Of a stretch of 64,000 bases of DNA, positions 1 to 64,000 are shown piece after piece. The stretch's first letter is position 1, and every line of letters starts with the position of its first letter. The notes beneath the pieces were generated by a model that was not told the DNA's origin, ran no database searches, and saw only the letters and a program-made list of their open reading frames with translations. The stretch lies in assembly GCF_040546585.1 (NCBI RefSeq), contig NZ_JBEPOC010000001.1, positions 1,612,001 to 1,676,000 of the forward strand. Direction: 5' to 3'. A program made the position numbers and the translations under genes. The DNA is from Marmoricola sp. OAE513. Its GTDB lineage: Bacteria; Actinomycetota; Actinomycetes; Propionibacteriales; Nocardioidaceae.

Positions 1-1422
1 GAGGGCGATCGCTGCTGCCTGCGCAGCGCTCGTCGTGTCCGGGGTGGTCCCGGCCAGGTCGAAGGAGCCGAGGAAGTCGGTGCTCACGTCGCCGGCGAGC
101 ACGTCGTCGTCGCGCAGCAACCGCACCAGCAGGTCCCGGTTGGTGACCAGGCCGTGGATCCGCGCACGCTCCAGGATGCCCGCGAGGGTGCGGAAGGCCG
201 CCGCGCGGGTGGGGCCCCAGACGATCACCTTGGCGAGCATCGCGTCGTAGTGCGTGCTGACCTCGCTCCCGGAGACGAAGCCGCTGTCGAGCCGGCTGCC
301 GTAGGTGAGCAGCTGGTGGAACTCCCCCTCGCAGTCGATCTCGAAGGTGTCCAGGACACCGCTCTGCGGCTGGTAGTCCGCCGCCGGGTCCTCGGCGTAC
401 AGGCGCACCTCGACGGCGTGGCCGCGCGGGTGCGTCGGAGCGTTCGGCACCGTGCCGCCCTCGGCGACCCGGATCTGCGCCTCGACCAGGTCGATGCCGA
501 AGACGGCCTCGGTGACCGGGTGCTCGACCTGGAGACGGGTGTTCATCTCCAGGAACGAGACCTTGGCGCCTCCGGCGGTTGAGCCGTCCCCGGTGGTTGA
601 GCCTGTCGAAACCATGAACTCGACGGTCCCGGCGCCGACGTACCCGATCGCCCCGGCCGCGAGCCGCGCGCCCTCGTGCAGGGTCGCGCGGGTCTCGTCA
701 CTGAGTCCGAACGCCGGCGCCTCCTCCACGACCTTCTGGTGGCGCCGCTGCAGCGAGCAGTCACGCTCGCCGAGGACCAACACGTTGCCGTGGGTGTCGC
801 CGACCACCTGCACCTCGACGTGGCGCCCGTTCTCCAGGTACGGCTCGCAGAAGACGGTGGCGTCGCCGAAGGCGCTCGCGGCCTCGTCGGAAGCGAGCTT
901 CACCTCGCCGGCCAGAGCGGCCAGGTCGCGCACGATCCGCATACCGCGGCCGCCGCCACCCGCCGAGGCCTTCACCAGCAGGGGCAGGTCCGCCTCGGTC
1001 GCGTCCGCCGGGTCGATCTGGCCGAACACCGGGACGCCGGCCGCGGCCATCAGCTCCTTCGCCGCGATCTTCGAACCCATCGCGTCGATCGACTCCGGGG
1101 TCGGCCCGATCCAGGTCAGGCCGGCGGCGATGACGTCGCGCGCGAACCCGGCGTTCTCGGACAGGAAGCCGTACCCGGGGTGGATCGCGTCGGCTCCGGC
1201 CTTCTTCGCGGCCTCGATGACGAGGTCGCCGCGCAGGTACGTCTCGGCCGGCGTGCTGCCCGGCAGCCGTACGGCGAGGTCCGCCTCGCCGACGAACGGC
1301 AGCCCGGCGTCCGCGTCGGAGTAGACCGCGACGGTGCCGACGCCGAGGCGACGGGCGGTGGTGAAGACGCGTCGGGCGATCTCACCCCGGTTCGCGACGA
1401 GAATTCTGGTGATGGTCGTCAT
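1..1422 (-). CDS. Biotin carboxylase (alpha) subunit of an acyl-CoA carboxylase, N-terminal part
   Basis: Uses ATP and bicarbonate to carboxylate biotin; the adjacent carboxyltransferase then moves the CO2 to an acyl-CoA. The 474 visible residues show the N-terminal fold (ILVANRGEIARR, about 7-18), the ATP-grasp glycine loop (AGGGGRGMRIV, near 155), RDCSLQRRHQKVVEEAP and the active-site strand EMNTRLQVEHPVTE. The ATG at 1422 lies 8 bases past the carboxyltransferase stop, so the two are surely co-transcribed. The gene leaves the window on the left, so the biotin-carrier domain is not seen. Odd: before FLEMNTR, about residues 270-285 (VSTGSTTGDGSTAGGAK) replace the usual short hairpin, and the inserted codons are a dispersed DNA repeat (575-613). 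Substrate is not fixed by sequence; the AtuA neighbour suggests a branched or isoprenoid acyl-CoA. Confidence 0.93.
   Translation of the reverse strand, partial: MTTITRILVANRGEIARRVFTTARRLGVGTVAVYSDADAGLPFVGEADLAVRLPGSTPAETYLRGDLVIEAAKKAGADAIHPGYGFLSENAGFARDVIAAGLTWIGPTPESIDAMGSKIAAKELMAAAGVPVFGQIDPADATEADLPLLVKASAGGGGRGMRIVRDLAALAGEVKLASDEAASAFGDATVFCEPYLENGRHVEVQVVGDTHGNVLVLGERDCSLQRRHQKVVEEAPAFGLSDETRATLHEGARLAAGAIGYVGAGTVEFMVSTGSTTGDGSTAGGAKVSFLEMNTRLQVEHPVTEAVFGIDLVEAQIRVAEGGTVPNAPTHPRGHAVEVRLYAEDPAADYQPQSGVLDTFEIDCEGEFHQLLTYGSRLDSGFVSGSEVSTHYDAMLAKVIVWGPTRAAAFRTLAGILERARIHGLVTNRDLLVRLLRDDDVLAGDVSTDFLGSFDLAGTTPDTTSAAQAAAIAL
575..613 (-). repeat. Dispersed repeat (GGTTTCGACAGGCTCAACC type) inside a coding region
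   Basis: One full copy (592-613) and one partial copy (575-586) of a short element that recurs in this window at 2232-2270, 3034-3054, 18567-18587, 24103-24145 and 44553-44566. Here it is read in frame as VSTGSTT plus GST inside the biotin carboxylase, where relatives have a short beta hairpin. Confidence 0.75.
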
Positions 1423-1430
1423 GTCTCCAC

Positions 1431-3071
1431 TCACATCCGGAAGACGCCGAAGCGGTCCGTGCCCTCGATGGGCTTGTTGTTGATCACGGACAGGCAGATG
1501 CCCAGGACGGTGCGGGTGTCCCGCGGGTCGATGACGCCGTCGTCGTAGAGCATCCCGGACAGGAAGTACGGCGCACTCTGCTCCTCGATCTGCGCCTCGA
1601 CGACGGCCTTGATCGCGGCGAAGCCCTCGCGGTCGAACTCCTCGCCCTTCGAGATCGCCGACTGCTCGGCGACGATCTCCAGGACGCCGGCGAGCTGGGC
1701 CGGCCCCATCACTGCGGACTTCGAGCTCGGCCAGGTGAAGAGGAAGCGCGGGTCGAAGGCGCGACCGTTCATCCCGTAGTTCCCGGCGCCGTACGAGGCG
1801 GCCATGATCACCGAGATGTGCGGGACCTTCGAGTTGGAGACCGCGTTGATCATCTGGGCGCCGTGCTTGATGATGCCGCCCTGCTCGTACTCCTTGCCGA
1901 CCATGTAGCCGGTGGTGTTGTGCAGGAACAACAGGGGCGTGTCCGACTGGTTCGCCAGCTGGATGAACTGGGTCGCCTTCTGCGCCTCCTCGGAGAACAG
2001 CACGCCCTGGGCGTTAGCGAGGATGCCGACGGGGTTGCCGTGGATCTTCGCCCAGCCGGTGACCAGGGAGCCGCCGTACAGCGGCTTGAACTCGTCGAAG
2101 ACCGCGCCGTTGCTCTCGGAGCGCCCGTCGGCGATGCGCGCGATGACGTCCCGCGGGTCGAAGGGTTCCTTGAGATCGGTCGGGATCAGGTCGAGGAGGC
2201 CGTCGGGGTCCTGCTCGGGCTCGGCGTACCCGGTCGTCGAGCCGCCCCTGGTCGTCGAGCTTGCCGAGACGCCCTTCTCCACCTTCTTCAGCCGGGCCAC
2301 GATCCGCCGACCGATCCGGATCGCGTCGTGCTCGTCGACGGCCAGGTAGTCCGCGAGGCCGGACGTGCGCGCGTGCATCTCCGCACCGCCGAGCGACTCG
2401 TCGTCGGACTCCTCACCGGTGGCCATCTTCACCAGGGGTGGTCCGCCGAGGAAGACCTTCGCCTGCTCCTTCACCATCACGGTGTAGTCGCTCATGCCGG
2501 GGACGTAGGCGCCGCCGGCCGTGGAGTTGCCGAAGACCAGCGCGATCGTCGGTTCCTTCCGGGCGCTCGCGCGGGTGATGTCGCGGAAGAGCTTGCCGCC
2601 CGGGATGAAGATCTCCTTCTGGGTGGGCAGGTCCGCACCGCCGGACTCGACCAGCGACACGGTCGGCAGGCCGTTCTCCTCCGCGATCTGCGAGGCCCGG
2701 AAGATCTTCTTCACCGTCCACGGGTTCGAGGCGCCACCCTTCACGGTCGGGTCGTTGGCCGTGATCATGACCTCGACGCCCTCGACCACGCCGATACCGG
2801 TGACCACGCTCGCACCGACGGCGAAGTCGGAGCCCCAGCCGGCGAGCGGGGAGAGCTCGAGGAAGGCCGAGCCCGGGTCGATGAGCAGCTCGATCCGCTC
2901 GCGCGGAAGCAGCTTGCCGCGCTTGCGGTGCCGGGCAATGGCCTTCTCGCCGCCGCCGGCGACCGCCTTGGCGTGCTCAGCGTCGAGGGACTCGATCTTC
3001 GCGAGCATGGACTCGCGCCGACTCCCGGTCGCCTCCTCGGCAGGCTCGACCACCGTTGCTTCTTCGGTCAC
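1431..3071 (-). CDS. Acyl-CoA carboxylase carboxyltransferase (beta) subunit, MCC/propionyl-CoA type
   Basis: Transfers the carboxyl group from biotin to an acyl-CoA. At 546 residues it matches methylcrotonoyl-CoA carboxylase beta chains. It has two crotonase-like halves, with conserved blocks ANDPTVKGG, SGGADLPTQ, FGNSTAGGAY and GGAEMHARTSG in the N half and NTTGYMVGKEYEQGG and AASYGAGNYGMNGRAFDPR in the C half; the two Gly-rich oxyanion loops are intact. The GTG start at 3071 overlaps the dehydrogenase stop by four bases (GTGA), which suggests translational coupling. Odd: a stretch between the halves (VSASSTTRGGSTTG) is made of two copies of the dispersed repeat, and a further copy sits in the first ten codons (VVEPAEEA). 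Confidence 0.93.
   Translation of the reverse strand: MTEEATVVEPAEEATGSRRESMLAKIESLDAEHAKAVAGGGEKAIARHRKRGKLLPRERIELLIDPGSAFLELSPLAGWGSDFAVGASVVTGIGVVEGVEVMITANDPTVKGGASNPWTVKKIFRASQIAEENGLPTVSLVESGGADLPTQKEIFIPGGKLFRDITRASARKEPTIALVFGNSTAGGAYVPGMSDYTVMVKEQAKVFLGGPPLVKMATGEESDDESLGGAEMHARTSGLADYLAVDEHDAIRIGRRIVARLKKVEKGVSASSTTRGGSTTGYAEPEQDPDGLLDLIPTDLKEPFDPRDVIARIADGRSESNGAVFDEFKPLYGGSLVTGWAKIHGNPVGILANAQGVLFSEEAQKATQFIQLANQSDTPLLFLHNTTGYMVGKEYEQGGIIKHGAQMINAVSNSKVPHISVIMAASYGAGNYGMNGRAFDPRFLFTWPSSKSAVMGPAQLAGVLEIVAEQSAISKGEEFDREGFAAIKAVVEAQIEEQSAPYFLSGMLYDDGVIDPRDTRTVLGICLSVINNKPIEGTDRFGVFRM
2232..2270 (-). repeat. Dispersed repeat, two copies inside the carboxyltransferase gene
   Basis: Two GTCGTCGAGC-type copies (2232-2243 partial, 2250-2270 fuller) in the linker between the two halves of the protein, read in frame as SASSTTRGGSTTG. 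Confidence 0.6.
3034..3054 (-). repeat. Dispersed repeat at the start of the carboxyltransferase gene
   Basis: A copy in the other coding frame, read as VVEPAEE near the N terminus of the carboxyltransferase. Confidence 0.6.
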
Positions 3072-4210
3072 GATGCGTACCCCATCAGTCGTGCGGCCAG
3101 GTCGGAGAGGACTTCGGTGGCGCCACCACCGATCGGCAGGATCCGGGAGTCCCGGTAGTGCCGCTCGACCTCGGTGCCGTGCATGTAGCCGGCGCCGCCG
3201 TGCAGCTGGACGGCCGAGTCGACGACCGCCTCGCACGCCTCGACCGCCGTCTGCTTGGCCAGGCAGGCCTCGGCGATGACGTTCTCCCCGTTGACGTGGC
3301 GGGCGATCACCTCGTGCGTGTAGCTGCGCGAGATCTCGACCAGGCGGCGCATCTCGAGGAGCTTGTGCCGGACGACCTGGTTGGCGATCAGCGGCTTGCC
3401 GAACGTCTGCCGGTCGCGGCAGTACTGCGCGGTGAGCTCGAGAGCCCGACCGGCGATGCCGTAGCCGTGCACCGCGAGGCCGATCCGCTCGACCACGAAC
3501 TGCTCGGCGATGTAGTAGAACCCCTGGTTCTCCTCACCGACCAGGTTGGTCGCGGGAACCCGTACGTCGACGTACGCCAGCTCCGCGGTGTCCGAGCAGT
3601 GCCAGCCCATCTTCGCGAGCTTGCGGTCAACGGTGAACCCAGGCGTGTCCTTGTCCACGACGATCAGCGAGATGCCGGCGTGGCCAGGGCCGCCGGTGCG
3701 GACCGCGGTCGTCACGAAGTCAGCGCGCACGCCGGAGGTGATGAAGGTCTTCGCGCCGTTGATGACGTAGTGGTCCCCGTCCCGCACAGCGGTGGTCGTG
3801 ATGCCCGCGACGTCGGACCCGCCGTTCGGCTCGGTCACCGCCAGCGACCCGATCAGGTCGCCGGTCAACGTCGGGCGGACGTAGCGGTCGATCAGGTCGG
3901 CGCTGCCGTTGGCCACGATGTGCGGCAGGGCGATGCCGTGCGTGAAGAGACCGGCCATCAGACCCGAGGAGGCACCCGCGGCGAAGAACGCCTCCTGCAT
4001 CGCGGTCGCGTCCGCGAGGTCGCCGCCGTCGCCGCCGGCCTCCTCGGGAAAGCCGAGTCCGAGCAGCCCCGCCTTCGCGGCGACCTGGTGCAGGGAGCGC
4101 GGGATCTCTTGGGTGTCCTCCCACTCCTGCAGGTGCGGGCTGATCTCACGTTCGACGAAGGTGCGCGTGCTCGCCTGCAGCGCGAGGCGGTCCTCGGTGT
4201 AGAGGGTCAT
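3068..4210 (-). CDS. Acyl-CoA dehydrogenase, isovaleryl/citronellyl-CoA type
   Basis: FAD flavoprotein that introduces the alpha-beta double bond in an acyl-CoA. The 380 residues cover the N-terminal helical domain, the FAD-binding strand VTEPNGGSDVAG, RQTFGKPL and LHGGAGYM near the C terminus. The Glu found in the short/medium-chain type motif YEGTSE is absent (PIGGGATEVL), while a Glu is kept in the helix-G segment QFVVERIGLAV. That is the arrangement of isovaleryl-CoA dehydrogenase, so a beta-branched substrate is likely (inference). I chose ATG at 4210, which has AGAGGA eight bases upstream; an ATG at 4240 would add ten residues. It is first in a dehydrogenase-carboxylase unit, as in leucine or citronellol breakdown. 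Confidence 0.92.
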   Translation of the reverse strand: MTLYTEDRLALQASTRTFVEREISPHLQEWEDTQEIPRSLHQVAAKAGLLGLGFPEEAGGDGGDLADATAMQEAFFAAGASSGLMAGLFTHGIALPHIVANGSADLIDRYVRPTLTGDLIGSLAVTEPNGGSDVAGITTTAVRDGDHYVINGAKTFITSGVRADFVTTAVRTGGPGHAGISLIVVDKDTPGFTVDRKLAKMGWHCSDTAELAYVDVRVPATNLVGEENQGFYYIAEQFVVERIGLAVHGYGIAGRALELTAQYCRDRQTFGKPLIANQVVRHKLLEMRRLVEISRSYTHEVIARHVNGENVIAEACLAKQTAVEACEAVVDSAVQLHGGAGYMHGTEVERHYRDSRILPIGGGATEVLSDLAARLMGYAS

Positions 4211-4275
4211 GCCGTGGTCCTCTCCGGGCTTCCAACCCATTCCTTGCAGAACAACCCGATGTTTCGGGTCGATGA

Positions 4276-4307
4276 GGCGGTTTCCCGTGTTCCCCCGGGA
4301 AACCGCC
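4276..4307 (-). terminator. Stem-loop between the AtuA-type gene and the acyl-CoA dehydrogenase gene
   Basis: Perfect 12-bp stem GGCGGTTTCCCG / CGGGAAACCGCC with an 8-base loop, nine bases past the AtuA-type stop; a smaller hairpin (ACCCGA/TCGGGT, 4254-4269) follows it. No U tract is present, so it may act as a weak terminator or mRNA processing site that splits the cluster. Confidence 0.55.
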
Positions 4308-4316
4308 CCCTGTAGC

Positions 4317-6071
4317 TCACAGCAGCTCCTCGGGGATGTTCACGTGACGGCTCCGCAGCCACTCGCCGACGGCCTTCGCCTGGGGGTCGAAGCGGGTGCT
4401 CGCGGCGACGCCGTCGCCGAGCAGGCCGCGGATGAGCACGTTCACGCCGCCGAGGTTCGGCAGCGGGTACACCTCGACCGCGAGCTCGGCGGCCTCGGGG
4501 AGAAGGGTGCGAATCGCGTCGGGCGTGATCAGGTGCAGGAGCCAGCCGATCCGCGCTGCACGCTTCTCGTCGCGCGGACCGCCGACCCAGAGTCCGACGT
4601 TCGCGTCGCCGCCCTTGTCGCCGGAGCGGGCGTGCACGAAGGTGCCGAGCGGGTGCACCGAGGTCGGCGAGTCCGACCCGGGCAGGCGCGGCTCGACCGG
4701 AGCGCCGGCGTCTGCACCCGGCGTCACGGTGGCCAGCTCGGTGGGTCCGTCGATCTCGATCGTCCGGTCGTCCCACAGGTGCACGGTCTCGGTGACCGCG
4801 CTGCGGTCGACGTACGCCGGCCGGTAGATCCCGTACGGCGAGCCGCGTCCCGGCGGCGCCGTCAGCGTGAAGCCCGGGTACGACGCCAGCGCGAGCTCGA
4901 CGGCGGCTGCGGTGAACGGCTTGCCGACGGCGTCCGCCGACGGGTCCTTCACGGTCACCCGCAGGAGGCAGGACGCGCCCTCCTCGGTGTCGGCGTCGGC
5001 CTGCGGGCGGGCCCCCATCGACCAGGTGACGCTCGCCGGCGCCCCTCCCTGCTGACCCTGCGCCGCGAGCCGGGCGTCCAGCTGGGTGCGCAGCCAGTCC
5101 GCCTTCGCATCGATGTCGAGGCCGGTGAGCACGAACTCCATCTGGTTGCGGAAACCACCGAGCTCGTTCACGCACACCTTGAGCTGCTCGGGCGGCGGCG
5201 TGCCGCGGACGCCGGAGACGCGGACCCGGTCAGGGCCGTCGTCCTCGAGGCTGATGGTCGCCAGGTCGGTGGTCACGTCCGGGCCGAGGTACAGGGTGGA
5301 CTGGATCTCGTAGACGAGCTGCGCGGTGACGGTGTCGACGGAGACGACGCCCCCGGTGCCCGCGTGCTTGGTGACGACGAACGACCCGTCGGCGGCGACC
5401 TCGGCGAGCGGGAAGCCCAGCGGCGTGGCGTCGTGCGGGAGGGAGAGGAAGCCGGAGAAGTTGCCACCGGTCGCCTGGGTGCCGCACTCGATGACGTGGC
5501 CGGCCACCACGGCACCGGCGAGCTCGTCGTACGACGTCCGGGTCCAGCCGTGGTGCGCGATCGCGGGCCCGACGACGACCGAGGCGTCGGTGACCCGGCC
5601 GGTCACGACGATGTCGGCGCCCTCCTCGAGCGCTCGGGCGATCCCGAAGGCGCCGAGGTAGGCGTTCGCGGTGAGGGCTCCCCCGAGACCGAGCTCGGCC
5701 GCCCGCGGGGCCAGGTTGTCACCGTCGACGTACGCGATCTTCGCCTCGAGTCCGAGGGTTGCGGTGACCTCGGTGAGCTTGGCAGCGAGACCGGCCGGGT
5801 TGAGGCCGCCGGCGTTGGCGACGAGCTTCACCCCTCGTTCGAGCGCGAGCCCGAGGCAGTCGGCGACCTGCGCGACGAAGGTCCGCGCGTACCCGAGCGA
5901 GGGGTCCTTCATCTGGTCCTTGCCGAGGATGAGCATCGTCAGCTCGGCCAGGTAGTCGCCGGTCAGGTAGTCCAGGCTCGACTCACCCGGGGCTCCCTCG
6001 AGCATCTCGCGCATCGCCGAGAGGCGGTCGCCGTAGAAGCCCGAGCAGTTTCCGATTCGTGCGACGCTCAT
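4317..6071 (-). CDS. Acyclic terpene utilization AtuA family protein (DUF1446)
   Basis: AtuA-family protein of 584 residues. The family is tied to the citronellol/geraniol (Atu) pathway in pseudomonads and its reaction is not settled. Visible features are the N-terminal block RIGNCSGFYGDRLSAM, GGLNPAGLAAKL, VTGRVTDASVVVGPA, GHVIECGTQATGGNF and, near the C terminus, HARSGDKGGDANVG, which is characteristic of the family. The ATG at 6071 overlaps the stop of the upstream TIGR03084-type gene (ATGA). With the dehydrogenase and both carboxylase subunits downstream, the set resembles an Atu/Liu branched acyl-CoA route; the hydratase and lyase expected for a full pathway would lie beyond the left edge, if present. 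Confidence 0.88.
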   Translation of the reverse strand: MSVARIGNCSGFYGDRLSAMREMLEGAPGESSLDYLTGDYLAELTMLILGKDQMKDPSLGYARTFVAQVADCLGLALERGVKLVANAGGLNPAGLAAKLTEVTATLGLEAKIAYVDGDNLAPRAAELGLGGALTANAYLGAFGIARALEEGADIVVTGRVTDASVVVGPAIAHHGWTRTSYDELAGAVVAGHVIECGTQATGGNFSGFLSLPHDATPLGFPLAEVAADGSFVVTKHAGTGGVVSVDTVTAQLVYEIQSTLYLGPDVTTDLATISLEDDGPDRVRVSGVRGTPPPEQLKVCVNELGGFRNQMEFVLTGLDIDAKADWLRTQLDARLAAQGQQGGAPASVTWSMGARPQADADTEEGASCLLRVTVKDPSADAVGKPFTAAAVELALASYPGFTLTAPPGRGSPYGIYRPAYVDRSAVTETVHLWDDRTIEIDGPTELATVTPGADAGAPVEPRLPGSDSPTSVHPLGTFVHARSGDKGGDANVGLWVGGPRDEKRAARIGWLLHLITPDAIRTLLPEAAELAVEVYPLPNLGGVNVLIRGLLGDGVAASTRFDPQAKAVGEWLRSRHVNIPEELL

Positions 6072-6856
6072 GCGCTGGCCTCGCGTCCGGCCCCCGACGG
6101 CCCGGCGAACGCCTGCGCGACGTCCAGCCACCGGTCCACGTCCGCCCCGTTCGCGACCAGGTCGAGGTCGTCGCGGTGCCGGCGCTGGGTGACCAGCAGG
6201 CAGAAGTCGTACGCCGACCCGGTCAGCGTCTGCGCGGCGTCCTCGGGGCCGTAGGACCAGACCTCCCCGGACGGCGCGACCAGGTCGATCCGGAACTCCT
6301 CGGCCGGAGGTTCGAGCTCGTGCACGCCGAAGGAGAAATTCCGGGTCCGGACACCGAGGTGGGCGACGTGACGGATCCGGTCGGTCGGCTCGTAGCGCAG
6401 ACCGAGGGCGTCGTACACGTCGAGCGAGTGAGCCCAGGTCTCCATGAACCTGGCGGTCGCCATCGAGGCCGGACTCATCGGCGGTCCGAACCACGGCAGC
6501 TTCTGCCCCTCGGGGAACTCGCGCAGCATGGTGACCAGCGCGGGACGCCCGTCCTTCCACCAGGCGAAGATCTCGGCGCCGGGCTTCTCGGCCTCGCGGA
6601 ACGCCTCGGCGTCGACGAATCCGAGAGGATCCTCGAACCCCTTCATCACCAGCGCGTCCCAGGCTTCCTTGTCGGTGCCCGCGGCGATCGCTGCGACGTC
6701 GGTCCAGGCGAGGTGCGCGATCGTGGTCGCGATGTCCCAACCCTCCGCCGGGGTCGGGGTGCGCCAGCCCTGCTCGTCGAGCGGGGCGACGAGCTTCTCC
6801 AGGGCGTCGCCCTCGGCGCTCAGGTCGGCCAGGACTCCTTCGAGGACAGCGTTCAT
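6068..6856 (-). CDS. TIGR03084-type protein with maleylpyruvate-isomerase-like (DinB) fold
   Basis: 262 residues. The N-terminal half resembles the mycothiol/maleylpyruvate isomerase helical bundle: a His in TTIAHLAWTD and another in ETWAHSLDVYDALG lie where this fold binds a metal. The family (often called TIGR03084 metal-binding protein) sits regularly beside AtuA genes in actinobacteria; its function is not known, and a thiol-dependent or accessory role is only a guess. The start overlaps the TetR stop (TGATG) and its end overlaps AtuA, so the three form one operon. Confidence 0.82.
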   Translation of the reverse strand: MNAVLEGVLADLSAEGDALEKLVAPLDEQGWRTPTPAEGWDIATTIAHLAWTDVAAIAAGTDKEAWDALVMKGFEDPLGFVDAEAFREAEKPGAEIFAWWKDGRPALVTMLREFPEGQKLPWFGPPMSPASMATARFMETWAHSLDVYDALGLRYEPTDRIRHVAHLGVRTRNFSFGVHELEPPAEEFRIDLVAPSGEVWSYGPEDAAQTLTGSAYDFCLLVTQRRHRDDLDLVANGADVDRWLDVAQAFAGPSGAGREASA

Positions 6857-7470
6857 CAGTTCTCCTTGGTCCGGCGGGGCAGCTCGTCCTCGAGCACCAC
6901 GGCCCAGCGGTCGAGGATCCTGGTGCGACGGGCGCGGTCGTTGCTGATCGTGTTGGCGAGGCCGAGGCCGCGGATGAGGTCGAGGGTCGCCTGCACCAGC
7001 TCGCGCGCGCCGGGCTGGGACTCGTCGGCGTCGAGCATCTCGACGGTGAGCTTGTGGGTCTCGCGACCCGTGGTGCGCTCGAAGGGTCCGAGCGCTGAGA
7101 GCAGCGCCTCGTCGGCGCGCGCCGCGACCCAGAGCTCGAGCGCGGCGACGAAGACGTCGGAGGTGAAGTGCTCCCCGAGCATCTCCAGGACCGCCCGGGT
7201 ACGCCGGCTGCCCGTGGGAAGCGCCGCGGCCGCCTGGGCGAGCTCGTCGCGGCGTACCAGGGCCAGGTGCTCGACAGCAGCCACCACCAGGTCGTTCTTG
7301 GTCGGGAAGTGGTGCAGCTGGGCGCCGCGGCTGACACCTGCACGCTGGGAGATGAGCGTGGTCGAGGTTCCGGCCCAGCCGTACTCGGCCAGGCAGCCGA
7401 CGGTGGCCTCGAGCAGGCGCAGCCGCATGGCACGCGTCCGCTCCTCCTGGGTCACCCGGGTGGTCGTCAC
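6856..7470 (-). CDS. TetR family regulator, likely local repressor of the acyl-CoA cluster
   Basis: 204 residues with an N-terminal TetR helix-turn-helix (TSTTLISQRAGVSRGAQLHHF, split here as TSTTLISQRAGV and SRGAQLHHF, about 35-55) and a variable ligand-binding C half. I chose GTG at 7470 (VTTTRVTQEE); a longer frame to 7506 adds a Cys-rich leader that is not TetR-like. It is the first gene of the leftward operon and a perfect inverted repeat lies just upstream, so autoregulation and control of the cluster by an acyl-CoA or terpenoid ligand is likely. Confidence 0.88.
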   Translation of the reverse strand: MTTTRVTQEERTRAMRLRLLEATVGCLAEYGWAGTSTTLISQRAGVSRGAQLHHFPTKNDLVVAAVEHLALVRRDELAQAAAALPTGSRRTRAVLEMLGEHFTSDVFVAALELWVAARADEALLSALGPFERTTGRETHKLTVEMLDADESQPGARELVQATLDLIRGLGLANTISNDRARRTRILDRWAVVLEDELPRRTKEN

Positions 7471-7500
7471 CCGGTCATCGTGGGCCCCCCAGCAACAAAC

Positions 7501-7514
7501 AGTCAAGCCTGACT
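7501..7514 (-). promoter_or_regulatory. Candidate TetR operator
   Basis: Perfect inverted repeat AGTCA-AGCC-TGACT, 31 bases upstream of the chosen TetR start. Its right arm read leftward gives TTGACT, a good -35 hexamer, so a bound repressor would block the promoter of the cluster. Confidence 0.55.
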
Positions 7515-7587
7515 TTTAGTTTGGGGTCCAAGCACGCTCCCCACCCGGCACTGCCGGGCAGGGATCGGGCGGAGCGGGAAGGGCGGC

Positions 7588-8490
7588 TCAGCCCTCGTCG
7601 GCGTCGCGCCGGTGCGGCTCGAGCAGCTTGGTCCAGGCGTTGTGCATCTGCTCGTACTCCCCGGGGCAGCGCTGGAGGCGGGCGGCGGGCACGAACCCGA
7701 TCTGGTTCATGATCTGCATGTTCTCGTCGCTGGCGCCGGCCACCTTGCAGGCGATGTCGACCGCGCGCTGGATGCTCAGCGAGTGCTCGTCGGCGAACTG
7801 GGTCGCGTCCGGCGAACCCTGGTAGTCCTGCAGGGCGGAGAAGAACTGAGCCGCAGCGAAGGCGTACTCGGCACCGTTGTCGACGAAGTCGGTGAAGAAC
7901 CAAGTCGCCATGCCGTCCGCGGAGTCCTCCTCGCGACCCGTGACCGGGATCTCGAGAACGTCGACGAAGGCGTGCGCGATCTCGTGGATCAGGATGAAGT
8001 CGTTGACCGCGGCCCACTGCTTGCCGAGCTCGGTGTCGTCGATCGAGCTGCCGTCCGAGCCGGTCTGGCTGAGCTTGATGATGTTCGCGGTCAGGTTCGC
8101 GAAGTCGTAGAAGATCGTGACCGTCTTGGTGGTGGGGTCGTAGTACGGCGAGCCGTCCTCGTTGCTCACGTGGATCTTCAGGTCCTCGGGGAGCTTGAAC
8201 GCGTCCGCGAAGCCCTCGGCGATGCCGTCGACCTCACCGGCCTTGAGGATCTCCTCGGCCAGGGCCTGGGCGGTCTTGCCCTCGGCGGCGGCCAGGGTGG
8301 CCACGTAGGCCTCACCCGGACCCTCGAGCGGCTCGTCGTAGGTGACCTCGATGGTGTGCTTCTCCTCGGCGGTCCTGGTGGGGGTCGGCTCGGCCTTGGC
8401 GTCGGCCTTGTCGTCGGAGGAACCACAGCTGGAAAGAGTCAGTGCCGCGAGGACCGCGACGGCGGGAGCAAGGGAACGGAGGGATCGCAT
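7588..8490 (-). CDS. Lipoprotein with DUF4344-type zinc metallopeptidase motif
   Basis: 300 residues. The N terminus is a lipoprotein signal (hydrophobic stretch then LSSC lipobox, Cys about residue 22), so the protein should be anchored on the outer face of the membrane. The central HEIAHAFVD matches the HExxH zinc motif, followed by EEDSADGMATWFF, which could supply the third ligand; the overall pattern fits DUF4344 putative metallopeptidases. Low-complexity Asp/Lys/Thr residues follow the lipid Cys as a spacer. The start chosen is ATG 8490 (MRSLRSLAP); the frame is open further upstream but the extra residues do not belong to a signal peptide. It stands alone. Confidence 0.8.
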   Translation of the reverse strand: MRSLRSLAPAVAVLAALTLSSCGSSDDKADAKAEPTPTRTAEEKHTIEVTYDEPLEGPGEAYVATLAAAEGKTAQALAEEILKAGEVDGIAEGFADAFKLPEDLKIHVSNEDGSPYYDPTTKTVTIFYDFANLTANIIKLSQTGSDGSSIDDTELGKQWAAVNDFILIHEIAHAFVDVLEIPVTGREEDSADGMATWFFTDFVDNGAEYAFAAAQFFSALQDYQGSPDATQFADEHSLSIQRAVDIACKVAGASDENMQIMNQIGFVPAARLQRCPGEYEQMHNAWTKLLEPHRRDADEG

Positions 8491-8623
8491 GGGCGGGAGC
8501 CTAGGGGAGCCCGATGGCGTCTTCGTGTTCCAGCGACCGACCATCTAGACCGCGCGCTCGGTGATCCTCGAGCAGTGCAACCTCCGTCCCGGAGAAGGCG
8601 TCTGGGACGCCGAGAAACGCGGA

Positions 8624-8653
8624 ACTCCGCGTGGACCGAGGTCCACGCGGAGT
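8624..8653 (-). terminator. Terminator of the duplicated-unit secreted protein gene
   Basis: Perfect 14-bp inverted repeat ACTCCGCGTGGACC / GGTCCACGCGGAGT with a 2-base centre, starting 27 bases past the stop at 8681. Confidence 0.8.
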
Positions 8654-8680
8654 CCGCGTCTGCAGCTCTGTGCTGGTCGA

Positions 8681-10438
8681 TCAGGGCAGGTTCACGACGA
8701 CCGTCGCGCTCTTGCCTCCGTAGGCGATCACGTAGACGTGGGTGCCGCGGGTCTGCGTTCCGACCTGGATGAAGAAGTTGCGTCCGATGACGCCGCTCCC
8801 CTTGAGGTGGACCCCCTTCTCGCTGACGGTGATGCTGCCCGCGATCGGGAGGGGCGCGTTCGTCTTGCCCGAGAGCGTGACGAAAGGCTTGGCCGTGGTG
8901 CCGGACACGTCCACGTTGACGACGAAGCCGGCGTCGACCGGCGGCGCACCGACCGTGATGGTCACGGTGTTGCCGACGGCCGGGTGACCTGCGTCCTTCA
9001 CGGTGTAGTCGAAGGTCGCCGTGCCGCTGAAGCCGTACGCCGGGGTGAAGGTGGCCTGGTTCCCGTTGAGGGAGACCGTGCCCTGCTCCGACGTACCGAC
9101 CGTGTAGGTCAGCGGGTCACCGTCGGGGTCCGAGCCCGCCAGCGTGACCGTCTTGGCCGCACCGAACGGCGTCGACGCCGCGACCGGTGCCGCGGTCGGA
9201 GCCGCGTTCGGCGGGATGCCGATGAAGGTGTACTTCGTCGACCCGATGGTGATCGAGTTGATCACGCCGTGGCCCTGAACGCCCGATCCGAGGGACCAGC
9301 CACCGAACAGGATCTTGGCCTGCGGGAACACGCCGCGCCACTCGGCGAGGGTGCCGTGGTTCTCGGACCCGAAGCCACCACCGTGCTGCGGAGCATCAGC
9401 CTTGACGATCGCGGACGACCCGTTGGTCAGCCACCAGTCGTTGCCGTACAGGACGTTGCCGTTCGCGTACTTCGGCTCACCGACGAGCGTGCCGTCGGGC
9501 AGCCCGTCGTTGTCGAAGTCGACGACGAGCTGCGTCGAAGGCAGGAGCGCGCCCTCGTAGTTGGTGTAGTTGAGCGACGGCTCACCGGCCGCGCTCAGCG
9601 GCAGGGCGTTGGTGCTGAAGTAGCCCGCAGACTTGGCCTGGCTCGAGGTCGGAGCAAGGACCGTCTTGATCTCCACACCACCCTCGGGCAGGAACGTGTT
9701 CGTCCCCTGGGACCGGGTCTCCGAGGTGTCGACATCGGCCGCGGTCAGCACCTTGGTCGTCTGGGCCGGGGCCGGGGCGAACGTGTACGTGTCGCCGGCG
9801 ATGACGAAGTTGTTGATGAACCCGTCACCCTTGACGCCCGAACCGAGCGACCAACCACCCTGGACGACCTTGGCGGCTGGGAAAGCGGTCTTCCACTGGG
9901 CCAGCGTGCCGTTGTTATCGGAGCCGTAGCCGCCGGAGTGCGAGGGCGCGCCTGCCTTCACGAAGGCAGCCGAGCTGTTCGAGGCCCACCAGACGTTGCC
10001 GTACAGCGGGTCACCGTTGGCGTAGGTCGGCTCGCCGACGAGGATGCCGTCGATGCTGCCGTCGCCGTTGAAGTCGACCTTGAGCTGCAGGCCGGGGCGC
10101 AGGGTGTTCACTCCGATGTTGGCGGTCCACGACATGGTGGGCTCGACCGCAGCAACCGCGGAGAGCGTGCGGTTGACGTCGAAGTAGCCAGCAGCCTTGT
10201 CGGTCGCGGTCGCGCCCTCGGTGTAGACGCGGACCTTGCCGTTCTCGAAGACGTTGTGGCCGGTGGCCCGGGTGTCGGACTGGTCGACCAGGTTGGCCGT
10301 GACGACCTTGTTGGCGGCCTCGGCGGGACCGAGACCGGACACCAGGCCGGCAGTGACTACCGCAGCGACGGCAACCCCGACCGGCAACCGATAGCTCTTG
10401 AGTGCACGGTGGCGCGCACTGAGGGGAGATGAAGACAT
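8681..10438 (-). CDS. Secreted protein with two copies of a ~180-residue unit plus Ig-like domain
   Basis: 585 residues; a long signal peptide (about 1-42, ending GPAEAA) marks it as exported. Residues about 45-225 and 235-405 are two copies of one unit. Shared blocks are GYF near the start, VDF(N/D)(G/D)DG..DG.LVGEP.YANG, LYGN.WW, a G-rich S(G/E)N(N/H)GTLA.W segment and GGWSLGSGV.G.G.IN. The VDFNGDGS stretch looks like an EF-hand-like calcium loop. Residues about 425-510 form a cadherin/Ig-like domain (GSDPDGDPLTYTVG), followed by a short C-terminal beta domain. I know no function for this family; an extracellular binding or surface role is inferred. AGAGG sits 9 bases before ATG 10438. Confidence 0.75.
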   Translation of the reverse strand: MSSSPLSARHRALKSYRLPVGVAVAAVVTAGLVSGLGPAEAANKVVTANLVDQSDTRATGHNVFENGKVRVYTEGATATDKAAGYFDVNRTLSAVAAVEPTMSWTANIGVNTLRPGLQLKVDFNGDGSIDGILVGEPTYANGDPLYGNVWWASNSSAAFVKAGAPSHSGGYGSDNNGTLAQWKTAFPAAKVVQGGWSLGSGVKGDGFINNFVIAGDTYTFAPAPAQTTKVLTAADVDTSETRSQGTNTFLPEGGVEIKTVLAPTSSQAKSAGYFSTNALPLSAAGEPSLNYTNYEGALLPSTQLVVDFDNDGLPDGTLVGEPKYANGNVLYGNDWWLTNGSSAIVKADAPQHGGGFGSENHGTLAEWRGVFPQAKILFGGWSLGSGVQGHGVINSITIGSTKYTFIGIPPNAAPTAAPVAASTPFGAAKTVTLAGSDPDGDPLTYTVGTSEQGTVSLNGNQATFTPAYGFSGTATFDYTVKDAGHPAVGNTVTITVGAPPVDAGFVVNVDVSGTTAKPFVTLSGKTNAPLPIAGSITVSEKGVHLKGSGVIGRNFFIQVGTQTRGTHVYVIAYGGKSATVVVNLP

Positions 10439-10742
10439 GGAAATGGAACCTCTCGTGACGAACGACCGGACGACCCCTGGGAGAAGGAGCTGGCCGAACC
10501 CGAATTTCGGAATGTTCGCTGTCGAAAATAGGCACAACCCGCGACAGGTGGCTGAACAGGGCTAGACCGCACGCCGAACGGAGCTCGGACGAACCGGACA
10601 TCCCTCTCGATCCGGCTGCCAACTCCTCCGAACCGGTTGACGCCCGAGCCTTGAAACCGCCGTGAAGCCGTCGTGAAACCGCGGCGGCGGAGGGTTCGTC
10701 CCGACCGGCCCACTCCCGAGCCGGCCAGGAAGGAGCATCACG
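10439..10742. other. Divergent intergenic region between a secreted protein gene and an ABC exporter operon
   Basis: 304 bases holding the two divergent promoters. The only clear element is a set of three 11-bp direct repeats at 10651-10683; no RNA gene or conserved small ORF is apparent. Confidence 0.6.
10651..10683 (+). promoter_or_regulatory. Three 11-bp direct repeats, SARP-type operator candidate
   Basis: The octamer TGAARCCG occurs at 10652, 10663 and 10674 (TGAAACCG, TGAAGCCG, TGAAACCG), so the copies are spaced exactly 11 bp, one helical turn. SARP/AfsR regulators bind heptamer direct repeats with this spacing just upstream of the -10 box. The site is 60 bases upstream of the exporter start, and a SARP-type regulator is encoded at the other end of the same operon (12616-15750). 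Confidence 0.5.
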
Positions 10743-11767
<1,025 letters not shown>

Positions 11768-11771
<4 letters not shown>

Positions 11772-12619
11772 CCATCGCGACACCAGACAACACCCGACGA
11801 TCGGCCGTCGTCCTCGACACCGTCGAGATCGTGGCGCGGACCGACCCGCGCAACACCTTCGGCCAGACCGTCAGCCAGACCCTGTCGATGGCCTGGCGGG
11901 CGACCAAGAAGATGCGTCGCAACCCGGAGCAGTTCTTCGACGTCACGATCCAGCCGATCCTGTTCACCGCGATGTTCGCCTACATCTTCGGGGGCGCGAT
12001 CAGCGGCGACGTGAAGAGCTACCTGCCGATCATGATCCCGGGCATCCTCGCCCAGACCGTGCTGACCACCTGCATGGCGACCGGCGTCCAGCTCCGTGAG
12101 GACATGGACAAGGGCGTCTTCGACCGGTTCAAGTCCTTGCCGATCGCACGGATCGCCCCGCTCGCCGGACCGATGGTGGCCGACCTGCTGCGCTACACGA
12201 TCGCCGCGACGCTGACCTTCGCGATGGGCATCGCCGTGATGGGCTACCGGCCCGGCGGCGGCGTGCTCGGGGTGACCGGCGCGATCCTGATGGCGATCTT
12301 CACCGGCTGGTGCATGGCCTGGGCCTTCACCTGGATCGGCACCATCGCCAAGAGCGCGCAGGCGGTGCAGGGCTTCTCGATGATGATCCTGTTCCCGCTG
12401 ACGTTCCTGTCCAACGCGTTCGTCCCGGTGGACACGCTTCCCGACGGGCTCGCATCGTTCGTGAAGATCAACCCGGTCTCGCACCTGGTCACCGCGGCAC
12501 GCGACCTCGCCAACGACGGCGCGGTGACCGGCGAGGTCGGGTGGACGATCCTGGCCGGATTGGTGGTCATCGCGATCTTCGCCCCGCTCTCGGTGCGGAG
12601 CTACAAGAAGCACCTCTAA
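11768..12619 (+). CDS. ABC-2 type permease, DrrB family
   Basis: 283 residues, membrane partner of the preceding ATPase. Six hydrophobic segments are visible (about 65-85, 95-120, 145-170, 180-205, 215-235, 255-278), and the motif TFLSNAFVPVDTLPDGLASFVKINPVSHLV is the ABC-2/DrrB signature (here positions 12400-12490). The N terminus is cytoplasmic and charged. The stop codon overlaps the stop of the convergent regulator by three bases, so the two transcripts must overlap at their 3' ends. Confidence 0.92.
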
Positions 12620-15600
12620 CGGTTCAACGAGCCGACGTAGGCCCGGGTCTCCTCCAGGAGGTCCGGGCCTCGTCGTACGCCGTACTCCGCCTGGGTCTGC
12701 TCCAGCAACCCTGGGGCACGGGTCTCCGCCTCGGCAGCGATGCGGGCCCACGACATCGTCGGGATGCTCCGGTTGTAGGCGAACCGGTCCGCCAGCACCA
12801 GCAGCCGGACGGCGTCCTCGACTGGGAGCGCGTCGTGCTGCAGCGCCCATGCGCCGAGCGCGAAGAGGCCCAGCCCGCAGACCGGGAAGTCGAGGTAGGG
12901 GTACTCCGGGTCGAGCACCAGCGCGAGTCGGCCGAGGTTGTTCGCGAACAGCTCGCGGGCGAACCCGTCGTCGTTGTCGTCGTACGCGTAGGCGGTCAGC
13001 GCCGCCGCCTCCGCGAAGAGCACCCACGGCTCGAGTCCCGTCGTGGCCATGCCGGGGAACTCGAGGGTACGCACCTTGAGCACCGCCTCGCGGTAGAGCG
13101 CGAGCCCTTCCTCGGTGTCTCCGCACGCCAGAGCGAGCTCTGCGGTGGCGAGGTCGATCACCAGTCCGCCGCCAAAGACGCCCTCGGTCTCCTCGGCCTT
13201 GTCGAGGTGGGTGATCTCCAGAGCCGCCTGGTCGAGGCGTCCTTCGAGGATCTGCGAGAGCACCACCAGCGAGCGCAGCTGCAGCGAGTCGTCGCGGGCC
13301 CCGAGCCGCTCGAGCACGGGCAGCGCCGCCTTGGCGTGCTCGACCGCGTCCTCGTGGTGCCCGAGCTGCATCGTCAGCTGGGCGAGCTGCGTGTGCAGGA
13401 TCGCACGGGTCCACGGCCCGTCCTCTGCCGTGGTCATCGCGATCGCCCGCTGGGCGGAGGCCATCGCGGCCTCCGGGTCCCCGATGTTCTCCAGCGCGTG
13501 GCTCTGCCACTGCAGCGCACCGACCGCGAGGTGCCGGTCGGAACTCGTGACGAGCACGTCCAGGTTGGCCACGAAGCCGAGGGCATCGCTGGGGTCGAAG
13601 TCCTTCATCAAGGTGACCATCGCCTGGATGCGTGGATCCCCGTCACCCGGGCCGAGACGGCGCAGGTGCTCGCGCAGCTCCTCGATGTGGCGGGTGTTGC
13701 CGATCATCCCGTTGTTCACCGTGACCGCGAGTGCGGACCGCGCGGAGTCCGCGACGTCGTCGGGCGGGGTCCAGCCACGCACCGTCTCCGCCACCGCGTC
13801 GGTGAGCGTGAAGACCCGCGCGTGGTCGCCGAGGATCATCCAGTAGCCGCCGAGGCCCGCGAGGATCGACACCAGGGTCGAGGGGTCCTGGGCGGCGACG
13901 GCCTGCCGGAGCACGTCGGCGAGGTTGTTGTCCTCGGCCCGGAAGGCGTCGACGGCCGCGAACTGACCGGGACCCATCAGGCCGGCCGCGTGCCGGACGG
14001 CGTACTCGACGGCCCAGCCGCGGTGCGCCGACTGCGCCGCGTCCTCGTCCCCGGACTCCACGAGCTGCATCCGACCGAACTCCCGGACCGTCTCGAGCAT
14101 CCGGCAGCGGATCCCGCTCGGGGCCTCGACCACGGTCACCAGCGACTGGTCGGCGAGGTTCTGGACGGCGTCCAGCGCGATCGGTCCGAGGACGGTCTCG
14201 GCGGCGTCGAGGGTGAAGCCGTCGTGGAAGAGGGACAGCCAGCGCAGGGCGTGCCGCTCGTCCTCGCTGAGCAGGTTCCACGACCAGTCGATGACGGCGA
14301 GGAGCGTCTGGTGCCGGTCGGGAGCGCTGCGGTCCCCACCGCGCAGCAGGGCGAACCGGTTCTCCAGCCGACGTGCGATGTCGGCCGTCGACATGACCCG
14401 CACCTTGGCGGCGGCCAGCTCGATGGCCAGGGGAAGACCGTCCAGGCGCTCGACGATCTCGCGCACAACGCCGTCGATCTGGACGTCCGGACGAGCCGCC
14501 ACCGCGCGCTGCCGGAACAGCTCGACACCGTCGTCGAGGTCCAGCTCGCCCAGCGGGTAGACGGTCTCGGCCGAGATGGCGAGCGGCGACCGGGTCGTCG
14601 TCAGCACCCGCAGCGTCCGGGTGGTGGCGACCAGGTAGGCCACCAGGTCCGCGACCGCGGCCACGATGTGCTCGCAGTTGTCGAGGATGAGGAGGCTCGG
14701 CGACTGGTCGAGGTGCTGCGCGATCCGGGCCCGAACGTCGGCACGCTGCTCCGGCGTCAGCGCACGTCGGCCGCTCACGGAGTCACGCACGCCCAGCGCG
14801 GAGCCGACCTCACCGATCAGGTCGTCGGGCGAGGTCACCGCGACGAGCTCGACGAAGTGCACCACCGGCTGGCTGGCCTCGCGTCCGAGGACGTGGGCGA
14901 GACGGGTCTTGCCGAGACCACCCGGACCGAGGATCGACACGACACGGGTGGTGCCGAGCAGAGCGTGCAGACGGCGGATGTCCTGCTCGCGACCGAGCAG
15001 CGTCGTGGCCTCGTAGTGCACGCCCTCCCGCACGGGGCTGTCCGCGGCGAGGAGCTCGGCGTGCATCCGCTGCAGCTCTGCACCGGGGTCGGCACCGAGC
15101 CGGTCGCGCAGGTCGGTGCGGTGCAGCTCGAACCGCTCGAGCGCAGCGCCGGTGCCGCGGACCGCGGCCTCGCTGCGCAGCAGGTCGACCAGCAGGCCCT
15201 CGTCGTCGGGACTCTGCTGCGCGGCCGCCTCCAACCGCGGCAGGGCGTCGGCGTGGTCACCCAGCCGGCTGGACGCTCGAGCCCAGGCGACTGCCGCGGT
15301 GCGCAGGTCGTCGGCCGCGTCGCGCCGTACGTCGGCCAGGGGGCCGATCGCATCGCCGGCAGCCACCAACCCTGCTCCGAGCTCAAGCGCCTCGGCGGCG
15401 CGGGCAGCGGCAGTCGCCGGGTCGCGCTCGAAGGTGGTGCGGGCACTCGCGGCCAGCGAAGCAAGCAGGCTGCTGTCGACCTCGTCCGCCGGGATGCCGA
15501 GGCGGTAGCCGTCGCCGTCACGCACGACTGCGTCCGGCGAGCACGCCGTCCGGGTGCGCGAGACCAGCACCTGCAGTGCCTTACCCGGGTTGGCCGGGAC

Positions 15601-15750
15601 GTCGTCACCCCAGATCCCCTCGACCAGCAGCTCGGACCGGACGACCCTGCCCGCGGACGCCAGCGCGGCCAGGAGTGCCTGGGGACGCTCGCCGACCACC
15701 GGCTCCCCGTTCCAGCGCACCGAGTCGAGCAGAGTCAGGGCGAGGGGCAC
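12616..15750 (-). CDS. AfsR/SARP-type regulator: wHTH, BTAD, NB-ARC-like ATPase and TPR domains
   Basis: 1044 residues. Order: winged helix (about 1-95, LLVEGIWGDDVP, RLGIPADEVD), BTAD (about 100-240, ending DRLGADPGAELQRMHAELL), nucleotide-binding STAND module with P-loop GPGGLGKTR (near 270), LLILDNCEHI (Walker B) and GLPLAIELAAAKV, then a TPR-like C-terminal half. This is the AfsR layout, a SARP activator gated by nucleotide binding. It faces the DrrAB operon and ends inside its last codons. The 11-bp direct repeats upstream of drrA-like 10743 are the expected kind of target, so control of the exporter is a reasonable inference. Confidence 0.9.
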   Translation of the reverse strand: MPLALTLLDSVRWNGEPVVGERPQALLAALASAGRVVRSELLVEGIWGDDVPANPGKALQVLVSRTRTACSPDAVVRDGDGYRLGIPADEVDSSLLASLAASARTTFERDPATAAARAAEALELGAGLVAAGDAIGPLADVRRDAADDLRTAAVAWARASSRLGDHADALPRLEAAAQQSPDDEGLLVDLLRSEAAVRGTGAALERFELHRTDLRDRLGADPGAELQRMHAELLAADSPVREGVHYEATTLLGREQDIRRLHALLGTTRVVSILGPGGLGKTRLAHVLGREASQPVVHFVELVAVTSPDDLIGEVGSALGVRDSVSGRRALTPEQRADVRARIAQHLDQSPSLLILDNCEHIVAAVADLVAYLVATTRTLRVLTTTRSPLAISAETVYPLGELDLDDGVELFRQRAVAARPDVQIDGVVREIVERLDGLPLAIELAAAKVRVMSTADIARRLENRFALLRGGDRSAPDRHQTLLAVIDWSWNLLSEDERHALRWLSLFHDGFTLDAAETVLGPIALDAVQNLADQSLVTVVEAPSGIRCRMLETVREFGRMQLVESGDEDAAQSAHRGWAVEYAVRHAAGLMGPGQFAAVDAFRAEDNNLADVLRQAVAAQDPSTLVSILAGLGGYWMILGDHARVFTLTDAVAETVRGWTPPDDVADSARSALAVTVNNGMIGNTRHIEELREHLRRLGPGDGDPRIQAMVTLMKDFDPSDALGFVANLDVLVTSSDRHLAVGALQWQSHALENIGDPEAAMASAQRAIAMTTAEDGPWTRAILHTQLAQLTMQLGHHEDAVEHAKAALPVLERLGARDDSLQLRSLVVLSQILEGRLDQAALEITHLDKAEETEGVFGGGLVIDLATAELALACGDTEEGLALYREAVLKVRTLEFPGMATTGLEPWVLFAEAAALTAYAYDDNDDGFARELFANNLGRLALVLDPEYPYLDFPVCGLGLFALGAWALQHDALPVEDAVRLLVLADRFAYNRSIPTMSWARIAAEAETRAPGLLEQTQAEYGVRRGPDLLEETRAYVGSLNR

Positions 15751-15918
15751 GTGGCGAGCCTAGCGAGCGCCCGAGCTTGCTCGTGGCCGAGTGGGCGAAG
15801 CCACGTTGACGAGCGAAGCGAGGAAAACAGGTGCAGTCCAGGGAGGCGGGGACGTAGGAAACGCCGCGCCCAAACGCGCGATTCGGGCAGATCGCCCGCC
15901 GGACAGTAGATTTCCCCC

Positions 15919-16506
15919 ATGGGGAGTTCCCGGACCGACCGGTCCGACCGGCAGCGGTTCGTCATCGCCCTCGCTGTCTTCGCAGCGATCTCCCTCGTCG
16001 CCGGCCTCGAGTTCAGCGAGGACGTCGGCCTGGTCCTGCAGGACACCCCCACCACCAAGGTCGGCTGGTTGTTCTTCGGCTGGTTCGTCGGCGGCCCGCC
16101 GTACGCGTTGACCGTGCTGCTGTGGCTGGAGCGCAAGCGGTTCAGCAAGCAGACCCGGAGGGTCTGGTCGATCCTGCTGCCGTTCTGGATCAGCCTCAGT
16201 CTGTTCGTGCTGCCCGCCCGCATCGCCGGCGCCGACGAGCACTTCGGCACCGCAGCACTGGTCGGTATCCCGCTCAGCTTCGGCTGGCTCTGGGGCATGT
16301 TCTCCACGGGACTGATGGCGTTCATCGCGGGCGTCTCCGTGCTGGCGCTGAGCCTGTCGGTCGAACCGGCGCGGGCCCGTGAGCTGATCGCGAGCCGGAC
16401 GACACGCATCATCCTCGAGCGGCTGTGGTTGATCCTGCTCGTGGTCGCCCTCGGTATCGCGCTGTACGGCGGCGAGGGCAAGGGCATCTTCAACAACGGC
16501 ATCTAG
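15919..16506 (+). CDS. Integral membrane protein of unknown function
   Basis: 195 residues with about five hydrophobic segments (15-35, 50-72, 85-102, 115-140, 165-185). I do not recognise a family. Motifs worth noting are KVGWLFFGWFVGGPPYALTV and a C-terminal GGEGKGIFNNGI tail. ATG at 15919 begins MGSSRTDRSDRQR, a positively charged cytoplasmic end. The upstream 170 bases separate it from the divergent regulator, so it probably has its own promoter. Confidence 0.75.
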   Translation: MGSSRTDRSDRQRFVIALAVFAAISLVAGLEFSEDVGLVLQDTPTTKVGWLFFGWFVGGPPYALTVLLWLERKRFSKQTRRVWSILLPFWISLSLFVLPARIAGADEHFGTAALVGIPLSFGWLWGMFSTGLMAFIAGVSVLALSLSVEPARARELIASRTTRIILERLWLILLVVALGIALYGGEGKGIFNNGI

Positions 16507-16622
16507 TGCCCCGGTGCCTGCGCCGAGCACGAGCACCAACCTCCGAGACTGCTGCGTCGCCACCTCCTCACGGGGCCGACCAACGGCGCCGAACGACCGC
16601 GCGGCGCGTTCGTGGAGGGGTG

Positions 16623-16706
16623 ATGGACAAGCGTGCTCCCAACCCAGAGAATCAGCCGGTAGGGAGCAGCCCTGCGCGACCTCGGTCGCCACGAGAGGAG
16701 TCCTGA
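16623..16706 (+). CDS. Possible 27-codon leader peptide upstream of the cNMP-binding gene
   Basis: ATG at 16623 directly behind TGGAGGGG; the frame reads MDKRAPNPENQPVGSSPARP and ends at TGA 16706, two bases before the next start, with the next gene's GAGAGGAG inside it. The spacing suggests translational coupling, but the composition is unremarkable and it could be chance. Confidence 0.25.
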   Translation: MDKRAPNPENQPVGSSPARPRSPREES

Positions 16707-16708
16707 GG

Positions 16709-17137
16709 ATGTTCGGCAAAGAGTCAGGCGAGAACGCGCGCATCCAGCAGCTCGCGGCGCTGGACAGGTTCAAGGATTTCAGCGACGACGAGATCCGGAT
16801 GGTCGTCGACGCGGCGACCTACCTGACCGTCCCCGAGGGCTGGGCGATGATGTCCGAGAACACCCCGGCCGACAAGGCGTACCTGATCCTCGCGGGTGAG
16901 GTCTCCGTACGCCGCTCCGGCGAGGAGGTCGCGCGCGTCGGCGCCGGCGACCTGGTCGGCGAGATGGCGCTGGTCAACCACAAGCTCCGCTCGGCGACCG
17001 TCGTCACCGAGACCCCGCTCGAGGCGCTGCACTTCACCGCCGAGACCGTGGCGGACCTGAACGCGAAGATCCCGCACTTCAAGGAGGCCCTCACCGGCGC
17101 CACCGAAGAGCGGCTTCAGCGCGATCAGGGTGACTGA
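16709..17137 (+). CDS. Cyclic nucleotide-binding domain protein
   Basis: 142 residues, essentially a single cNMP-binding domain: SENTPADKAYLILAGEVSVRR, then the phosphate-binding cassette around VGAGDLVGEMALVNHKLRSATVV (written here in parts: GDLVGEMAL and RSATVV). The Glu and Arg of the cassette (GE..L and RSAT) are present, so nucleotide binding is likely. There is no DNA-binding or catalytic domain. GAGAGGAG precedes ATG 16709. The gene lies 14 bases before a membrane adenylate cyclase, suggesting a cyclase and its receptor in one operon. Confidence 0.87.
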   Translation: MFGKESGENARIQQLAALDRFKDFSDDEIRMVVDAATYLTVPEGWAMMSENTPADKAYLILAGEVSVRRSGEEVARVGAGDLVGEMALVNHKLRSATVVTETPLEALHFTAETVADLNAKIPHFKEALTGATEERLQRDQGD

Positions 17138-17151
17138 CAGGCCCACGGGGG

Positions 17152-18612
17152 ATGACCAGGCCTGACGGTTGGCCGGTCGTATCGGAGCTCACCTCACCGG
17201 AGAGCCGGCGGGGGCTGCGCTTCGTCGATGACGCCGTCGAGCAGGACTACCGGTCCTGGCGCGGCGACCACGTCCGTGCGTTCGCCCAGGTCGCCATGTA
17301 CGGCGCCGCGGGCGCCGCGTTCTGCGCGTTCGTCGCGGTGACCTTCGGCGCGCTGGGCTACGGCCAGTACCGCGTCCTCGGGATGACGCTGATCCCCGCG
17401 ATGATCGGGCTCCTGCTCCTCGGTGTCGTGGTCTCGCGCAGCGAGGACCGCAGCCACCTGACCGGGATCTGGAGCTCTCTCGCGAACCTGGTCGGCGGCA
17501 TCCTCGCGGTCGCCCTGACCTACCAGACCGACGACCTGGCACTGACCGGCGCCTGCGTCACGATGGCCGCGTTCTTCGGACTGACGATGTTCCGGTTGCT
17601 ACCGCGCACGGCTCTGCTCTCGGTGAGCCCGTACGTCGCCCTGGCGGCGGCCGCGACCATCCAGCACTACGCCGACGACAAGATCACCGAGGAGCAGCTC
17701 GCGGTCGGCCTGTTCATCCCGATCACGGCACTGCTGTCGGGCATGGTGCTGAACCTGGCGATCGAGTGGATCACCCGGCAGACCTACGTCGACCACCTCA
17801 TCATCGAGAGCCAGCAGGACGCGCTCTTCGACGAGCGCAGCAACATGGCACGGTTCGTCTCCCCCGACATCGCCGAGACCGCGCACCTCTCCGGCCTGCA
17901 CACCGACATCCGCACGGAGATCTACAGCCTCACCGCGGTGAGCATCGACCTGCGCGGGTTCACCAGCTTCACCCAGGCGCACGGCGCCGAGTTCATGGTC
18001 CAGGTTCTCCAGGAGTACTACGCCGTGGTGATCGACGCGGCCAAGGAGTACGGCGCGACCGTCAAGGACTTCGCCGGCGACGGCGCGCTGATCCTGGTGG
18101 GAGCGCCGTACCCGAGGCCCGACCACACCCGGGTCGGCCTGCGCCTGGCGCGGCACATGATCGAGCGGGTCCGTACCGTCACCGACAAGTGGGCGACACC
18201 GGAGACACCGCTCGGCGTCGGCATCGGGATCTCGTCGGGCGAGTGCGCGGTCGGTGCGATCGGCACCGAGCAGCAGCTCGAGTACGCCGCCATCGGCACC
18301 ACCGTGAACCTCTCGGCGCGTCTGTGCAGCCGGGCTCAGGACGGTCAGATCCTGATGGGGCCGGGCACGGCACGGGCGCTCGAGGAGACACTCGGCTGGA
18401 CCCGCGAGCTGATGACCTTCAACGGGATCCCCGAGCCGGTCGAGGTGACGATCGAGGACACCCGCATCCCCAAGCCGGTGCTGACGACACCAGGAACGGC
18501 GAGCGGCGTACCGACGCAGCGGGAGCCGGGACCGGACGAGGAAACGGTCGAGGGCGAGCCCGCCCCGGTCGTCGAGCCTGCCGAGACGTCCGGACCGAAC
18601 ACACCCCAGTAG
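17152..18612 (+). CDS. Membrane-bound class III adenylate/guanylate cyclase
   Basis: 486 residues. An N-terminal block of about six membrane segments (40-210) is followed by a class III cyclase domain (about 255-435). SIDLRGFT (near 265) and DFAGDGALI (near 307) give the two metal-binding Asp residues; EYAAIGTTVNLSARL supplies the Asn/Arg transition-state region. The purine-specifying position is not clear to me, so cAMP over cGMP is an inference from the family. The C terminus ends in VVEPAETSG, encoded by the dispersed repeat. It probably signals to the cNMP-binding protein just upstream. Confidence 0.9.
   Translation: MTRPDGWPVVSELTSPESRRGLRFVDDAVEQDYRSWRGDHVRAFAQVAMYGAAGAAFCAFVAVTFGALGYGQYRVLGMTLIPAMIGLLLLGVVVSRSEDRSHLTGIWSSLANLVGGILAVALTYQTDDLALTGACVTMAAFFGLTMFRLLPRTALLSVSPYVALAAAATIQHYADDKITEEQLAVGLFIPITALLSGMVLNLAIEWITRQTYVDHLIIESQQDALFDERSNMARFVSPDIAETAHLSGLHTDIRTEIYSLTAVSIDLRGFTSFTQAHGAEFMVQVLQEYYAVVIDAAKEYGATVKDFAGDGALILVGAPYPRPDHTRVGLRLARHMIERVRTVTDKWATPETPLGVGIGISSGECAVGAIGTEQQLEYAAIGTTVNLSARLCSRAQDGQILMGPGTARALEETLGWTRELMTFNGIPEPVEVTIEDTRIPKPVLTTPGTASGVPTQREPGPDEETVEGEPAPVVEPAETSGPNTPQ
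18567..18587 (+). repeat. Dispersed repeat in the cyclase C-terminal tail
   Basis: Copy of the GTCGAGCCTGCCGAGAC type element, read as VVEPAET 14 codons before the stop; it lies outside the catalytic domain. Confidence 0.65.
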
Positions 18613-18622
18613 CGTTCCCTGC

Positions 18623-19150
18623 GTGAACCTCTACTCGTTCGAGGGCAAGAGCCCCACCGTGCACCCCGAGGCGTTCGTCGCCCCGACCGCGACCTTGATC
18701 GGCGACGTGACGATCGAGAAGGGCGCGAGCGTCTGGTACGGCGCCGTCCTGCGCGCGGACATCTGCACGATCATCGTGCGCGAGGGCGCCAACATCCAGG
18801 ACAACTCCGTCGTGCACGGCGCCCCGCACACCACCGTCGAGATCGGCGCCAACGCGACCGTCGCCCACAGCTGCGTCGTGCACGGCTCGTTGCTCGGTGA
18901 GGGCTCGCTGCTCGGCAACGGCAGCACGATGCTCGACGACGTCGTCATCGGCGCGGGGTCGCTGATCGCCGCCGGCTCGCTGCTGACCCCGGGCACCCAG
19001 GTCCCCGACGGCGTCCTGGCGGCCGGCTCCCCCGCGGTGGTGAAGAAGCCGATCGAGGACGGATCGATGCCGCAGTTCTGGCTGCACGGCAACCCGCCGT
19101 ACTACCAGGAGCTGGCCCAGCGGCACGCTGCCGGGATTGAGCCCGTGTGA
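18623..19150 (+). CDS. Gamma-class carbonic anhydrase-like hexapeptide-repeat protein
   Basis: 175 residues of left-handed beta-helix hexapeptide repeats (IGDVTIEKGASVWYGAVLRAD and later IGANATVAHSCVVHGSLLGE, given here in part: VWYGAVLRAD, IQDNSVVHG, VAHSCVVHG). The three zinc-type His residues of gamma-carbonic anhydrases are seen in VVHGAPH, VAHS and VVHG. Reaction in the family: hydration of CO2; many YrdA-like members lack strong activity. GTG start at 18623, ten bases after the cyclase stop, so it may be co-transcribed. Confidence 0.88.
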   Translation: MNLYSFEGKSPTVHPEAFVAPTATLIGDVTIEKGASVWYGAVLRADICTIIVREGANIQDNSVVHGAPHTTVEIGANATVAHSCVVHGSLLGEGSLLGNGSTMLDDVVIGAGSLIAAGSLLTPGTQVPDGVLAAGSPAVVKKPIEDGSMPQFWLHGNPPYYQELAQRHAAGIEPV

Positions 19151-19160
19151 CCGCAGGTCG

Positions 19161-19198
19161 TGTGCCTGAGCGCGCGCTACAGCGCGCGCTCAGGCACA
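19161..19198. terminator. Bidirectional terminator between convergent genes
   Basis: Perfect 18-bp stem, TGTGCCTGAGCGCGCGCT against AGCGCGCGCTCAGGCACA, with a 2-base centre, exactly between the ends of the carbonic-anhydrase-like gene (+) and the oxidoreductase gene (-). Confidence 0.9.
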
Positions 19199-19201
19199 CA
19201 A

Positions 19202-20626
19202 CTACAGCTTGCGGAGTGCGGTCTCCGCGGCGTGGAAGCCGCCCATGCCGTGTACTCCCCCTCCGGGCGGAGCGGCGGAGGAGCAGAGGTACACGCCCTT
19301 CACCCCGATCGTGTACGGGTTGAGCGCGGGGCGGGGGCGGAAGACGATCTGGCGTGCGGTGTTCGCGCCGGCGCCGATGTCGCCGCCGATGTAGTTCGCG
19401 TTGTACGACGCCATGTCGGTGGCCGACCGTACGTAGGTCCCCACGATGCGCTCGCGGAAGCCCGGGGCGAACCGCTCGATCTGTGCGGTCAGCGCCTCGG
19501 TGGCATCACCGGTGTAGCCGGCCGGGACGTGCGCGTAGGCCCAGAGCGGATTCACCGACCCTGCCGAGCGGGACGGGTCGGCGAGGTACTGCTGCCCGAC
19601 CAGGGCGAACGGGCGCTCGGGCATCTCACCCCGTGCGGTCGCCGCCTCGACGGACACGATCTCCTCGGCGGTGCCGCCGATGTGCAGGGTCCCGGCCCGG
19701 CGACAGTCCTCGTTGGTCCAGGGCACGTCGCCCTCGATCGCGTAGTCGACCTTGTGCACCGCGGGCCCGTACTCGTACTTGGTGAAGGCGCGCTTGATGC
19801 GCCCGGGCAGCACGTCGCCGTACAGGTCGAGGACGCCGGCGGGTGCGAGGTCGAGCAGCACGACGTCAGGCTCGAAACCGACCTCCTCGGCCAGCTGGGC
19901 CCGCGAGGCCACCCGGACGTCGGTGCGGACGCTGCCGCCCAGGGACTCGAGCTTGCTGATCAGCGCGTTCGCGATGGACTGGCTGCCACCTTCGGCGACA
20001 GGCCACCCGGCGTGGTGCGCCGCTGCCGTCAGCATCAGCCCGATGGAACCGCTCAGCGGGGTGTCGAGCCGACCGAACGCGTGTGCCGCGACGCCCATGT
20101 AGAGCGCGCGCGCCGGGTCGCCCTTCCAGTGCTTCACCGTCAGCGTCCCCGGCATCAGCGCCTGCGGACCGAACCGACCGAACGCGATCGGGTGCTTGGG
20201 CAGGTGCACCGCGGGTCCCATGGCGTCGACGGCGATCTTCGGAAAGGTGCGAGCGAGCGGACCGAAGACCCGGTGCCACGACCGGGCGTCCGCGCCGATC
20301 GTCCGGTCCGTGTCGCTCATCGTCCGCGTGACGATGCCGGCGCGACCGTCGTCGAGCGGGTGCGCGAACTCGACCTCGGGCCACAGCCAGCGCAACCCGT
20401 GCTCGGCCAGCCCCAGTGTCGAGAGGTACGGCGAGGCGACGCCGGTCGGGTGGAACGCCGAGCAGTCGTCGTGCAGCAGACCGGGCACGATCCGCTCGGT
20501 GGTCCGGGTGCCACCGCCGGCGACCGAGGCCGCCTCCAGCACCGTGACCTCCAGGCCCGCTTGCGCGAGCCGGACGGCTCCGGCCAGACCATTCGGGCCG
20601 CTGCCGACCACCACTGCCCTGCTCAT
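19202..20626 (-). CDS. FAD-dependent phytoene-desaturase-like (CrtI family) oxidoreductase
   Basis: 474 residues. The N terminus has the dinucleotide fold VVVGSGPNGLAGAVRLAQAGLEVTVLEAA (key part GSGPNGLAGAV, about 8-18, then E31). Near the C terminus, GVYLCSSAAPPGGGVHGMGGFHAA is the CrtI/amine-oxidase FAD-binding end (key part PPGGGVHGMGG). Substrate is unknown; homologues annotated as phytoene dehydrogenase-like occur widely outside carotenoid operons. It follows the DUF3556 gene by 25 bases, so both likely share a promoter and the PucR regulator upstream. Confidence 0.87.
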   Translation of the reverse strand: MSRAVVVGSGPNGLAGAVRLAQAGLEVTVLEAASVAGGGTRTTERIVPGLLHDDCSAFHPTGVASPYLSTLGLAEHGLRWLWPEVEFAHPLDDGRAGIVTRTMSDTDRTIGADARSWHRVFGPLARTFPKIAVDAMGPAVHLPKHPIAFGRFGPQALMPGTLTVKHWKGDPARALYMGVAAHAFGRLDTPLSGSIGLMLTAAAHHAGWPVAEGGSQSIANALISKLESLGGSVRTDVRVASRAQLAEEVGFEPDVVLLDLAPAGVLDLYGDVLPGRIKRAFTKYEYGPAVHKVDYAIEGDVPWTNEDCRRAGTLHIGGTAEEIVSVEAATARGEMPERPFALVGQQYLADPSRSAGSVNPLWAYAHVPAGYTGDATEALTAQIERFAPGFRERIVGTYVRSATDMASYNANYIGGDIGAGANTARQIVFRPRPALNPYTIGVKGVYLCSSAAPPGGGVHGMGGFHAAETALRKL

Positions 20627-20651
20627 CAGGTCTCCACCTTGCCGTTGCGCA

Positions 20652-22499
20652 TCAGGTCGTCGCGCCGCTCGTCAGCGTCTGCTGCCGAACGTACCCGGGG
20701 GCGGTCCAGGTAGTCGTCAACGGGATCGGCCCGTTCGGCAGCCAGGGCTGCTCGGCCACGCAGTCCGAGACGTTCCAGGTGCCACGCTCGACGATGCCCA
20801 GGGCCGCGTCGATGACGCGGTACTCCTGCGGCGGGTTCAGCCACGGCGTGCGCTGCGACTCGCAGTAGGCGACGACCAGGTCACCGGGTTCCAGGTTCAG
20901 CCGCTTCTGCACCGCGGCGATCATCCGCTCGTCGTGCAGGTGACCGTCGCCGAAGTTCCAGCCGAGGATCACGTTGCAGACGAACTCGCCGTCGCGGATG
21001 GTCCGGGTGTCGATGTCGTCGAGGTGAACCCGCGCCGCCGAGTACAGGCCGCGCCCCTGGCTGTGCAGCGACCGCCAGGAGTTGACCTTCTGCAGGGTCA
21101 TCTCCGCGTCGTCCTTCTCGTACGGCATCGGCGCCATCCGCTGCAGCTGGTCGATCTGGTTCTCCACCAGGGGCAGCTCGTTGAGCCGGTCCTCGATGCC
21201 CGGCTTCATCAACCAGATCGCCGAGGCCCAGTTGCCGGCGTACTGGCGCATCGAGGGCAGGAACGAGACCAGGTCGGGGCGCAGGTTGCCGAGCACCGGG
21301 CCGAAGAGGAGGAGTGCGAACACGGGGATCAGCAGCAGCGGCTTGTCGAACTCCCAGATGTTGTAGACCGACGCGTCGAAGCCGTCGCCGAACCCTCCCC
21401 ACAGCACGATCGCGATGTAGCCGAAGTACACGTTCCACTCCAGCGGCACGGCGAGCGGGAACGTCGAGGTGATGAAGATGTGGAAGAGCAGCATCGCGAT
21501 CGCACCGAGCATCGCGACCGTGTTGCTGGTGGTCAGCAGCAGCACCAGAGGGATCAGGATCTCGATCGTGGTGCCGCCGACGTGGGCCATGAAGAACGCC
21601 AGCTTGCTGGGCCGCAGGTCCTCGGGGAAGTTCCGGTAGTGCGCGCGCTTGGCGAAACGCGGCTGCCCCGGCTGGTTGGAGACCATCGCCGGGACGACGT
21701 TGGAGAAGTGCAGGCCCAGCTTCGAGGTCCCGGCCCCGATCCAGACGACGCAGATGATGATCTTGAACGCGACGACCAGGTCGACGAAGTCTCCGTTCGA
21801 GGCGTCGCTCTGCAGGGCGATCGCCCCGAGCGTCGCGGAGAACAGCATGATCGGCAGGTACTGCTCGGACCGTGCGGCCAGGAAGATGACCTTGTCGCGC
21901 AGACCCATCAGCGGCATCGCGACCAGGATCGGGATGAACGCGTACGCCGGCACCAGCTCCTGCGGCCCGGTACCGACCGGCACGTGCGGCACGACCTCGG
22001 CCGGGATCACCAGCGGGTAGACGAGGCTGGCCAGCACGACGAGGTACAGGACCACGTCTCCGACGGTCCGCTCGTCGCCGCCGGTGCCCGGGACCCGCGT
22101 CCCCCACGGGGCCATCCGCAGGGTGCCTGGTCGGACCCAGAAGCGGACGTTGCCGAGCATCGGCGCGAAGTGCCCGCACAGCGGGCCGAAAGCGCCACCG
22201 AGGCCGAGCACCTCGAGCAGCATCAGCCAGACCGCCAGCTTCTGGTAGACGACGATGTTGTCGAACCAGGTGCTCGGATCGGTGAACGCGACGCCGGTGG
22301 TCGTCCACGACGTGATCGCGAGCCCGACCGCGAAGTAGAGACCGAGCATCTTCAGCACGTACACGATGTTCAGCACGCGCGGGGTGCCGAAGCCGTCGTC
22401 GACCCAGTTCACCGCCAGGATCCGGATCCGCTCGGTCAGCGGGAGCTTGAGGAAGACGGCCGGCTCGACCGGCGGGTCGCTCGGGTTGATGAATCCCAT
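20652..22499 (-). CDS. DUF3556-type multi-pass membrane protein
   Basis: 615 residues. The N-terminal two thirds carry about ten hydrophobic segments (for example YVLKMLGLYFAVGLAIT, VVLYLVVLASLVYPLVI, TTIEILIPLVLLLTT), the last third is soluble (LVENQIDQLQRMAPMPYEKDD to the end). The start MGFINPSDPPVEPAVFLKLP matches what I know of actinobacterial DUF3556 proteins, which are conserved in mycobacteria and have no assigned role. It is paired with a CrtI-like oxidoreductase and is divergent from a PucR regulator, so it may help process a hydrophobic substrate at the membrane (inference). Confidence 0.72.
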   Translation of the reverse strand: MGFINPSDPPVEPAVFLKLPLTERIRILAVNWVDDGFGTPRVLNIVYVLKMLGLYFAVGLAITSWTTTGVAFTDPSTWFDNIVVYQKLAVWLMLLEVLGLGGAFGPLCGHFAPMLGNVRFWVRPGTLRMAPWGTRVPGTGGDERTVGDVVLYLVVLASLVYPLVIPAEVVPHVPVGTGPQELVPAYAFIPILVAMPLMGLRDKVIFLAARSEQYLPIMLFSATLGAIALQSDASNGDFVDLVVAFKIIICVVWIGAGTSKLGLHFSNVVPAMVSNQPGQPRFAKRAHYRNFPEDLRPSKLAFFMAHVGGTTIEILIPLVLLLTTSNTVAMLGAIAMLLFHIFITSTFPLAVPLEWNVYFGYIAIVLWGGFGDGFDASVYNIWEFDKPLLLIPVFALLLFGPVLGNLRPDLVSFLPSMRQYAGNWASAIWLMKPGIEDRLNELPLVENQIDQLQRMAPMPYEKDDAEMTLQKVNSWRSLHSQGRGLYSAARVHLDDIDTRTIRDGEFVCNVILGWNFGDGHLHDERMIAAVQKRLNLEPGDLVVAYCESQRTPWLNPPQEYRVIDAALGIVERGTWNVSDCVAEQPWLPNGPIPLTTTWTAPGYVRQQTLTSGATT

Positions 22500-22618
22500 G
22501 GAGTGAGGCTAGGGCCCCGAGATCTCCGCGGACACTGTGCTGATGGCACAAGATTCGTTCGGAAAATGCGTCCGTGCGGGACAGTTCCGCACCTTCCTTT
22601 GGTCTGGGAGCATGAAGC

Positions 22619-23926
22619 GTGCCGCTGACCGAGGACGACTTCAACCGCCGTACGACCGAGCGCGTGAGCGCGACGGCAGAGCGGATGTCGCAGAACCTGA
22701 CCGGCCTGACCCACGACCTGTTCGGCGTGCTGTCCGCTTCGATCACCGAGCTCCAGGGCGATCACGTCATCCTCGACCTGCTGCGTGCCAGCATCGAGGG
22801 CAACCTCGAGACCATCTCGCTGGTCGTCCGCTACGACCTTCCGGCGTCCGAGATCCAGGCACCACCGGCCGCGGTCGAGTACGCGCGGCGCCTCGCCCAG
22901 CGCGGCATCTCCTCCAGCGCTCTGCTGCGTGCATACCGCCTCGGCCAGGAGAACGCACTCGCCTGGAGCCTCGCCCGGATCGCCGACGAGGAGTCCGACC
23001 CGATGGTCGCCTACACCGCCGGCCAGGCGTTCACCGCGATCACCTTTCGCTACATCGACGCGGTCTCCGAGCAGGTGCTCGTGGTCTACGAGGCCGAGCG
23101 CGAGCGCTGGTTGGCCAACCGCAACACGGTGCGCGCGGTCGTTCTGACCGACCTCCTCGACTCGGGCGTCGCCGACGTCGCCCAGGCAGAGACCGCGCTG
23201 GGCTACCGGCTCCGCCAGCACCACCTCGGCGTCGTGCTCTGGCGCCCCCACGACGTCGCGCCCGGCGGTGAGCTGCGCGACCTCGAGCGGCTGCTCGGTC
23301 GCCTCGCCCGCGCCGTCGGGAGCAGCGCGCAGCCACTGTTCGCCGCCCAGGACCGCGCGATGGCGTGGGGGTGGATCCCGCTCGGTGCGCGCAACGAAGT
23401 GCCGAGTCCCGAGGACCTCGACGTCGCCGAGGACGACGGCGTCCTGATCGCGGTGGGTACGCCCGCGTCGGGGCCGGACGGGTTCCGGCGTACCCACCTG
23501 GACGCGCTGCGCGCCCAGTCGGTGGCGATGGTGGCGCAGGAGCAGGCCCAACCCGTCACGTCGTACGGCGATCCCTCGGTCCGTGCGGCGGCGCTGCTCG
23601 CCGGCGACCTCGACGGCACCCGCCGCCTGGTCGCCGATGCCCTCGGCGACCTGGCCGAGGACTCCGAGAGCGCCGAGCGGCTGCGCGAGACGGTGCGCGT
23701 CTTCCTCTCGACCCGGAACAGCTTCGCGGCCACCGCACAGCTGGTGCACCTGCACAAGAACACGGTGAAGTACCGGGTCGACCGCGCGGTCGAGGCCCGC
23801 GGTCGGGGGCTGGACGAGGACCGCCTCGAGCTCGAGCTCGCGCTGATCGCGTGCCGCTGGCTCGGCACCGCGGCATTGGTCCCCGCGCACAGTCCCGTCG
23901 CCGGAATTGGTGCGCCACCGACCTGA
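22619..23926 (+). CDS. PucR/CdaR-type transcriptional regulator
   Basis: 435 residues. The C terminus has the PucR helix-turn-helix (FLSTRNSFAATAQLVHLHKN followed by TVKYRVDRA, about 360-390), with an upstream GGDEF-like/CdaR-type middle domain and an all-alpha N-terminal sensor region. GTG at 22619 is the start of the complete frame. It is transcribed away from the DUF3556/oxidoreductase pair across a 119-base gap, the usual layout for a regulator of a divergent operon. Ligand unknown. Confidence 0.87.
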   Translation: MPLTEDDFNRRTTERVSATAERMSQNLTGLTHDLFGVLSASITELQGDHVILDLLRASIEGNLETISLVVRYDLPASEIQAPPAAVEYARRLAQRGISSSALLRAYRLGQENALAWSLARIADEESDPMVAYTAGQAFTAITFRYIDAVSEQVLVVYEAERERWLANRNTVRAVVLTDLLDSGVADVAQAETALGYRLRQHHLGVVLWRPHDVAPGGELRDLERLLGRLARAVGSSAQPLFAAQDRAMAWGWIPLGARNEVPSPEDLDVAEDDGVLIAVGTPASGPDGFRRTHLDALRAQSVAMVAQEQAQPVTSYGDPSVRAAALLAGDLDGTRRLVADALGDLAEDSESAERLRETVRVFLSTRNSFAATAQLVHLHKNTVKYRVDRAVEARGRGLDEDRLELELALIACRWLGTAALVPAHSPVAGIGAPPT

Positions 23927-23985
23927 CCCACGTACGTCGGGGCGGCGCAGGCTGGAGGCGTCCGCCACCGACGAGAGGAACGCCC

Positions 23986-24102
23986 GTGGGAGAGCTCATC
24001 AAGGCCTTCGCCCCGATCATGATGTTCATGCTGGTGCCGTTGTGGATCCCGATCATCGCGGTGGCGGCGGGGGCGATCAGCGACAGGCTCAAGACCGACT
24101 GA
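23986..24102 (+). CDS. 38-residue single-span membrane peptide
   Basis: GTG at 23986 with GAGAGGA ten bases upstream opens a frame of 38 codons: a charged start (VGELIKAF), one hydrophobic span (APIMMFMLVPLWIPIIAVAA) and a charged tail ending KTD. It lies 59 bases past the PucR stop. The clear ribosome site and membrane-span composition argue for a real small protein; the function is unknown. Confidence 0.55.
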   Translation: MGELIKAFAPIMMFMLVPLWIPIIAVAAGAISDRLKTD

Positions 24103-24145
24103 GGTTTCGACAGGCTCAACCACCGACCGAAGGCTCAACCACCGA
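24103..24145. repeat. Dispersed repeat, intergenic copy
   Basis: GGTTTCGACAGGCTCAACC with CACCGA (24103-24126) followed by a partial second copy (24131-24145), directly after the stop of the 38-codon gene. This non-coding copy defines the element that is coding elsewhere. Confidence 0.75.
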
Positions 24146-24162
24146 CTGGGTACGGTGACGCC

Positions 24163-24489
24163 GTGAACGAGCCCTCCCGTGTCAGAACCTGGTTCCGCGT
24201 CATCGCCTTCGCCGAGGCCTGTTCCTGGTTGGGCCTGCTGATCGGGATGTACGTCAAGTACGTGCCGGAGACGACCGAGGTCGGTGTGAAGATCTTCGGA
24301 CCGATCCACGGCGGGATCTTCCTGGCCTACGTGCTGATCACGCTCACCGCCTGGCGGGTCTTCGGCTGGTCGTTCCGCGTCGGGGCACTCGCCCTGGTCG
24401 CCAGCATCCCGCCGTTCGCGACCGCGTTGTTCGAGGTCCTGGCCGACCGCGCCGGACTCCTCGGCGAGCGCGAGAACGCCACCACCTGA
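24163..24489 (+). CDS. DUF3817 family small membrane protein
   Basis: 108 residues with three membrane segments (about 10-30, 45-65, 72-92) and the motif FGPIHGGIFLAYV, typical of DUF3817 proteins; these resemble an isolated membrane part of glycine/MFS-type transporters and have no known activity. GTG at 24163 is the first start after the repeat. No partner gene is obvious. Confidence 0.8.
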   Translation: MNEPSRVRTWFRVIAFAEACSWLGLLIGMYVKYVPETTEVGVKIFGPIHGGIFLAYVLITLTAWRVFGWSFRVGALALVASIPPFATALFEVLADRAGLLGERENATT

Positions 24490-24559
24490 CGTACCTCCGC
24501 GCCGCACTTTTTTGTCCGAACGTGTGGCCTGGGTCACTCCGCGCTGCCAAGGTGGCCCG

Positions 24560-26026
24560 ATGACCCCTCCCAGGTTCTTCCGTGCGCTGGCCGCTGCCCT
24601 GCTCCTGACCGGCAGCCTGCTCGCCCTCACCCCGACGACAGGCAATGCCGCTTCTTGGGCCGCCCCGCCCGCCGCGACCCCGTCCCCGACCGAGCCGTGC
24701 GACTCGATCAGCCCCTACGCGATCCCGTGCGTCGCGCTCGGCAAGACGTTCGACGCCCTGGCCACCGAGTGCCGCCGGGTCGGCGTACCGGATGCGCTGT
24801 GCCTGCTACCGCTGGCCCACAAGGTGACCCAGGCTGCGCGCGACGCCTACCAGACCTCGTGGGTCCACCAGACAGCCGAGTTCCAGTCCGCACTCGGTGA
24901 CCCGCTGCCGTTCCGCGACGCGCAGTGGATCGGCACCCACAACTCGTTCAACTCGCTGGCCAACGGCCTGACGCTCTCGCACGCCGACTCCAACCAGCAG
25001 CTGACCTTGACGCAGCAGCTCGACATCGACGTCCGCTCGATCGAGCTCGACCTGCACTACATCCCCGGCATCCTCGGGCTCCTCGGACCGAAGACCGTCA
25101 CGGTCTGCCACGGCCAGGGCGCCGAGGTCGGCCACCTCGGCTGCACCTGGGAGAAGCCGTTCACCGGGGTGCTCCCGGAGGTCGCGAGCTGGCTGAACAC
25201 ACCTGCCAACAGCAACGAGGTGATCCTGCTCTACCTGGAGGACAACCTCGGCGACGCGAAGGCCTACGCCTCGGCGGTCGACACCCTGGGCAAGGTGCTC
25301 AAGCGACCCGACGGCACGTCCCTCATCTACAAGCCCGACCCGACGCAGAAGGCGGCGAACGGCTGCGTCCCGTTGTCGCTGGACACCACCCGGGACGCGG
25401 TGCGCGCCTCGGGCGCACGCGTCGTGCTCGTCGGCAAGTGCGCACCCGGCTGGTCCGGCTCGGTCTTCGACTGGAACGGCGTGCACGTCGAGGGCGGCAA
25501 GACCTCGGCGTACCAGGCGTTCCCGGCGTGCGACGGCACCTACGGGCAGAGCACCTACGACAGCCAGATGGTGCGCTACTTCGAGGACACCACCCTGGTC
25601 TCCACGCTGCTGAACCCGTCGCGCAAGCCGGCCGACCCGGAGGCGTTGACACCGGAGAAGGTCGCAGCGATGACCAGCTGCGGCGTGAACCTCTACGGCT
25701 TCGACCAGCTGCTGCCCGAGGACGGGCGGATCCAGTCGACGCTGTGGAGCTGGGCTCCGGACGAGCCACGCGCGGGCGCAGGCAGCTGCACCCTGCAGCG
25801 GCCCGACGGCCGGTGGGCCGCTGCACCGTGCACCGACCTGCACCCAGCAGCCTGCCTGTCCGGCAGCACCTGGACGCTGACCGCGCCCGTGCTCGCTGCT
25901 GATGCCGCCGCGGCGTGCACGGGGATCGGCTCGACGTTCGACCTCCCCCGCGTGGGCGACTCGAACTCGCGGCTGCACGCGGTCGCCGCCGCGACCGGCG
26001 CGTGGGTGAACTACTCGATCACCTAG
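24560..26026 (+). CDS. Secreted PI-PLC-like phosphodiesterase
   Basis: 488 residues. A Sec signal peptide (about 1-30, ALAAALLLTGSLLAL then NAA) directs export. The TIM-barrel phosphodiesterase region starts at QWIGTHNSFNS (about 122-132), which carries the first catalytic His, and DVRSIELDLHYI plus VTVCHGQGAEVGH give the acidic metal-binding strand and second His, as in Ca-dependent phosphatidylinositol-type phospholipases C. LYLEDNLGD continues the barrel. The last 80 residues are Cys-rich and end with CTDLHPAACLSG, which looks like a C-type-lectin-like or ricin-like add-on. Likely role: cleavage of phosphodiesters in lipids outside the cell (inference). Confidence 0.82.
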   Translation: MTPPRFFRALAAALLLTGSLLALTPTTGNAASWAAPPAATPSPTEPCDSISPYAIPCVALGKTFDALATECRRVGVPDALCLLPLAHKVTQAARDAYQTSWVHQTAEFQSALGDPLPFRDAQWIGTHNSFNSLANGLTLSHADSNQQLTLTQQLDIDVRSIELDLHYIPGILGLLGPKTVTVCHGQGAEVGHLGCTWEKPFTGVLPEVASWLNTPANSNEVILLYLEDNLGDAKAYASAVDTLGKVLKRPDGTSLIYKPDPTQKAANGCVPLSLDTTRDAVRASGARVVLVGKCAPGWSGSVFDWNGVHVEGGKTSAYQAFPACDGTYGQSTYDSQMVRYFEDTTLVSTLLNPSRKPADPEALTPEKVAAMTSCGVNLYGFDQLLPEDGRIQSTLWSWAPDEPRAGAGSCTLQRPDGRWAAAPCTDLHPAACLSGSTWTLTAPVLAADAAAACTGIGSTFDLPRVGDSNSRLHAVAAATGAWVNYSIT

Positions 26027-26047
26027 CGTCCTCCCGCAGAACGAGAT

Positions 26048-26080
26048 CGGTCGGCCTCCCGGATCACGGGAGGCCGACCG
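26048..26080. terminator. Bidirectional terminator between convergent secreted-protein genes
   Basis: Perfect 14-bp stem CGGTCGGCCTCCCG / CGGGAGGCCGACCG with a 5-base loop, 21 bases past the phospholipase-like stop and 17 before the end of the convergent gene. Confidence 0.88.
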
Positions 26081-26096
26081 ACGACGTCTTCAGGGA

Positions 26097-29000
26097 TCAG
26101 CGACCGGCGGCCTTCTTCGTCGAGGCCGAGGTGACCGCGACCGTCTTGTAGCCGGTCTTGGTACCGGTCACCGTGACCGCGATCTTCTTGCCCTTGGCGG
26201 AGGCCGGCACCTTGAAGGTCTTGCCGGTGGCACCGGACACGGACTTGCCGCCGATCTTCCACTGGTACTTGAGCGTGACCGGCGCGGGCCCCCAGGTCCC
26301 CGCGGTCGCCGTCAGCGTCTTGCCGACCTTCACCGTGCCGGTGATCTTGGGCTTGCCGGTGGTCAGCGTCCCCACTGCCACGGTCTTGCCGGCCGACGCG
26401 ACCGTCCGGGTGGTGTAACCGGTCTTCGTGCCGGTCACCTTCACCGTCACCGAGCGGCCGGCGTGCGCACCGGTCGGCGTGAAGGTCGAGGCGGTGGCAC
26501 CGGGTATCGCGATGCCGTTGGCGAACCACTGGAACGTGAGCGCCACCGACGCCGGCCCCCAGGTGCCCGGGACTGCGGTCAGCTTGACGCCGACCTTGGC
26601 CGTGCCGGTGACCGTCGGGGTCGGAGCCGTCAGCGAGCCCGCGGTGACGGTCGCCGTGGCGGCCGAGACCCGCGACGCCGAGGTGTAGCCGAGCTTGGTG
26701 CCCGCGACCACGACCGTGATCTCGGTGCCCACCTGGGCCGGGGCCAGGACCAGCGTGCTGGTCGTCGCGCCGGCGATCAGGCCGCCGTTGCTCAGCCACT
26801 GGTAGTTCAGCTTGACCGGGTCCGGCCCCCAGGTGCCCGGGGTGGCGGTCAGGGTCGCACCGAGCGCCGGCGTACCGGAGATCGTCGGGGTCGACGCCGA
26901 GAGCGTCCCTGGGCCCACCGGGGCCGTCGGGGCGGACGTCTTCGCCAGCGTGGTGTAGCCGGCCTTGGTGCCGGTGACGACCACGGTGATGTTCGAGTCG
27001 ACCTGGCTGGCCGGGACCACCAGGGTCGTCCCGTTCGCGCCGGCGATCGGCGTCGAGCCGGCGAACCACTGGTAGGTCAGCGCGACCGGGTCGGGACCCC
27101 AGGTGCCGGCCGTCGCGGTCAGCGTCCCGCCCACCTTGACGGTGCCGCTGATGGTCGGGACCGGTCCGGTCAGCGTGCCGTTGACGACCGCGGCGGTGCC
27201 GGTCGAGGTCTTCGTCGTCGTCGCGTACCCGGTCTTGGTCCCGGTGACGGCGATCGTGATGACCTTGGCCGCGTGGGCCGCTCCCAGCGCCAGCGTGGTG
27301 CCGGTGGCGCCGCTGATCGGGTCCGCGCCGGCGAACCACTGGTAGGTCAGCGCGACCGGGTCGGGACCCCAGCTGCCGACGGTGGCTGTCAGCGTCTCGC
27401 CGACCTTGGCGGTGCCGCCGATGGTCGGGACCGGCGCGGTCAGCGCACCCGCCGCGACCGCGGCGGTGGCCTCCGACGTCTTGGTCGTGGTCGGGTAGCC
27501 GGTCTTGGTCCCGGTCACCTTGACGGTGATCGTCTTGGTCAGCTGCGCCGGACCCAGCACCAGGGTCGAGGACGTGGCTCCGTCGATCGGGTCCGCACCG
27601 GCGAACCACTGGTAGGTCAGCGCGACCGGGGCCGGGCCCCAGGTGCCGGGCGTCGCGGTCAGCGTCTGGCCGACGGCCGGCGTACCGGACACGGTCGGGA
27701 CCGGAGCGGTGAGCTCGAGGACCATGCAGCTGATCGTCCCGCGACGCAGCGAGTGCCCGTCGGTGTCACCGTCGTCGGACCAGAGGACCTCCTTCTTGCC
27801 GGCGACGCAGGTGCTCTGCGCAGCGACGGCGAGGCCCTCGTTGTTGAGGTTCGGCATCCCGACCGGGCGGTCGAACGCGGCGTCGACGACGAAGGCTCCG
27901 GCAGCGTCGATCTTCAGCAGGGAGGTCTTGCCGTCGACGGTGTCGTCGGTGACCGCGCGGATCCGCTGGAGCTCCGGGTCGAAGTCGACGTCGGCCAGGG
28001 CCGGGAAGCCGCTGGCGATCGTCGCGACCAGGGTCGAGCTGGTGCCGTCGTTGTTCAGCGCGAACAGGTGCACCGCGCCGGTGGCCTCCACCGCGACGGC
28101 GTACAGGCCGGTGCCGTGGTTCGGGTAGGTCGACGGGGTGTACGCCGATCCGGTGGTCGGATCCACGAAGCCGTTGCCGACGAGGTAGGAGTCCGGGACC
28201 CAGGTGATGCCCTCGAGGCCGAGGTTCGCGCCGGCTGCCGGGATCTTGCTGGTCAGGTCCCACTCGTTGGTGGCGCTGATCGTCGTCCCGGTCGCGGCCG
28301 GGTCGTAGCGCAGCACCGACATCCGGCTGACGCCGCTGGCGTCGTTGTTGCGCTCGGAGGCTAGGTAGACGAACCCGTCCGGTCCGAGGGTGATGCCCTC
28401 GGTGTCCGGGGCGCCGGTGCCGCTCGGGTACTTCGGGTCCTTCGGCCAACCGGAGACCGGCACGAAGTTGTTGTCGGCGTCGCGGGTCAGCTTGAACAGC
28501 GTGCCCTTCTTGTTCTGCGCGGCCCACAGGGTGTTGGGGTCGGTCGGGTCGAAGACCAGGCCGGAGAGGTCCTGGAGGAACGTCTCGGTCTTGTCCGCGG
28601 TGGTGACGGTCTGGCCACCGGGCCAGGGAGTCGTCTCCAGGCCGGGGCAGGAGTTCGCCGCACCCTTGGTGGTGGCCTTGGTGTCGGCGAAGTTCCCGAC
28701 GCCGTCCTTGCAGCGGCCGTAGGACTGGGCGGCGTGCGAGGCCCAGGTGTAGGTCTCGATCAGCGTGCTGCCGTCGGCGGCGAACAGCCGCACCGAGTCG
28801 GCGTTGTCGAGCTCGAAGCCGAGGTCGGCCTGGTTGAGGACGAGGTAGCCCTTCGCGGCGATCGACGTGCTCGCGGGGATCGCGTAGGAGTGCGCGTCGT
28901 CGTTGTCCTTCAGCACGAATCCGGACACGTCGACGGGGGCGTTGCTGATGTTCACCAGCTCGACCCAGTCGGCCGGGCTGCCGCCGTCGGATTCGACCTC

Positions 29001-30683
29001 GTTGATCCGGACCGGGCTGCAGGCGTTCGCCAGACCGCGGGTCGAGGTGGTGGTGTCACCGAAGGTGCCGGTGCCGTCGGGGCAGCGCCCCCAGGTGGTC
29101 GGCGAGTGCGCGCCCCAGGTGGTGGTGTCGACCTGGGTGGTGCCGTCGGCGAGGTAGAGGGTGACCGAGTCGCCGACCCCGAGGCCGAAGCCGGGGGTCT
29201 GGTTGATCTCGGTGTAGATCGCGTAGTAACCGCCTGCGGGGATGGTGGTCGCGGCCGGGACGACGACCGGCGTCGCGGCGTGCGCGGGGTCACCGTCGAC
29301 GATCTTCCAGCCGGAGATGTTGAACGGCGAGGCGCCCCGGTTCTTGAGCTCGACCCAGTCGGCGACCTGGTCGCCGTTGGACTCGACCTCGTTGATGACC
29401 ACGTCCGGCGGGCCGGCCGGGGCGCATGCGTTCCCGGCACCCAGCGTGCTGGTCATCGTGCCGAAGGTTCCCGTGCCGTCGGGGCAGCGGCCCCAGTTGG
29501 CGGCGTGCGTGTCGGGCGGGTACGTCGTGGAGTCGAGCAGGTTGGCCAGGTCCGGGGTGTACAGACGGACCGAGTCGCCCTTGCCGAGGCCGAAGGAGAC
29601 GTTGACGTCGAAGGTGACGTAGCCGTGCGCGGCCAGCGAGGTGCCGGTCGGGATCGTGAACAGGTGGGTGTCGTCGTTGTCCTTGAGGACGTAGCCACCG
29701 AGGTCGACGGTGGTCTCCCCGACGTTCGTCAGCTCGACCAGGTCGGCCGGGTCGGACTGCACCTCGTTGACCTTGATGTTCTCGGCGCCGGCGGGCAACG
29801 GGCAGGAGTTCGACGCACCCTTGGTCGCAGCGGCGCTGATCACGAACGAGCCGGTGCCGTTGGGGCAGCGCGCGTAGCTCTTCCCGGCGGCAGGGTGCGC
29901 GGGGTACGAGTAGGAGTCGAGCGGGGTGACCAGGTCGGCGTCGCTGTAGAGCCGGACCGAGTCGCCGTTGCCGAGGCCGAACGCGAACTCCACGCTCTCG
30001 CCGCTGAGGCCCTTGAACTCACCCGCGGCGATGCTGCTGCCGGCCGGGAACGTGTAGATGTTGTTCTCGCTGTTGTCCTTGAGCTGCCAACCGCTGAGGT
30101 CGACCGGACCGGAGCCGGTGTTGTACAGCTCGACGAAGTCGGGGTTGTTCGAGGAGAACTCGTTGATCTTCACCGCAGAGTCCGGGACGCCGCAGGAGTT
30201 GGCCGAGCCCTTGGTGGCCGCCTGGGTCAGGACGATCGAGCCGGTGCCGTCGGGGCAGCGGCCCCAGCTCTTCCCGGCGGCGGGGTGCGCGGCGTACACG
30301 ACGCTGTCGATCAGCGTCGCACTGCCCGGCGTGAAGAGGCGGACCGAGTCACCGTTGCCCAGACCGAACGCGAACTCGACCCCCTCGCCCGAGAACCCGC
30401 GGATCTCGCCCGCCGCCAGCGTCGTGCCGGCCGGGACCGTGTAGGGGTTGCTCTCGCTGTTGTCCTTCAGGACCCAGCCGGAGATGTCGACCGACCCGGA
30501 GCCGGTGTTGATCAGCTCGACGAAGTCGGGGTTGTTCGAGGAGAACTCGTTGATCTTGACGTCGGAGTCGGCGGCGAACGCTGGGGCGACCAGGACGAGG
30601 CCCGCCAGCACGAGGGCGAACAGTCCGATGACGGCCGGAATGACGGAACGGGTTCGGAACGTGTTCATCTCAGCGATGTGCAT
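26097..30683 (-). CDS. Giant secreted protein: five lamin-tail domains, phytase/esterase-like propeller, six Ig-like repeats
   Basis: 1528 residues with a signal peptide (ending APAFAA). Five lamin-tail (LTD) domains of about 125 residues fill 35-670; each opens with the motif (K/R)INE(F/V)(S/E)S, contains W.LKDN or similar, and ends in a G(S/A).(N/A)(S/A)C with a paired WGRCPDGTG, so each probably has one disulphide. Residues about 670-985 (LSGLVFDPTDPNTLWAA, DTEGITLGPDGFVYLASE, NLNNEGLAV) look like an esterase-like phytase or SdiA-regulated beta-propeller. The last 540 residues are six 90-residue repeats with TWGP.PV.LTYQWF. I preferred ATG 30683, behind a GAGG, over ATG 30668. LTD proteins often adhere to surfaces or accompany extracellular nucleases and phosphatases; the role here is inferred. 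Confidence 0.82.
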   Translation of the reverse strand: MHIAEMNTFRTRSVIPAVIGLFALVLAGLVLVAPAFAADSDVKINEFSSNNPDFVELINTGSGSVDISGWVLKDNSESNPYTVPAGTTLAAGEIRGFSGEGVEFAFGLGNGDSVRLFTPGSATLIDSVVYAAHPAAGKSWGRCPDGTGSIVLTQAATKGSANSCGVPDSAVKINEFSSNNPDFVELYNTGSGPVDLSGWQLKDNSENNIYTFPAGSSIAAGEFKGLSGESVEFAFGLGNGDSVRLYSDADLVTPLDSYSYPAHPAAGKSYARCPNGTGSFVISAAATKGASNSCPLPAGAENIKVNEVQSDPADLVELTNVGETTVDLGGYVLKDNDDTHLFTIPTGTSLAAHGYVTFDVNVSFGLGKGDSVRLYTPDLANLLDSTTYPPDTHAANWGRCPDGTGTFGTMTSTLGAGNACAPAGPPDVVINEVESNGDQVADWVELKNRGASPFNISGWKIVDGDPAHAATPVVVPAATTIPAGGYYAIYTEINQTPGFGLGVGDSVTLYLADGTTQVDTTTWGAHSPTTWGRCPDGTGTFGDTTTSTRGLANACSPVRINEVESDGGSPADWVELVNISNAPVDVSGFVLKDNDDAHSYAIPASTSIAAKGYLVLNQADLGFELDNADSVRLFAADGSTLIETYTWASHAAQSYGRCKDGVGNFADTKATTKGAANSCPGLETTPWPGGQTVTTADKTETFLQDLSGLVFDPTDPNTLWAAQNKKGTLFKLTRDADNNFVPVSGWPKDPKYPSGTGAPDTEGITLGPDGFVYLASERNNDASGVSRMSVLRYDPAATGTTISATNEWDLTSKIPAAGANLGLEGITWVPDSYLVGNGFVDPTTGSAYTPSTYPNHGTGLYAVAVEATGAVHLFALNNDGTSSTLVATIASGFPALADVDFDPELQRIRAVTDDTVDGKTSLLKIDAAGAFVVDAAFDRPVGMPNLNNEGLAVAAQSTCVAGKKEVLWSDDGDTDGHSLRRGTISCMVLELTAPVPTVSGTPAVGQTLTATPGTWGPAPVALTYQWFAGADPIDGATSSTLVLGPAQLTKTITVKVTGTKTGYPTTTKTSEATAAVAAGALTAPVPTIGGTAKVGETLTATVGSWGPDPVALTYQWFAGADPISGATGTTLALGAAHAAKVITIAVTGTKTGYATTTKTSTGTAAVVNGTLTGPVPTISGTVKVGGTLTATAGTWGPDPVALTYQWFAGSTPIAGANGTTLVVPASQVDSNITVVVTGTKAGYTTLAKTSAPTAPVGPGTLSASTPTISGTPALGATLTATPGTWGPDPVKLNYQWLSNGGLIAGATTSTLVLAPAQVGTEITVVVAGTKLGYTSASRVSAATATVTAGSLTAPTPTVTGTAKVGVKLTAVPGTWGPASVALTFQWFANGIAIPGATASTFTPTGAHAGRSVTVKVTGTKTGYTTRTVASAGKTVAVGTLTTGKPKITGTVKVGKTLTATAGTWGPAPVTLKYQWKIGGKSVSGATGKTFKVPASAKGKKIAVTVTGTKTGYKTVAVTSASTKKAAGR
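26110..27720 (-). repeat. Six tandem 270-bp coding repeats
   Basis: Six in-frame copies with a 270-bp (90-codon) period, boundaries near 26350, 26620, 26890, 27160, 27430 and 27700. Each encodes an Ig-like unit beginning P.(V/I).GT..(V/L)G..LTA. Copies two to three from the right are the most alike, so the array probably expands or contracts by recombination. Confidence 0.8.
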
Positions 30684-30800
30684 GGAGAGCGACCTCGGGT
30701 ATCCAGATGTGGAGCAGGGCAGCCCGAACCTCACAGCGCCAGGCGAACGCCCGGTGAACCGCTGCGGAAGGTCAGGTGTTCGGCACGCAGACTTTCGGCC

Positions 30801-31025
30801 TCAGCGGGCCGGGGGCTCCTCCGGAGGGACGCCCCAGCCGTCGTCCTCGGGCTCGGCCGCCTCGGCCTGACGCTGCTTCTCGGCGTACGCGGTGGTGAAC
30901 ATCGTGAAGCCGATGATGAGCGCACCGAGGATGAAGCCCCAGCCGTCCTTGAGCCAGGCGGCGAGCAGGACGACGACCGCGCCTGCCCAGACGCCGATCG
31001 GAACGGTGCTGAACGACTTGAACAC
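30801..31025 (-). CDS. Small two-span membrane protein
   Basis: 74 residues, GTG start at 31025. Two adjacent hydrophobic spans (about 9-24 and 28-47, WAGAVVVLLAAWL and GFILGALIIGFTMFTTAY) and an acidic, Pro-rich cytoplasmic tail (EPEDDGWGVPPEEPP). No family recognised. It ends 118 bases before the start side of the giant secreted protein on the same strand. Confidence 0.65.
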   Translation of the reverse strand: MFKSFSTVPIGVWAGAVVVLLAAWLKDGWGFILGALIIGFTMFTTAYAEKQRQAEAAEPEDDGWGVPPEEPPAR

Positions 31026-31074
31026 CTGATGAGTGTGTCAGGTCGGTGACAGAGGTTCGTGGTTCGCTAGGCGG

Positions 31075-31857
31075 GTGACCGGAACCTCCTCCCTGCTCGA
31101 CGTCCTCGTTCCGGACGTCGCGAGCGTCTTCGCCCAGGTGGCCGCCCTGCCCGCACCGGACCGGAACGAGCTCGCCGTCGCCGAGTTCGCCGACCAGTTC
31201 ACCCTCGACGTCGCGTCGATCGACGCGGAGCAGCGGGCCGCGTTCTTCGCCGCTACCGGCGACCAGGCGTTCGCGGTCGTGCAACAGATCTACGCCGCCG
31301 ACTTCGTGCCGCGGGTGCGCGCGGTCCTGGACGCAGTGCTCGGTGAGAACAGCTGGCCGCAGGTCGACCCGTACGACGGGGACAGCTGGGCGCTCCTCGA
31401 AGAGTTCATGGTCGTCGTCGCCCGGTTGCACTCCCTCGACGCGACCACCACCGAGCTGGTCCGCCTCCGCGGCGCCCGGCTGCACGACTGCGCCGTCTGC
31501 AAGTCGCGGCGCAGCCAGGACGCGATCGCCGCAGGGGCGGACGACGCCCTCTTCGCCGCTGTCGACGACTGGCAGGACAGCGCGCTCCCCGAACCGGTGA
31601 AGGCGGCGCTCGGCCTGACCGACGCGCTGATCTGGACGCCGTACGACGTGCCCGGTGACGTGATCGCCGCCGCGCGCGAGCACCTGACCGACCTCCAGGT
31701 CGTCGAGGTCGTGCTCGACGTGATGCGCAACGCGGCGAACAAGATCGCGGTGTCGCTGGGCGCCGACGCCGCGACCGTGACCGAGGGCGTGGAGCTGTTC
31801 ACCACCGACGCCGACGGCAACCTGGCCGTGGTGGGCCAGGAAGCGGCTCAGGCATGA
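31075..31857 (+). CDS. AhpD/carboxymuconolactone decarboxylase-like protein
   Basis: 260 residues. The central CxxC motif in RLHDCAVCKSRRSQ with a following acidic/helical segment is the hallmark of the AhpD-like alkylhydroperoxidase core, in which the two Cys residues act in peroxide reduction. The flanking 110 N-terminal residues are helical and unassigned. GTG at 31075 was chosen; the frame is open 14 codons further. Its stop overlaps the next start (ATGA), so it is co-transcribed with the SCO6745-like gene. Confidence 0.75.
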   Translation: MTGTSSLLDVLVPDVASVFAQVAALPAPDRNELAVAEFADQFTLDVASIDAEQRAAFFAATGDQAFAVVQQIYAADFVPRVRAVLDAVLGENSWPQVDPYDGDSWALLEEFMVVVARLHSLDATTTELVRLRGARLHDCAVCKSRRSQDAIAAGADDALFAAVDDWQDSALPEPVKAALGLTDALIWTPYDVPGDVIAAAREHLTDLQVVEVVLDVMRNAANKIAVSLGADAATVTEGVELFTTDADGNLAVVGQEAAQA

Positions 31858-32699
31858 CCGCGATGAGTCCGGAGCGCGAGCTCTGGTCGCTCTACGAGCC
31901 GGTGCACGCCATCGTCTACTTCGACCCGTCGGTCTTCGGCTGCCTCGGCGAGGTCGGCCTGCACGGCTTCTGGAACGGCTACTTCGCCGGCAGGGCCGCA
32001 CCGATGGGGGCCGTCGGGCCGGAGGTCGTGACAGCCGCCTTCTTCGGCTTCGCGCCTCGGATGGTGGCGAAGGCGATTCCCAAGGTGTGGGGTCGGGTGA
32101 CCCCGGAGCAGGCTATCGAGGTCCGCCTCGAGGCCGTGCGCCGCACGCTGGCCCCGCTGATCGAGGCCGGCAGCACCGACGACGTACGGCGGGTGACCGA
32201 CGCCCTGGTCACGGCCGCCGAGGCTGCCGCGTACGACGGCCGCACCCTGGGCGCCGCGTGGCGCGGGGTGCCCGTGCCCGAGGACCTGCCGGCGCGGTTG
32301 TGGTGGGCGACCACCGCCCTGCGCGAGCACCGCGGCGACGGGCACGTCCTCGCCGCCACGTACGCCGGCCTGAGCGGCCTGGAGACGAGCGTGACCCACT
32401 GCGTGCGCGGTCCGCTCACCCGCGAGCTGCTGCAGCCGAACCGTGGCTGGACCGACGAGGAGTGGGACGCAGCCGTGCAGCGGCTGACCGACCGGGGCCT
32501 CGTGGAGCCTCAGGGCCTGACCCCCTCCGGCGAGGCGCTGCGCGACCAGGTCGAGGGCGACACCGACCGGCTCTCGGCCCGGACTTCGCCCGAGGACCTG
32601 CCGCTGTTCCGCAGCGTGCTGGGCGGACTGGCCCGCGCGATCGCGGACGCAGGTGCGCTGCCGCACCTGAACCCGATGGGCGTGCCGATCCCGGAGTAG
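31854..32699 (+). CDS. SCO6745 (SalK-like) family protein
   Basis: 281 residues. The pattern ELWSLYEPVHAIVYFDPSV at the start, GFWNGYFAGRAAPMG, WWATTALREHRGDGHV and a winged-helix-like C-terminal part (RLTDRGLVEPQGLTPSGEAL) match actinobacterial SCO6745/SalK-like proteins. Function is not known; the C-terminal segment resembles a MarR-like wing, so regulation or binding is possible. Coupled to the AhpD-like gene upstream by a 4-base overlap. Confidence 0.78.
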   Translation: MTAMSPERELWSLYEPVHAIVYFDPSVFGCLGEVGLHGFWNGYFAGRAAPMGAVGPEVVTAAFFGFAPRMVAKAIPKVWGRVTPEQAIEVRLEAVRRTLAPLIEAGSTDDVRRVTDALVTAAEAAAYDGRTLGAAWRGVPVPEDLPARLWWATTALREHRGDGHVLAATYAGLSGLETSVTHCVRGPLTRELLQPNRGWTDEEWDAAVQRLTDRGLVEPQGLTPSGEALRDQVEGDTDRLSARTSPEDLPLFRSVLGGLARAIADAGALPHLNPMGVPIPE

Positions 32700-32702
32700 C
32701 GG

Positions 32703-33308
32703 TCAGCGACGCAGCGCCGGCGCCAACCAGCGCTGCAGGTACGCCCGCAGCTCGGCGCCCGACCGTGCCGGCTCCCCCGGGTCGACGACGAAGGACTGCA
32801 GCGTGCGCAGCAGGTGCTCCACGAACTCGGCCTGCGCCTCACCGACCAGACCGACCGCCTCCCAGTCGACCGGGAAGTGCGCCAGCCAGTCGCGGCCGAG
32901 CGCGATCGCCGACGGCGTGGTCAGGCCGGCCACCGTGCTGCTGATCCGCCCCGGCGCCATCAGCCGGTTGAGGGCCGGGTCGTCGCGCAGGTGCTCGTAG
33001 ACGTAGGCCACGATCTCGACGGCCGCGTCGGCGGCGTCGCCACCCGTCCGCGCGAGGTGCTCGACGACGTGCTTGATCAGCTGCGCCTCAAGCCCGATCA
33101 CCGCGTCGGCAGCGGCGGCGTTGAGCAGGTCCCCCGTGGTCGGGAAGTACCGGTACACGGTCTGCCGGGTCACGCCGATCAGCTCGGCGACCTCGGAGGT
33201 GCTCGTCGTCCCGGCCTCGCTGAGGCGGGTGCGCGTGGCGGTGAGGATCCGGGCGCGGGCCTCGTCGGCGTCGCTCGGAGGTTGACCTCTCCAACCGTGT
33301 GTCCTCAC
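32703..33308 (-). CDS. TetR family regulator divergent from the P450 gene
   Basis: 201 residues. Helix-turn-helix TSTSEVAELIGVTRQTVYRYF (key part IGVTRQTVYRYF, about 40-51) and a helical ligand-binding region. The GTG at 33308 gives a typical TetR N terminus (VRTHGWRGQPP); upstream codons in the frame would run through the operator. It converges on the SCO6745-like gene with a 3-base gap and is divergent from the P450 gene. Confidence 0.87.
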   Translation of the reverse strand: MRTHGWRGQPPSDADEARARILTATRTRLSEAGTTSTSEVAELIGVTRQTVYRYFPTTGDLLNAAAADAVIGLEAQLIKHVVEHLARTGGDAADAAVEIVAYVYEHLRDDPALNRLMAPGRISSTVAGLTTPSAIALGRDWLAHFPVDWEAVGLVGEAQAEFVEHLLRTLQSFVVDPGEPARSGAELRAYLQRWLAPALRR

Positions 33309-33362
33309 GAGACTGACCGGAGATCGAGCACAGCCGAGATCATACACTTTTCGAACTCTGTA

Positions 33363-33376
33363 CATACACATGTATG
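33363..33376. promoter_or_regulatory. Candidate TetR operator between regulator and P450
   Basis: Inverted repeat CATAC-ACAT-GTATG in the only AT-rich stretch of the intergenic region, 18 bases before the P450 start; related ATACA half-sites lie at 33341-33346. Confidence 0.5.
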
Positions 33377-33394
33377 AATCTGTATGGTCCGAGC

Positions 33395-34642
33395 ATGACG
33401 ACCGAGATCCTGCCTCACGGCTTCGACTTCACCGACCCGGACACCAACCTCGCCGGCGTCCCGTACGACGAGTTCGCCGCGCTGCGCTCGGCACAGCCGG
33501 TCTTCTGGGTCGAGCAGCCGGAGAATGCGCGCGCCGGGATGTCCGAGGCCTCGGGCAACGGCTACTGGGCGGTGACCAAGCACGCCGACGTGCTGGCCGT
33601 CTCCAAGAACAACAAGGTGTTCTCCAGTCGCGAGAACGGCGTGATCATCCGCAACCCCGAGACCTCGACCCGCGAGTCGATCGAGATGACCCAGGTCGTC
33701 ATCATCAACCAGGACGCCCCCGAGCACACCCAGCTGCGCTCGATCATCAGCCGCGGCTTCACCCCGCGCGCGATCGGAGCCCTCGAGGAGGGCCTCGAGG
33801 AGGTCGCGCGCCGGATCGTCGCCGACGCGGTGGCGGCCGGCAGCGGCGACTTCGTCGAGCAGATCGCCTCGCAGTACCCCCTCGAGGTCATCGGCGACAT
33901 GCTCGGCATCCCGGCCGAGGACCGCATCAAGATCTTCGACTGGACCAACCAGATGACCGGCGCCGAGGACGAGGACCTGGCGCGTGAGGACAACGATCCG
34001 GCCGCTGCGGCCGCCGAGGTGCTCATGTACTCGATGGGGCTGTCGGCCGACCGCAAGGCGAACCCGCGCGACGACATCGTCACCAAGCTGGTCAACGCCG
34101 ACGTCGACGGTCGTGGCCTGACCGACGACGAGTTCGGCTTCTTCGTCATCGCGCTGGCCGTGGCCGGCAACGAGACCACGCGGAACGCGACGACGCACGG
34201 CATGAAGGCGTTCTTCGACCACCCCGAGCAGTGGGACCTCTGGGTCGAGGAACGTCCCGAGACGATGGTCGACGAGGTGATCCGCTGGTCGACCCCGGTG
34301 ACGTCGTTCCAGCGCACCGCCCTGGAGGACGCCGAGGTCGGCGGCCAGCAGATCAAGGCCGGCCAGCGGGTCGGGCTGTTCTACGCCAGCGCCAACTACG
34401 ACGAGGACGTCTTCACCGACCCGCACGTCTTCGACATCAAGCGCGAGCACAACCCGCACCTGGCCTTCGGCGGTCACGGCGCGCACTACTGCATCGGCGC
34501 CAACCTGGCCCGGACCGAGATCAAGTTCATCTTCAACGCCATCGCCGACCTGGCTCCGAACATCACCCGCACGGGCCCGGAGAAGCGGCTGCGGTCGGGG
34601 TGGCTGAACGGGATCAAGGAGATGCCGGTCCGCTACGCGTAG
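33395..34642 (+). CDS. Cytochrome P450, CYP125-like
   Basis: 415 residues. Heme-binding loop FGGHGAHYCIGANLAR (Cys near 365), I-helix AGNETTRNAT with the Thr pair, ExxR in EVIRWSTPV region. The C terminus RLRSGWLNGIKEMPVRY closely follows CYP125, the sterol C26 (omega) hydroxylase of mycobacteria, so a sterol side chain or methyl-branched lipid is the likely substrate (inference). Needs ferredoxin and reductase, which are not in the window. ATG 33395 was chosen; an upstream ATG at 33374 lies in the operator. Repression by the divergent TetR protein is likely. Confidence 0.88.
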   Translation: MTTEILPHGFDFTDPDTNLAGVPYDEFAALRSAQPVFWVEQPENARAGMSEASGNGYWAVTKHADVLAVSKNNKVFSSRENGVIIRNPETSTRESIEMTQVVIINQDAPEHTQLRSIISRGFTPRAIGALEEGLEEVARRIVADAVAAGSGDFVEQIASQYPLEVIGDMLGIPAEDRIKIFDWTNQMTGAEDEDLAREDNDPAAAAAEVLMYSMGLSADRKANPRDDIVTKLVNADVDGRGLTDDEFGFFVIALAVAGNETTRNATTHGMKAFFDHPEQWDLWVEERPETMVDEVIRWSTPVTSFQRTALEDAEVGGQQIKAGQRVGLFYASANYDEDVFTDPHVFDIKREHNPHLAFGGHGAHYCIGANLARTEIKFIFNAIADLAPNITRTGPEKRLRSGWLNGIKEMPVRYA

Positions 34643-34712
34643 CGAGTGAGTGAGCGTGCCCGCGTAGCGAGCGAGCCTAGGCTTTGTGCTACAAGTCGCT
34701 ACAGTTGTGTCC

Positions 34713-34958
34713 GTGAAGGAGATCAGCCAGCGCGAGCTCCGCAACGACAACGCCGAGATCATGCGGGGCGTCGAAGCCGGCGAGACCTACATCGTGACCA
34801 GACGAGGCGTTCCCGTGGCTCGCATCGTCCCGATCTCAGATCCGGACCTGAAGATCGACCGTCCGGCGAAGAAGCGCACACGGTTCTCCGACACCAAACG
34901 GGTGCAACCTTCGGAACCCACGAGTGCGACGATCGACTTCCTCCGCGGCGACCGATGA
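34713..34958 (+). CDS. Phd/YefM-type antitoxin
   Basis: 81 residues. N-terminal KEISQRELRNDNAEIMRGVEAGETYIVTRRG (key parts ISQRELRND and YIVTRRGVPVARIVP) is the Phd/YefM DNA-binding fold; the C-terminal half is charged and probably disordered until it binds the toxin. GTG 34713 has no ribosome site, as in a leaderless or poorly translated antitoxin; upstream GTGs are possible. Overlaps the toxin start by ATGA. Two direct CTACA repeats at 34690-34703 could be its operator. Confidence 0.85.
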   Translation: MKEISQRELRNDNAEIMRGVEAGETYIVTRRGVPVARIVPISDPDLKIDRPAKKRTRFSDTKRVQPSEPTSATIDFLRGDR

Positions 34959-35341
34959 GCCGTTGGTACCTGGACTCGTCGGCAGCTCTCAAGCTCCTGG
35001 CGCAAGAGGCCGAGTCCGCCGCGCTCGCTCGGCACCTCGACGACGAAGCTCCTGACCTGGTTGCGTGCACGCTGCTGGAGACCGAGCTCCGCCGCTCGGT
35101 GGCCCGGCACGCGAACCTGACCCAGCAGGCAGTTTCCGACTTCTTGGACGGGATGGACGTCTACGAGACTCCACCCTCGCTCTTCCGGGAGGCCGGCCTC
35201 CTTCCGGGCATCCTTCGATCACTCGACGCGCTGCACCTTGCAGCTGCCATCAGGATCGGTGCGGACTGCGTCGTGACGTACGACAGGCAGATGACCACGG
35301 CAGCGGGCGCCCTCGGGCTCGCGGTTCGCGCTCCTTCCTGA
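34955..35341 (+). CDS. VapC-type PIN-domain toxin
   Basis: 128 residues of PIN domain RNase. The acidic residues expected for Mg binding are visible: D8 in YLDSSAALKL, a Glu in TLLETELRR, D in SLDALHLAAAI and D in VTYDRQM. Such toxins cleave tRNA or rRNA when the antitoxin is lost. It is translated in tandem with the antitoxin. Its possible tRNA targets are of interest because the window also holds an RtcB ligase cluster. Confidence 0.87.
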   Translation: MSRWYLDSSAALKLLAQEAESAALARHLDDEAPDLVACTLLETELRRSVARHANLTQQAVSDFLDGMDVYETPPSLFREAGLLPGILRSLDALHLAAAIRIGADCVVTYDRQMTTAAGALGLAVRAPS

Positions 35342-35377
35342 ACCACGGATGTCCCCCGTCCCTGCCATGATCACCGC

Positions 35378-35728
35378 GTGCCCTGCCAGATCGAGGACGT
35401 CGCCGAGCTCGTCGAGCAGCTGCCCGAGACGGGGCAGCGGCCGTCGGCCAGCTGGATCCGGCTCGACGTCGGCGGCCAGGCGTTCGGGTACCTGTGGCCG
35501 GCCACCAACACGGCGGGGCTGAAGCAGACGATCGTCGAGCAGCTCTCCCTCGTCGCCGAGCGTCCTGACGTCTTCGAGGTGCAGTACACCTCGGGCGCCT
35601 ACGGCTGGGTCGTGATCCACCTCGAGCGCATCGAGCGCGACGAATTGGCCGAATTGACCTTCGAGGCATGGCGGCTGACAGCACCCGCGGCACTGGTCGA
35701 GGCCCGGGCGGACCAGCTCCCGACCTGA
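35378..35728 (+). CDS. MmcQ/YjbR-like protein
   Basis: 116 residues, GTG start. The pattern FGYLWPATNTAGLKQTI and YTSGAYGWVVIHLERIERDELAELTFEAWRLTAP (key end ELTFEAWRLTAP) fits the YjbR/MmcQ double-wing fold. No activity is known for the family. A short gap separates it from the toxin gene. Confidence 0.65.
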   Translation: MPCQIEDVAELVEQLPETGQRPSASWIRLDVGGQAFGYLWPATNTAGLKQTIVEQLSLVAERPDVFEVQYTSGAYGWVVIHLERIERDELAELTFEAWRLTAPAALVEARADQLPT

Positions 35729-35836
35729 CCGGGCGTGGGAACCGTCACAAACCGTTCGATGGACACCTGCAACCTGCCCCGGAGGAGCCTGTAGCCTCGA
35801 CCCAGCCCGACCAGACCACACAAGGAACGAGCACCC

Positions 35837-37675
35837 ATGGTTGACGTCAACACCGCCCTCGACGCCGCAGGCGTCAGCAACCCCAAGGTCCGCGAGTACG
35901 TCGCGTACTGGGCCGAGCTGACCGGAGCAGCGAACATCGAGGTCGTATCTCCGGCGGACGACGCCCGACTCATCGCCGAGTGCCTGGAGGCCGGCGAGCT
36001 GGAGCCCGCCGGTGAGGGCCTGTACTACTCCCGCAGCTACCATAAGGACACCGCCCGCTCCGAGGAGCGCACCGTCGTCGCGACCAGCCGGCCGACCGAC
36101 AAGGGCGAGTACAACAACTGGCGCGACGCCGCCGAGATGACCGAGCTGCAGAAGAACAACATGCGCGGCGCCTCGGCCGGCAAGACGATGTACGTGATCC
36201 CGTACCTGATGTCCCCGGTCGGCAACGCGCTCGCCCCGTGGGCGACCGGCGTCGAGCTGACCGACTGCCGCACCGTCGTGCTGCACATGATCCGGATGGC
36301 CCGCGTCGGCGTCCAGTACATCAACGACCTCGAGGACCCGAACCAGTTCGTCCGCGCCGTGCACGTCACCGGCGACCTGGAGAACCTCGGCCAGGGCACC
36401 CCGGAGGACTCGCGCTACTTCGTCACCGTCGCCGACGAGCGGACGATCCTGCACTACGGCTCGAGCTACGGCGGCAACGCCCTTCTCGGCAAGATCGCGC
36501 ACGGTCTGCGCCAGGCGGCGTACGACGGCTGGGTCTCCGGCAAGTTCCTCGCCGAGCAGTACATGCTCATCGGGATCCACGACAAGGAGACCGGCAAGGA
36601 CTACCACATCTGCGGTGGCTTCCCGAGCGCCTCGGGCAAGACCAACCTCGCGATGATGCTGGCCCCCGACGCCCTCGGCGACCGGTACCACGTCTCCTTC
36701 TACGGCGACGACATCGCGTGGCTGTGGGTCGACGAGGAGAGCGGCAAGCTCTACGGCATGAACCCGGAGTACGGCGTCTTCGGTGTCGCCAAGGACACCA
36801 ACGAGGGCACCAACCCGACCGCGCTGGAGTCGATCGCCCCGGGGACCGGTGCGATCTTCACCAACATCGCCTACAACCCGACCTCGGGTGAGGTCTGGTG
36901 GGAGGGCCGCACTCCGGAGCCGCCGGCCGACGTCGACGGCTGGCTGGACTGGCTCGGCGCACCGATCGCCGACCGCGAACCGGGCGACACCTCGCCGTGG
37001 GCGCACCCGAACAGCCGGTTCACCACCACGCTGGACAACGTCCCGAACATCGCCAAGGACTACGACGCCGCGTCCGGCGTCCCGATCGACGCGATCATCT
37101 TCGGTGGTCGTACCCGTGACCGCGAGCCGCTGATCCGCGCGATCCACGACCTGGCCGAGGGCGTCTACGACGGCCTGACCCTGGGCGCCGAGGCGACCGC
37201 CGCGGCCGAGGGCAAGGAAGGCGTGCTCCGCTACGACCCGATGTCGAACCGCCCCTTCATGGCCTACGGCGAGGGCGACTACGCGCAGCACTACCTGAAC
37301 GTCGTCGGTGCCGCCAAGGAGCAGCCGATCTTCGCCCACGTCAACTGGTTCCAGAAGGACCCGGAGGACGGCCACTTCCGCTGGCCCGGGTACCGCGACA
37401 ACCTGCGCCCGCTGCTCTGGCTGCTGCAGCTCAAGAACGGTGAGGTGAAGGGTCGCGAGACGGCCGTCGGCATCATCCCGACCGCCGAGGAGCTCAACCT
37501 CGAGGGGGTCGACATCAGCGACGCCGACCTCGAGGCGATCCTGACGATCGACGTCGACCGCTGGAAGCAGGAGATGGGCTACCGCGAGGAGCACCTCAGC
37601 TCCTTCGAGCGGCTGCCCGAGGCGATCTGGGAGGCGCACCGTCGCGTGACGGCCGCCCTCGAGAACGAGGCCTGA
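35837..37675 (+). CDS. Divergent GTP-type phosphoenolpyruvate carboxykinase paralogue
   Basis: 612 residues, the length of GTP-type PEPCK, which turns oxaloacetate into PEP and CO2. Conserved: TAR (substrate Arg), GSSYGGNALLGK (metal-binding Lys), YGDDIAW (metal-binding Asp), FGGR and NWFQKD..GHFRWPGY..N.R. Two normally invariant features differ. The kinase loop is PSASGKT (Ser266) where GTP enzymes have PSACGKT with a reactive Cys, and the Mn-binding His of LAEHML is missing (LAEQYML, Q241/Y242). A canonical copy begins at 63539. It may have another substrate or cofactor, altered kinetics, or be impaired. ATG 35837 has AAGGAACGAG upstream. Confidence 0.9.
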   Translation: MVDVNTALDAAGVSNPKVREYVAYWAELTGAANIEVVSPADDARLIAECLEAGELEPAGEGLYYSRSYHKDTARSEERTVVATSRPTDKGEYNNWRDAAEMTELQKNNMRGASAGKTMYVIPYLMSPVGNALAPWATGVELTDCRTVVLHMIRMARVGVQYINDLEDPNQFVRAVHVTGDLENLGQGTPEDSRYFVTVADERTILHYGSSYGGNALLGKIAHGLRQAAYDGWVSGKFLAEQYMLIGIHDKETGKDYHICGGFPSASGKTNLAMMLAPDALGDRYHVSFYGDDIAWLWVDEESGKLYGMNPEYGVFGVAKDTNEGTNPTALESIAPGTGAIFTNIAYNPTSGEVWWEGRTPEPPADVDGWLDWLGAPIADREPGDTSPWAHPNSRFTTTLDNVPNIAKDYDAASGVPIDAIIFGGRTRDREPLIRAIHDLAEGVYDGLTLGAEATAAAEGKEGVLRYDPMSNRPFMAYGEGDYAQHYLNVVGAAKEQPIFAHVNWFQKDPEDGHFRWPGYRDNLRPLLWLLQLKNGEVKGRETAVGIIPTAEELNLEGVDISDADLEAILTIDVDRWKQEMGYREEHLSSFERLPEAIWEAHRRVTAALENEA

Positions 37676-37681
37676 GACTCG

Positions 37682-37718
37682 ACGAACCCCCGGTCAGCGG
37701 CGCTGACCGGGGGTTCGT
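37682..37718. terminator. Terminator after the PEPCK paralogue
   Basis: Perfect 17-bp stem ACGAACCCCCGGTCAGC / GCTGACCGGGGGTTCGT with a 3-base loop, followed by TGCTTGG; serves both this gene and the convergent hydrolase gene. Confidence 0.9.
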
Positions 37719-37730
37719 GCTTGGTAGGGG

Positions 37731-39335
37731 TCAGGCCGGGGAGACCAGGAAGGCGTCGTCGGAGGTCTCGAAGGGGGTCGCCTGGATCCCCGAACCCATG
37801 AGCAGCAGCGACGCCATGTGGCTGACGAGCATCGCGCCGACGGGCGCACGCCCGGCAAGGTCCACGGCGGCATCCACGCCGTCCCCGGAGACCGGAAGGT
37901 CTCCGACGGGCACCTCGGCGATCGCCAGACCGATGCCTGCGGTGTGACCGGTCGTCAGCGCGTTGATCCCGGCCCGCACCCCGGTCGCGGGCCCGTCGAA
38001 CAGAACCGCGGTCTCCCCCGACGTCGTCAGGCGACGGCGACCGCCGCCCGCGACCAAGGCGCTCGTCAGCTCCTCGGCTCCGGCACCCCGGCTGACCACG
38101 ACCGCTGCGAGGGCGACCGGCTGGTCGGGCACCGTCGTCGGCGTGATGAACGGTTCGATCGCGTCCACGATCTGCTTCGGGTCACCGGAGACGAAGTGGT
38201 CCTCACCGTCGAGGAGCTCGAGCCGTGCACCCGGGATCCGGTCGGCGATGTACTGGCCTTCCTCCCAGGTGAACATCGCATCACCGCGTCGGTGCAGCAC
38301 CAGCGTCGGTACCCGCAGGCTCGGCAGGATCCCGCGCACGTCGACCAGGGCGTTCATGTCCATCAGCTGCCGGACCGTTCCCGGCGTCGCGGAGGCGCGC
38401 ATCCGCCGCGCCCACCACTCCGCCATCGCGTCGTCGCCCGACGGGCAGCGGTACCGCAGGTCGGCCTCCCAGTCGAGGTTGGTCACCAGCTCCTCGGTCC
38501 ACGCTGCCCGCGCCTCGGCTGTCTGGGCGTAGGGGTAGTCCTCGGCCCAGACCCGTCGTGCGTAGGTGCCGTACAGGACGAGACCCGAGACCCGCTCGGG
38601 ATGCATGGCCGCCATGAGCATGGCCATCGGGCCGCCTTCGGAGTACCCGCAGATGACCGCCTTCTGCGACCCGACCGCATCCATGACCGCGAGCACGTCG
38701 TGCATCCGGGTCTCCAGGTCCGGCACACCCGGCGGCCGGTCGGACATCCCGGTGCCGCGCTTGTCGAAGCGGATCAGCCGACCCATCGCTCCGAGCCGCT
38801 CGAGGAAGTAGGCGTGCCGCGGGTCGTCCCAGTCCACCTCGAGGTGGGAGACGAAGCCGGAGATCAGGACGATGTCGATCGGCCCGCTGCCGGTGACCTG
38901 GTAGGCGATGTGCAGCCCGTCGCTGGTGGTGTAGCGGATCGGGCTCTGCTCCACCGGTGACGGCCCGGCGACCGGCGCCGCTCCGGTCGGAACGACGCGC
39001 TCGACGCTGTCGGCGCTCTCGGTGCTCTCGACGACCTCAGCCACGAACCGGTACCCCCGACCGTGCAGCGTCCGGATGCAGCGCTGGGCCTGCCCGTCGT
39101 CGCCCAGCGCCTTGCGGACCTGCTTGATCCGACTCGTCACGGTCGTCTCGCTGACGAACCGGCCGCCCCAGATCGAGTCCATCAGCTCTTCCTTGGGCAC
39201 GATCCGGTCGCGGTGACGCACCAGGTGGAGCAGGACGTCGAACGCCTGCGGTTCGAGGGGGACCGGCTGACCGGCGCGGCGTACCTCGAAGAGCGCCTCG
39301 TCGATCTCGATGTCGTCTGCCAGCCGAAGGACCAC
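37731..39335 (-). CDS. wHTH–alpha/beta-hydrolase–degenerate cyclase fusion, putative regulator
   Basis: 534 residues. A PhoB/OmpR-type winged helix (1-100, FDVLLHLVRHRDRIVPKEEL, SIWGGRFVS, TLHGRGYRFVAEV) is joined to an alpha/beta hydrolase (about 130-390, CGYSEGGPMAM nucleophile elbow Ser, FDKRGTGMSDRP, late DGEDHFVSG His). The last 140 residues resemble the C-terminal half of a class III cyclase (GINALTTGHTAGIG, VDAAVDLAGRAPVGAMLVS) but lack the metal Asp motifs, so this end is a degenerate sensor at best. GTG 39335 gives a normal wHTH start. Such hydrolase-type receptors can bind small hydrophobic signals; divergent to AzlCD. Confidence 0.83.
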   Translation of the reverse strand: MVLRLADDIEIDEALFEVRRAGQPVPLEPQAFDVLLHLVRHRDRIVPKEELMDSIWGGRFVSETTVTSRIKQVRKALGDDGQAQRCIRTLHGRGYRFVAEVVESTESADSVERVVPTGAAPVAGPSPVEQSPIRYTTSDGLHIAYQVTGSGPIDIVLISGFVSHLEVDWDDPRHAYFLERLGAMGRLIRFDKRGTGMSDRPPGVPDLETRMHDVLAVMDAVGSQKAVICGYSEGGPMAMLMAAMHPERVSGLVLYGTYARRVWAEDYPYAQTAEARAAWTEELVTNLDWEADLRYRCPSGDDAMAEWWARRMRASATPGTVRQLMDMNALVDVRGILPSLRVPTLVLHRRGDAMFTWEEGQYIADRIPGARLELLDGEDHFVSGDPKQIVDAIEPFITPTTVPDQPVALAAVVVSRGAGAEELTSALVAGGGRRRLTTSGETAVLFDGPATGVRAGINALTTGHTAGIGLAIAEVPVGDLPVSGDGVDAAVDLAGRAPVGAMLVSHMASLLLMGSGIQATPFETSDDAFLVSPA

Positions 39336-39428
39336 GGCGACAGTTTTGCAGAGCGTCTCCACGAAGTCCCCACATCTCCGCCACCTCGTCGTCAAGTACG
39401 TCGCGCCGGTCCAGCCCAGGGTGGAGAC

Positions 39429-40136
39429 ATGACCACACAGACCGAGATCCACGTCCCGACCACGGACCTCCGACGTGCCGCAGTGCGCGACATCGTCGCC
39501 GTGGCTCCCGGGATCGTCCCGTTCGGGATCATGCTCGGCGTCGCCTCGAGCACGCTGGGGACCGGAGCGCTGGCTACGCTGCTCGGCTCGGTCGCCGTGT
39601 ACGGCGGCAGCGCCCAGCTGACCACGATGACGGCTCTGCACCTCGGCGCCGGCCTGGTCACCGCGGTGATCAGCGGAGCGGTCGTCAACGCCCGGATCAT
39701 GCTGTACGGCGCTGCGCTGCAGCCGCTCTTCCGCGACCAGCCGCGTTGGTTCCGCCTGATCGGGCCGACGTTCATCCTCGACCAGACCTACCTGTCCGCT
39801 GTCGGACGCGAGGACCTGAGCGCGGAGGAGTTCCGTCGCTACTGGGCCTGGCTCGGGTGGACCCTGCTGGGTGTCTGGTCGGCGTCTGTCGCGGCCGGGG
39901 TCCTGGTCGGTCCTGCTCTTCCGACGCTCCCCCACCTGGCGACCCTGGTGCCGATGGCGATGTTCCTGGCCATGCTCGTGCCCCGGCTGGTGAACGTGCC
40001 GGCGATCTCCGCTGCGGCGACGGCCGCTCTGGTCGCCGTCGCGGTGGCCCACCTCGTCCCCGAGGTCGGCATCCTCGGCGGCACCCTGGCCGGTGTCGCC
40101 ACCGCGGTCCTCGTCGAGGAGAGGGCAAGCCGATGA
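39429..40136 (+). CDS. azlC: AzlC family branched-chain amino acid exporter, large subunit
   Basis: 235 residues with about six to seven membrane segments. IVPFGIMLGVASSTLG, GSVAVYGGSAQLTTM, NARIMLYGAALQP and FILDQTYLSA are typical of AzlC, the main subunit of the two-part exporter of branched-chain amino acids. ATG 39429. Overlaps the AzlD gene by ATGA. The divergent wHTH/hydrolase gene is a possible regulator. Confidence 0.9.
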   Translation: MTTQTEIHVPTTDLRRAAVRDIVAVAPGIVPFGIMLGVASSTLGTGALATLLGSVAVYGGSAQLTTMTALHLGAGLVTAVISGAVVNARIMLYGAALQPLFRDQPRWFRLIGPTFILDQTYLSAVGREDLSAEEFRRYWAWLGWTLLGVWSASVAAGVLVGPALPTLPHLATLVPMAMFLAMLVPRLVNVPAISAAATAALVAVAVAHLVPEVGILGGTLAGVATAVLVEERASR

Positions 40137-40447
40137 CGATCATCGCCATGCTGGCGCTCGGCGCCGTGTGCTGGACCTTCCGGGTGCTCTTCATCCTGGC
40201 GGTCCCGGCCGACCGGTTGCCCGCACGCGTCCGGGCCTCGCTGTCCCACCTGGCCCCGGCCTCCATGGCGGCGCTGGTCGCGGTTGAGGCCGACGCGGCG
40301 ACCCGCGGAGGGACCACGGTCTCGACGCTGGTCGTCCTCGCCACCGCCCTCGCCTTGTTCCTCGCCGTACGACGCACCGGCAGCCTGCCGCTCGCCATCG
40401 CCGTCGGGACAGCAGTCGCCGTTCTCCTCGATCTCGTCGTCCTGTGA
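40133..40447 (+). CDS. azlD: AzlD family exporter, small subunit
   Basis: 104 residues, three to four membrane segments; CWTFRVLFILAVPADRLPAR and LAPASMAALVAVEADAA match AzlD. Forms the exporter with AzlC, to which it is translationally coupled by a 4-base overlap. Confidence 0.88.
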   Translation: MTIIAMLALGAVCWTFRVLFILAVPADRLPARVRASLSHLAPASMAALVAVEADAATRGGTTVSTLVVLATALALFLAVRRTGSLPLAIAVGTAVAVLLDLVVL

Positions 40448-40494
40448 CGACGCCCTCTTGTGCACGACCCCACCCACCCACAGAAGGAAGCACC

Positions 40495-41028
40495 ATGAAC
40501 ACCACCAGCACCCTGCTCGCCTCGGGCCTGGCGACGATCGCCCTGGTCGCCCTGTCCGCCTGCGGTTCGAACAGCCCGGAGAAGGCGACCGACCCGGCCG
40601 CCGACCAGCCCGCGGCCAGCTCGAGCAGCAGCACGACCAGCACCACCTCCGATCCGTGCTCGATCACCACCGCAGCGACCATCCAGGCCATCACCGGTGG
40701 CAGCGTGGCCGAGGGCGTTCCCGGCAACGCCCGGGACTGCACCTACGAGGTGTCGGGCGCGAACGTCCGCACCATCGCGGTCTTCGCGTACGGCTCGGCG
40801 GCGGAGTTCGACGGCATCAAGTCCGGCTACGCCACCAACCGTGGCGGCACCGAGGACGTCCCCGGCGTCGGCAACCGTGCCTTCAGCCCGGTCGACGTCG
40901 GCCAGAACGAGGTTGTTGCCGAGGCCGGCGGCACCGTCTTCGCGGTCTCGACCCTGGCGCTGTCAGCCGACGAGATCGACCCCGAGGCCAAGGCGGTCGC
41001 AGCGGCGATCGCAACAGATCTCGCCTGA
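40495..41028 (+). CDS. DUF3558-like lipoprotein
   Basis: 177 residues. Signal with lipobox LSAC (Cys about 22), then a Ser/Thr/Ala spacer and a compact domain with two Cys (SDPCSI and RDCTYEV) that probably form a disulphide, as in DUF3558 lipoproteins of actinobacteria. GAAGGAAG lies 6 bases before ATG 40495. It is followed 38 bases later by another exported-protein gene in the same direction. Role unknown. Confidence 0.75.
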   Translation: MNTTSTLLASGLATIALVALSACGSNSPEKATDPAADQPAASSSSSTTSTTSDPCSITTAATIQAITGGSVAEGVPGNARDCTYEVSGANVRTIAVFAYGSAAEFDGIKSGYATNRGGTEDVPGVGNRAFSPVDVGQNEVVAEAGGTVFAVSTLALSADEIDPEAKAVAAAIATDLA

Positions 41029-41066
41029 GCACACCTGACCACCCCACACACACTGAGGAAGAAGAC

Positions 41067-43262
41067 ATGCATCTCCGCATCCGCAGGACCCACCGCTCCA
41101 CCCGCAACCCCGTGGGCCGCAACCCCGTCGGCCGCAGCGCAGCGGCCGCCGTCGCCGGAAGCCTCCTGGCCGCCGGCACCCTCGCTGCGCCGACGGCGCA
41201 CGCCGCAGCACCGATCGTCACGACCGGTGACATCCTGGTCAGCACCTACGGCCACGTCTTCGACGGTGGCTCCGGGATCGACCGGATCGACCGCACCACG
41301 GCGGAGCGCTCGCGCGCCGCGTCGTTCGGCATCGGGTACGCCGCCGACGAGGTGATCGCCGAACCCGACGGCGACCTGATCGTCGGCAACGACGCTGGCC
41401 GGATCGTCCGGGTGGACCACCTCACCGGGAAGCAGACCGTACTGCTGGACCACATCGACGACATCTACGGACGAGCCTTCGACGAGATCGTGCTGCGCTC
41501 CGACGGCAACCTCGCGATGGTGGTGATGTTCGAGCACGAGTCCAAGCTCGCGACGTTCAACCCGAGCACCGGCAAGCTGACCTACCTGTCGTCCAGCACC
41601 ATCCTGCGCGGCACCGCAGGGCTGGCCGTCGACTGGCACGGTGACTACGTGGTGTCCGCCGACGAGAGCGTCTGGCGTATCAACCAGACGAACGGGAACG
41701 TCAGCAAGATTGCCGACCTCGGCGGCCGGGTCGGCGGGCTGGTCATCGACCGCAAGGGCCGGATCCTGGTGCACGTGCGGGCCGCGGGCACCCAGGGAAC
41801 CCGGATCGCGGCGATCGCGCCCGGCACGAACGCCGTCAGCACGGCAGCACAGGCGGGCAACCTGACCACCCAGAACTTCGGCATGGCGCTGGAGGCGGAC
41901 GGGCGGCTCGTCGCCCTCGAGGTCGAGGGCGCCCAGGGCACCGCGGCGCTCGTCCGGGTCGACCCGGACTCCGGCGGCCAGGCCGTGCTCACCACGGTCG
42001 GCTCGGACGAGGCCCGGGACGTGACCATCGTCGGGTCCTCGCAGATCGGCGGCTTCACCCGCCCGGTTGCCGGCGACGACACCTTCAGCACCGACGCTGG
42101 CCTCGGACAGGTCACCGGCAAGCTCCTCGCCAACGACCACGACCCGCTCGGGCAGAAGATCCACTACGTGACGGCGTCGAACCCGTCGCACGGGTTCATC
42201 TCGGCGAACGACGACGGCTCGTTCTTCTACTTCCCCGATGCCGGGTTCACCGGCCAGGACTCGTGGACCTACCGGGCGGTCTCCGCCGACGGGCGTCCGT
42301 CCGCGACTGCCGTCGTCCGGGTGAACGTGGCACCGGCGGTGTCGCCGACCGCGCACCACGACGAGTGGACCACCACGGTGAACTGGGCGCTCCAGGTTCC
42401 TGCTCCCGGCGTCCTCGCCAACGACACCGACCCGCAAGGTGGCCCGCTGACCGCGAAGCTGGTCACGAAGCCGGCCCAGGGAGAATTCGCCCTCCAGCCC
42501 GACGGCGGGTTCGTCTACGTCCCCCCGGTCGGTTACACCGGCCAGCAGAGCTTCAGCTACGAGGTCGTCGACGCCGAGGGTCACCACTCCCTGCCCGGTT
42601 CGGTGCGGCTCACCGTCGAGGAGCCGAAGCCGACCGACCCCGGAACTCCGGACCCCGGCACCCCCGACCCCGGTACTCCGGACCCCGGTACTCCGGACCC
42701 CGGTACTCCGGGGAACCCGCAACCGTCGCCGAACACGGCACCGGTCGTCAAGATCGGCAACGGACCGGGACTCGCCGCGGGCGCCGACGGTCGCTCCGGA
42801 ACCTTCCCGCTGACCGTCACCGACAAGGAGACCCCGACGTCGGTGAAGCTCGCGGTCACCAGCTCCAACACCCGGCTGGTGCCCGTGTCGGGCCTGAAGC
42901 TGGCCACCGCCACGAACGGTGCGCGCCTCCTGACCATCACCGCGGCACCCCGCGGCAAGGGTTCGGCACTGGTGAAGGTCACCGCGAGCGACGGCGGCAA
43001 GAAGACGGTGCTGACGATCGTCGTCCGCACCGGCAACGCCCGGGCGAACAAGCTGATCGGCACCGCAGGGCCCGACCTGCTGATCGGACGCGGCGGTAAG
43101 GACCGACTCAGCGGCGGCGCCGGCCGGGACGTGCTCACGGGTGGGTCCGGGAAGGACAGGTTGCGTGGCGGAGCAGGATCCGACGTCTTCCGCGGCGGCA
43201 CCGGCAAGGACAGGGTCCTGGACTTCGCCGCGAAGCTCGGCGACCTCCGGGTTCAGATCTGA
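41067..43262 (+). CDS. Secreted propeller–cadherin-like–RTX protein
   Basis: 731 residues. A long signal peptide (about 1-47; note the direct duplication RNPVGRNPVGR inside it) precedes a beta-propeller-like region (45-325), two Ig/cadherin-like Big_9-type domains (about 335-510; GKLLANDHDP and GVLANDTDPQG mark each), a linker of five PGTPD-type repeats (about 512-540) and a C-terminal RTX block (GPDLLIGRGGKDRLSGGAGR and following nonapeptides, about 680-715). The RTX repeats bind calcium and suit extracellular folding. GAGGAAGAAG precedes ATG 41067. Likely cell-surface or released; function unknown. Confidence 0.82.
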   Translation: MHLRIRRTHRSTRNPVGRNPVGRSAAAAVAGSLLAAGTLAAPTAHAAAPIVTTGDILVSTYGHVFDGGSGIDRIDRTTAERSRAASFGIGYAADEVIAEPDGDLIVGNDAGRIVRVDHLTGKQTVLLDHIDDIYGRAFDEIVLRSDGNLAMVVMFEHESKLATFNPSTGKLTYLSSSTILRGTAGLAVDWHGDYVVSADESVWRINQTNGNVSKIADLGGRVGGLVIDRKGRILVHVRAAGTQGTRIAAIAPGTNAVSTAAQAGNLTTQNFGMALEADGRLVALEVEGAQGTAALVRVDPDSGGQAVLTTVGSDEARDVTIVGSSQIGGFTRPVAGDDTFSTDAGLGQVTGKLLANDHDPLGQKIHYVTASNPSHGFISANDDGSFFYFPDAGFTGQDSWTYRAVSADGRPSATAVVRVNVAPAVSPTAHHDEWTTTVNWALQVPAPGVLANDTDPQGGPLTAKLVTKPAQGEFALQPDGGFVYVPPVGYTGQQSFSYEVVDAEGHHSLPGSVRLTVEEPKPTDPGTPDPGTPDPGTPDPGTPDPGTPGNPQPSPNTAPVVKIGNGPGLAAGADGRSGTFPLTVTDKETPTSVKLAVTSSNTRLVPVSGLKLATATNGARLLTITAAPRGKGSALVKVTASDGGKKTVLTIVVRTGNARANKLIGTAGPDLLIGRGGKDRLSGGAGRDVLTGGSGKDRLRGGAGSDVFRGGTGKDRVLDFAAKLGDLRVQI
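42640..42712 (+). repeat. Short coding repeats for the PGTPD linker
   Basis: Five to six 15-bp copies of GACCCCGG(C/T)AC(T/C)CC(G/C) encode the Pro-rich linker before the C-terminal part; near-identical copies suggest recent slippage. Confidence 0.8.
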
Positions 43263-43267
43263 CCGCA

Positions 43268-43305
43268 CCGGAACCCCCGACCAGCTTTCCGGTCGGGGGT
43301 TCCGG
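43268..43305 (+). terminator. Terminator after the RTX protein gene
   Basis: Perfect 15-bp stem CCGGAACCCCCGACC / GGTCGGGGGTTCCGG with an 8-base loop, 5 bases past the stop. Confidence 0.88.
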
Positions 43306-43399
43306 CGTCTCGCGTCATGGACTCCGGACTGGTTCGTCTCAGGAGGGCGCCCCTCCCGCCGATGGGGTGCGGACACACCTCGACTGCCGAAGGACCACG

Positions 43400-43816
43400 A
43401 TGACGACCAGGGAGATGCCGCGCCGGCACTTCACGGACTTCTCGTTGCCCCGGCAGCTCTGGGAGGGCTTCGGGTGCGCAGCCCTGGCCGGGGTCGTCAG
43501 CGGACTGACCTTGACCGCCGCCCTGTGGCTCTACCTGGCCACCGCGGGTCTGGCCGCGGTGGCCGGGCTACCGGCGGCCACCCAGCACCGGACCCTGCGC
43601 GGCGCCCTGATCCGTACGACGGTCGGCGGCTCGGTCTGGGCCGGCGCGGTCCTGCTCGCCGCGATCGCCACCGGCACCGCCTCGACCCTGCCGACACCCG
43701 ACCCCGTCGTCTACCTGCTGCTCACCACCGTGCCGGCCACGGCCGCCGGCTGGATCGTGTGGACCTGGACCAACCGGTCCAGCGCCCTGGCACCCGCCGC
43801 CGCCCTGGGCAACTAG
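43400..43816 (+). CDS. Small membrane protein
   Basis: 138 residues with four hydrophobic segments (about 26-50, 55-65, 75-92, 100-122). No family recognised. AAGGACCACG precedes the ATG weakly. It ends just before the first intergenic repeat pair at 43827. Confidence 0.6.
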   Translation: MTTREMPRRHFTDFSLPRQLWEGFGCAALAGVVSGLTLTAALWLYLATAGLAAVAGLPAATQHRTLRGALIRTTVGGSVWAGAVLLAAIATGTASTLPTPDPVVYLLLTTVPATAAGWIVWTWTNRSSALAPAAALGN

Positions 43817-43826
43817 TCCCGCCCAT

Positions 43827-43884
43827 GTACGCCGAGCGGGCTCAGATGTCCCGCCTAGGTACGCCGAGCGGGCTCAGATGTCCC
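43827..43884 (+). repeat. Intergenic repeat family, two direct copies
   Basis: A 26-bp unit containing CGGGCTCAGATGTCCC occurs twice (43827-43852 and 43859-43884), with a diverged inverted copy at about 43928-43948. The same family appears at 49331-49452. It lies between the ends of convergent genes. Confidence 0.75.
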
Positions 43885-43957
43885 AACTGGGTCTCGTGAC
43901 GCGTGCACCCCAGCCCTCTCGACGTACGGGGGCGAGACATCTGGGACCTCTCGCGAA

Positions 43958-44575
43958 TCAACGGGGCCGGCCGCTGCCGTCCTGAGCGACGGCCTCGAAG
44001 AGCTCGACGACCCCGGCCAGGCGCGCCTCCTCGAGGTCGGGCCTGGGCAGCACCGCACGGATGACCGCCTCGCCGTCGAACATGTGCACCACCGAGGTCA
44101 CCGCCAGCCGGGTCACGTCGGGCTCCATCTCGGCCCACGGCGTCGCCGCGACCGCGATCTCCTCGATCCGGTCGTAGAGATGGAGCGCCACCGGCGTCAG
44201 CTGCTCCCGCAGCGCCGTGTCGGTGCGTGCGGCGATCAGCAGCTCGAACCAAACGGCGTTGATCCGGGCCCGAGCCCGGCTCCGGGCGAAGGTCAGCAGG
44301 TCGGCGATCGGCACGTCTCCGAGCTCCCGGACCCCGTCGAGGTGCCGACGACCGACCTCCTCGGCTGCGGCGACGACCAGGTCGAGCCGCGAGTCGAAGT
44401 GCCGGAACAGCCCGCCCTTGGAGACACCGGCACGGGTGCAGATCTCGCCGAGCGAGGCGCGGTGGTACCCGAGGTCCGCGATCGTCTCGATGGTCGCGTC
44501 GACGAGCGCGGCCTTGGTGGCCGCCGTGCGTTCTGCCTGGGTACGTCGTCCGGTCGTCGAGCCTGCCTCGGTCAC
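43958..44575 (-). CDS. TetR family regulator
   Basis: 205 residues. Helix-turn-helix ASLGEICTRAGVSKGGLFRHF (key part RAGVSKGGLFRHF, about 49-61). GTG at 44575. The first codons (VTEAGSTTGRR) are made from the dispersed repeat. Its start overlaps the stop of the amidohydrolase upstream by four bases, so the two are one operon; control of the amidohydrolase promoter by this protein is likely. Confidence 0.87.
   Translation of the reverse strand: MTEAGSTTGRRTQAERTAATKAALVDATIETIADLGYHRASLGEICTRAGVSKGGLFRHFDSRLDLVVAAAEEVGRRHLDGVRELGDVPIADLLTFARSRARARINAVWFELLIAARTDTALREQLTPVALHLYDRIEEIAVAATPWAEMEPDVTRLAVTSVVHMFDGEAVIRAVLPRPDLEEARLAGVVELFEAVAQDGSGRPR
44553..44566 (-). repeat. Dispersed repeat in the first codons of the TetR gene
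   Basis: GCTCGACGACCGG-type partial copy read as GSTTG, before the conserved TetR region. Confidence 0.5.
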
Positions 44576-46338
44576 GAGGCTTTCTGGCCTGCGCGCAGGA
44601 ACCGGCCCGTCCGCACCGACCCGAGCTTGTCGGACGCGACACCCTCGCCGTGGACGAACTCGCCGCCGACGAGCACGGCGGTCACCGCGCGGTCGTTGCG
44701 GTTGACCATCCGGGGCAGGTTGTCGAACGCCGGCACCGGGTTCTCGTGGTAGCTGTCGAGCTCGTCGTCCAGGCCCGCGGGGTCGATCACCACGACGTCG
44801 GCACGGTCACCGACGCGCAGGTGACCCGCGTCCAGGTCGTACCAGTCGGCGAGCTCGCCGGTGAGGCGGTGCACCGCGTGCTCCATCGTCATGAAGCCGC
44901 GGCCCGCCTTCTCGGCGTCGTGCGCGCGCCGGAGGAACCGGAGCCCGAAGTTGTAGAACGCCATGTTGCGCAGGTGCGCACCCGCATCGGAGAAGCCCAT
45001 CTGCACGCCGTCGAGCACGCTGAGCTTGTTGAGCACCTCGGGCCGGTGGTTGGAGATCGTGGTGCGCCAGCGCAGCTTGGTGCCGTGCTCGACGACGAGG
45101 TCGAGGAAGGCGTCGACCGGGTGCAGCCCACCGCGCTCCTGACCGACCTGGCCGAACGTCTTGCCGATGACCGAGTCGTCGGGGCACTCGGTGATGTCGG
45201 CGTCGAAGAAGTCGCGGTGCCAGACGCGCAAGCCGAACTTGTTCTCGTAGTCCTTGCGGAACTTGCGGCGGTACTCCTCGTCCTGGAGCAGGCGCATCCG
45301 CTCGACCGCGTCGGCGAGGTGGAGAGCCGCCGCGCCGGTCCCGAACTCCTCGAAGATGACCAGGTCGATGCCGTCGGCGTACACCTCGAACGGGACCGGC
45401 AGGTGCTGCCACTTCAGGTCGCCGCCGAGCTTCTTCACCGCGCGGGACGTCGGACCCATGATCTTGATGGCGAACTTGTTCGCCTTGAGGTCGGCTGCCG
45501 AGAGCAGGCTGAGCTTGAGCTTCTTACGCCGCAGTCCGGTCGAGGCGGAGAACAGGCCGACGAAGCTCATCGGGTTGCCGATGTCCGGCCCTGCCTGGAG
45601 CACCCGGTCACGCTTGCGCAGGATCTTGTAGAGGCGGCGACGCTCACGCCCCTTCGCGTACGTCGACGGGAGCGTCCGCGACCGGCACACCTCTCCGTCG
45701 AGCTTGTCGAACAGCAACTCCTGGGCTGACATGCCGATGAAGCCGGCGTCGAGGGCCTCGCTGAGCTTGGCCTCCATGCCCCGCAGCTCGGACTCGGTCG
45801 GGACGACGCCCTTGGTGGTCGCGCGATCCAGGCCCATCTCGGATGCCCGGATGTCGGAGTGCCCGAGGAAGGCGGCGATGTTCGGCCCGAGCGCCAGCGA
45901 GTCGATGTAGTCGGCGTACTCGCCGGCCGAGGCCCACGGACCGTGCGTCTCGACTGCCTCGATGACGTGACGACGCGGGATCGCCTCGACCCGACCGAAG
46001 ATGTCTCCCGCCACCGACGGCTCGACGTGCACGGTCGAGAGAGAGCAGGACCCGAGAAAGATCGTCGTCATGCCGTGCCGCACCGACTCGGCCAGGGCAG
46101 GTCCGTCGAGGATCTCGACGTCGTAGTGCGTGTGGATGTCGACCATGCCGGGGGTGACCCACTTGCCGGTCGCGTCGATCACCCGCGCGCAGCCGGTCTC
46201 GTCGAGCGGGCTGGCCGAGATCTCGACGACCTTCCCGTCGCGGATGCCGACGTTCGCGATGACGGAGGGTCCGGTGCTGCCGTCGAAGACGCGGCCGCCC
46301 TTGATGATCACGTCGTAGCTGGAGCCAGAGAAGGTCAT
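44572..46338 (-). CDS. Amidohydrolase family protein (N-acyl-D-amino-acid deacylase-like)
   Basis: 588 residues. Opens with a beta-sandwich strand set (VIIKGGRVFDGSTGPSV) and the metal motif GMVDIHTHYD (about 62-71); later HSD, SDAGAHLRNM and, at the C terminus, GDRADVVVIDPAG are the usual composite-domain features. Metal-dependent hydrolase acting on an amide, dihydro-ring or acyl bond; exact substrate unknown. ATG 46338 lies only seven bases from a likely -10 box, suggesting a leaderless mRNA. The TetR gene follows in the same operon. Confidence 0.87.
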   Translation of the reverse strand: MTFSGSSYDVIIKGGRVFDGSTGPSVIANVGIRDGKVVEISASPLDETGCARVIDATGKWVTPGMVDIHTHYDVEILDGPALAESVRHGMTTIFLGSCSLSTVHVEPSVAGDIFGRVEAIPRRHVIEAVETHGPWASAGEYADYIDSLALGPNIAAFLGHSDIRASEMGLDRATTKGVVPTESELRGMEAKLSEALDAGFIGMSAQELLFDKLDGEVCRSRTLPSTYAKGRERRRLYKILRKRDRVLQAGPDIGNPMSFVGLFSASTGLRRKKLKLSLLSAADLKANKFAIKIMGPTSRAVKKLGGDLKWQHLPVPFEVYADGIDLVIFEEFGTGAAALHLADAVERMRLLQDEEYRRKFRKDYENKFGLRVWHRDFFDADITECPDDSVIGKTFGQVGQERGGLHPVDAFLDLVVEHGTKLRWRTTISNHRPEVLNKLSVLDGVQMGFSDAGAHLRNMAFYNFGLRFLRRAHDAEKAGRGFMTMEHAVHRLTGELADWYDLDAGHLRVGDRADVVVIDPAGLDDELDSYHENPVPAFDNLPRMVNRNDRAVTAVLVGGEFVHGEGVASDKLGSVRTGRFLRAGQKAS

Positions 46339-46340
46339 GC

Positions 46341-46372
46341 CTTAGATTGCAACCGATCGGTCTCTAAGTCAA
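46341..46372 (-). promoter_or_regulatory. Promoter with palindromic operator for the amidohydrolase–TetR operon
   Basis: Leftward reading gives -35 TTGACT (46367-46372), a perfect palindrome ACCGATCGGT (46352-46361) in the spacer, and AATCTA (46343-46348) as -10, with about seven bases to the ATG. A repressor on the palindrome would block both boxes. Confidence 0.55.
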
Positions 46373-46375
46373 GGC

Positions 46376-48512
46376 TCAGGCGGTGAGCGCTTCCCACGGC
46401 TGTGCGGGCACCCCGAGCTGGGCCATCCGCTCGGCGTACCGGCGGTGCGCGATCCGCGCCTCGCCGTATCGGCCGGCCACGCGGAGCGCCTCGATGAGCG
46501 CGAGGTGGTCCGGCTCGTCGTACGGGTCGGCGCTCAGCAGACGGGTCAGCCACGGGACGGCCGCGTCCGCGGCACCGCGGCGCAGGTGCAGCAAAGCCAG
46601 CGCCCGGACGACCCGGCGTGCCAGCGCGTCCAGCTCCTCACGGATCTCGAGGACCCAGTCGGCCTCCTCGCCGTCCGCGAACTCTCCGGTGTAGAGCGAC
46701 GCGGCCGCCTCGAGCGCGGCCACGGCCTGACTCTCCTCGGCAGCAGCGACGGGCCCGTCGGCGTACCGGCCGAGCGCGGAGCCGGCAGCGCGCCGGAAGT
46801 CGTCGACGTCGTGCTCGACCCAGTCGGCGGCGAGCACCAGCCGCCCGCTCTCGGTGCGCAGGAAGTGGTCGCTGCCGTAGGCCTTGTCCGGGTCGAGGGT
46901 GGCCCGCAGGTGCGACAGGGCCACCGAGAGCCGGTTGCTGACGTCCCTGGTCTCCGGCCAGAGCAGCTCGGCGAGGCGGGCCCGGCTGATACCGGTGGAC
47001 CCGTGCGCGGCGATGAAGGCGCAGCGCCTCGTGCGCCTTGCGCGAGGGCCAGGCACCGGGCGCGAGCGGCTCGCCCTGGCGCAGGACGACGAACGCGCCG
47101 AGCGAGTGCACCCGGATCGGCGCGGAGGTCGCCCCCTCGTTGATCGCGTGCAGCTGACCGGCGATCTGACCGGCGTCCGCGACGATGCCGTGCGCGCGGA
47201 GCTCGGCGGCAGCCAGCCGTCGTTCGAGCGGGTCGCGTCCGAGATGGGCGCGGACGAGACGGTGCACCGCGATCCGGATCGGGTCGCCGATCTTTCGACG
47301 CAGCTGACCGGCCTCGCGCAGCCGCGGGTCCTCCGGCGAGCTCTCGTCGAGGAGGCAGAGGATCTCCAGCGCCTCGGCCATCCGGGTCAGGTCACCCACG
47401 CGACCCGCCTCCTGCACCGCGAGGCCGGCCTGCTCGCGGGCACGCGCCGGCTAGCCGGTGCACAGGTGCACCCAGCTGGCGGCCGTCAGCGCACCCGCTC
47501 CGCGGACGGCGATCGGCTCGCGTTCCACCCGGGCGACGAGCTCGGTGGCACCGGCCGGGTCGGACGGCGCGGTGACCAGGGCGAGGCCGGCGAGGGCGGG
47601 CACGAGTGTCTGGGCGTCCCCCTCGAGCTCGGCCGCCCCGATCGCGTGCCGGAACGATGCCGCTGCCTGCGTGGCCAGACCGAGCGTCGACTGGATCTCG
47701 GCAACGAGCTGCCAGGTGCTCCCGGCGTTGGGCGAGCCGGCGAGCGCGTAGAAGGTGCGGGCCTGGTGCGCCTCGGCCAGCGCCTCGTCGAGACGACCCA
47801 GCGTCATCAGCGCCTCGGCGAGGTTGTGCCGCAGCAGGGCCAACCCGGACTGGTGGCCCGTGCGCAGGTTGACCTGCTGCCCGGCCACCGCGAACTCGAC
47901 CGCGGCCTCGGGATCTCCGGACTCCAGCGCGCGGGAGGACAGGTTGTTGAGCACCCGCTCGAGGGTGAGGTCGTCGTCGGACCGCTCGGCCCAGGAACGG
48001 GCGCGCTCGTAGTACCGCAGGTTCCCGTCGCGGTCGCCCTCTGCCGCCGCGAGCAGCGCGCGAGCGACGTCGACGACTCCCTGAGCGGCGCCGCCGGCGG
48101 CGATGTCGAGCGCACCAGCGGTCGTGACGAAGGTCTGCGCACCGTCACGGTCACCCCGGTTCCACGCGATCGACGCCCGCGTGGCTGCCAGACGCGCGAG
48201 GTCGGCGGGGTCGCCTCCGGTCTCCGCGCGATCGGCCACCGCGGCCGCGTCGCGCAGGTGACCGAGGTGGTGCAGCCCGTACGCCGCCCGCCACGCGATC
48301 CACGCCGGCAGGGTCGGACCGATGCCGTCCAGCAGGGTCATCCACTGGTCGCGCAGCAACAGGCTGGTGAGCTCGCTCGCGCGTTCCTCGGCTGCGACGA
48401 GCGGATCGGGGGCGCCGAGCACCTCGACCAGCAGCGCGTCCGCGACCTGGTGCGGGGACGGGGCGACGTCAGGGGGCAGAGCCTCGCCTGGTCCGAGTGC
48501 CGGCAACGTCAC
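46376..48512 (-). pseudogene. Broken TPR + SARP/BTAD regulator (stop codon and frameshift)
   Basis: The pieces read as one regulator: a TPR-like N half (about 353 codons, 48512 to 47454), an in-frame TAG at 47451-47453, more of the same frame (REQAGLAVQEAGRVGDLTRM and on to SRKAHEALR), then a one-base shift near 47020-47030 into the frame that continues CAFIAAHGSTG, LAELLWPE, BTAD-type ESGRLVLAADWVEHDVDDFRRA and the end at 46376. Two independent lesions (nonsense and indel) argue for decay, though one sequencing error each cannot be excluded. A fragment could still be translated from 48512. Upstream of the amidohydrolase promoter on the same strand. Confidence 0.82.
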
Positions 48513-48659
48513 GCACCCATCGTAGGGCGCCCAGATCGTCCGAAAGATGAATTTAAGACCGTTCTCCCAGGCTGGGGACCAGCGATGGGACGGGCATCTC
48601 GGGGCCGTCCCGCCGCCACCCGACCTTCATCACCAGCACCACCAACCATGGGAGAGAGC

Positions 48660-49325
48660 ATGCGTTCCAAGATCACCTCGGTCCTCACCGTCATCGGTGC
48701 CGTGACCATCCTGGTCCTCGCCGCGAACACCGCCGCGATGGCCGCCACGGGCAAGGGCTTCCTGCTCGGCAAGACCAACAAGACCAGCAAGGTCAGCACG
48801 CTGAGCCGCACCGCGCCGGGCCCGGCCCTGTCGCTGAAGACCAAGAAGGTCTCCGACGCCCCGCTGGCCGTGAACGGCAGCGGCAAGGTCACCAACCTGA
48901 ACGCCGACAAGATCGACGGCATCGACTCCAGCGCCCTCGGCACCCGCGCCCTGGTGTGGGCCTACGCCGGCTCCTCGAGCGCCTCGGCCACGCACACGTA
49001 CACGATCAAGAACCTGCCGAAGGGCAGCTACCTCTTCAGCTACGAGGTCTTCCTGCGGCCCTCGACGTACACCGGCGCGGGCAACCTGGACTGCTACCTC
49101 CAGCGCGACAGCCTGTACGCCGGCGAGCAGGGCGCCCCGGGTCAGACCATCGGTACGGCGGTCACCGGCAACGCGGTGATGACCCTGGTGGCGACCGCGG
49201 ACGTGCACCTGAGCTGCTCGGTCTCCTCGGGCACGTCGACCTGGGAGTTCACCCAGGCCCAGCCGCTGCGGATCACCGCGGTCCCGATCAACGCCCTGAC
49301 GCTCAAGGGCGCGCCCCAGAGCTGA
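48660..49325 (+). CDS. Secreted protein with VNGSGKV–NLNADKIDG motif
   Basis: 221 residues. Signal peptide about 1-29 (VIGAVTILVLAANTAAMAA). Residues 62-82 (PLAVNGSGKVTNLNADKIDG) match a short motif common to secreted actinobacterial proteins and phage tail-fibre-like proteins, followed by a beta-rich domain with a Cys pair (NLDCYLQ, HLSCSVS). GGGAGAGAGC precedes ATG 48660. Function unknown; surface or matrix role inferred. Confidence 0.72.
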   Translation: MRSKITSVLTVIGAVTILVLAANTAAMAATGKGFLLGKTNKTSKVSTLSRTAPGPALSLKTKKVSDAPLAVNGSGKVTNLNADKIDGIDSSALGTRALVWAYAGSSSASATHTYTIKNLPKGSYLFSYEVFLRPSTYTGAGNLDCYLQRDSLYAGEQGAPGQTIGTAVTGNAVMTLVATADVHLSCSVSSGTSTWEFTQAQPLRITAVPINALTLKGAPQS

Positions 49326-49330
49326 TCCGT

Positions 49331-49452
49331 GAGGGGGCACAGATGTCCCATCACTGACCGCCGACCGGGCGCAGATGTCTCGCTGACGATCAGCGACGGG
49401 ACATACGCGCCCGGTCGGCGCGTTCTGCTGGGACATCCGCGCCCGGTCGGCG
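49331..49452. repeat. Intergenic repeat family, four copies in both orientations
   Basis: Direct copies at 49331-49349 (partial) and 49359-49381 and inverted copies at 49398-49420 and 49430-49452; core CAGATGTCYC next to GACCGGGCG. Pairing 49359-49381 with 49398-49420 makes a long stem-loop with a 16-base loop, which could also act as a terminator. Confidence 0.78.
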
Positions 49453-49479
49453 ATCGGAGGTTAGGGCAGACTTCTCGCC

Positions 49480-50034
49480 ATGACCGACGAGGTGCAGACC
49501 CTTCTCTCCGGGCGGCGCCCGCTCGTCGTGGTCTTCCAGGCCTCGAGTGCTCTCGTCGCCGGGATCGGCCTGGCCTGGACCTACTACGGCCAGCGCGTCG
49601 TGATGGACGTCGGCGGCAGCTGTGCCGACGGTGGTCCCTACGTCAGCGCCCAACCGTGCCCCGACGGTGCCGGGCTGATGGCCGTGGGCATCCCGGTCAT
49701 GCTGCTGTTCGTCATCGGCGCCACCTTCGCCGCCACCATCAGCGAGACGCCGCTGCCGGTGTTCCCGATGTGGGCCGTGCTCTTCGGGACGCTGGGCTGG
49801 AACTTCTTGGAGTACGGCTTCGCCGACCCGAAGTCGGTCTCCTGGATCGTCTGCGGCGTGGTGTTCTGGTTGATTGCCGCGCCCGCCGTGCCGTTGACCC
49901 TCGGGGCGCTGCGCTCGCGAAGCACGGACCGACCGGGGCAGGCAGGCGTGCGGGTCTACTGGATCAGCATCTACCTCGGCCTCGGCGCGATCGGCTGGGG
50001 TCTGGGGTGGTGGAGCTTCGACTCCTGGACCTGA
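49480..50034 (+). CDS. Membrane protein of unknown function
   Basis: 184 residues, about five hydrophobic spans (18-38, 66-88, 95-112, 120-142, 158-175) and an extracytoplasmic Cys pair (GGSCADGG, AQPCPDG) that may form a disulphide. No family recognised. Its stop is three bases before the end of the convergent gene. Confidence 0.68.
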   Translation: MTDEVQTLLSGRRPLVVVFQASSALVAGIGLAWTYYGQRVVMDVGGSCADGGPYVSAQPCPDGAGLMAVGIPVMLLFVIGATFAATISETPLPVFPMWAVLFGTLGWNFLEYGFADPKSVSWIVCGVVFWLIAAPAVPLTLGALRSRSTDRPGQAGVRVYWISIYLGLGAIGWGLGWWSFDSWT

Positions 50035-50037
50035 GGT

Positions 50038-50445
50038 TCAGAGGTCACCGAGCGAGTCGGGAACGTTCAGCTTGTCCGGGTCCGGCCACGGCGGAACGTG
50101 CGCCAGCGCGGTGGTGACGAGCGCAACCCGCGCCAGCACCAGCGCCTTGCGCCGGAGCTTGCCGCCTTCGTCGTCGGTCAACGCCTCGACGGTCTCGCGG
50201 ATCTGGGCACCCGTGTAGCCCGGGCGTTCGCCCACGACGCGCTCGATGTCAGGCAGCGCCAGCAGGAACGGCAGGATCTCCGAACCGATCGGCTCGATCA
50301 GCTGGTAGCGACCGAACCCGCCGAGGTCGGCCCACGCCTGCTCGACGTCGACCCGGCCCTTGCGGATGTCCTTCGACTTCGACGCCAGGGCCGCCTTGGC
50401 GGTCCCGGTGATCGCAGCGGTCAGCTCGGCCTCGGAGAAGTTCAC
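50038..50445 (-). CDS. Conserved-looking hypothetical protein
   Basis: 135 residues, soluble and rather acidic; helix-rich with KAALASKSKDIRKGRVDVEQ and a C-terminal Pro-rich end. I see no recognised domain. Starts 25 bases past the GH3 gene's stop on the same strand. Confidence 0.6.
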   Translation of the reverse strand: MNFSEAELTAAITGTAKAALASKSKDIRKGRVDVEQAWADLGGFGRYQLIEPIGSEILPFLLALPDIERVVGERPGYTGAQIRETVEALTDDEGGKLRRKALVLARVALVTTALAHVPPWPDPDKLNVPDSLGDL

Positions 50446-50469
50446 CTGCCCAGTCTGACCCAGTGACCC

Positions 50470-52833
50470 TCAGTCCACCGAAACCACCGTGGCAGGCGGT
50501 GCCAGCGGCAGGAAGAAGTCGGTTCCGCTGCCCAGCGAGACCGAGGCGTCGGGACAGGTCGCCCCGCGCGCCACGGTCCTGCTGGTGAGCAGCTCGCGCG
50601 AGGACTTGCCGACGGTCACGGTGTAGCAACCTGGAAGCGTGCGCCAGCCACCCGCCGTCCCGAGGCTCGTGTCCCAGCTGGCGAAGGACCGGTCACTGAG
50701 CGGGAACGAGACCCGCACCGTGCGCCCCGGCTCGATCGACACGGACTTGCTCGAGACCAGCTGCCGCACCGGTTGCGGGAAGGCCGCCGAGGACGGCTTG
50801 CTGAGGTAGACCTGCGGAACGGCGTACCCGGCGCGCGAGCCGGTGTTCGTGATCTCGACCGTGGCGGTCGACGCGGCGCCGGCGACCCCACCGGCCTGCA
50901 CCTGGACCGGCCCGTAGGAGAACGTCGTGTACGACAGGCCCGCCCCGAACTCGTACGCCGGCGACTGTCCCTTCGCGTCGTACCAGCGGTAGCCGACCAG
51001 GAGGCCTTCACTGTGGTCGGCACCCGGGTAGCGGTCGGGATCGTGGGCCGTGGAGCCCTGGTCGGCGTTCGCCGGGAACGTCACCGGCAGCCGTCCGCCG
51101 GGGTCGACGTCACCGAACAGCACGCGGGCGATCGCCGAGCCGCCCTCCTGCCCCGGGTACCAGGCCTGCACCAGGCCGGCGACCTTGTCGCGCCACGGCG
51201 TCAGCACCGGGCCACCGGTCTCCAGGACCGCGACGGTGTTCGGCTGAGCGCTCGCGATCCGGCCGACCATCGCGTCCTGGTTGATGCCGTTGAGAGGGCA
51301 CGGTGCCAGCAGGCACAGCTTGCCGCGACCGATCAGCACCGAGTTGCTGTTGAGGAAGTCGCTGGTGCAGCTCAGCCCGATGCAGCTCTTGTCCTGGCCC
51401 TCGGTCTGAACGTCGCCGGTGATCACGATCGCGACGTCGGCCGCTGCCGCCATCGCGGCGGCCTTCGTCTGACTGGCGCCGTCGGTGTAGGTGACGGTGA
51501 CGTCGGAGCCGGCACGAGCAGTGATCGCCTCGAGGGCGGTGACGACCCGGGTCGGGGAGACGCCACCGGAACCGCCGCCGGTGATGAACGTCTTCGCGTA
51601 CGGACCGATCACCGCGATCTTCTTCACGCTCGGCTTCAGCGGCAGGATCCCGTTGTTCTTGAGCAGCGTGATCGCACGCTCCTCGATGCGCTGCGCGGTG
51701 GCGCGGTCGGCGTCGTTGTCGATCTGCGTGTCGTCGTTGAGGAACGGCAACCGGTCGAAGTACCCGAAGGCGAACAGCGTGCGGAGGATCCGACGCACGT
51801 GACCGTCGACGACCGAACGCTTGACCCTGCCGCTGGCGACCGCGTAGCCGATGGCGACCGGCGAGTAGGCCTGGTCGATGCTGCCCTGGGCGGGGACGAA
51901 GTCGAGTCCGTTGTTGAGGTTGCGCACGGTGTCCTTGGAGGCGCCGTAGTCAGCGACGACGAAGCCCTTGAAACCCCACTGCTCCTCGAGGATCGTCTGC
52001 AGCATCTTCGCGTTCTGGCAGGCCCACTCGCCGTTGATCCGGTTGTAGGAGCACATCACCGTGCCGACGTCGCCCTGCTTCACCGCTGCCTCGAAGTGCG
52101 GCAGGTAGAGCTCGTGCAGCGTGCGGTCGTCGACCTCGGCGTTGACGATGTGCCGGCTCCCGTTGAGGGCGAACAGCGGCGGGACGCCAAACTGGCCCTC
52201 CTGGTTGTTCAGCGCGAAGTGCTTCACGTCGGCGATCACACCCGTGCTCTGAGCACCCTTGATCCACGCGACCCCGGTCTGGGCGATGAGCTGGGTTTCC
52301 TCGCCGTAGGCCTCGTAGCCGCGACCGTTCTGCGGGGTGCGTGCCAGGTTGACCGTCGGACCGAGGACGACGTCGTTGCCCTTGGCGCGCGCCTCCTCCC
52401 CGATGGTGCGCCCGTACTCGTACGCCGACGCGGCGTCCCAGGTAGCGGCCAGGGCGATCGGCACCGGCATCGCTGTCGCCTTGCCCTGTCGTACGCCGAC
52501 CGGCCCGTCGGTGAAGTACACCTCCGGGAGCCCGAGCCGCGGCACCGCGACCGAGACGCCCGTGTGACCGCCGGTCGCACCGTTGTTCGCGGCTCCCTGC
52601 CCGCCGAGCAGCGCGATCTCCTCGTCCAGCGTCATCGCCTTCTGGAACAGCAGCGCACGCGCGTCCGGGGACAGCGAGGTGTCGCACCACGGGTGCGCCG
52701 ACGACGACGTGCACGGGGCGACAGGCGGAGCGGGCGGCTCGGCAGCCCGGCTCGAACCAGCGAGCTGCGCGGTAGCGAGCAGCGGGACGACGAGGCCGGC
52801 ACACGCCAGACCGGCAAGACGGGACAGTCGCAC
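50470..52833 (-). CDS. Secreted glycoside hydrolase family 3 (beta-glucosidase-like)
   Basis: 787 residues. Signal peptide (about 1-31, ending SSRAA). GH3 TIM barrel with NLARTPQNGRGYEAYGEE, KHFALNNQEG and the nucleophile Asp in GFVVADYGAS (about 288-297); then the alpha/beta sandwich domain (VIGPYAKTFITGGGSGG, ETGGPVLTPW) and a C-terminal FnIII-like domain (GAGLSYTTFSYGPV, from about 640). It should remove terminal beta-glucosyl or related residues outside the cell. A Cys-rich insert (KSCIGLSC, KLCLLAPCP, about 485-512) is unusual. GTG 52833 is preceded by GGAG. Divergent from a cluster of secreted, probably carbohydrate-binding, paralogues. Confidence 0.9.
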   Translation of the reverse strand: MRLSRLAGLACAGLVVPLLATAQLAGSSRAAEPPAPPVAPCTSSSAHPWCDTSLSPDARALLFQKAMTLDEEIALLGGQGAANNGATGGHTGVSVAVPRLGLPEVYFTDGPVGVRQGKATAMPVPIALAATWDAASAYEYGRTIGEEARAKGNDVVLGPTVNLARTPQNGRGYEAYGEETQLIAQTGVAWIKGAQSTGVIADVKHFALNNQEGQFGVPPLFALNGSRHIVNAEVDDRTLHELYLPHFEAAVKQGDVGTVMCSYNRINGEWACQNAKMLQTILEEQWGFKGFVVADYGASKDTVRNLNNGLDFVPAQGSIDQAYSPVAIGYAVASGRVKRSVVDGHVRRILRTLFAFGYFDRLPFLNDDTQIDNDADRATAQRIEERAITLLKNNGILPLKPSVKKIAVIGPYAKTFITGGGSGGVSPTRVVTALEAITARAGSDVTVTYTDGASQTKAAAMAAAADVAIVITGDVQTEGQDKSCIGLSCTSDFLNSNSVLIGRGKLCLLAPCPLNGINQDAMVGRIASAQPNTVAVLETGGPVLTPWRDKVAGLVQAWYPGQEGGSAIARVLFGDVDPGGRLPVTFPANADQGSTAHDPDRYPGADHSEGLLVGYRWYDAKGQSPAYEFGAGLSYTTFSYGPVQVQAGGVAGAASTATVEITNTGSRAGYAVPQVYLSKPSSAAFPQPVRQLVSSKSVSIEPGRTVRVSFPLSDRSFASWDTSLGTAGGWRTLPGCYTVTVGKSSRELLTSRTVARGATCPDASVSLGSGTDFFLPLAPPATVVSVD

Positions 52834-52994
52834 GGGAGCTCCAGGAAGGGTGAGAACACGCAGTGACGAGCAACGGGGTGCCTGCAGGCTAGGGCGGATC
52901 GAAGGTCCCGTCGAGGATCGATTTGCAGCGCGTCCGGGGTGGAGGCGTCCTAGGGTGGCCGAGACACGTCCCCTCACATCTCGGTGGTGCACGC

Positions 52995-53807
52995 ATGCGC
53001 AAGTCCCTCGTGGTCGTCCTGACCACACTCGCACTCGTCCTCGGGTTCGGCACCCTGGCGGACGCCGCGACGGCGAAGAAATCCTTCAAGGTCTCCATCA
53101 AGTCCAACGTCGCGGTCTCCCAGGCCGGCCGGTTCATCGTGATCTCCGGCAAGGTCTCCGGGCCCGGCGCCGGCGGCAAGAAGGTCAAGGTGCAGCGCCA
53201 GTACATCGGCGGAGCCTGGATCACCGTTGCCACCGTCACCACCAAGAAGTCCGGCAAGTACAAGGCCGTCGTCGAGACGCCTCGTGGTGGCACCACGTCG
53301 TTCCGCGCACTCAAGGCCAAGTCGTCCGCGCGCAAGGCCGGTGTCAGCGCCACCAAGGCCCTGCCGGTGTACCAGTGGCTCGACCTGGCCACCCAGCCCG
53401 GCCAGCTCAACAACACCTTCCCGGTCCAGGAGCAGGTCGGCGGCACGCTGTACGAGCACGCCTTCTCGTTCAGCCAGGGCGGCGGTATGGCCTACCGACC
53501 CTCCGGCCTCTGCACCGAGTTCGCCACCCGGTTCGGCTACAAGACCACCGGCCAGCCCCCGGTGGCCGATGACGCGAACCTCGAGCTGACCCGCATCCAG
53601 ACCAACCCCGCGCCGTCGATCTCCACGTCGACCTCGGTGAGCACCGGGAACGCGGTGACCTTCACCTCGTCACTCGCGGGCACCAAGTACCTGACGATCG
53701 AGGTGACCAGCATCGCCGGCGGCGGCTCGTACTTCGCCGCGCTCGGCGACCCGAAGGTCTACTGCAACGCCTCGACCCTTCCCACCTTCCGCAACGGCGA
53801 CTTCTGA
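52995..53807 (+). CDS. Secreted paralogue 1: beta-sandwich N half, NPCBM-like C half
   Basis: 270 residues. Signal peptide 1-25 (TLADAAT), a basic beta-sandwich domain (about 26-125, KKVKVQRQYIGGAWITVATV) and a C half (about 130-270) with FPVQEQVGGTLYEHAFSF, CTEFATRFGYK and ALGDPKVYC, which I read as an NPCBM/NEW2-like carbohydrate-binding module. The first of three tandem copies; its N half is clearly the most diverged of the three. Two Cys can form a disulphide. Adjacent to a GH3 glycosidase. Function inferred from fold only. Confidence 0.78.
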   Translation: MRKSLVVVLTTLALVLGFGTLADAATAKKSFKVSIKSNVAVSQAGRFIVISGKVSGPGAGGKKVKVQRQYIGGAWITVATVTTKKSGKYKAVVETPRGGTTSFRALKAKSSARKAGVSATKALPVYQWLDLATQPGQLNNTFPVQEQVGGTLYEHAFSFSQGGGMAYRPSGLCTEFATRFGYKTTGQPPVADDANLELTRIQTNPAPSISTSTSVSTGNAVTFTSSLAGTKYLTIEVTSIAGGGSYFAALGDPKVYCNASTLPTFRNGDF

Positions 53808-53817
53808 GGAGATGACC

Positions 53818-54639
53818 ATGCGCAAGACACTCCTGGTAGCACTCACGACCCTCGCTCTCGTCCTCGGCTTCGCGACCCTGGCGGACGCCGCCACGGCGAA
53901 GAAGTCGTTCAAGGTCTCCATCAAGTCCAACGTCGCGACCTCCCAAGCCGGACGGTTCATCGTGATCTCCGGCAAGGTCTCCGGGCCCGGCGCCGGCGGC
54001 AAGAAGGTCAAGATCCAGCGCCAGTACATCGGCGGCGCCTGGACGAACGTGGCCACCGTCGTCACCAAGAAGTCCGGCAAGTACAAAGCCGTCGTGGAGA
54101 CCCCGCAGGGCGGCACCACCTCGTTCCGCGTGATCAAGGCCAAGTCCTCGGCCCGCAAGGCCGGCGTCAGCGCCACCAAGGCCCTGCCGGTCTACAAGTG
54201 GCTCTACCTCGACCACGAGCCCGTGAACAGCTTCAGCAGCGACTACCAGGCCGGGCTCGTGCAGCAGATCGACGGCAAGACCTATGCGCACTCCTACCGG
54301 TTCAGTGCGGGCAACAGCTACCTGGCCTTCAAGCTGAGCGGGCTCTGCACCACGTTCACGACCCGCGCCGACTACAATGTGTTCAGCGGACCGCAGCCGG
54401 TGGACACCTACACGTTGAAGACGATCGCCCAGAAGAGCAGCGGCCCGGCGATCCAGAAGTCGGTGGTGGTGAGCCTCTTCACGCCGGTCACCGCGAGCCA
54501 GTCGCTGGTCGGGGTACGGACACTCGGTGTGAACCTCGAGTCGCTCAACGCCGCCCCGTACTACGCGGTCCTGGGTGACCCAAAGGTCTACTGCAACGCG
54601 GAGCACCTGCCGAGCTGGGTCGAGGGCGACTTCATCTAG
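53818..54639 (+). CDS. Secreted paralogue 2
   Basis: 273 residues, same plan as its neighbours. ATG 53818 (MRKTLL) has GAGGAG six bases upstream; ATG 53812 is also possible. The segment from about 53857 to 54220 is almost identical in DNA to paralogue 3 (about nine differences in 365 bases by eye), yet the C halves differ strongly (YRFSAGNSYLAFKLSG against FRFTQGSSYLQYKTAG). Ends ...LGDPKVYCNAEHLPSWVEGDFI (here: PKVYCNAEHLPSW). Confidence 0.8.
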   Translation: MRKTLLVALTTLALVLGFATLADAATAKKSFKVSIKSNVATSQAGRFIVISGKVSGPGAGGKKVKIQRQYIGGAWTNVATVVTKKSGKYKAVVETPQGGTTSFRVIKAKSSARKAGVSATKALPVYKWLYLDHEPVNSFSSDYQAGLVQQIDGKTYAHSYRFSAGNSYLAFKLSGLCTTFTTRADYNVFSGPQPVDTYTLKTIAQKSSGPAIQKSVVVSLFTPVTASQSLVGVRTLGVNLESLNAAPYYAVLGDPKVYCNAEHLPSWVEGDFI

Positions 54640-54666
54640 ACGCAACCCGCACATCTCTTCGTGCGC

Positions 54667-54699
54667 TGTAGGGCCCGATCGGGAGGATCGGGCCCTACA
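54667..54699 (+). terminator. Terminator between secreted paralogues 2 and 3
   Basis: Perfect 14-bp stem TGTAGGGCCCGATC / GATCGGGCCCTACA with a 5-base loop. It makes paralogue 3 a separate transcript, with its own leader resembling that of paralogue 1. Confidence 0.85.
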
Positions 54700-54740
54700 G
54701 TGAAGGCTCCGCATTCCCTCTGAGTCTCGGTGGTGCCCGC

Positions 54741-55562
54741 ATGCGCAAGACACTCCTCGTCGTTCTCACGACGCTCGCTCTCGTCCTCGGCTTCGCGACC
54801 CTGGCGGACGCCGCCACGGCGAAGAAGTCGTTCAAGGTCTCCATCAAGTCCAACGTCGCGACCTCCCAAGCCGGACGGTTCATCGTGATCTCCGGCAAGG
54901 TCTCCGGGCCCGGCGCCGGCGGCAAGAAGGTCAAGATCCAGCGCCAGTACATCGGCGGCGCCTGGACGAACGTGGCCACCGTCGTCACCAAGAAGTCGGG
55001 CAAGTACAAGGCCGTCGTGGAGACCCCGCAGGGCGGCACCACCTCGTTCCGCGCGATCAAGGCCAAGTCGTCCGCGCGCAAGGCCGGTGTCAGCGCCACC
55101 AAGGCCCTGCCGGTCTACAAGTGGCTCTACCTCGACCACGAGCCCCCGGCCCACGGTGGCAACGACTACCAGGCAGGACTGGCCGAGACGATCAGTGGTG
55201 TGAACTACCCGCACTCGTTCCGTTTCACGCAGGGGTCGAGCTACCTGCAGTACAAGACGGCCGGACTGTGCACGACGTTCACGACCCGTGCTGACTACAA
55301 CGTGTTCAACGGCCCGCAGCCGGCTGACGAGTACGCGTTGGTGCTCATCACCGAAAAGGCGAACAGCCCGTCGGTGCAGAAGGAGTACGAGGTGCCGCTG
55401 TTCCAGCCGAAGACGGTCACCCAGTCCATCGCCGGGGTGAGGCGTCTGACCGTCGCCCTGGAGACGCTCAACGCCAGCCCGTACTACGCGGCGCTGGGTG
55501 ACCCGAAGGTCTACTGCAACGCCGAGCGCCTCCCGAGCTGGGTCGGCATCGACTTCATCTGA
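54741..55562 (+). CDS. Secreted paralogue 3
   Basis: 273 residues with signal peptide, basic beta-sandwich and NPCBM-like C half (PHSFRFTQGSSYLQYKT, TTFTTRADYNVF, YYAALGDPKVYC). The 17 bases before its ATG (TCTCGGTGGTGCCCGC) match those of paralogue 1 except for one base, so the leader was duplicated with the gene. N half homogenised with paralogue 2. Confidence 0.8.
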   Translation: MRKTLLVVLTTLALVLGFATLADAATAKKSFKVSIKSNVATSQAGRFIVISGKVSGPGAGGKKVKIQRQYIGGAWTNVATVVTKKSGKYKAVVETPQGGTTSFRAIKAKSSARKAGVSATKALPVYKWLYLDHEPPAHGGNDYQAGLAETISGVNYPHSFRFTQGSSYLQYKTAGLCTTFTTRADYNVFNGPQPADEYALVLITEKANSPSVQKEYEVPLFQPKTVTQSIAGVRRLTVALETLNASPYYAALGDPKVYCNAERLPSWVGIDFI

Positions 55563-55579
55563 TCACCGAACGCACCGAG

Positions 55580-55614
55580 GCCCCCGGCCGGAGACCACCA
55601 CTCCGACCGGGGGC
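55580..55614. terminator. Bidirectional terminator between paralogue 3 and the HNH gene
   Basis: 14-bp stem GCCCCCGGCCGGAG / CTCCGACCGGGGGC (one mismatch) with a 7-base loop and CTTCTGCTTCCT following on the + strand; serves both convergent transcripts. Confidence 0.82.
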
Positions 55615-55624
55615 TTCTGCTTCC

Positions 55625-56092
55625 TCAGTGCGCCACCAGCTGCGCGCGCGTGGGCACGAACGGCACCACCCGCAGCCGCATCCCGGCCTCCTCGGGAGTC
55701 CGGTCCGCCTTGCGGTGGTTGCAGCGCTCGCACGCCGCGACCGTGTTCAGCCACGAGCAGGGTCCACCCCGGCTGACCGGGAGGATGTGGTCCACGGTCT
55801 TGCCCCAGCCCCCGCAGTAACCGCACCGGCCGCGGTCACGGCGCAGCACGCCGCCGCGGGTGTAACCCGCTGGCCGGTACAGCCACGTAGCAGCGACGTA
55901 CCGGACCAGCTTGATGACACGCGGCCACTGGTGCGGGCCGATCATCCGATCGGCGTGACCCTCCTCGACGGTCGCTACCTGGCGGAAGAGCATCCGCACC
56001 GCGTGCTGGAAGGAGACCCGACCCAGCGGCTCGTAGGAGGCGTTCAGCAGCACCACCGAGCCACTAGCCGTTGCCATGGACACCACCGCCAT
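55625..56092 (-). CDS. HNH endonuclease
   Basis: 155 residues. Zinc/HNH motif CGYCGGWGKTVDHILPVSRGG with CERCNHRKADRT (key parts CGYC, TVDHILP, CERCNHRK) is complete, so nuclease activity is likely. The N-terminal part (VVLLNASYEPLGRVSFQHAV) is conserved in actinobacterial HNH proteins of this type. It is the last gene of the leftward RtcB cluster, 39 bases after the RtcB stop. ATG 56092 has AGAGAGGAG abutting it; ATG 56077 is a shorter alternative. Confidence 0.85.
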   Translation of the reverse strand: MAVVSMATASGSVVLLNASYEPLGRVSFQHAVRMLFRQVATVEEGHADRMIGPHQWPRVIKLVRYVAATWLYRPAGYTRGGVLRRDRGRCGYCGGWGKTVDHILPVSRGGPCSWLNTVAACERCNHRKADRTPEEAGMRLRVVPFVPTRAQLVAH

Positions 56093-56131
56093 CTCCTCTC
56101 TCTTCCTAGTGTGCGCTCTGGTGCGCGTGGT

Positions 56132-57358
56132 TCAGCCCTTCACGCACATCAGCGTGGTGAGCTTCGCGACGACCTCGACGAGGTCCGTCTGGGCCTCGAT
56201 GACGGCACCGAGGTCCTTGTAGGCGCCGGGGATCTCGTCCACGACGCCGGCGTCCTTGCGGCACTCGACGCCCTCGGTCTGGGCAGCGAGGTCCTCGACG
56301 GTGAAGGTCCGCTTGGCCTTGTTGCGCGACATCTTCCGACCGGCACCGTGCGATGCCGACCAATACGACGCCTCGTTGCCGAGGCCCTTCACGACGTACG
56401 AGCCGGTGCCCATCGAGCCTGGGATCAGACCGAGCTCGCCGTCACCGGCGCGGATCGCCCCCTTGCGGGTGACGATCAGCTCGGTGCCGTCCGACAGCGT
56501 CTCGGTGGCCACGTAGTTGTGGTGAGCCGAGATCTGCTCGCCGTAGGACACCTCCAGGCCGGCCTTCGCGAACGCGGTGGAGACCACCTCGCAGAACAGC
56601 GCCATCATCACGGCACGGTTCCGCGCGGCGTACTCCTGCGCCCAGTGCAGGTCACGCAGGTAGGCGTCCATCTCCGGCGTACCGGCGAGGAACACCGCGA
56701 GGTCGCGGTCCGGGAGGTCGAGGTTGTGCTCGAGGCCCTTCGCGCCGTGGATGTGGCGCTCCGCGATCTCCTTGCCGATGTTGCGCGAACCCGAGTGCAG
56801 CATCAGCCACACCTGACCGTCCTCGTCGGACGTGAGCTCGAGGAAGTGGTTGCCACCACCCAGCGAACCCATCTGCTTCATCGCCTTGCTCTCCCGGTCC
56901 TGGACGCCGGGGTGCAGGTCACCGAAGCCGGTCCAGAACGCCGTCCAACCGTCGTACCGGCCGTGGTTGACGCCGAGGCGCCGCACGTCCGGCGCACTGT
57001 CGTGCGACCGGAAGCCCACCGGTACGGCGCGCTCGGTCGCCAGCCGCAGCGAGCGGAGGTCCTCGGGGAGGTCCTCGACGGTGAGGCTGGTGCGCACCGC
57101 CTGCATACCGCAACCGATGTCGACGCCGACTGCGGCCGGTGAGACGGCGTCGCGCATGGCGACGACCGAACCGACGGTCGCACCCTTGCCGAGGTGGACG
57201 TCCGGCATCACCCGCAGCCCGTGGACCCACGGCAGCCGCGAGATGTTGCGCAGCTGCTCCAGCGCCTGGTGCTCGACCTCGTGCGGATGTGCCCACATCA
57301 GGGTCTCGGCGCCTGCGCCCGGCAGAGCCACCGGGAAGCCGTGGTTGTTCGTGCTCAT
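56132..57358 (-). CDS. rtcB: RNA-splicing ligase RtcB
   Basis: 408 residues, the length of E. coli RtcB. It joins RNA ends with 2',3'-cyclic phosphate or 3'-phosphate to 5'-hydroxyl ends, using GTP and Mn2+. Key motifs are complete: GVDIGCGM (metal Cys near 80), GGGNHFLEL (His), HSGSRN, HHNYV and SHGAGRKMSRNKA (guanylylated His), ending VKG. AAGGAGGCGAACAGCG precedes ATG 57358. No archease, RtcA or RtcR-like gene is in the window. Flanking genes are tRNAs, a WhiB protein and an HNH nuclease, so repair of cleaved tRNA is the likely task. Confidence 0.96.
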   Translation of the reverse strand: MSTNNHGFPVALPGAGAETLMWAHPHEVEHQALEQLRNISRLPWVHGLRVMPDVHLGKGATVGSVVAMRDAVSPAAVGVDIGCGMQAVRTSLTVEDLPEDLRSLRLATERAVPVGFRSHDSAPDVRRLGVNHGRYDGWTAFWTGFGDLHPGVQDRESKAMKQMGSLGGGNHFLELTSDEDGQVWLMLHSGSRNIGKEIAERHIHGAKGLEHNLDLPDRDLAVFLAGTPEMDAYLRDLHWAQEYAARNRAVMMALFCEVVSTAFAKAGLEVSYGEQISAHHNYVATETLSDGTELIVTRKGAIRAGDGELGLIPGSMGTGSYVVKGLGNEASYWSASHGAGRKMSRNKAKRTFTVEDLAAQTEGVECRKDAGVVDEIPGAYKDLGAVIEAQTDLVEVVAKLTTLMCVKG

Positions 57359-57410
57359 CGCTGTTCGCCTCCTTCGGCGGTTGCTTGCTTGTCAGTTGTC
57401 GTGTGGTGCG

Positions 57411-57482
57411 TGCCCCCTCCAGGAGTCGAACCTGGGTCCCCGGCTTCGTAGGCCGGTGTCGTGTCCGCTGGACCAAGGGGGC
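57411..57482 (-). tRNA. tRNA-Arg(ACG), atypical copy in the RtcB cluster
   Basis: 72 bases folding as a cloverleaf: acceptor GCCCCCT/AGGGGGC, anticodon loop CTACGAA with ACG, T arm CCAGG-TTCGACT-CCTGG, variable loop of only 4. The D stem has one mismatch (GTCC/CGAC) and A20 of arginine tRNAs is present. No CCA is encoded. Its body differs from the ordinary tRNA-Arg(ACG) at 63196-63268. It lies 52 bases upstream of RtcB on the same strand. Confidence 0.85.
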
Positions 57483-57492
57483 GTCGTACGCC

Positions 57493-57523
57493 GGGGCCCA
57501 CCGCTCCGACGGCGGTGGGCCCC
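57493..57523 (-). terminator. Stem-loop between the WhiB gene and tRNA-Arg
   Basis: Perfect 12-bp stem GGGGCCCACCGC / GCGGTGGGCCCC with a 7-base loop, between the WhiB stop (57534) and the tRNA (57482). No U tract, so it may be a processing or pausing signal rather than a full stop. Confidence 0.55.
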
Positions 57524-57533
57524 CTACCGGGAA

Positions 57534-57854
57534 CTAGGCAGCCGAGACCTTCCGGGGCCGACCCGGCTGCCGGACCTTCTCCAGCGGCTTGCCGTTCTCC
57601 AGCAGGACGCCACCCCAGACACCCCACTCGTCCCGGTTCACACCGAGCTCGAGGCAGAGGTCCCGGACGGCGCACGAGCCGCAGACCGCCAGTGCCTGCT
57701 CGAGCGCGACCTGGTCGGTCGGGGCGAACACGTCCGGGTCGTCGTGGTCGGCGCAGCTCCACGCGGCCGGACCGAAGTCCGGGGTCGGGAACGTGAACGC
57801 GACCGTCACGCCCTTGGTGTCGAGCAGGTCGTCCTTCGTCTTCATCATCTTCAT
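57534..57854 (-). CDS. WhiB-like iron-sulphur regulator
   Basis: 106 residues. Four Cys for a [4Fe-4S] cluster: WSCADHD, then CGSCAVRDLCLELG (CxxC plus C), followed by the GVWGG turn and a basic GRPRK tail, an AT-hook-like DNA-binding end. WhiB-like proteins bind sigma factors and sense redox or NO. GAAGGAGGTGA stands eight bases before ATG 57854, a strong ribosome site. Being inside the RtcB cluster, it probably controls it (inference); members in phages also exist. Confidence 0.9.
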   Translation of the reverse strand: MKMMKTKDDLLDTKGVTVAFTFPTPDFGPAAWSCADHDDPDVFAPTDQVALEQALAVCGSCAVRDLCLELGVNRDEWGVWGGVLLENGKPLEKVRQPGRPRKVSAA

Positions 57855-57912
57855 GTGCCGTCACCTCCTTCGTCGGTCGGTGGCACGTGCCGTGCTCCGC
57901 GGTGGAGCAAAG

Positions 57913-57985
57913 TCGGGTTGGCGGGACTCGAACCCGCGGTTGCCTGCGCCCGAAGCAGGAGGGATGGCCGCTTCCCCACAACCCG
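57913..57985 (-). tRNA. tRNA-Pro(CGG)
   Basis: 73 bases: acceptor CGGGTTG/CAACCCG with A73, D stem GGGA/TCCC, anticodon stem CCTGC/GCAGG with loop TTCGGGC (CGG, G37), 5-base variable loop and T arm GCGGG-TTCGAGT-CCCGC. All stems pair. No CCA is encoded. Located upstream of the WhiB gene in the RtcB cluster. Confidence 0.9.
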
Positions 57986-57998
57986 TCACTGGTGGTCT

Positions 57999-58085
57999 GC
58001 GGAGCTCCGAAAAGCAGAAGAGCCGCTCCGCGAGGTCGGAGTCCGCGTGTGGGCACACGCTGACTTCTGCCTCCGCTGGAGCGGC
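57999..58085 (-). ncRNA. Structured leader RNA with two competing stems
   Basis: On the - strand, 58085-58078 pairs with 58029-58022 (8 bp GCCGCTCC/GGAGCGGC) around a long inner hairpin (GCGTGTG/CACACGC, extended by GACT/AGTC). The same 3' arm can instead pair with 58005-57999 (GCTCCGC/GCGGAGC). The two forms exclude each other. It lies between the 47-codon gene and tRNA-Pro. A switch or processing element is suggested; chance pairing in this GC-rich DNA cannot be ruled out. Confidence 0.35.
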
Positions 58086-58112
58086 CCGGACGTTTCCGGT
58101 GCTTCTCGGCAC

Positions 58113-58256
58113 CTACATCGGCGGCTCCAGCGAGGTCGGCAGCTGCTGACCCTCGACCTTGCAGGGCTCGTAGCCTCCGAGGGATCGCATCCAGGCATCA
58201 CCCAGCGCACGGACCGCAAAGCGGTTCGTGATCACGGAGGTGCTCCTGGTATTCAC
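58113..58256 (-). CDS. 47-codon small protein gene at the head of the RtcB cluster
   Basis: GTG at 58256 with GAGAAGGA six bases upstream opens VNTRSTSVITNRFAVRALGD and then WMRSLGGYEPCKVEGQQLP, ending PPM. The ribosome site is one of the best in the region, which favours a real gene, but codon use alone does not decide it and I recognise no family. It is divergent from the BASS transporter gene and first in the leftward cluster. Confidence 0.45.
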   Translation of the reverse strand: MNTRSTSVITNRFAVRALGDAWMRSLGGYEPCKVEGQQLPTSLEPPM

Positions 58257-58370
58257 TGCGATTCCTTCTCGGTGGTGGCGCCGGCCTCGGTGACCGACGC
58301 AGGCAAGGGTAGGAGGACGGAGCGCTGCGGACCTAACGGGTTTCTGCGAGCTCAGATGTTTGACTGCCCT

Positions 58371-59246
58371 ATGAACGACTCCGCGCTGATCACCGTCGGC
58401 CTGCCGATCGCGCTGGCGATCATCATGTTCGGCCTCGGACTGTCCCTCACCGTCGACGACTTCCGCCGGGTAGCGAAGTCGCCCCGGGCCGTCGTGATCG
58501 CCCTCGGACTGCAGGTGCTGATCCTGCCGCTGATCGCGTTCGGGCTCGTCAAGGCGTTCGACCTCGACCCGCTGCTCGCCGTGGGCGTGATGCTTCTTGC
58601 GGCCTCGCCGGGCGGGACGACGGCGAACCTGTTCAGCCACCTGTTCCGCGGCGACGTCGCGCTCAACGTCTCGCTCACCGCGATCAACTCCGTGCTGGCG
58701 GCCGTGAGCATCCCGGTGATCACGAACCTCGCGATCAACCACTTCGAGGCCGAGGGCGAGCTCGGGCTCCAGGTCGGCAAGGTGCTCCAGGTGATCGCGA
58801 TCGTGCTGGTCCCCGTCGGCATCGGCATGCTCGTACGCCGCCGCTCCCCCGAGTTCGCCGGCAGCGCCGACCGCCCGGTGCGGATCTTCTCGATCACCAC
58901 CCTGGTCGCGGTCTCCGTCGGCGCGCTGCTCGGTGAGCGGGAGAACCTGGCCGACTACGTCGAGCAGGTCGGCGCGGTCACCAGCATCTTCTGCCTGGCC
59001 AGCCTCACCCTCGGGTACGCCGGCGCGCGCCTGTTCCAGCTCGACGACAAGCAGGCGATCGCGTGCGCGATGGAGGTCGGCATCCACAACACGACCGTGG
59101 CGCTGACGATCGCGCTCAGCGTGCTCGACAACACCGAGGTGGCGATCCCGAGCGCGGTGTACTCGGTGCTGATGTACGTGTTCGCCACCGCGTTCGGGTT
59201 CGCCATCACCCGCAACCGCCGAGCGGCGCCGGCTACACCTTCTTGA
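58371..59246 (+). CDS. BASS family bile acid:sodium symporter-like transporter
   Basis: 291 residues, about nine to ten membrane segments. GLPIALAIIMFGLGLSLTVDDF, ASPGGTTANLFSHLFRGDVALNVSLTAINS and AMEVGIHNTTVALTIAL (key parts FGLGLSLT, ASPGGTTAN, EVGIHNTTVA) are the BASS crossover motifs. Sodium-coupled uptake of an organic acid is the family role; the substrate is unknown. ATG 58371. Its 3' end overlaps the convergent secreted-protein gene by 14 bases. Confidence 0.9.
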   Translation: MNDSALITVGLPIALAIIMFGLGLSLTVDDFRRVAKSPRAVVIALGLQVLILPLIAFGLVKAFDLDPLLAVGVMLLAASPGGTTANLFSHLFRGDVALNVSLTAINSVLAAVSIPVITNLAINHFEAEGELGLQVGKVLQVIAIVLVPVGIGMLVRRRSPEFAGSADRPVRIFSITTLVAVSVGALLGERENLADYVEQVGAVTSIFCLASLTLGYAGARLFQLDDKQAIACAMEVGIHNTTVALTIALSVLDNTEVAIPSAVYSVLMYVFATAFGFAITRNRRAAPATPS

Positions 59247-59745
59247 CGTTGACGATCTGCGAGGTCACCTTGCCGACCTTGTCGATCTTGGTCAGCAGCG
59301 TGCCGGTGACCTTCACGCTGATGAACAGCCACTTGGCCTTGGCGGTCAGCGGCGTCGTCAGGGTGGTGACGCCACCCGACACGGTCTTCTTGGTGCTGCC
59401 CGAGGACACCGTGACCTTCGCCCGCCCGGTGGCCACGACCTTGGCCGTCTGCGTCCACGAGTAGACGGTGGTGACGTTCTTCTTGGTCGTGCAGAGCTTG
59501 ATCCGGGTGCTTGCTCCGACCACGTAGCGCTGGCCGCCCACCTTCTTGGCGGCGGTCGGCGCCACGGTCACGACCCGGTTCCCCGCGGTGCACTTCTTGA
59601 GCTTCTGGGTCGGCCCGGCGGCGAGGCTGGCGACCGCCGTCCCGTTCTCGCCCTTGCTGGCGGCCACCGCTCCGGTCGGTGCGACCGAGAGGCTGACGGC
59701 GACGGCGAGCGTGCTCGCAGCCACCCCACGTCCGAATGTGTTCAT
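59233..59745 (-). CDS. Small secreted basic protein
   Basis: 170 residues. Signal peptide about 1-29 (GAVAAS). The mature part is Lys/Thr/Val-rich beta structure with two Cys (LKKCTAG, IKLCTTK) and resembles the generic basic beta-sandwich of the tandem paralogues at 53-55.6 kb only in composition. ATG 59745; AGGAACGAG is upstream. Function unknown. Its last 14 bases lie inside the convergent BASS gene. Confidence 0.7.
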   Translation of the reverse strand: MNTFGRGVAASTLAVAVSLSVAPTGAVAASKGENGTAVASLAAGPTQKLKKCTAGNRVVTVAPTAAKKVGGQRYVVGASTRIKLCTTKKNVTTVYSWTQTAKVVATGRAKVTVSSGSTKKTVSGGVTTLTTPLTAKAKWLFISVKVTGTLLTKIDKVGKVTSQIVNVKKV

Positions 59746-59861
59746 GCTCGTTCCTCGTCCCTGATCTCGCGCTGCCGCGGGTGCACGACAGCCGACCGCG
59801 TCCGTGCGGTCTGATTCCTTCTGATCGGCAGGAAGTCGCCGGACGTGAGGGCGTGCTCGGG

Positions 59862-60524
59862 CTACGCGGGCTTGACCATCGGGACCAGGAACTGACGCGC
59901 GATCGCCGCGAGCCGCTTGTCGTCCTCGAGGTCCACCAGCTCGCTCGGCGTCACGAGGAACGACGTCGAGACCCTGGTCATCAGCTCGGCCACCATGTCC
60001 ACGTCGATGCCGGTCGAGATGGTGCCGGCCTTCTGCTCGCGCCGCAGCTGCCCGGCCAGGAACGCGCGGACGGTGGCAAGGGTGCGTCCGTGCTCGCCGA
60101 CCACCGACGGAAGGACCGAGCCGGGGTCGGCGGCCAGCAACCCGCCGATCAAGGAGTTGCCGCGCATCGTGCGCAGCGCGCTGACGAAGCCGACGACGAT
60201 GCGGTCCTCGACCGTCTTCGCAGAACGGATGTCGGTGAGGAACTGCGCGAAGTAGCGCCGGAACTCCCACAGGACGACCGCTTCGACGAGCAGGTCCTTC
60301 GTCGCGAACCGCCGGTAGACGGTGATGCGGGAGAAGCCGGAGGCCCGGGCGACGTCCTCCATCGTGGCGCGGTGGATCCCTTCGCGCACGAACAAGTCGC
60401 GCGCTCCGGCGAGGATCCGGCCGGTGATCTCCTCGTTCTCGTCGATCCCAGCAGGGCCCACGAGTGCGCGCGCGAGCAGCGTCTCCGCAGGTTGGACGCC
60501 GTCCGCTGAGGGTGCCGTGCTCAC
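59862..60524 (-). CDS. TetR family regulator
   Basis: 220 residues. HTH ATMEDVARASGFSRITVYRRF (key part RASGFSRITVYRRF, about 58-71). The GTG at 60524 gives VSTAPSADG; a longer frame to 60551 is possible. It stands between the secreted protein and the UvrA-like gene, each a separate transcript, so its target is not clear. Confidence 0.85.
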   Translation of the reverse strand: MSTAPSADGVQPAETLLARALVGPAGIDENEEITGRILAGARDLFVREGIHRATMEDVARASGFSRITVYRRFATKDLLVEAVVLWEFRRYFAQFLTDIRSAKTVEDRIVVGFVSALRTMRGNSLIGGLLAADPGSVLPSVVGEHGRTLATVRAFLAGQLRREQKAGTISTGIDVDMVAELMTRVSTSFLVTPSELVDLEDDKRLAAIARQFLVPMVKPA

Positions 60525-60587
60525 GTGCGAAGTATGACGCGTGCTCGACACCCTGGGCGCACCGCTCGGTCTCCTGGCGAAGAAGGA

Positions 60588-63002
60588 CTAGGCAGCGCCG
60601 CGGTCACGCAAGCGGCCGCGAAGGTAGCTGCCCGTCGCACTGTCCCGCGATCGGGCGACGTCGGCCGGCGTTCCCTCGGCGACGATCCGGCCACCGTCGT
60701 CTCCTCCCGAGGGACCGAGGTCGATGACCCAGTCAGCCGTGGCGATGGTGTCGAGGTCGTGCTCGACCACGACGACGGTGCTCCCGGCATCGACCAGCCG
60801 GTGCAGCTGGCGGACCAGGAGCGCGACGTCCGCGGGGTGGAGCCCGGTCGTCGGCTCGTCGAGCAGGTACAAAGTGTGCCCGCGCCTGGCTCGTTGCAGC
60901 TCGGTGGCCAGCTTGATGCGCTGGGCCTCCCCGCCGCTCAGCTCGGTGGCCGGCTGGCCCAGCCGGAGATACCCCAGCCCTACCTCACGCAGGGTCTGCA
61001 GACTCCGGGCGGCGGAGGGGAGGTCGGCGAGGAACTCGGCTGCCTCGTCGACGGTGAGACCGAGAACCTCGGCGATGTTCTTGCCCTCGTAGGTGACGGC
61101 GAGCGTGCTCGCCTCGTAGCGGGAGCCTGCACACGTCGGGCAGGCGGAGTAGGTCCCCGGCAGGAACAACAGCTCGACCGCGACGAACCCCTCCCCCTGA
61201 CAGGTCTCGCACCGTCCGTCCGGGAGGTTGAAGGAGAACCGCCCGGCGTCGTACCGGCGACGGCGAGCAGCGGGCGTCGCGGCGAAGGCCTTCCGGACCG
61301 CGTCGAACAAGCCCGTGTACGTCGCCAGGTTCGACCGCGGCGTCCTCCCGATCGGCTTCTGGTCGACGACGACCAAGCGGTCGAAGGATCCGTCCGGCTC
61401 GGCCTCGGTCAGCTCAGCGAGCAACGACGACTTGCCCGACCCCGAGACACCGGTGACGGCGGTCAGCACGCCGAGGGGCACCGCCACGCTGAGGTCGACC
61501 AGGTTGTTGCGGGAGACATCCTCCAACCGGAACCAGTCCGCGGGCTCTCGTCGGGCACTTCCACCGCGCTCGACCCGGCCGAACAGGTGAGCACCGGTGG
61601 CCGAGCCCTGCACTGCTTCGAGCCCGGGCACCGGACCGGAGTACAGCACCCGGCCACCCGCCTGCCCCGCGCCCGGGCCGACATCCACCACCCAGTCCGC
61701 CCGGCGTACGACGTCGAGGTCGTGCTCGACCACGAACAAGGAGTTCCCGCCTTCCTTCAGCCGATCCAGGACCCGCAGCAGCGGTTCGGCGTCGGCGGGG
61801 TGCAGCCCTGCTGACGGCTCGTCGAGCACGTAGACGACACCGAAGAGACCGGACCGGAGCTGGGTCGCGATCCGCAGCCGTTGCATCTCGCCCGGCGACA
61901 ACGTGGTCGAGCTGCGTCCCAGGCTCAGGTAACCCAGCCCCAGCTCCAGCAGCACCGCGATGCGCGCGACGAGATCGGCGCAGATCCGGACGGCCACCTC
62001 GCTGTCCTCCCCGGAGCCCGCCGTCGGGACCGCTGCAGACGGGTGGTCCAGGGTGGCCACCGGGCGGAGCAGGTCGACGACCTGACCCAGCGGCATCGCG
62101 TTGACCTCGGCGATGCTGCGCCCAGCGAAGCGGACGGCGAGCGCTTCCGGTTTCACCCCGCTCCCCCCGCAGGACGGGCACGGCAGGCTGCGGGTGAACC
62201 GGAGGGCACGCTCGCGCATCCGCTCGCTGGTTGATTCGGCCAGCGTGTGCAGGACGTGCTTGCGCGCGCTCCAGAACTTGCCGTAGTAGCCGTGGTCGAC
62301 GCGGTCCCGTTCGGGCTGGACGAGGACCGAAGGTTGTTCATCGGTGAAGAGCAGCCAGTCGCGGTCCTTCTTGCGCAGCTTGGCGAAGGGTCGGTCGACG
62401 TCGATCCCCAGTCCCGCGACGATGCTGCGCAGGTTCGCCCCCTGCCACGCGCCGGGCCAGGCGGCGATCGCACCTTCCCGGATGCTCAGGGAGTCGTCGG
62501 GGACGAGCAGGTACTCGACGACGTCGTGGATCGTGCCGAGACCGTGACACGTCGGGCAGGCACCCGCAGGCGTGTTCGGCGAGAAGTCCTCCGCCTCCAG
62601 CCTCGGCGCTCCCCGGGGGTAGGTCCCGGCCCGCGAGTAGAGCATCCGCAGCAGGTTGGACAACGTGGTGATCGTGCCCACCGAGGATCGGCTGGTCGGC
62701 GCTCCTCGCCGCTGCTGCAGCGCGACAGCAGGGGGAAGGCCGGTGATCTCCTCGACGTGCGGGGCGCCGACCTGTTGGAGCAAGCGCCGCGCGTACGGCG
62801 CGACCGACTCGAAGTAGCGACGCTGCGCCTCGGCGTACAACGTCCCGAAGGCCAACGACGACTTGCCCGAACCGGAGACGCCGGTGAAGACCACCAGAGC
62901 GCCTCGAGGGACGTCCACATCCACGTTGCGCAGGTTGTTCTCGCTCGCCCCGCGGACCCGGACGAATCCCGCGAGCTGGTCATCCTGCGACGTCGGCTGC
63001 AC
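60588..63002 (-). CDS. UvrA-like ABC ATPase (class-III / drug-resistance type)
   Basis: 804 residues, shorter than UvrA (about 950). Two ATPase halves each with GVSGSGKSSL (about 37-46 and 503-512), signature LSPGEMQRLRIATQL and LSGGEAQRIKLATEL, and Walker B VLDEPSAGLHP and LLDEPTTGLHP. Zinc-binding pairs CPTCHG, CPSCGG, CETCQG and CPTCAG are kept. It is like DrrC/UvrA2 proteins that protect against DNA-binding drugs or repair independently of UvrB. GTG 63002 starts VQPTSQDD; upstream codons run into the tRNA-Arg region. No UvrB or UvrC is nearby. Confidence 0.88.
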   Translation of the reverse strand: MQPTSQDDQLAGFVRVRGASENNLRNVDVDVPRGALVVFTGVSGSGKSSLAFGTLYAEAQRRYFESVAPYARRLLQQVGAPHVEEITGLPPAVALQQRRGAPTSRSSVGTITTLSNLLRMLYSRAGTYPRGAPRLEAEDFSPNTPAGACPTCHGLGTIHDVVEYLLVPDDSLSIREGAIAAWPGAWQGANLRSIVAGLGIDVDRPFAKLRKKDRDWLLFTDEQPSVLVQPERDRVDHGYYGKFWSARKHVLHTLAESTSERMRERALRFTRSLPCPSCGGSGVKPEALAVRFAGRSIAEVNAMPLGQVVDLLRPVATLDHPSAAVPTAGSGEDSEVAVRICADLVARIAVLLELGLGYLSLGRSSTTLSPGEMQRLRIATQLRSGLFGVVYVLDEPSAGLHPADAEPLLRVLDRLKEGGNSLFVVEHDLDVVRRADWVVDVGPGAGQAGGRVLYSGPVPGLEAVQGSATGAHLFGRVERGGSARREPADWFRLEDVSRNNLVDLSVAVPLGVLTAVTGVSGSGKSSLLAELTEAEPDGSFDRLVVVDQKPIGRTPRSNLATYTGLFDAVRKAFAATPAARRRRYDAGRFSFNLPDGRCETCQGEGFVAVELLFLPGTYSACPTCAGSRYEASTLAVTYEGKNIAEVLGLTVDEAAEFLADLPSAARSLQTLREVGLGYLRLGQPATELSGGEAQRIKLATELQRARRGHTLYLLDEPTTGLHPADVALLVRQLHRLVDAGSTVVVVEHDLDTIATADWVIDLGPSGGDDGGRIVAEGTPADVARSRDSATGSYLRGRLRDRGAA

Positions 63003-63136
63003 GAGTACGCCGTACCCCGGCGGCGGGGTCCGCACGCGAGCGCCCGCGAGGTGAGGCGTGTCGGTGGTTCTCTCATGTGGTCTCGCTGCGCGGCTGTGCT
63101 CCTCGCTTCGCTCGTCGGCAGCCGCTTGTTCGCCGT

Positions 63137-63185
63137 GAATGTGAAAGACCCCCGAGGTGAAGCGTTTCGGGGGTCTTCCACATTC
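63137..63185 (-). terminator. Terminator downstream of tRNA-Arg
   Basis: Stem of 18 pairs with one mismatch: GAATGTG and AAGACCCCCGA (63137-63155) against TCGGGGGTCTT and CACATTC (63167-63185), loop of 11. It lies 11 bases past the tRNA 3' end and ends transcription before the UvrA-like gene. Confidence 0.85.
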
Positions 63186-63195
63186 AGGCTCTCTG

Positions 63196-63268
63196 CGCGG
63201 CTGTAGGGATTCGAACCCCAAACCTTCTGATCCGTAGTCAGATGCTCTATCCGTTGAGCTACAGCCGC
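63196..63268 (-). tRNA. tRNA-Arg(ACG), canonical
   Basis: 73 bases; acceptor GCGGCTG/CAGCCGC, D arm GCTC-AACGGATA-GAGC, anticodon arm TCTGA-CTACGGA-TCAGA with ACG, T arm ending TTCGAAT. All stems pair and it resembles the standard arginine tRNA of actinobacteria. Compare the atypical copy at 57411-57482. Confidence 0.95.
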
Positions 63269-63538
63269 TCGTCCCGGTGCTCCGCACGAGGACCCGCATA
63301 CTCTAGCGGAGGTCGATCCCTGTTCGAAATCGGGTGGCCGCCGTCACCTCTGCGGCAGGCCTGGGCGGGACTTGATCGATCCAATAGGTACCCACCAGAA
63401 CCCGGTCTAAATTCTTCAGATCGATCGCTGCAGCGTCGCGGGGATCGGACCATCCACTTTCAAGATCCGTCGATGCGCTCGGCGGCCGGTCCGGCCACGT
63501 CCCCGTGAGTCCTGATCGCGATCGAAAGGAACACCGGC
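63269..63538. other. Intergenic region upstream of the canonical PEPCK gene
   Basis: 270 bases, less GC-rich than the rest (for example GGTCTAAATTCTTCAGATCG at 63404-63423), as expected for the pckG promoter and a long leader. No clear -35/-10 pair or riboswitch could be named. Confidence 0.5.
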
Positions 63539-64000
63539 ATGACTGCCACCGCTCCCACCAGCACGACCGCGCCCACCACGCGCGAAGACATCCTCGCCTG
63601 GGTCTCCGAGATCGCGGAGCTCACCCAGCCCGACGCCATCCACTGGTGCACCGGCTCCGACGAGGAGTGGACCGAGCTCACCAACTTCCTGGTCGGCACC
63701 GGCACCTTCATCAAGCTCGACGAGAACAAGAAGCCGAACAGCTACTACGCGGCCTCCAACCCCACCGACGTGGCGCGTGTCGAGGACAAGACGTTCATCT
63801 GCTCGGTCGACGAGAAGGACTGCGGGCCGACCAACAACTGGATGGACCCGAACGCGATGAAGGAGATCATGCGCGGGCTGTACGCCGGCTGCATGAAGGG
63901 CCGCACGATGTACGTGATCCCGTTCGTCATGGGTCACCTCGAGGCTGAGAAGCCGATGTTCGGCATCGAGATCACCGACTCCGCCTACGTCGTCGCGAGC
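63539..64000 (+). CDS. pckG: Phosphoenolpyruvate carboxykinase (GTP), N-terminal part
   Basis: 154 residues visible before the right edge. GTP-type PEPCK makes PEP from oxaloacetate for gluconeogenesis. [13 protein letters not shown] (substrate Arg), [27 protein letters not shown] and [13 protein letters not shown] follow the standard family closely, unlike the paralogue at 35837. GAAAGGA lies nine bases before ATG 63539. The metal-binding and kinase motifs are beyond the window. Confidence 0.93.

Follow-up and report, generated by a model that had tools for sequence, protein, structure and literature searches.

Stress-linked regulation of rtcB is familiar from the rtcBA genes of Salmonella and E. 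coli, with RtcR as the regulator. tRNA arrays have also been catalogued, and a regulator for them is, to our knowledge, in print for one cyanobacterium only: according to the available text of PMC10272220, the rtcB and HNH genes of Anabaena share the repressor TrcR with the trn operon, which responds to translation inhibitors. The leaders of whiB7 operate via an upstream open reading frame (uORF), a terminator and an antiterminator, as described in the accessible parts of PMC10727445 and PMC11550727. Each of the three components, the arrays, the shared control of RtcB and HNH, and the whiB7 attenuator, is already known; a description of them in combination was not found in the literature.

The window analyzed here is a 64,000-nucleotide stretch of the genome of Marmoricola sp. 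OAE513. This organism is a soil actinobacterium. On one strand the window carries, in order, a 47-codon ORF, a structured leader, tRNA-Pro(CGG), a WhiB gene, tRNA-Arg(ACG), RtcB and an HNH gene (Table 1). A first-pass annotation had claimed such a one-strand cluster of RtcB, its own tRNAs, WhiB and HNH, and this was confirmed by ARAGORN, Rfam and Pfam. Its order stood while its count of six elements did not, since seven are listed; the strong ribosome sites it reported are present as AAGGAGGTGACGGCACATG 5' of whiB and CGAAGGAGGCGAACAGCGATG 5' of rtcB. We consider it likely that the locus is a reduced actinobacterial tRNA array with an RNA ligase, gated by a whiB7-type attenuator.

Table 1. Features of the array locus, in window coordinates.
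Feature	Position	Strand	Remarks
WblC/WhiB7-type promoter-like site	58306..58344	-	GAAACC-CGT-TAGGTC-18 bp-TACCCT
uORF, 47 codons from GTG (MNTRSTSV...LEPPM)	58113..58256	-	uORFs at equivalent place in relatives
CGA codon of uORF	58185-58187	-	
Candidate antiterminator strand 1, CGCTGGAGC	58124..58132	-	Final uORF codons; complementary to 58074-58082
Putative terminator hairpin	58020..58087	-	dG -44.7 kcal/mol
Candidate antiterminator strand 2 = terminator 5' arm, GCTCCAGCG	58074-58082	-	
Imperfect T-run of terminator, TTCTGCTTTTC	58009-58019	-	
tRNA-Pro(CGG), second copy	57912..57985	-	ARAGORN and Rfam agree
WhiB	57534..57854	-	Pfam PF02467, E 6.9e-10
Strong GC hairpin in the whiB/tRNA-Arg gap, without T-run	57493..57524	-	From sequence
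tRNA-Arg(ACG), second copy	57410..57482	-	ARAGORN and Rfam agree
RtcB RNA ligase	56132..57358	-	Pfam PF01139, E 1.8e-122
HNH endonuclease, array-associated family	55625..56092	-	Pfam HNH_5, HNH; E 4.6e-10

The rtcB clade of the window is carried by 18 of 294 genomes of the family, that of the window included, and all 18 loci were read. A same-strand tRNA lies at most 1.5 kb upstream of rtcB in 11 of them and a WhiB gene at most 1 kb upstream in 9, and the complete order including HNH is found in 3. Control loci (n = 20) were taken from the 88 genomes with another rtcB group, 43-51% identical, and none has a tRNA within 8 kb of rtcB (11/18 vs 0/20, one-sided Fisher p = 2.6e-5). The order is kept with more tRNAs in two relatives, L141 and L145, the latter with 24 before rtcB. 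In a Kribbella-like genus, every genome with a window-type rtcB has tRNAs around it (36/36), and tRNA-Arg(ACG) is present in all 36 arrays. The earlier view of RNA repair, tRNAs and a dedicated WhiB as a single unit is supported, and the neighborhood comparison suggested in the first-pass annotation shows an order that recurs in other genomes and is not unique to this strain.

As far as the available text of the relevant papers goes, the locus resembles the mycobacterial array units (PMC5966550, PMC12803027) and the Anabaena trn operon in its supernumerary divergent tRNAs, in an HNH of the same family within arrays, and in the existence of plasmid and chromosomal copies; in Anabaena, rtcB and HNH genes are moreover under shared control with the tRNAs (PMC10272220), as they would be here. 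It differs from these arrays in that rtcB, HNH, tRNAs and WhiB are adjacent behind what is probably a uORF attenuator, and in having two tRNAs only. Control in Anabaena is by a repressor, and the words RtcB and WhiB do not occur in the accessible text of the two mycobacterial papers. Elsewhere the genome encodes a single further copy each of tRNA-Arg(ACG) and tRNA-Pro(CGG), to which the window copies are 59% and 65% identical, respectively; the tRNA-Arg is 89% identical to the copy in the L141 array. Because the two are divergent extra copies, spare parts fit better than substrates among the roles first offered ("substrates, spare parts or signals"). The embedded HNH gene, earlier taken for a possible cutter or mobile-element remnant, instead belongs to a family of tRNA arrays, being found in arrays at all three plasmid matches opened; an HNH of this family is also present in 20 of 20 Kribbella-like loci. 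A dense run of many tRNA genes is seen in L145 and L141 but not in the window, and given the two tRNAs here and the many in these same-order relatives, we call the locus a reduced array, a term that makes a claim about descent. Bacterial tRNA arrays, rather than the Salmonella rtc operon of which the cluster had been called an actinobacterial counterpart, are its nearest relatives. In the window the adjacent regulator is a WhiB and not RtcR, neither an RtcR activator nor an RtcA cyclase adjoins as judged by eye, and no Y RNA was found, Rfam matching only tRNAs.

A decaying remnant that has lost most of its tRNAs, the remainder being functionless, would also account for two tRNAs where L145 has 24 and for the patchy distribution of the clade. 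We regard this as very improbable, as both tRNAs fold, 11 of 13 Nocardioidaceae loci, whether reduced or full, retain tRNA-Arg, the four WhiB cysteines and the HNH motif are intact, and so are the Cys and His stretches of RtcB, which align by eye with 2epg and which we take to be catalytic. The strength of the leader pairing described below argues in the same direction. Arrays or the RtcB family of the window are also found on plasmids and phages, and the available text of PMC12803027 on mycobacterial arrays and of PMC3203893 on cluster K phages that carry tRNA and RtcB puts forward an anti-defense idea, by which spare tRNAs and ligase would shield a mobile element, plasmid or phage, against the anticodon nucleases of its host; the copy studied here would be a domesticated remnant. 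Rhodococcus phage Weasels2 and, in the accessible text of PMC3203893, the cluster K phages do have tRNAs, HNH and RtcB close together, although with phage genes in between. This origin seems rather unlikely for a unit that is chromosomal in the genome of the window and has no mobility gene recognizable by eye in its flanking ORFs. Synteny of the flanks with L141 is limited to a single 147-bp match.

The 47-codon "gene" and the leader had been listed as separate elements; they are probably one regulatory element, a uORF attenuator of the whiB7 type. A layout of promoter, uORF and antiterminator overlapping a terminator precedes 52 arrays, and it was not seen before a mycobacterial array. In the window, the uORF is followed by a predicted terminator with an imperfect T-run, and an antiterminator predicted in silico overlaps both. 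Translation of the uORF may instead begin at a downstream GTG that has its own ribosome site, giving 40 codons. A strict leader detector, which fires on 11 of 400 random windows (2.75%), found uORF and terminator at 36 of 36 Kribbella-like loci and a leader at 39 of 53 arrays; it fired at 4/10 Nocardioidaceae arrays, 0/4 others, 1/8 further rtcB loci and 6/20 control rtcB genes. A laxer detector, firing on 64 of 400 random windows (16%), placed a leader at 49 arrays; it fired at 8/10 Nocardioidaceae arrays, 5/7 others, 3/8 further rtcB loci and 8/20 controls. Pairing of the uORF end with the terminator arm beat permuted uORFs at p < 0.05 in 26 of 44 leaders. By energy, the window leader has the strongest pairing of all 44, and its duplex reaches z -4.1 relative to 300 permutations of the codons. 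When a ribosome is modeled mid-uORF, the uORF end sequesters the terminator arm, and with the ribosome at the stop codon it does not; ribosome position shifts arm pairing by 0.34 versus 0.05 in permuted controls, and by 0.83 versus -0.05 in the window. In L141 the model gives a weak switch, and in L149 none. Exchanging terminator arms within the Kribbella-like set changed nothing (-22.9 with the leader's own arm, -22.8 after exchange), so the antiterminator is not proven by covariation. A scan for consensus terminators called none in this region, not even the leader hairpin, the leader matched no known structured RNA family in Rfam, and NCBIfam and PHROGs gave nothing for the uORF. The uORF is weakly similar to that of whiB7 (TRSTSV), with 80 of 2000 shuffles scoring as high.

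The promoter-like site has an AT-rich box 3 bp 5' of the -35 element, followed by TANNNT, and lies three mismatches from the WblC consensus as given in the available text of PMC7157823. Up to three mismatches also occur in 91 of 3000 random windows, so the promoter resemblance of the window is only moderate; two or fewer occur in 40 of 48 leaders versus 4 of 3000 random windows. Within the genome, RAAACYYGTTAGG of the promoter occurs once, at the window site. The box before -35, uORF, terminator, overlapping antiterminator and downstream WhiB7-like gene are all likenesses to the whiB7/wblC attenuator of PMC11550727, PMC10727445 and PMC7157823, as far as their accessible text describes it, and the host's whiB7 (L285) has a leader of this kind too. 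The differences are the tRNA genes and rtcB behind the switch, a WhiB without EPW, and the weak likeness of the uORF.

Judged by its sequence, the window WhiB is WhiB7-like, its best solved relative being M. tuberculosis WhiB7 (E 5e-11). It has four cysteines and the G[VIL]W[GA]G turn (sequence, Pfam), but in place of the EPW motif before the turn, present in L285, it has DEW. Its tail is PGRPRK; the AT-hook RGRP is found in WhiBs of Aeromicrobium-type arrays. Of the stress sensor first proposed, a stress regulator is retained, the likely sensor being the ribosome on the uORF. That the tRNAs are RtcB repair substrates or signals and that WhiB senses redox or iron stress is favored by the tRNA-rtcB-WhiB linkage and by the iron-sulfur cluster bound by WhiB proteins (PMC10727445, available text). 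We find this improbable, as both tRNAs have the appearance of complete additional copies, the leader suggests that the signal is translation, and Kribbella-like arrays manage without WhiB, which is absent from all 20 loci searched.

For the attenuated array, we infer the following sequence of events on a single shared transcript. A leader with the uORF would start from the WblC/WhiB7-type promoter. During normal translation, a ribosome at the uORF stop would cover the antiterminator strand, allowing the terminator to form and keeping the operon off. A stall inside the uORF, caused by translation inhibitors or by the loss of some tRNA, perhaps tRNA-Arg, would let the uORF end pair with the terminator 5' arm, and read-through would then reach tRNA-Pro, whiB, tRNA-Arg, rtcB and hnh. 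Once made, the WhiB7-like protein may boost its own promoter, while array tRNAs would replace damaged ones, RtcB would reseal cleaved RNA and HNH would spread or keep the array. If right, actinobacterial arrays are wired by their own attenuator into the WhiB7 translation-stress response, joining spare tRNAs, RtcB RNA repair and the ribosome-drug response in one circuit, and the analysis names one codon, one promoter box and two strands of RNA that are open to reporter testing.

The codon is a CGA in the uORF. In the Kribbella-like genus, the arginine of a CLRS motif is CGA in 33 of 36 uORFs and other arginines are CGA in 9 of 133, so the codon itself is kept and not the residue alone. In the genome of the window, tRNA-Arg(ACG) is the only reader of this rare codon. 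We tentatively suggest that the circuit replaces its own damaged tRNA: the leader would measure tRNA-Arg(ICG) through CGA, a weak I-A wobble with no other reader, and a cut, scarce or unmodified tRNA would stall the ribosome and call up a spare tRNA-Arg(ACG) and a mending ligase. If true, what this attenuator senses is a tRNA, and neither an amino acid nor a drug. It is a real possibility that the same attenuator instead responds in a general way, through its nascent peptide, to drugs that target the ribosome or to stalled peptides; whiB7/wblC leaders answer many drugs (PMC11550727, accessible text), CLRS is conserved as a peptide too, L151 encodes it with CGC, and uORFs of the window's family vary in their arginine codons. 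The CGA bias of the Kribbella-like CLRS arginines speaks against this. CGA also occurs in the uORFs of the window, L141, L036, L039, L146, L149 and W01 and is absent from that of L307; it was rejected as a general feature of arrays, being nearly fixed in the Kribbella-like genus only. Retention through base pairing was likewise rejected, as the CGA column lies outside every conserved helix of the alignment fold and leaders with CGACCC or CGACCG, a partner change noted by eye, retain CGA.

The unit in the window, laid out in minus-strand order as a promoter-like site, a 47-codon open reading frame (ORF), a hairpin-rich leader, tRNA-Pro(CGG), a WhiB gene, tRNA-Arg(ACG), rtcB and an HNH gene, is best interpreted as a reduced form of a tRNA array. 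ARAGORN and the Rfam model both recover the two tRNAs, the latter at 57.1 and 59.5 bits. The host genome, a single 3.89 Mb contig, has 47 tRNA hits; among the 45 besides the array, tRNA-Arg(ACG) and tRNA-Pro(CGG) each occur once, and no tRNA-Arg(TCG) was found. The tRNA-Arg of the array shares 59% identity with the host copy and 89% with the copy in L141, another array of the family; for tRNA-Pro the values are 65% and 86% (the L141 copy has anticodon TGG). One copy of the tandem secreted-looking protein listed in the table was scanned against Pfam and gave no hit.

Coordinates of the window unit and of features noted in the window and in related arrays
Feature	Location	Strand	Basis
Whole unit	window, 58344 down to 55625	-	predicted genes, profile matches, sequence reading
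Secreted-looking protein of ~275 residues, three related copies in tandem	window, 52923-55562	+	
tmRNA gene inside the tRNA array	L307 (Pseudactinotalea), 13921-14272; W01 (Curtobacterium plasmid), 10302-10692 (reverse-complement coordinates)		
Thg1-type tRNA(His) guanylyltransferase, 8.5 kb beyond rtcB	L304 (Curtobacterium plasmid with array), 19721-20509		annotation

Within the family Nocardioidaceae, rtcB was found at E<=1e-40 in 106 of 294 genomes; 18 of these, the window counted, carry an rtcB at least 62% identical to the window's, and the remaining 88 carry one that is 43-51% identical. The neighbourhoods of all 18 window-type loci were read, together with 20 of the 88 as controls. A same-strand tRNA lies within 1.5 kb upstream of rtcB in 11 of the 18 and a WhiB gene within 1 kb upstream in nine; the full order including HNH occurs in three, and seven have no adjacent tRNA. 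No tRNA was present within 8 kb of rtcB in any of the 20 control loci. In L145, which represents the full form, tRNA-Trp and a further 18 tRNAs precede WhiB, and after it come Arg(acg)-His-Thr-Gly-Arg, RtcB, HNH and Cys. In L141, WhiB stands between a set of five tRNAs and Arg-His, with RtcB and HNH next; L146 and L148-L150 retain WhiB, tRNA-Arg(gcg) and RtcB. The rtcB matches in L074, L076 and L154-L157 are partial (e.g., query residues 8-268 in L074), meaning that these genes are interrupted or cut.

In the 13 Nocardioidaceae loci counted for tRNA content, which omit L142, L151, L152, L156 and L157 (none with an adjacent tRNA or WhiB), tRNA-Arg is kept in 11 (seven ACG, four GCG) and every other tRNA in at most three. 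The four GCG forms lie upstream of rtcB in L146 and L148-L150. This anticodon is unusual for tRNA-Arg in bacteria; such a tRNA would function without inosine and leave CGA unread.

Across the order, this rtcB was detected at E<=1e-100 in 72 of 293 genomes, 36 of which belong to one genus of large genomes (7.4-9.7 Mb), inferred to be, and here labeled, Kribbella-like. All 36 loci were read, and all have tRNAs around rtcB, with tRNA-Arg(ACG) and tRNA-Gln(CTG) each present in 36 of 36. The array HNH family was present in 20 of 20 Kribbella-like loci searched at 13-20 kb, and no WhiB was found in the same 20. Arrays also occur in Pseudactinotalea (L307; 36 tRNAs and a tmRNA, with 33 tRNAs preceding rtcB), on Curtobacterium plasmid W01 (L308 and L309 joined; rtcB is preceded by 34 tRNAs and a tmRNA) and in Occultella (L310, three tRNAs; L311, four). 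A search with the HNH family returned 63 plasmid records, and the three examined are all arrays, with 39, 28 and 17 tRNAs. Numerous rtcB genes in this clade lack tRNAs (e.g., Gordonia, Williamsia and most Nonomuraea loci), and a class-level scan outside the family, made on 25 short loci (L178-L202), found a tRNA within 1.5 kb of rtcB in one (L189) of 21 genomes. An Eremiobacterota contig (L103) carries 27 tRNAs, an HNH gene of this family (46% identity) and rtcB one after another, and thus the tRNA-HNH-RtcB link crosses phyla. In arrays L145, L153, L307, W01, L312, L314, L230 and L267, tRNA-Trp(CCA), where present, is first and spaced from the next tRNA.

One layout precedes the first array element: an upstream ORF (uORF) of ~41-71 codons followed by a GC-rich hairpin with a T-run. 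By inspection it was counted before 52 arrays, comprising 36 Kribbella-like, ten Nocardioidaceae (the window, L141, L144-L150 and L153), L310, L311, L307, W01 and plasmid arrays L312 and L314; the uORFs of L141 and L144 were placed by hand (ribosome site unclear) with computed hairpins, and the L307 layout was assigned by eye. A strict detector (ribosome site, 35-75 codons, and a hairpin of <=-18 kcal/mol with 4 T in 8, within 60 nt) matched 36/36 Kribbella-like arrays, 4/10 Nocardioidaceae arrays and 0/4 others (L310, L311, L307, W01), compared with 1/8 further Nocardioidaceae rtcB loci, 6/20 control rtcB loci and 11/400 random windows. With the mycobacterial array L313 added to the 52, the strict tally is 39/53 (36 Kribbella-like, L145, L153 and L147) with the window kept apart, or 40/53 with its own match added. 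A lax detector (3 T in 8, longer gap allowed), the only one by which L312 and L314 were scored, matched all 36 Kribbella-like arrays, 8/10 Nocardioidaceae and 5/7 others (missing L307 and L313), against 3/8, 8/20 and 64/400 for the non-array sets.

The six strict matches among the controls (L158-L163) share their own related uORF of 37-38 codons with a terminator ~245-285 nt upstream of rtcB, with tRNAs absent, and therefore rtcB attenuation appears to extend beyond the arrays to stand-alone rtcB. In the window's own rtcB clade, the lone-rtcB loci L151 and L152 share a 38-codon uORF ending QEPPTR and a common terminator of the array type, GGGCCGCTCC..GGAGCGGCCC.

Pairing between the 3'-terminal 39 nt of the uORF and the 5' arm of the terminator was compared with codon-permuted uORFs across 44 leaders (ten Nocardioidaceae and the 34 Kribbella-like ones retained by a first filter); these sequences are related and the counts are not independent. 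Native pairing was stronger (mean z -1.9; window z -4.1), with p<0.05 in 26/44. When leaders up to the terminator loop were folded with a ribosome footprint, the predicted arm-uORF pairing was 0.78 with the ribosome on the CGA codon or mid-uORF and 0.44 with it on the stop codon. The mean difference was 0.34 versus 0.05 in permuted uORFs (window, 0.83), exceeding the control mean in 37/44 leaders and all eight controls in 19; L141 shows a weak modeled switch and L149 none. Exchanging arms among Kribbella-like leaders produced no change (-22.9 own, -22.8 swapped), and Nocardioidaceae uORFs prefer their own arms (-24.0) to swapped (-22.2) or Kribbella-like arms (-16.0). On these swaps, the pairing is conserved but not proven by covariation.

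The available text on Streptomyces coelicolor WblC describes activated promoters of the form GAAAWY, 3 bp, TKGMNN, 16-19 bp, TANNNT and places six tRNA genes within the WblC regulon (PMC7157823); that on mycobacterial WhiB7 likewise describes an AT-rich box 3 bp ahead of the -35 (PMC10727445). The WblC consensus was found with <=2 mismatches in 40/48 leaders, 4/3000 random windows and 50/2880 shuffled leaders, and with <=3 mismatches, as in the window's site, in 47/48, 91/3000 and 404/2880, respectively. The best solved relative of the window WhiB is M. tuberculosis WhiB7. The host encodes five other WhiB proteins, one of which (L285) has EPW and RGRPRK motifs and a leader that combines a 70-codon uORF with a terminator-like hairpin after it. 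Array WhiBs group with L285 and a second host WhiB, L286, apart from the remaining three (support 90/95, under the starred level, on long branches), and we therefore consider the array protein WhiB7-like rather than WhiB7.

From these parts and their conservation, we infer a series of functional steps. Translation of the uORF would keep the operon off and ribosome stalling on it would switch the operon on, with WhiB amplifying the response. The array tRNAs may substitute for others, RtcB would reseal RNA, an activity established for the RtcB family, and the HNH protein may serve the array. Our literature search found nothing uniting RtcB, WhiB, tRNA and actinobacteria; attenuated tRNA arrays were not found among the matches listed, judged on titles and abstract starts in a collection without preprints or most subscription papers. 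The only paper found on a tRNA array, RtcB and HNH together concerns TrcR of Anabaena; it reports that loss of this protein raises the trn operon along with the rtcB and HNH genes, and that the trn operon responds to translation inhibitors (PMC10272220). In M. abscessus, a tRNase toxin raises whiB7, a rise tied by the authors to stalling in the accessible part of their report (PMC10287673).

A candidate codon for such stalling is the CGA of the uORF. At the arginine of the CLRS motif, 34 aligned Kribbella-like uORFs have CGA in 32, CGG in one and CAA (Gln) in one; the two unaligned uORFs have CGA and CGT, for a total of 33/36. CGA accounts for 9/133 other arginines of the aligned uORFs, 6.3% in surrounding long open frames and 18/1114 in rtcB genes (Fisher p 6e-25 for the enrichment, with related sequences treated as independent). 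Judged from the host tRNA set, the window's host needs tRNA-Arg(ICG) to read CGA. In yeast, the available text of one study describes CUG-CGA as an inhibitory codon pair tied to I-A wobble (PMC6379720); the same pair occurs in Kribbella-like uORFs, and the window instead has ATG-CGA-TCC. The leader of L241 has a uORF with LRS (Leu-Arg-Ser) five times in tandem, as if a CTG-CGA-TCC unit had been amplified.
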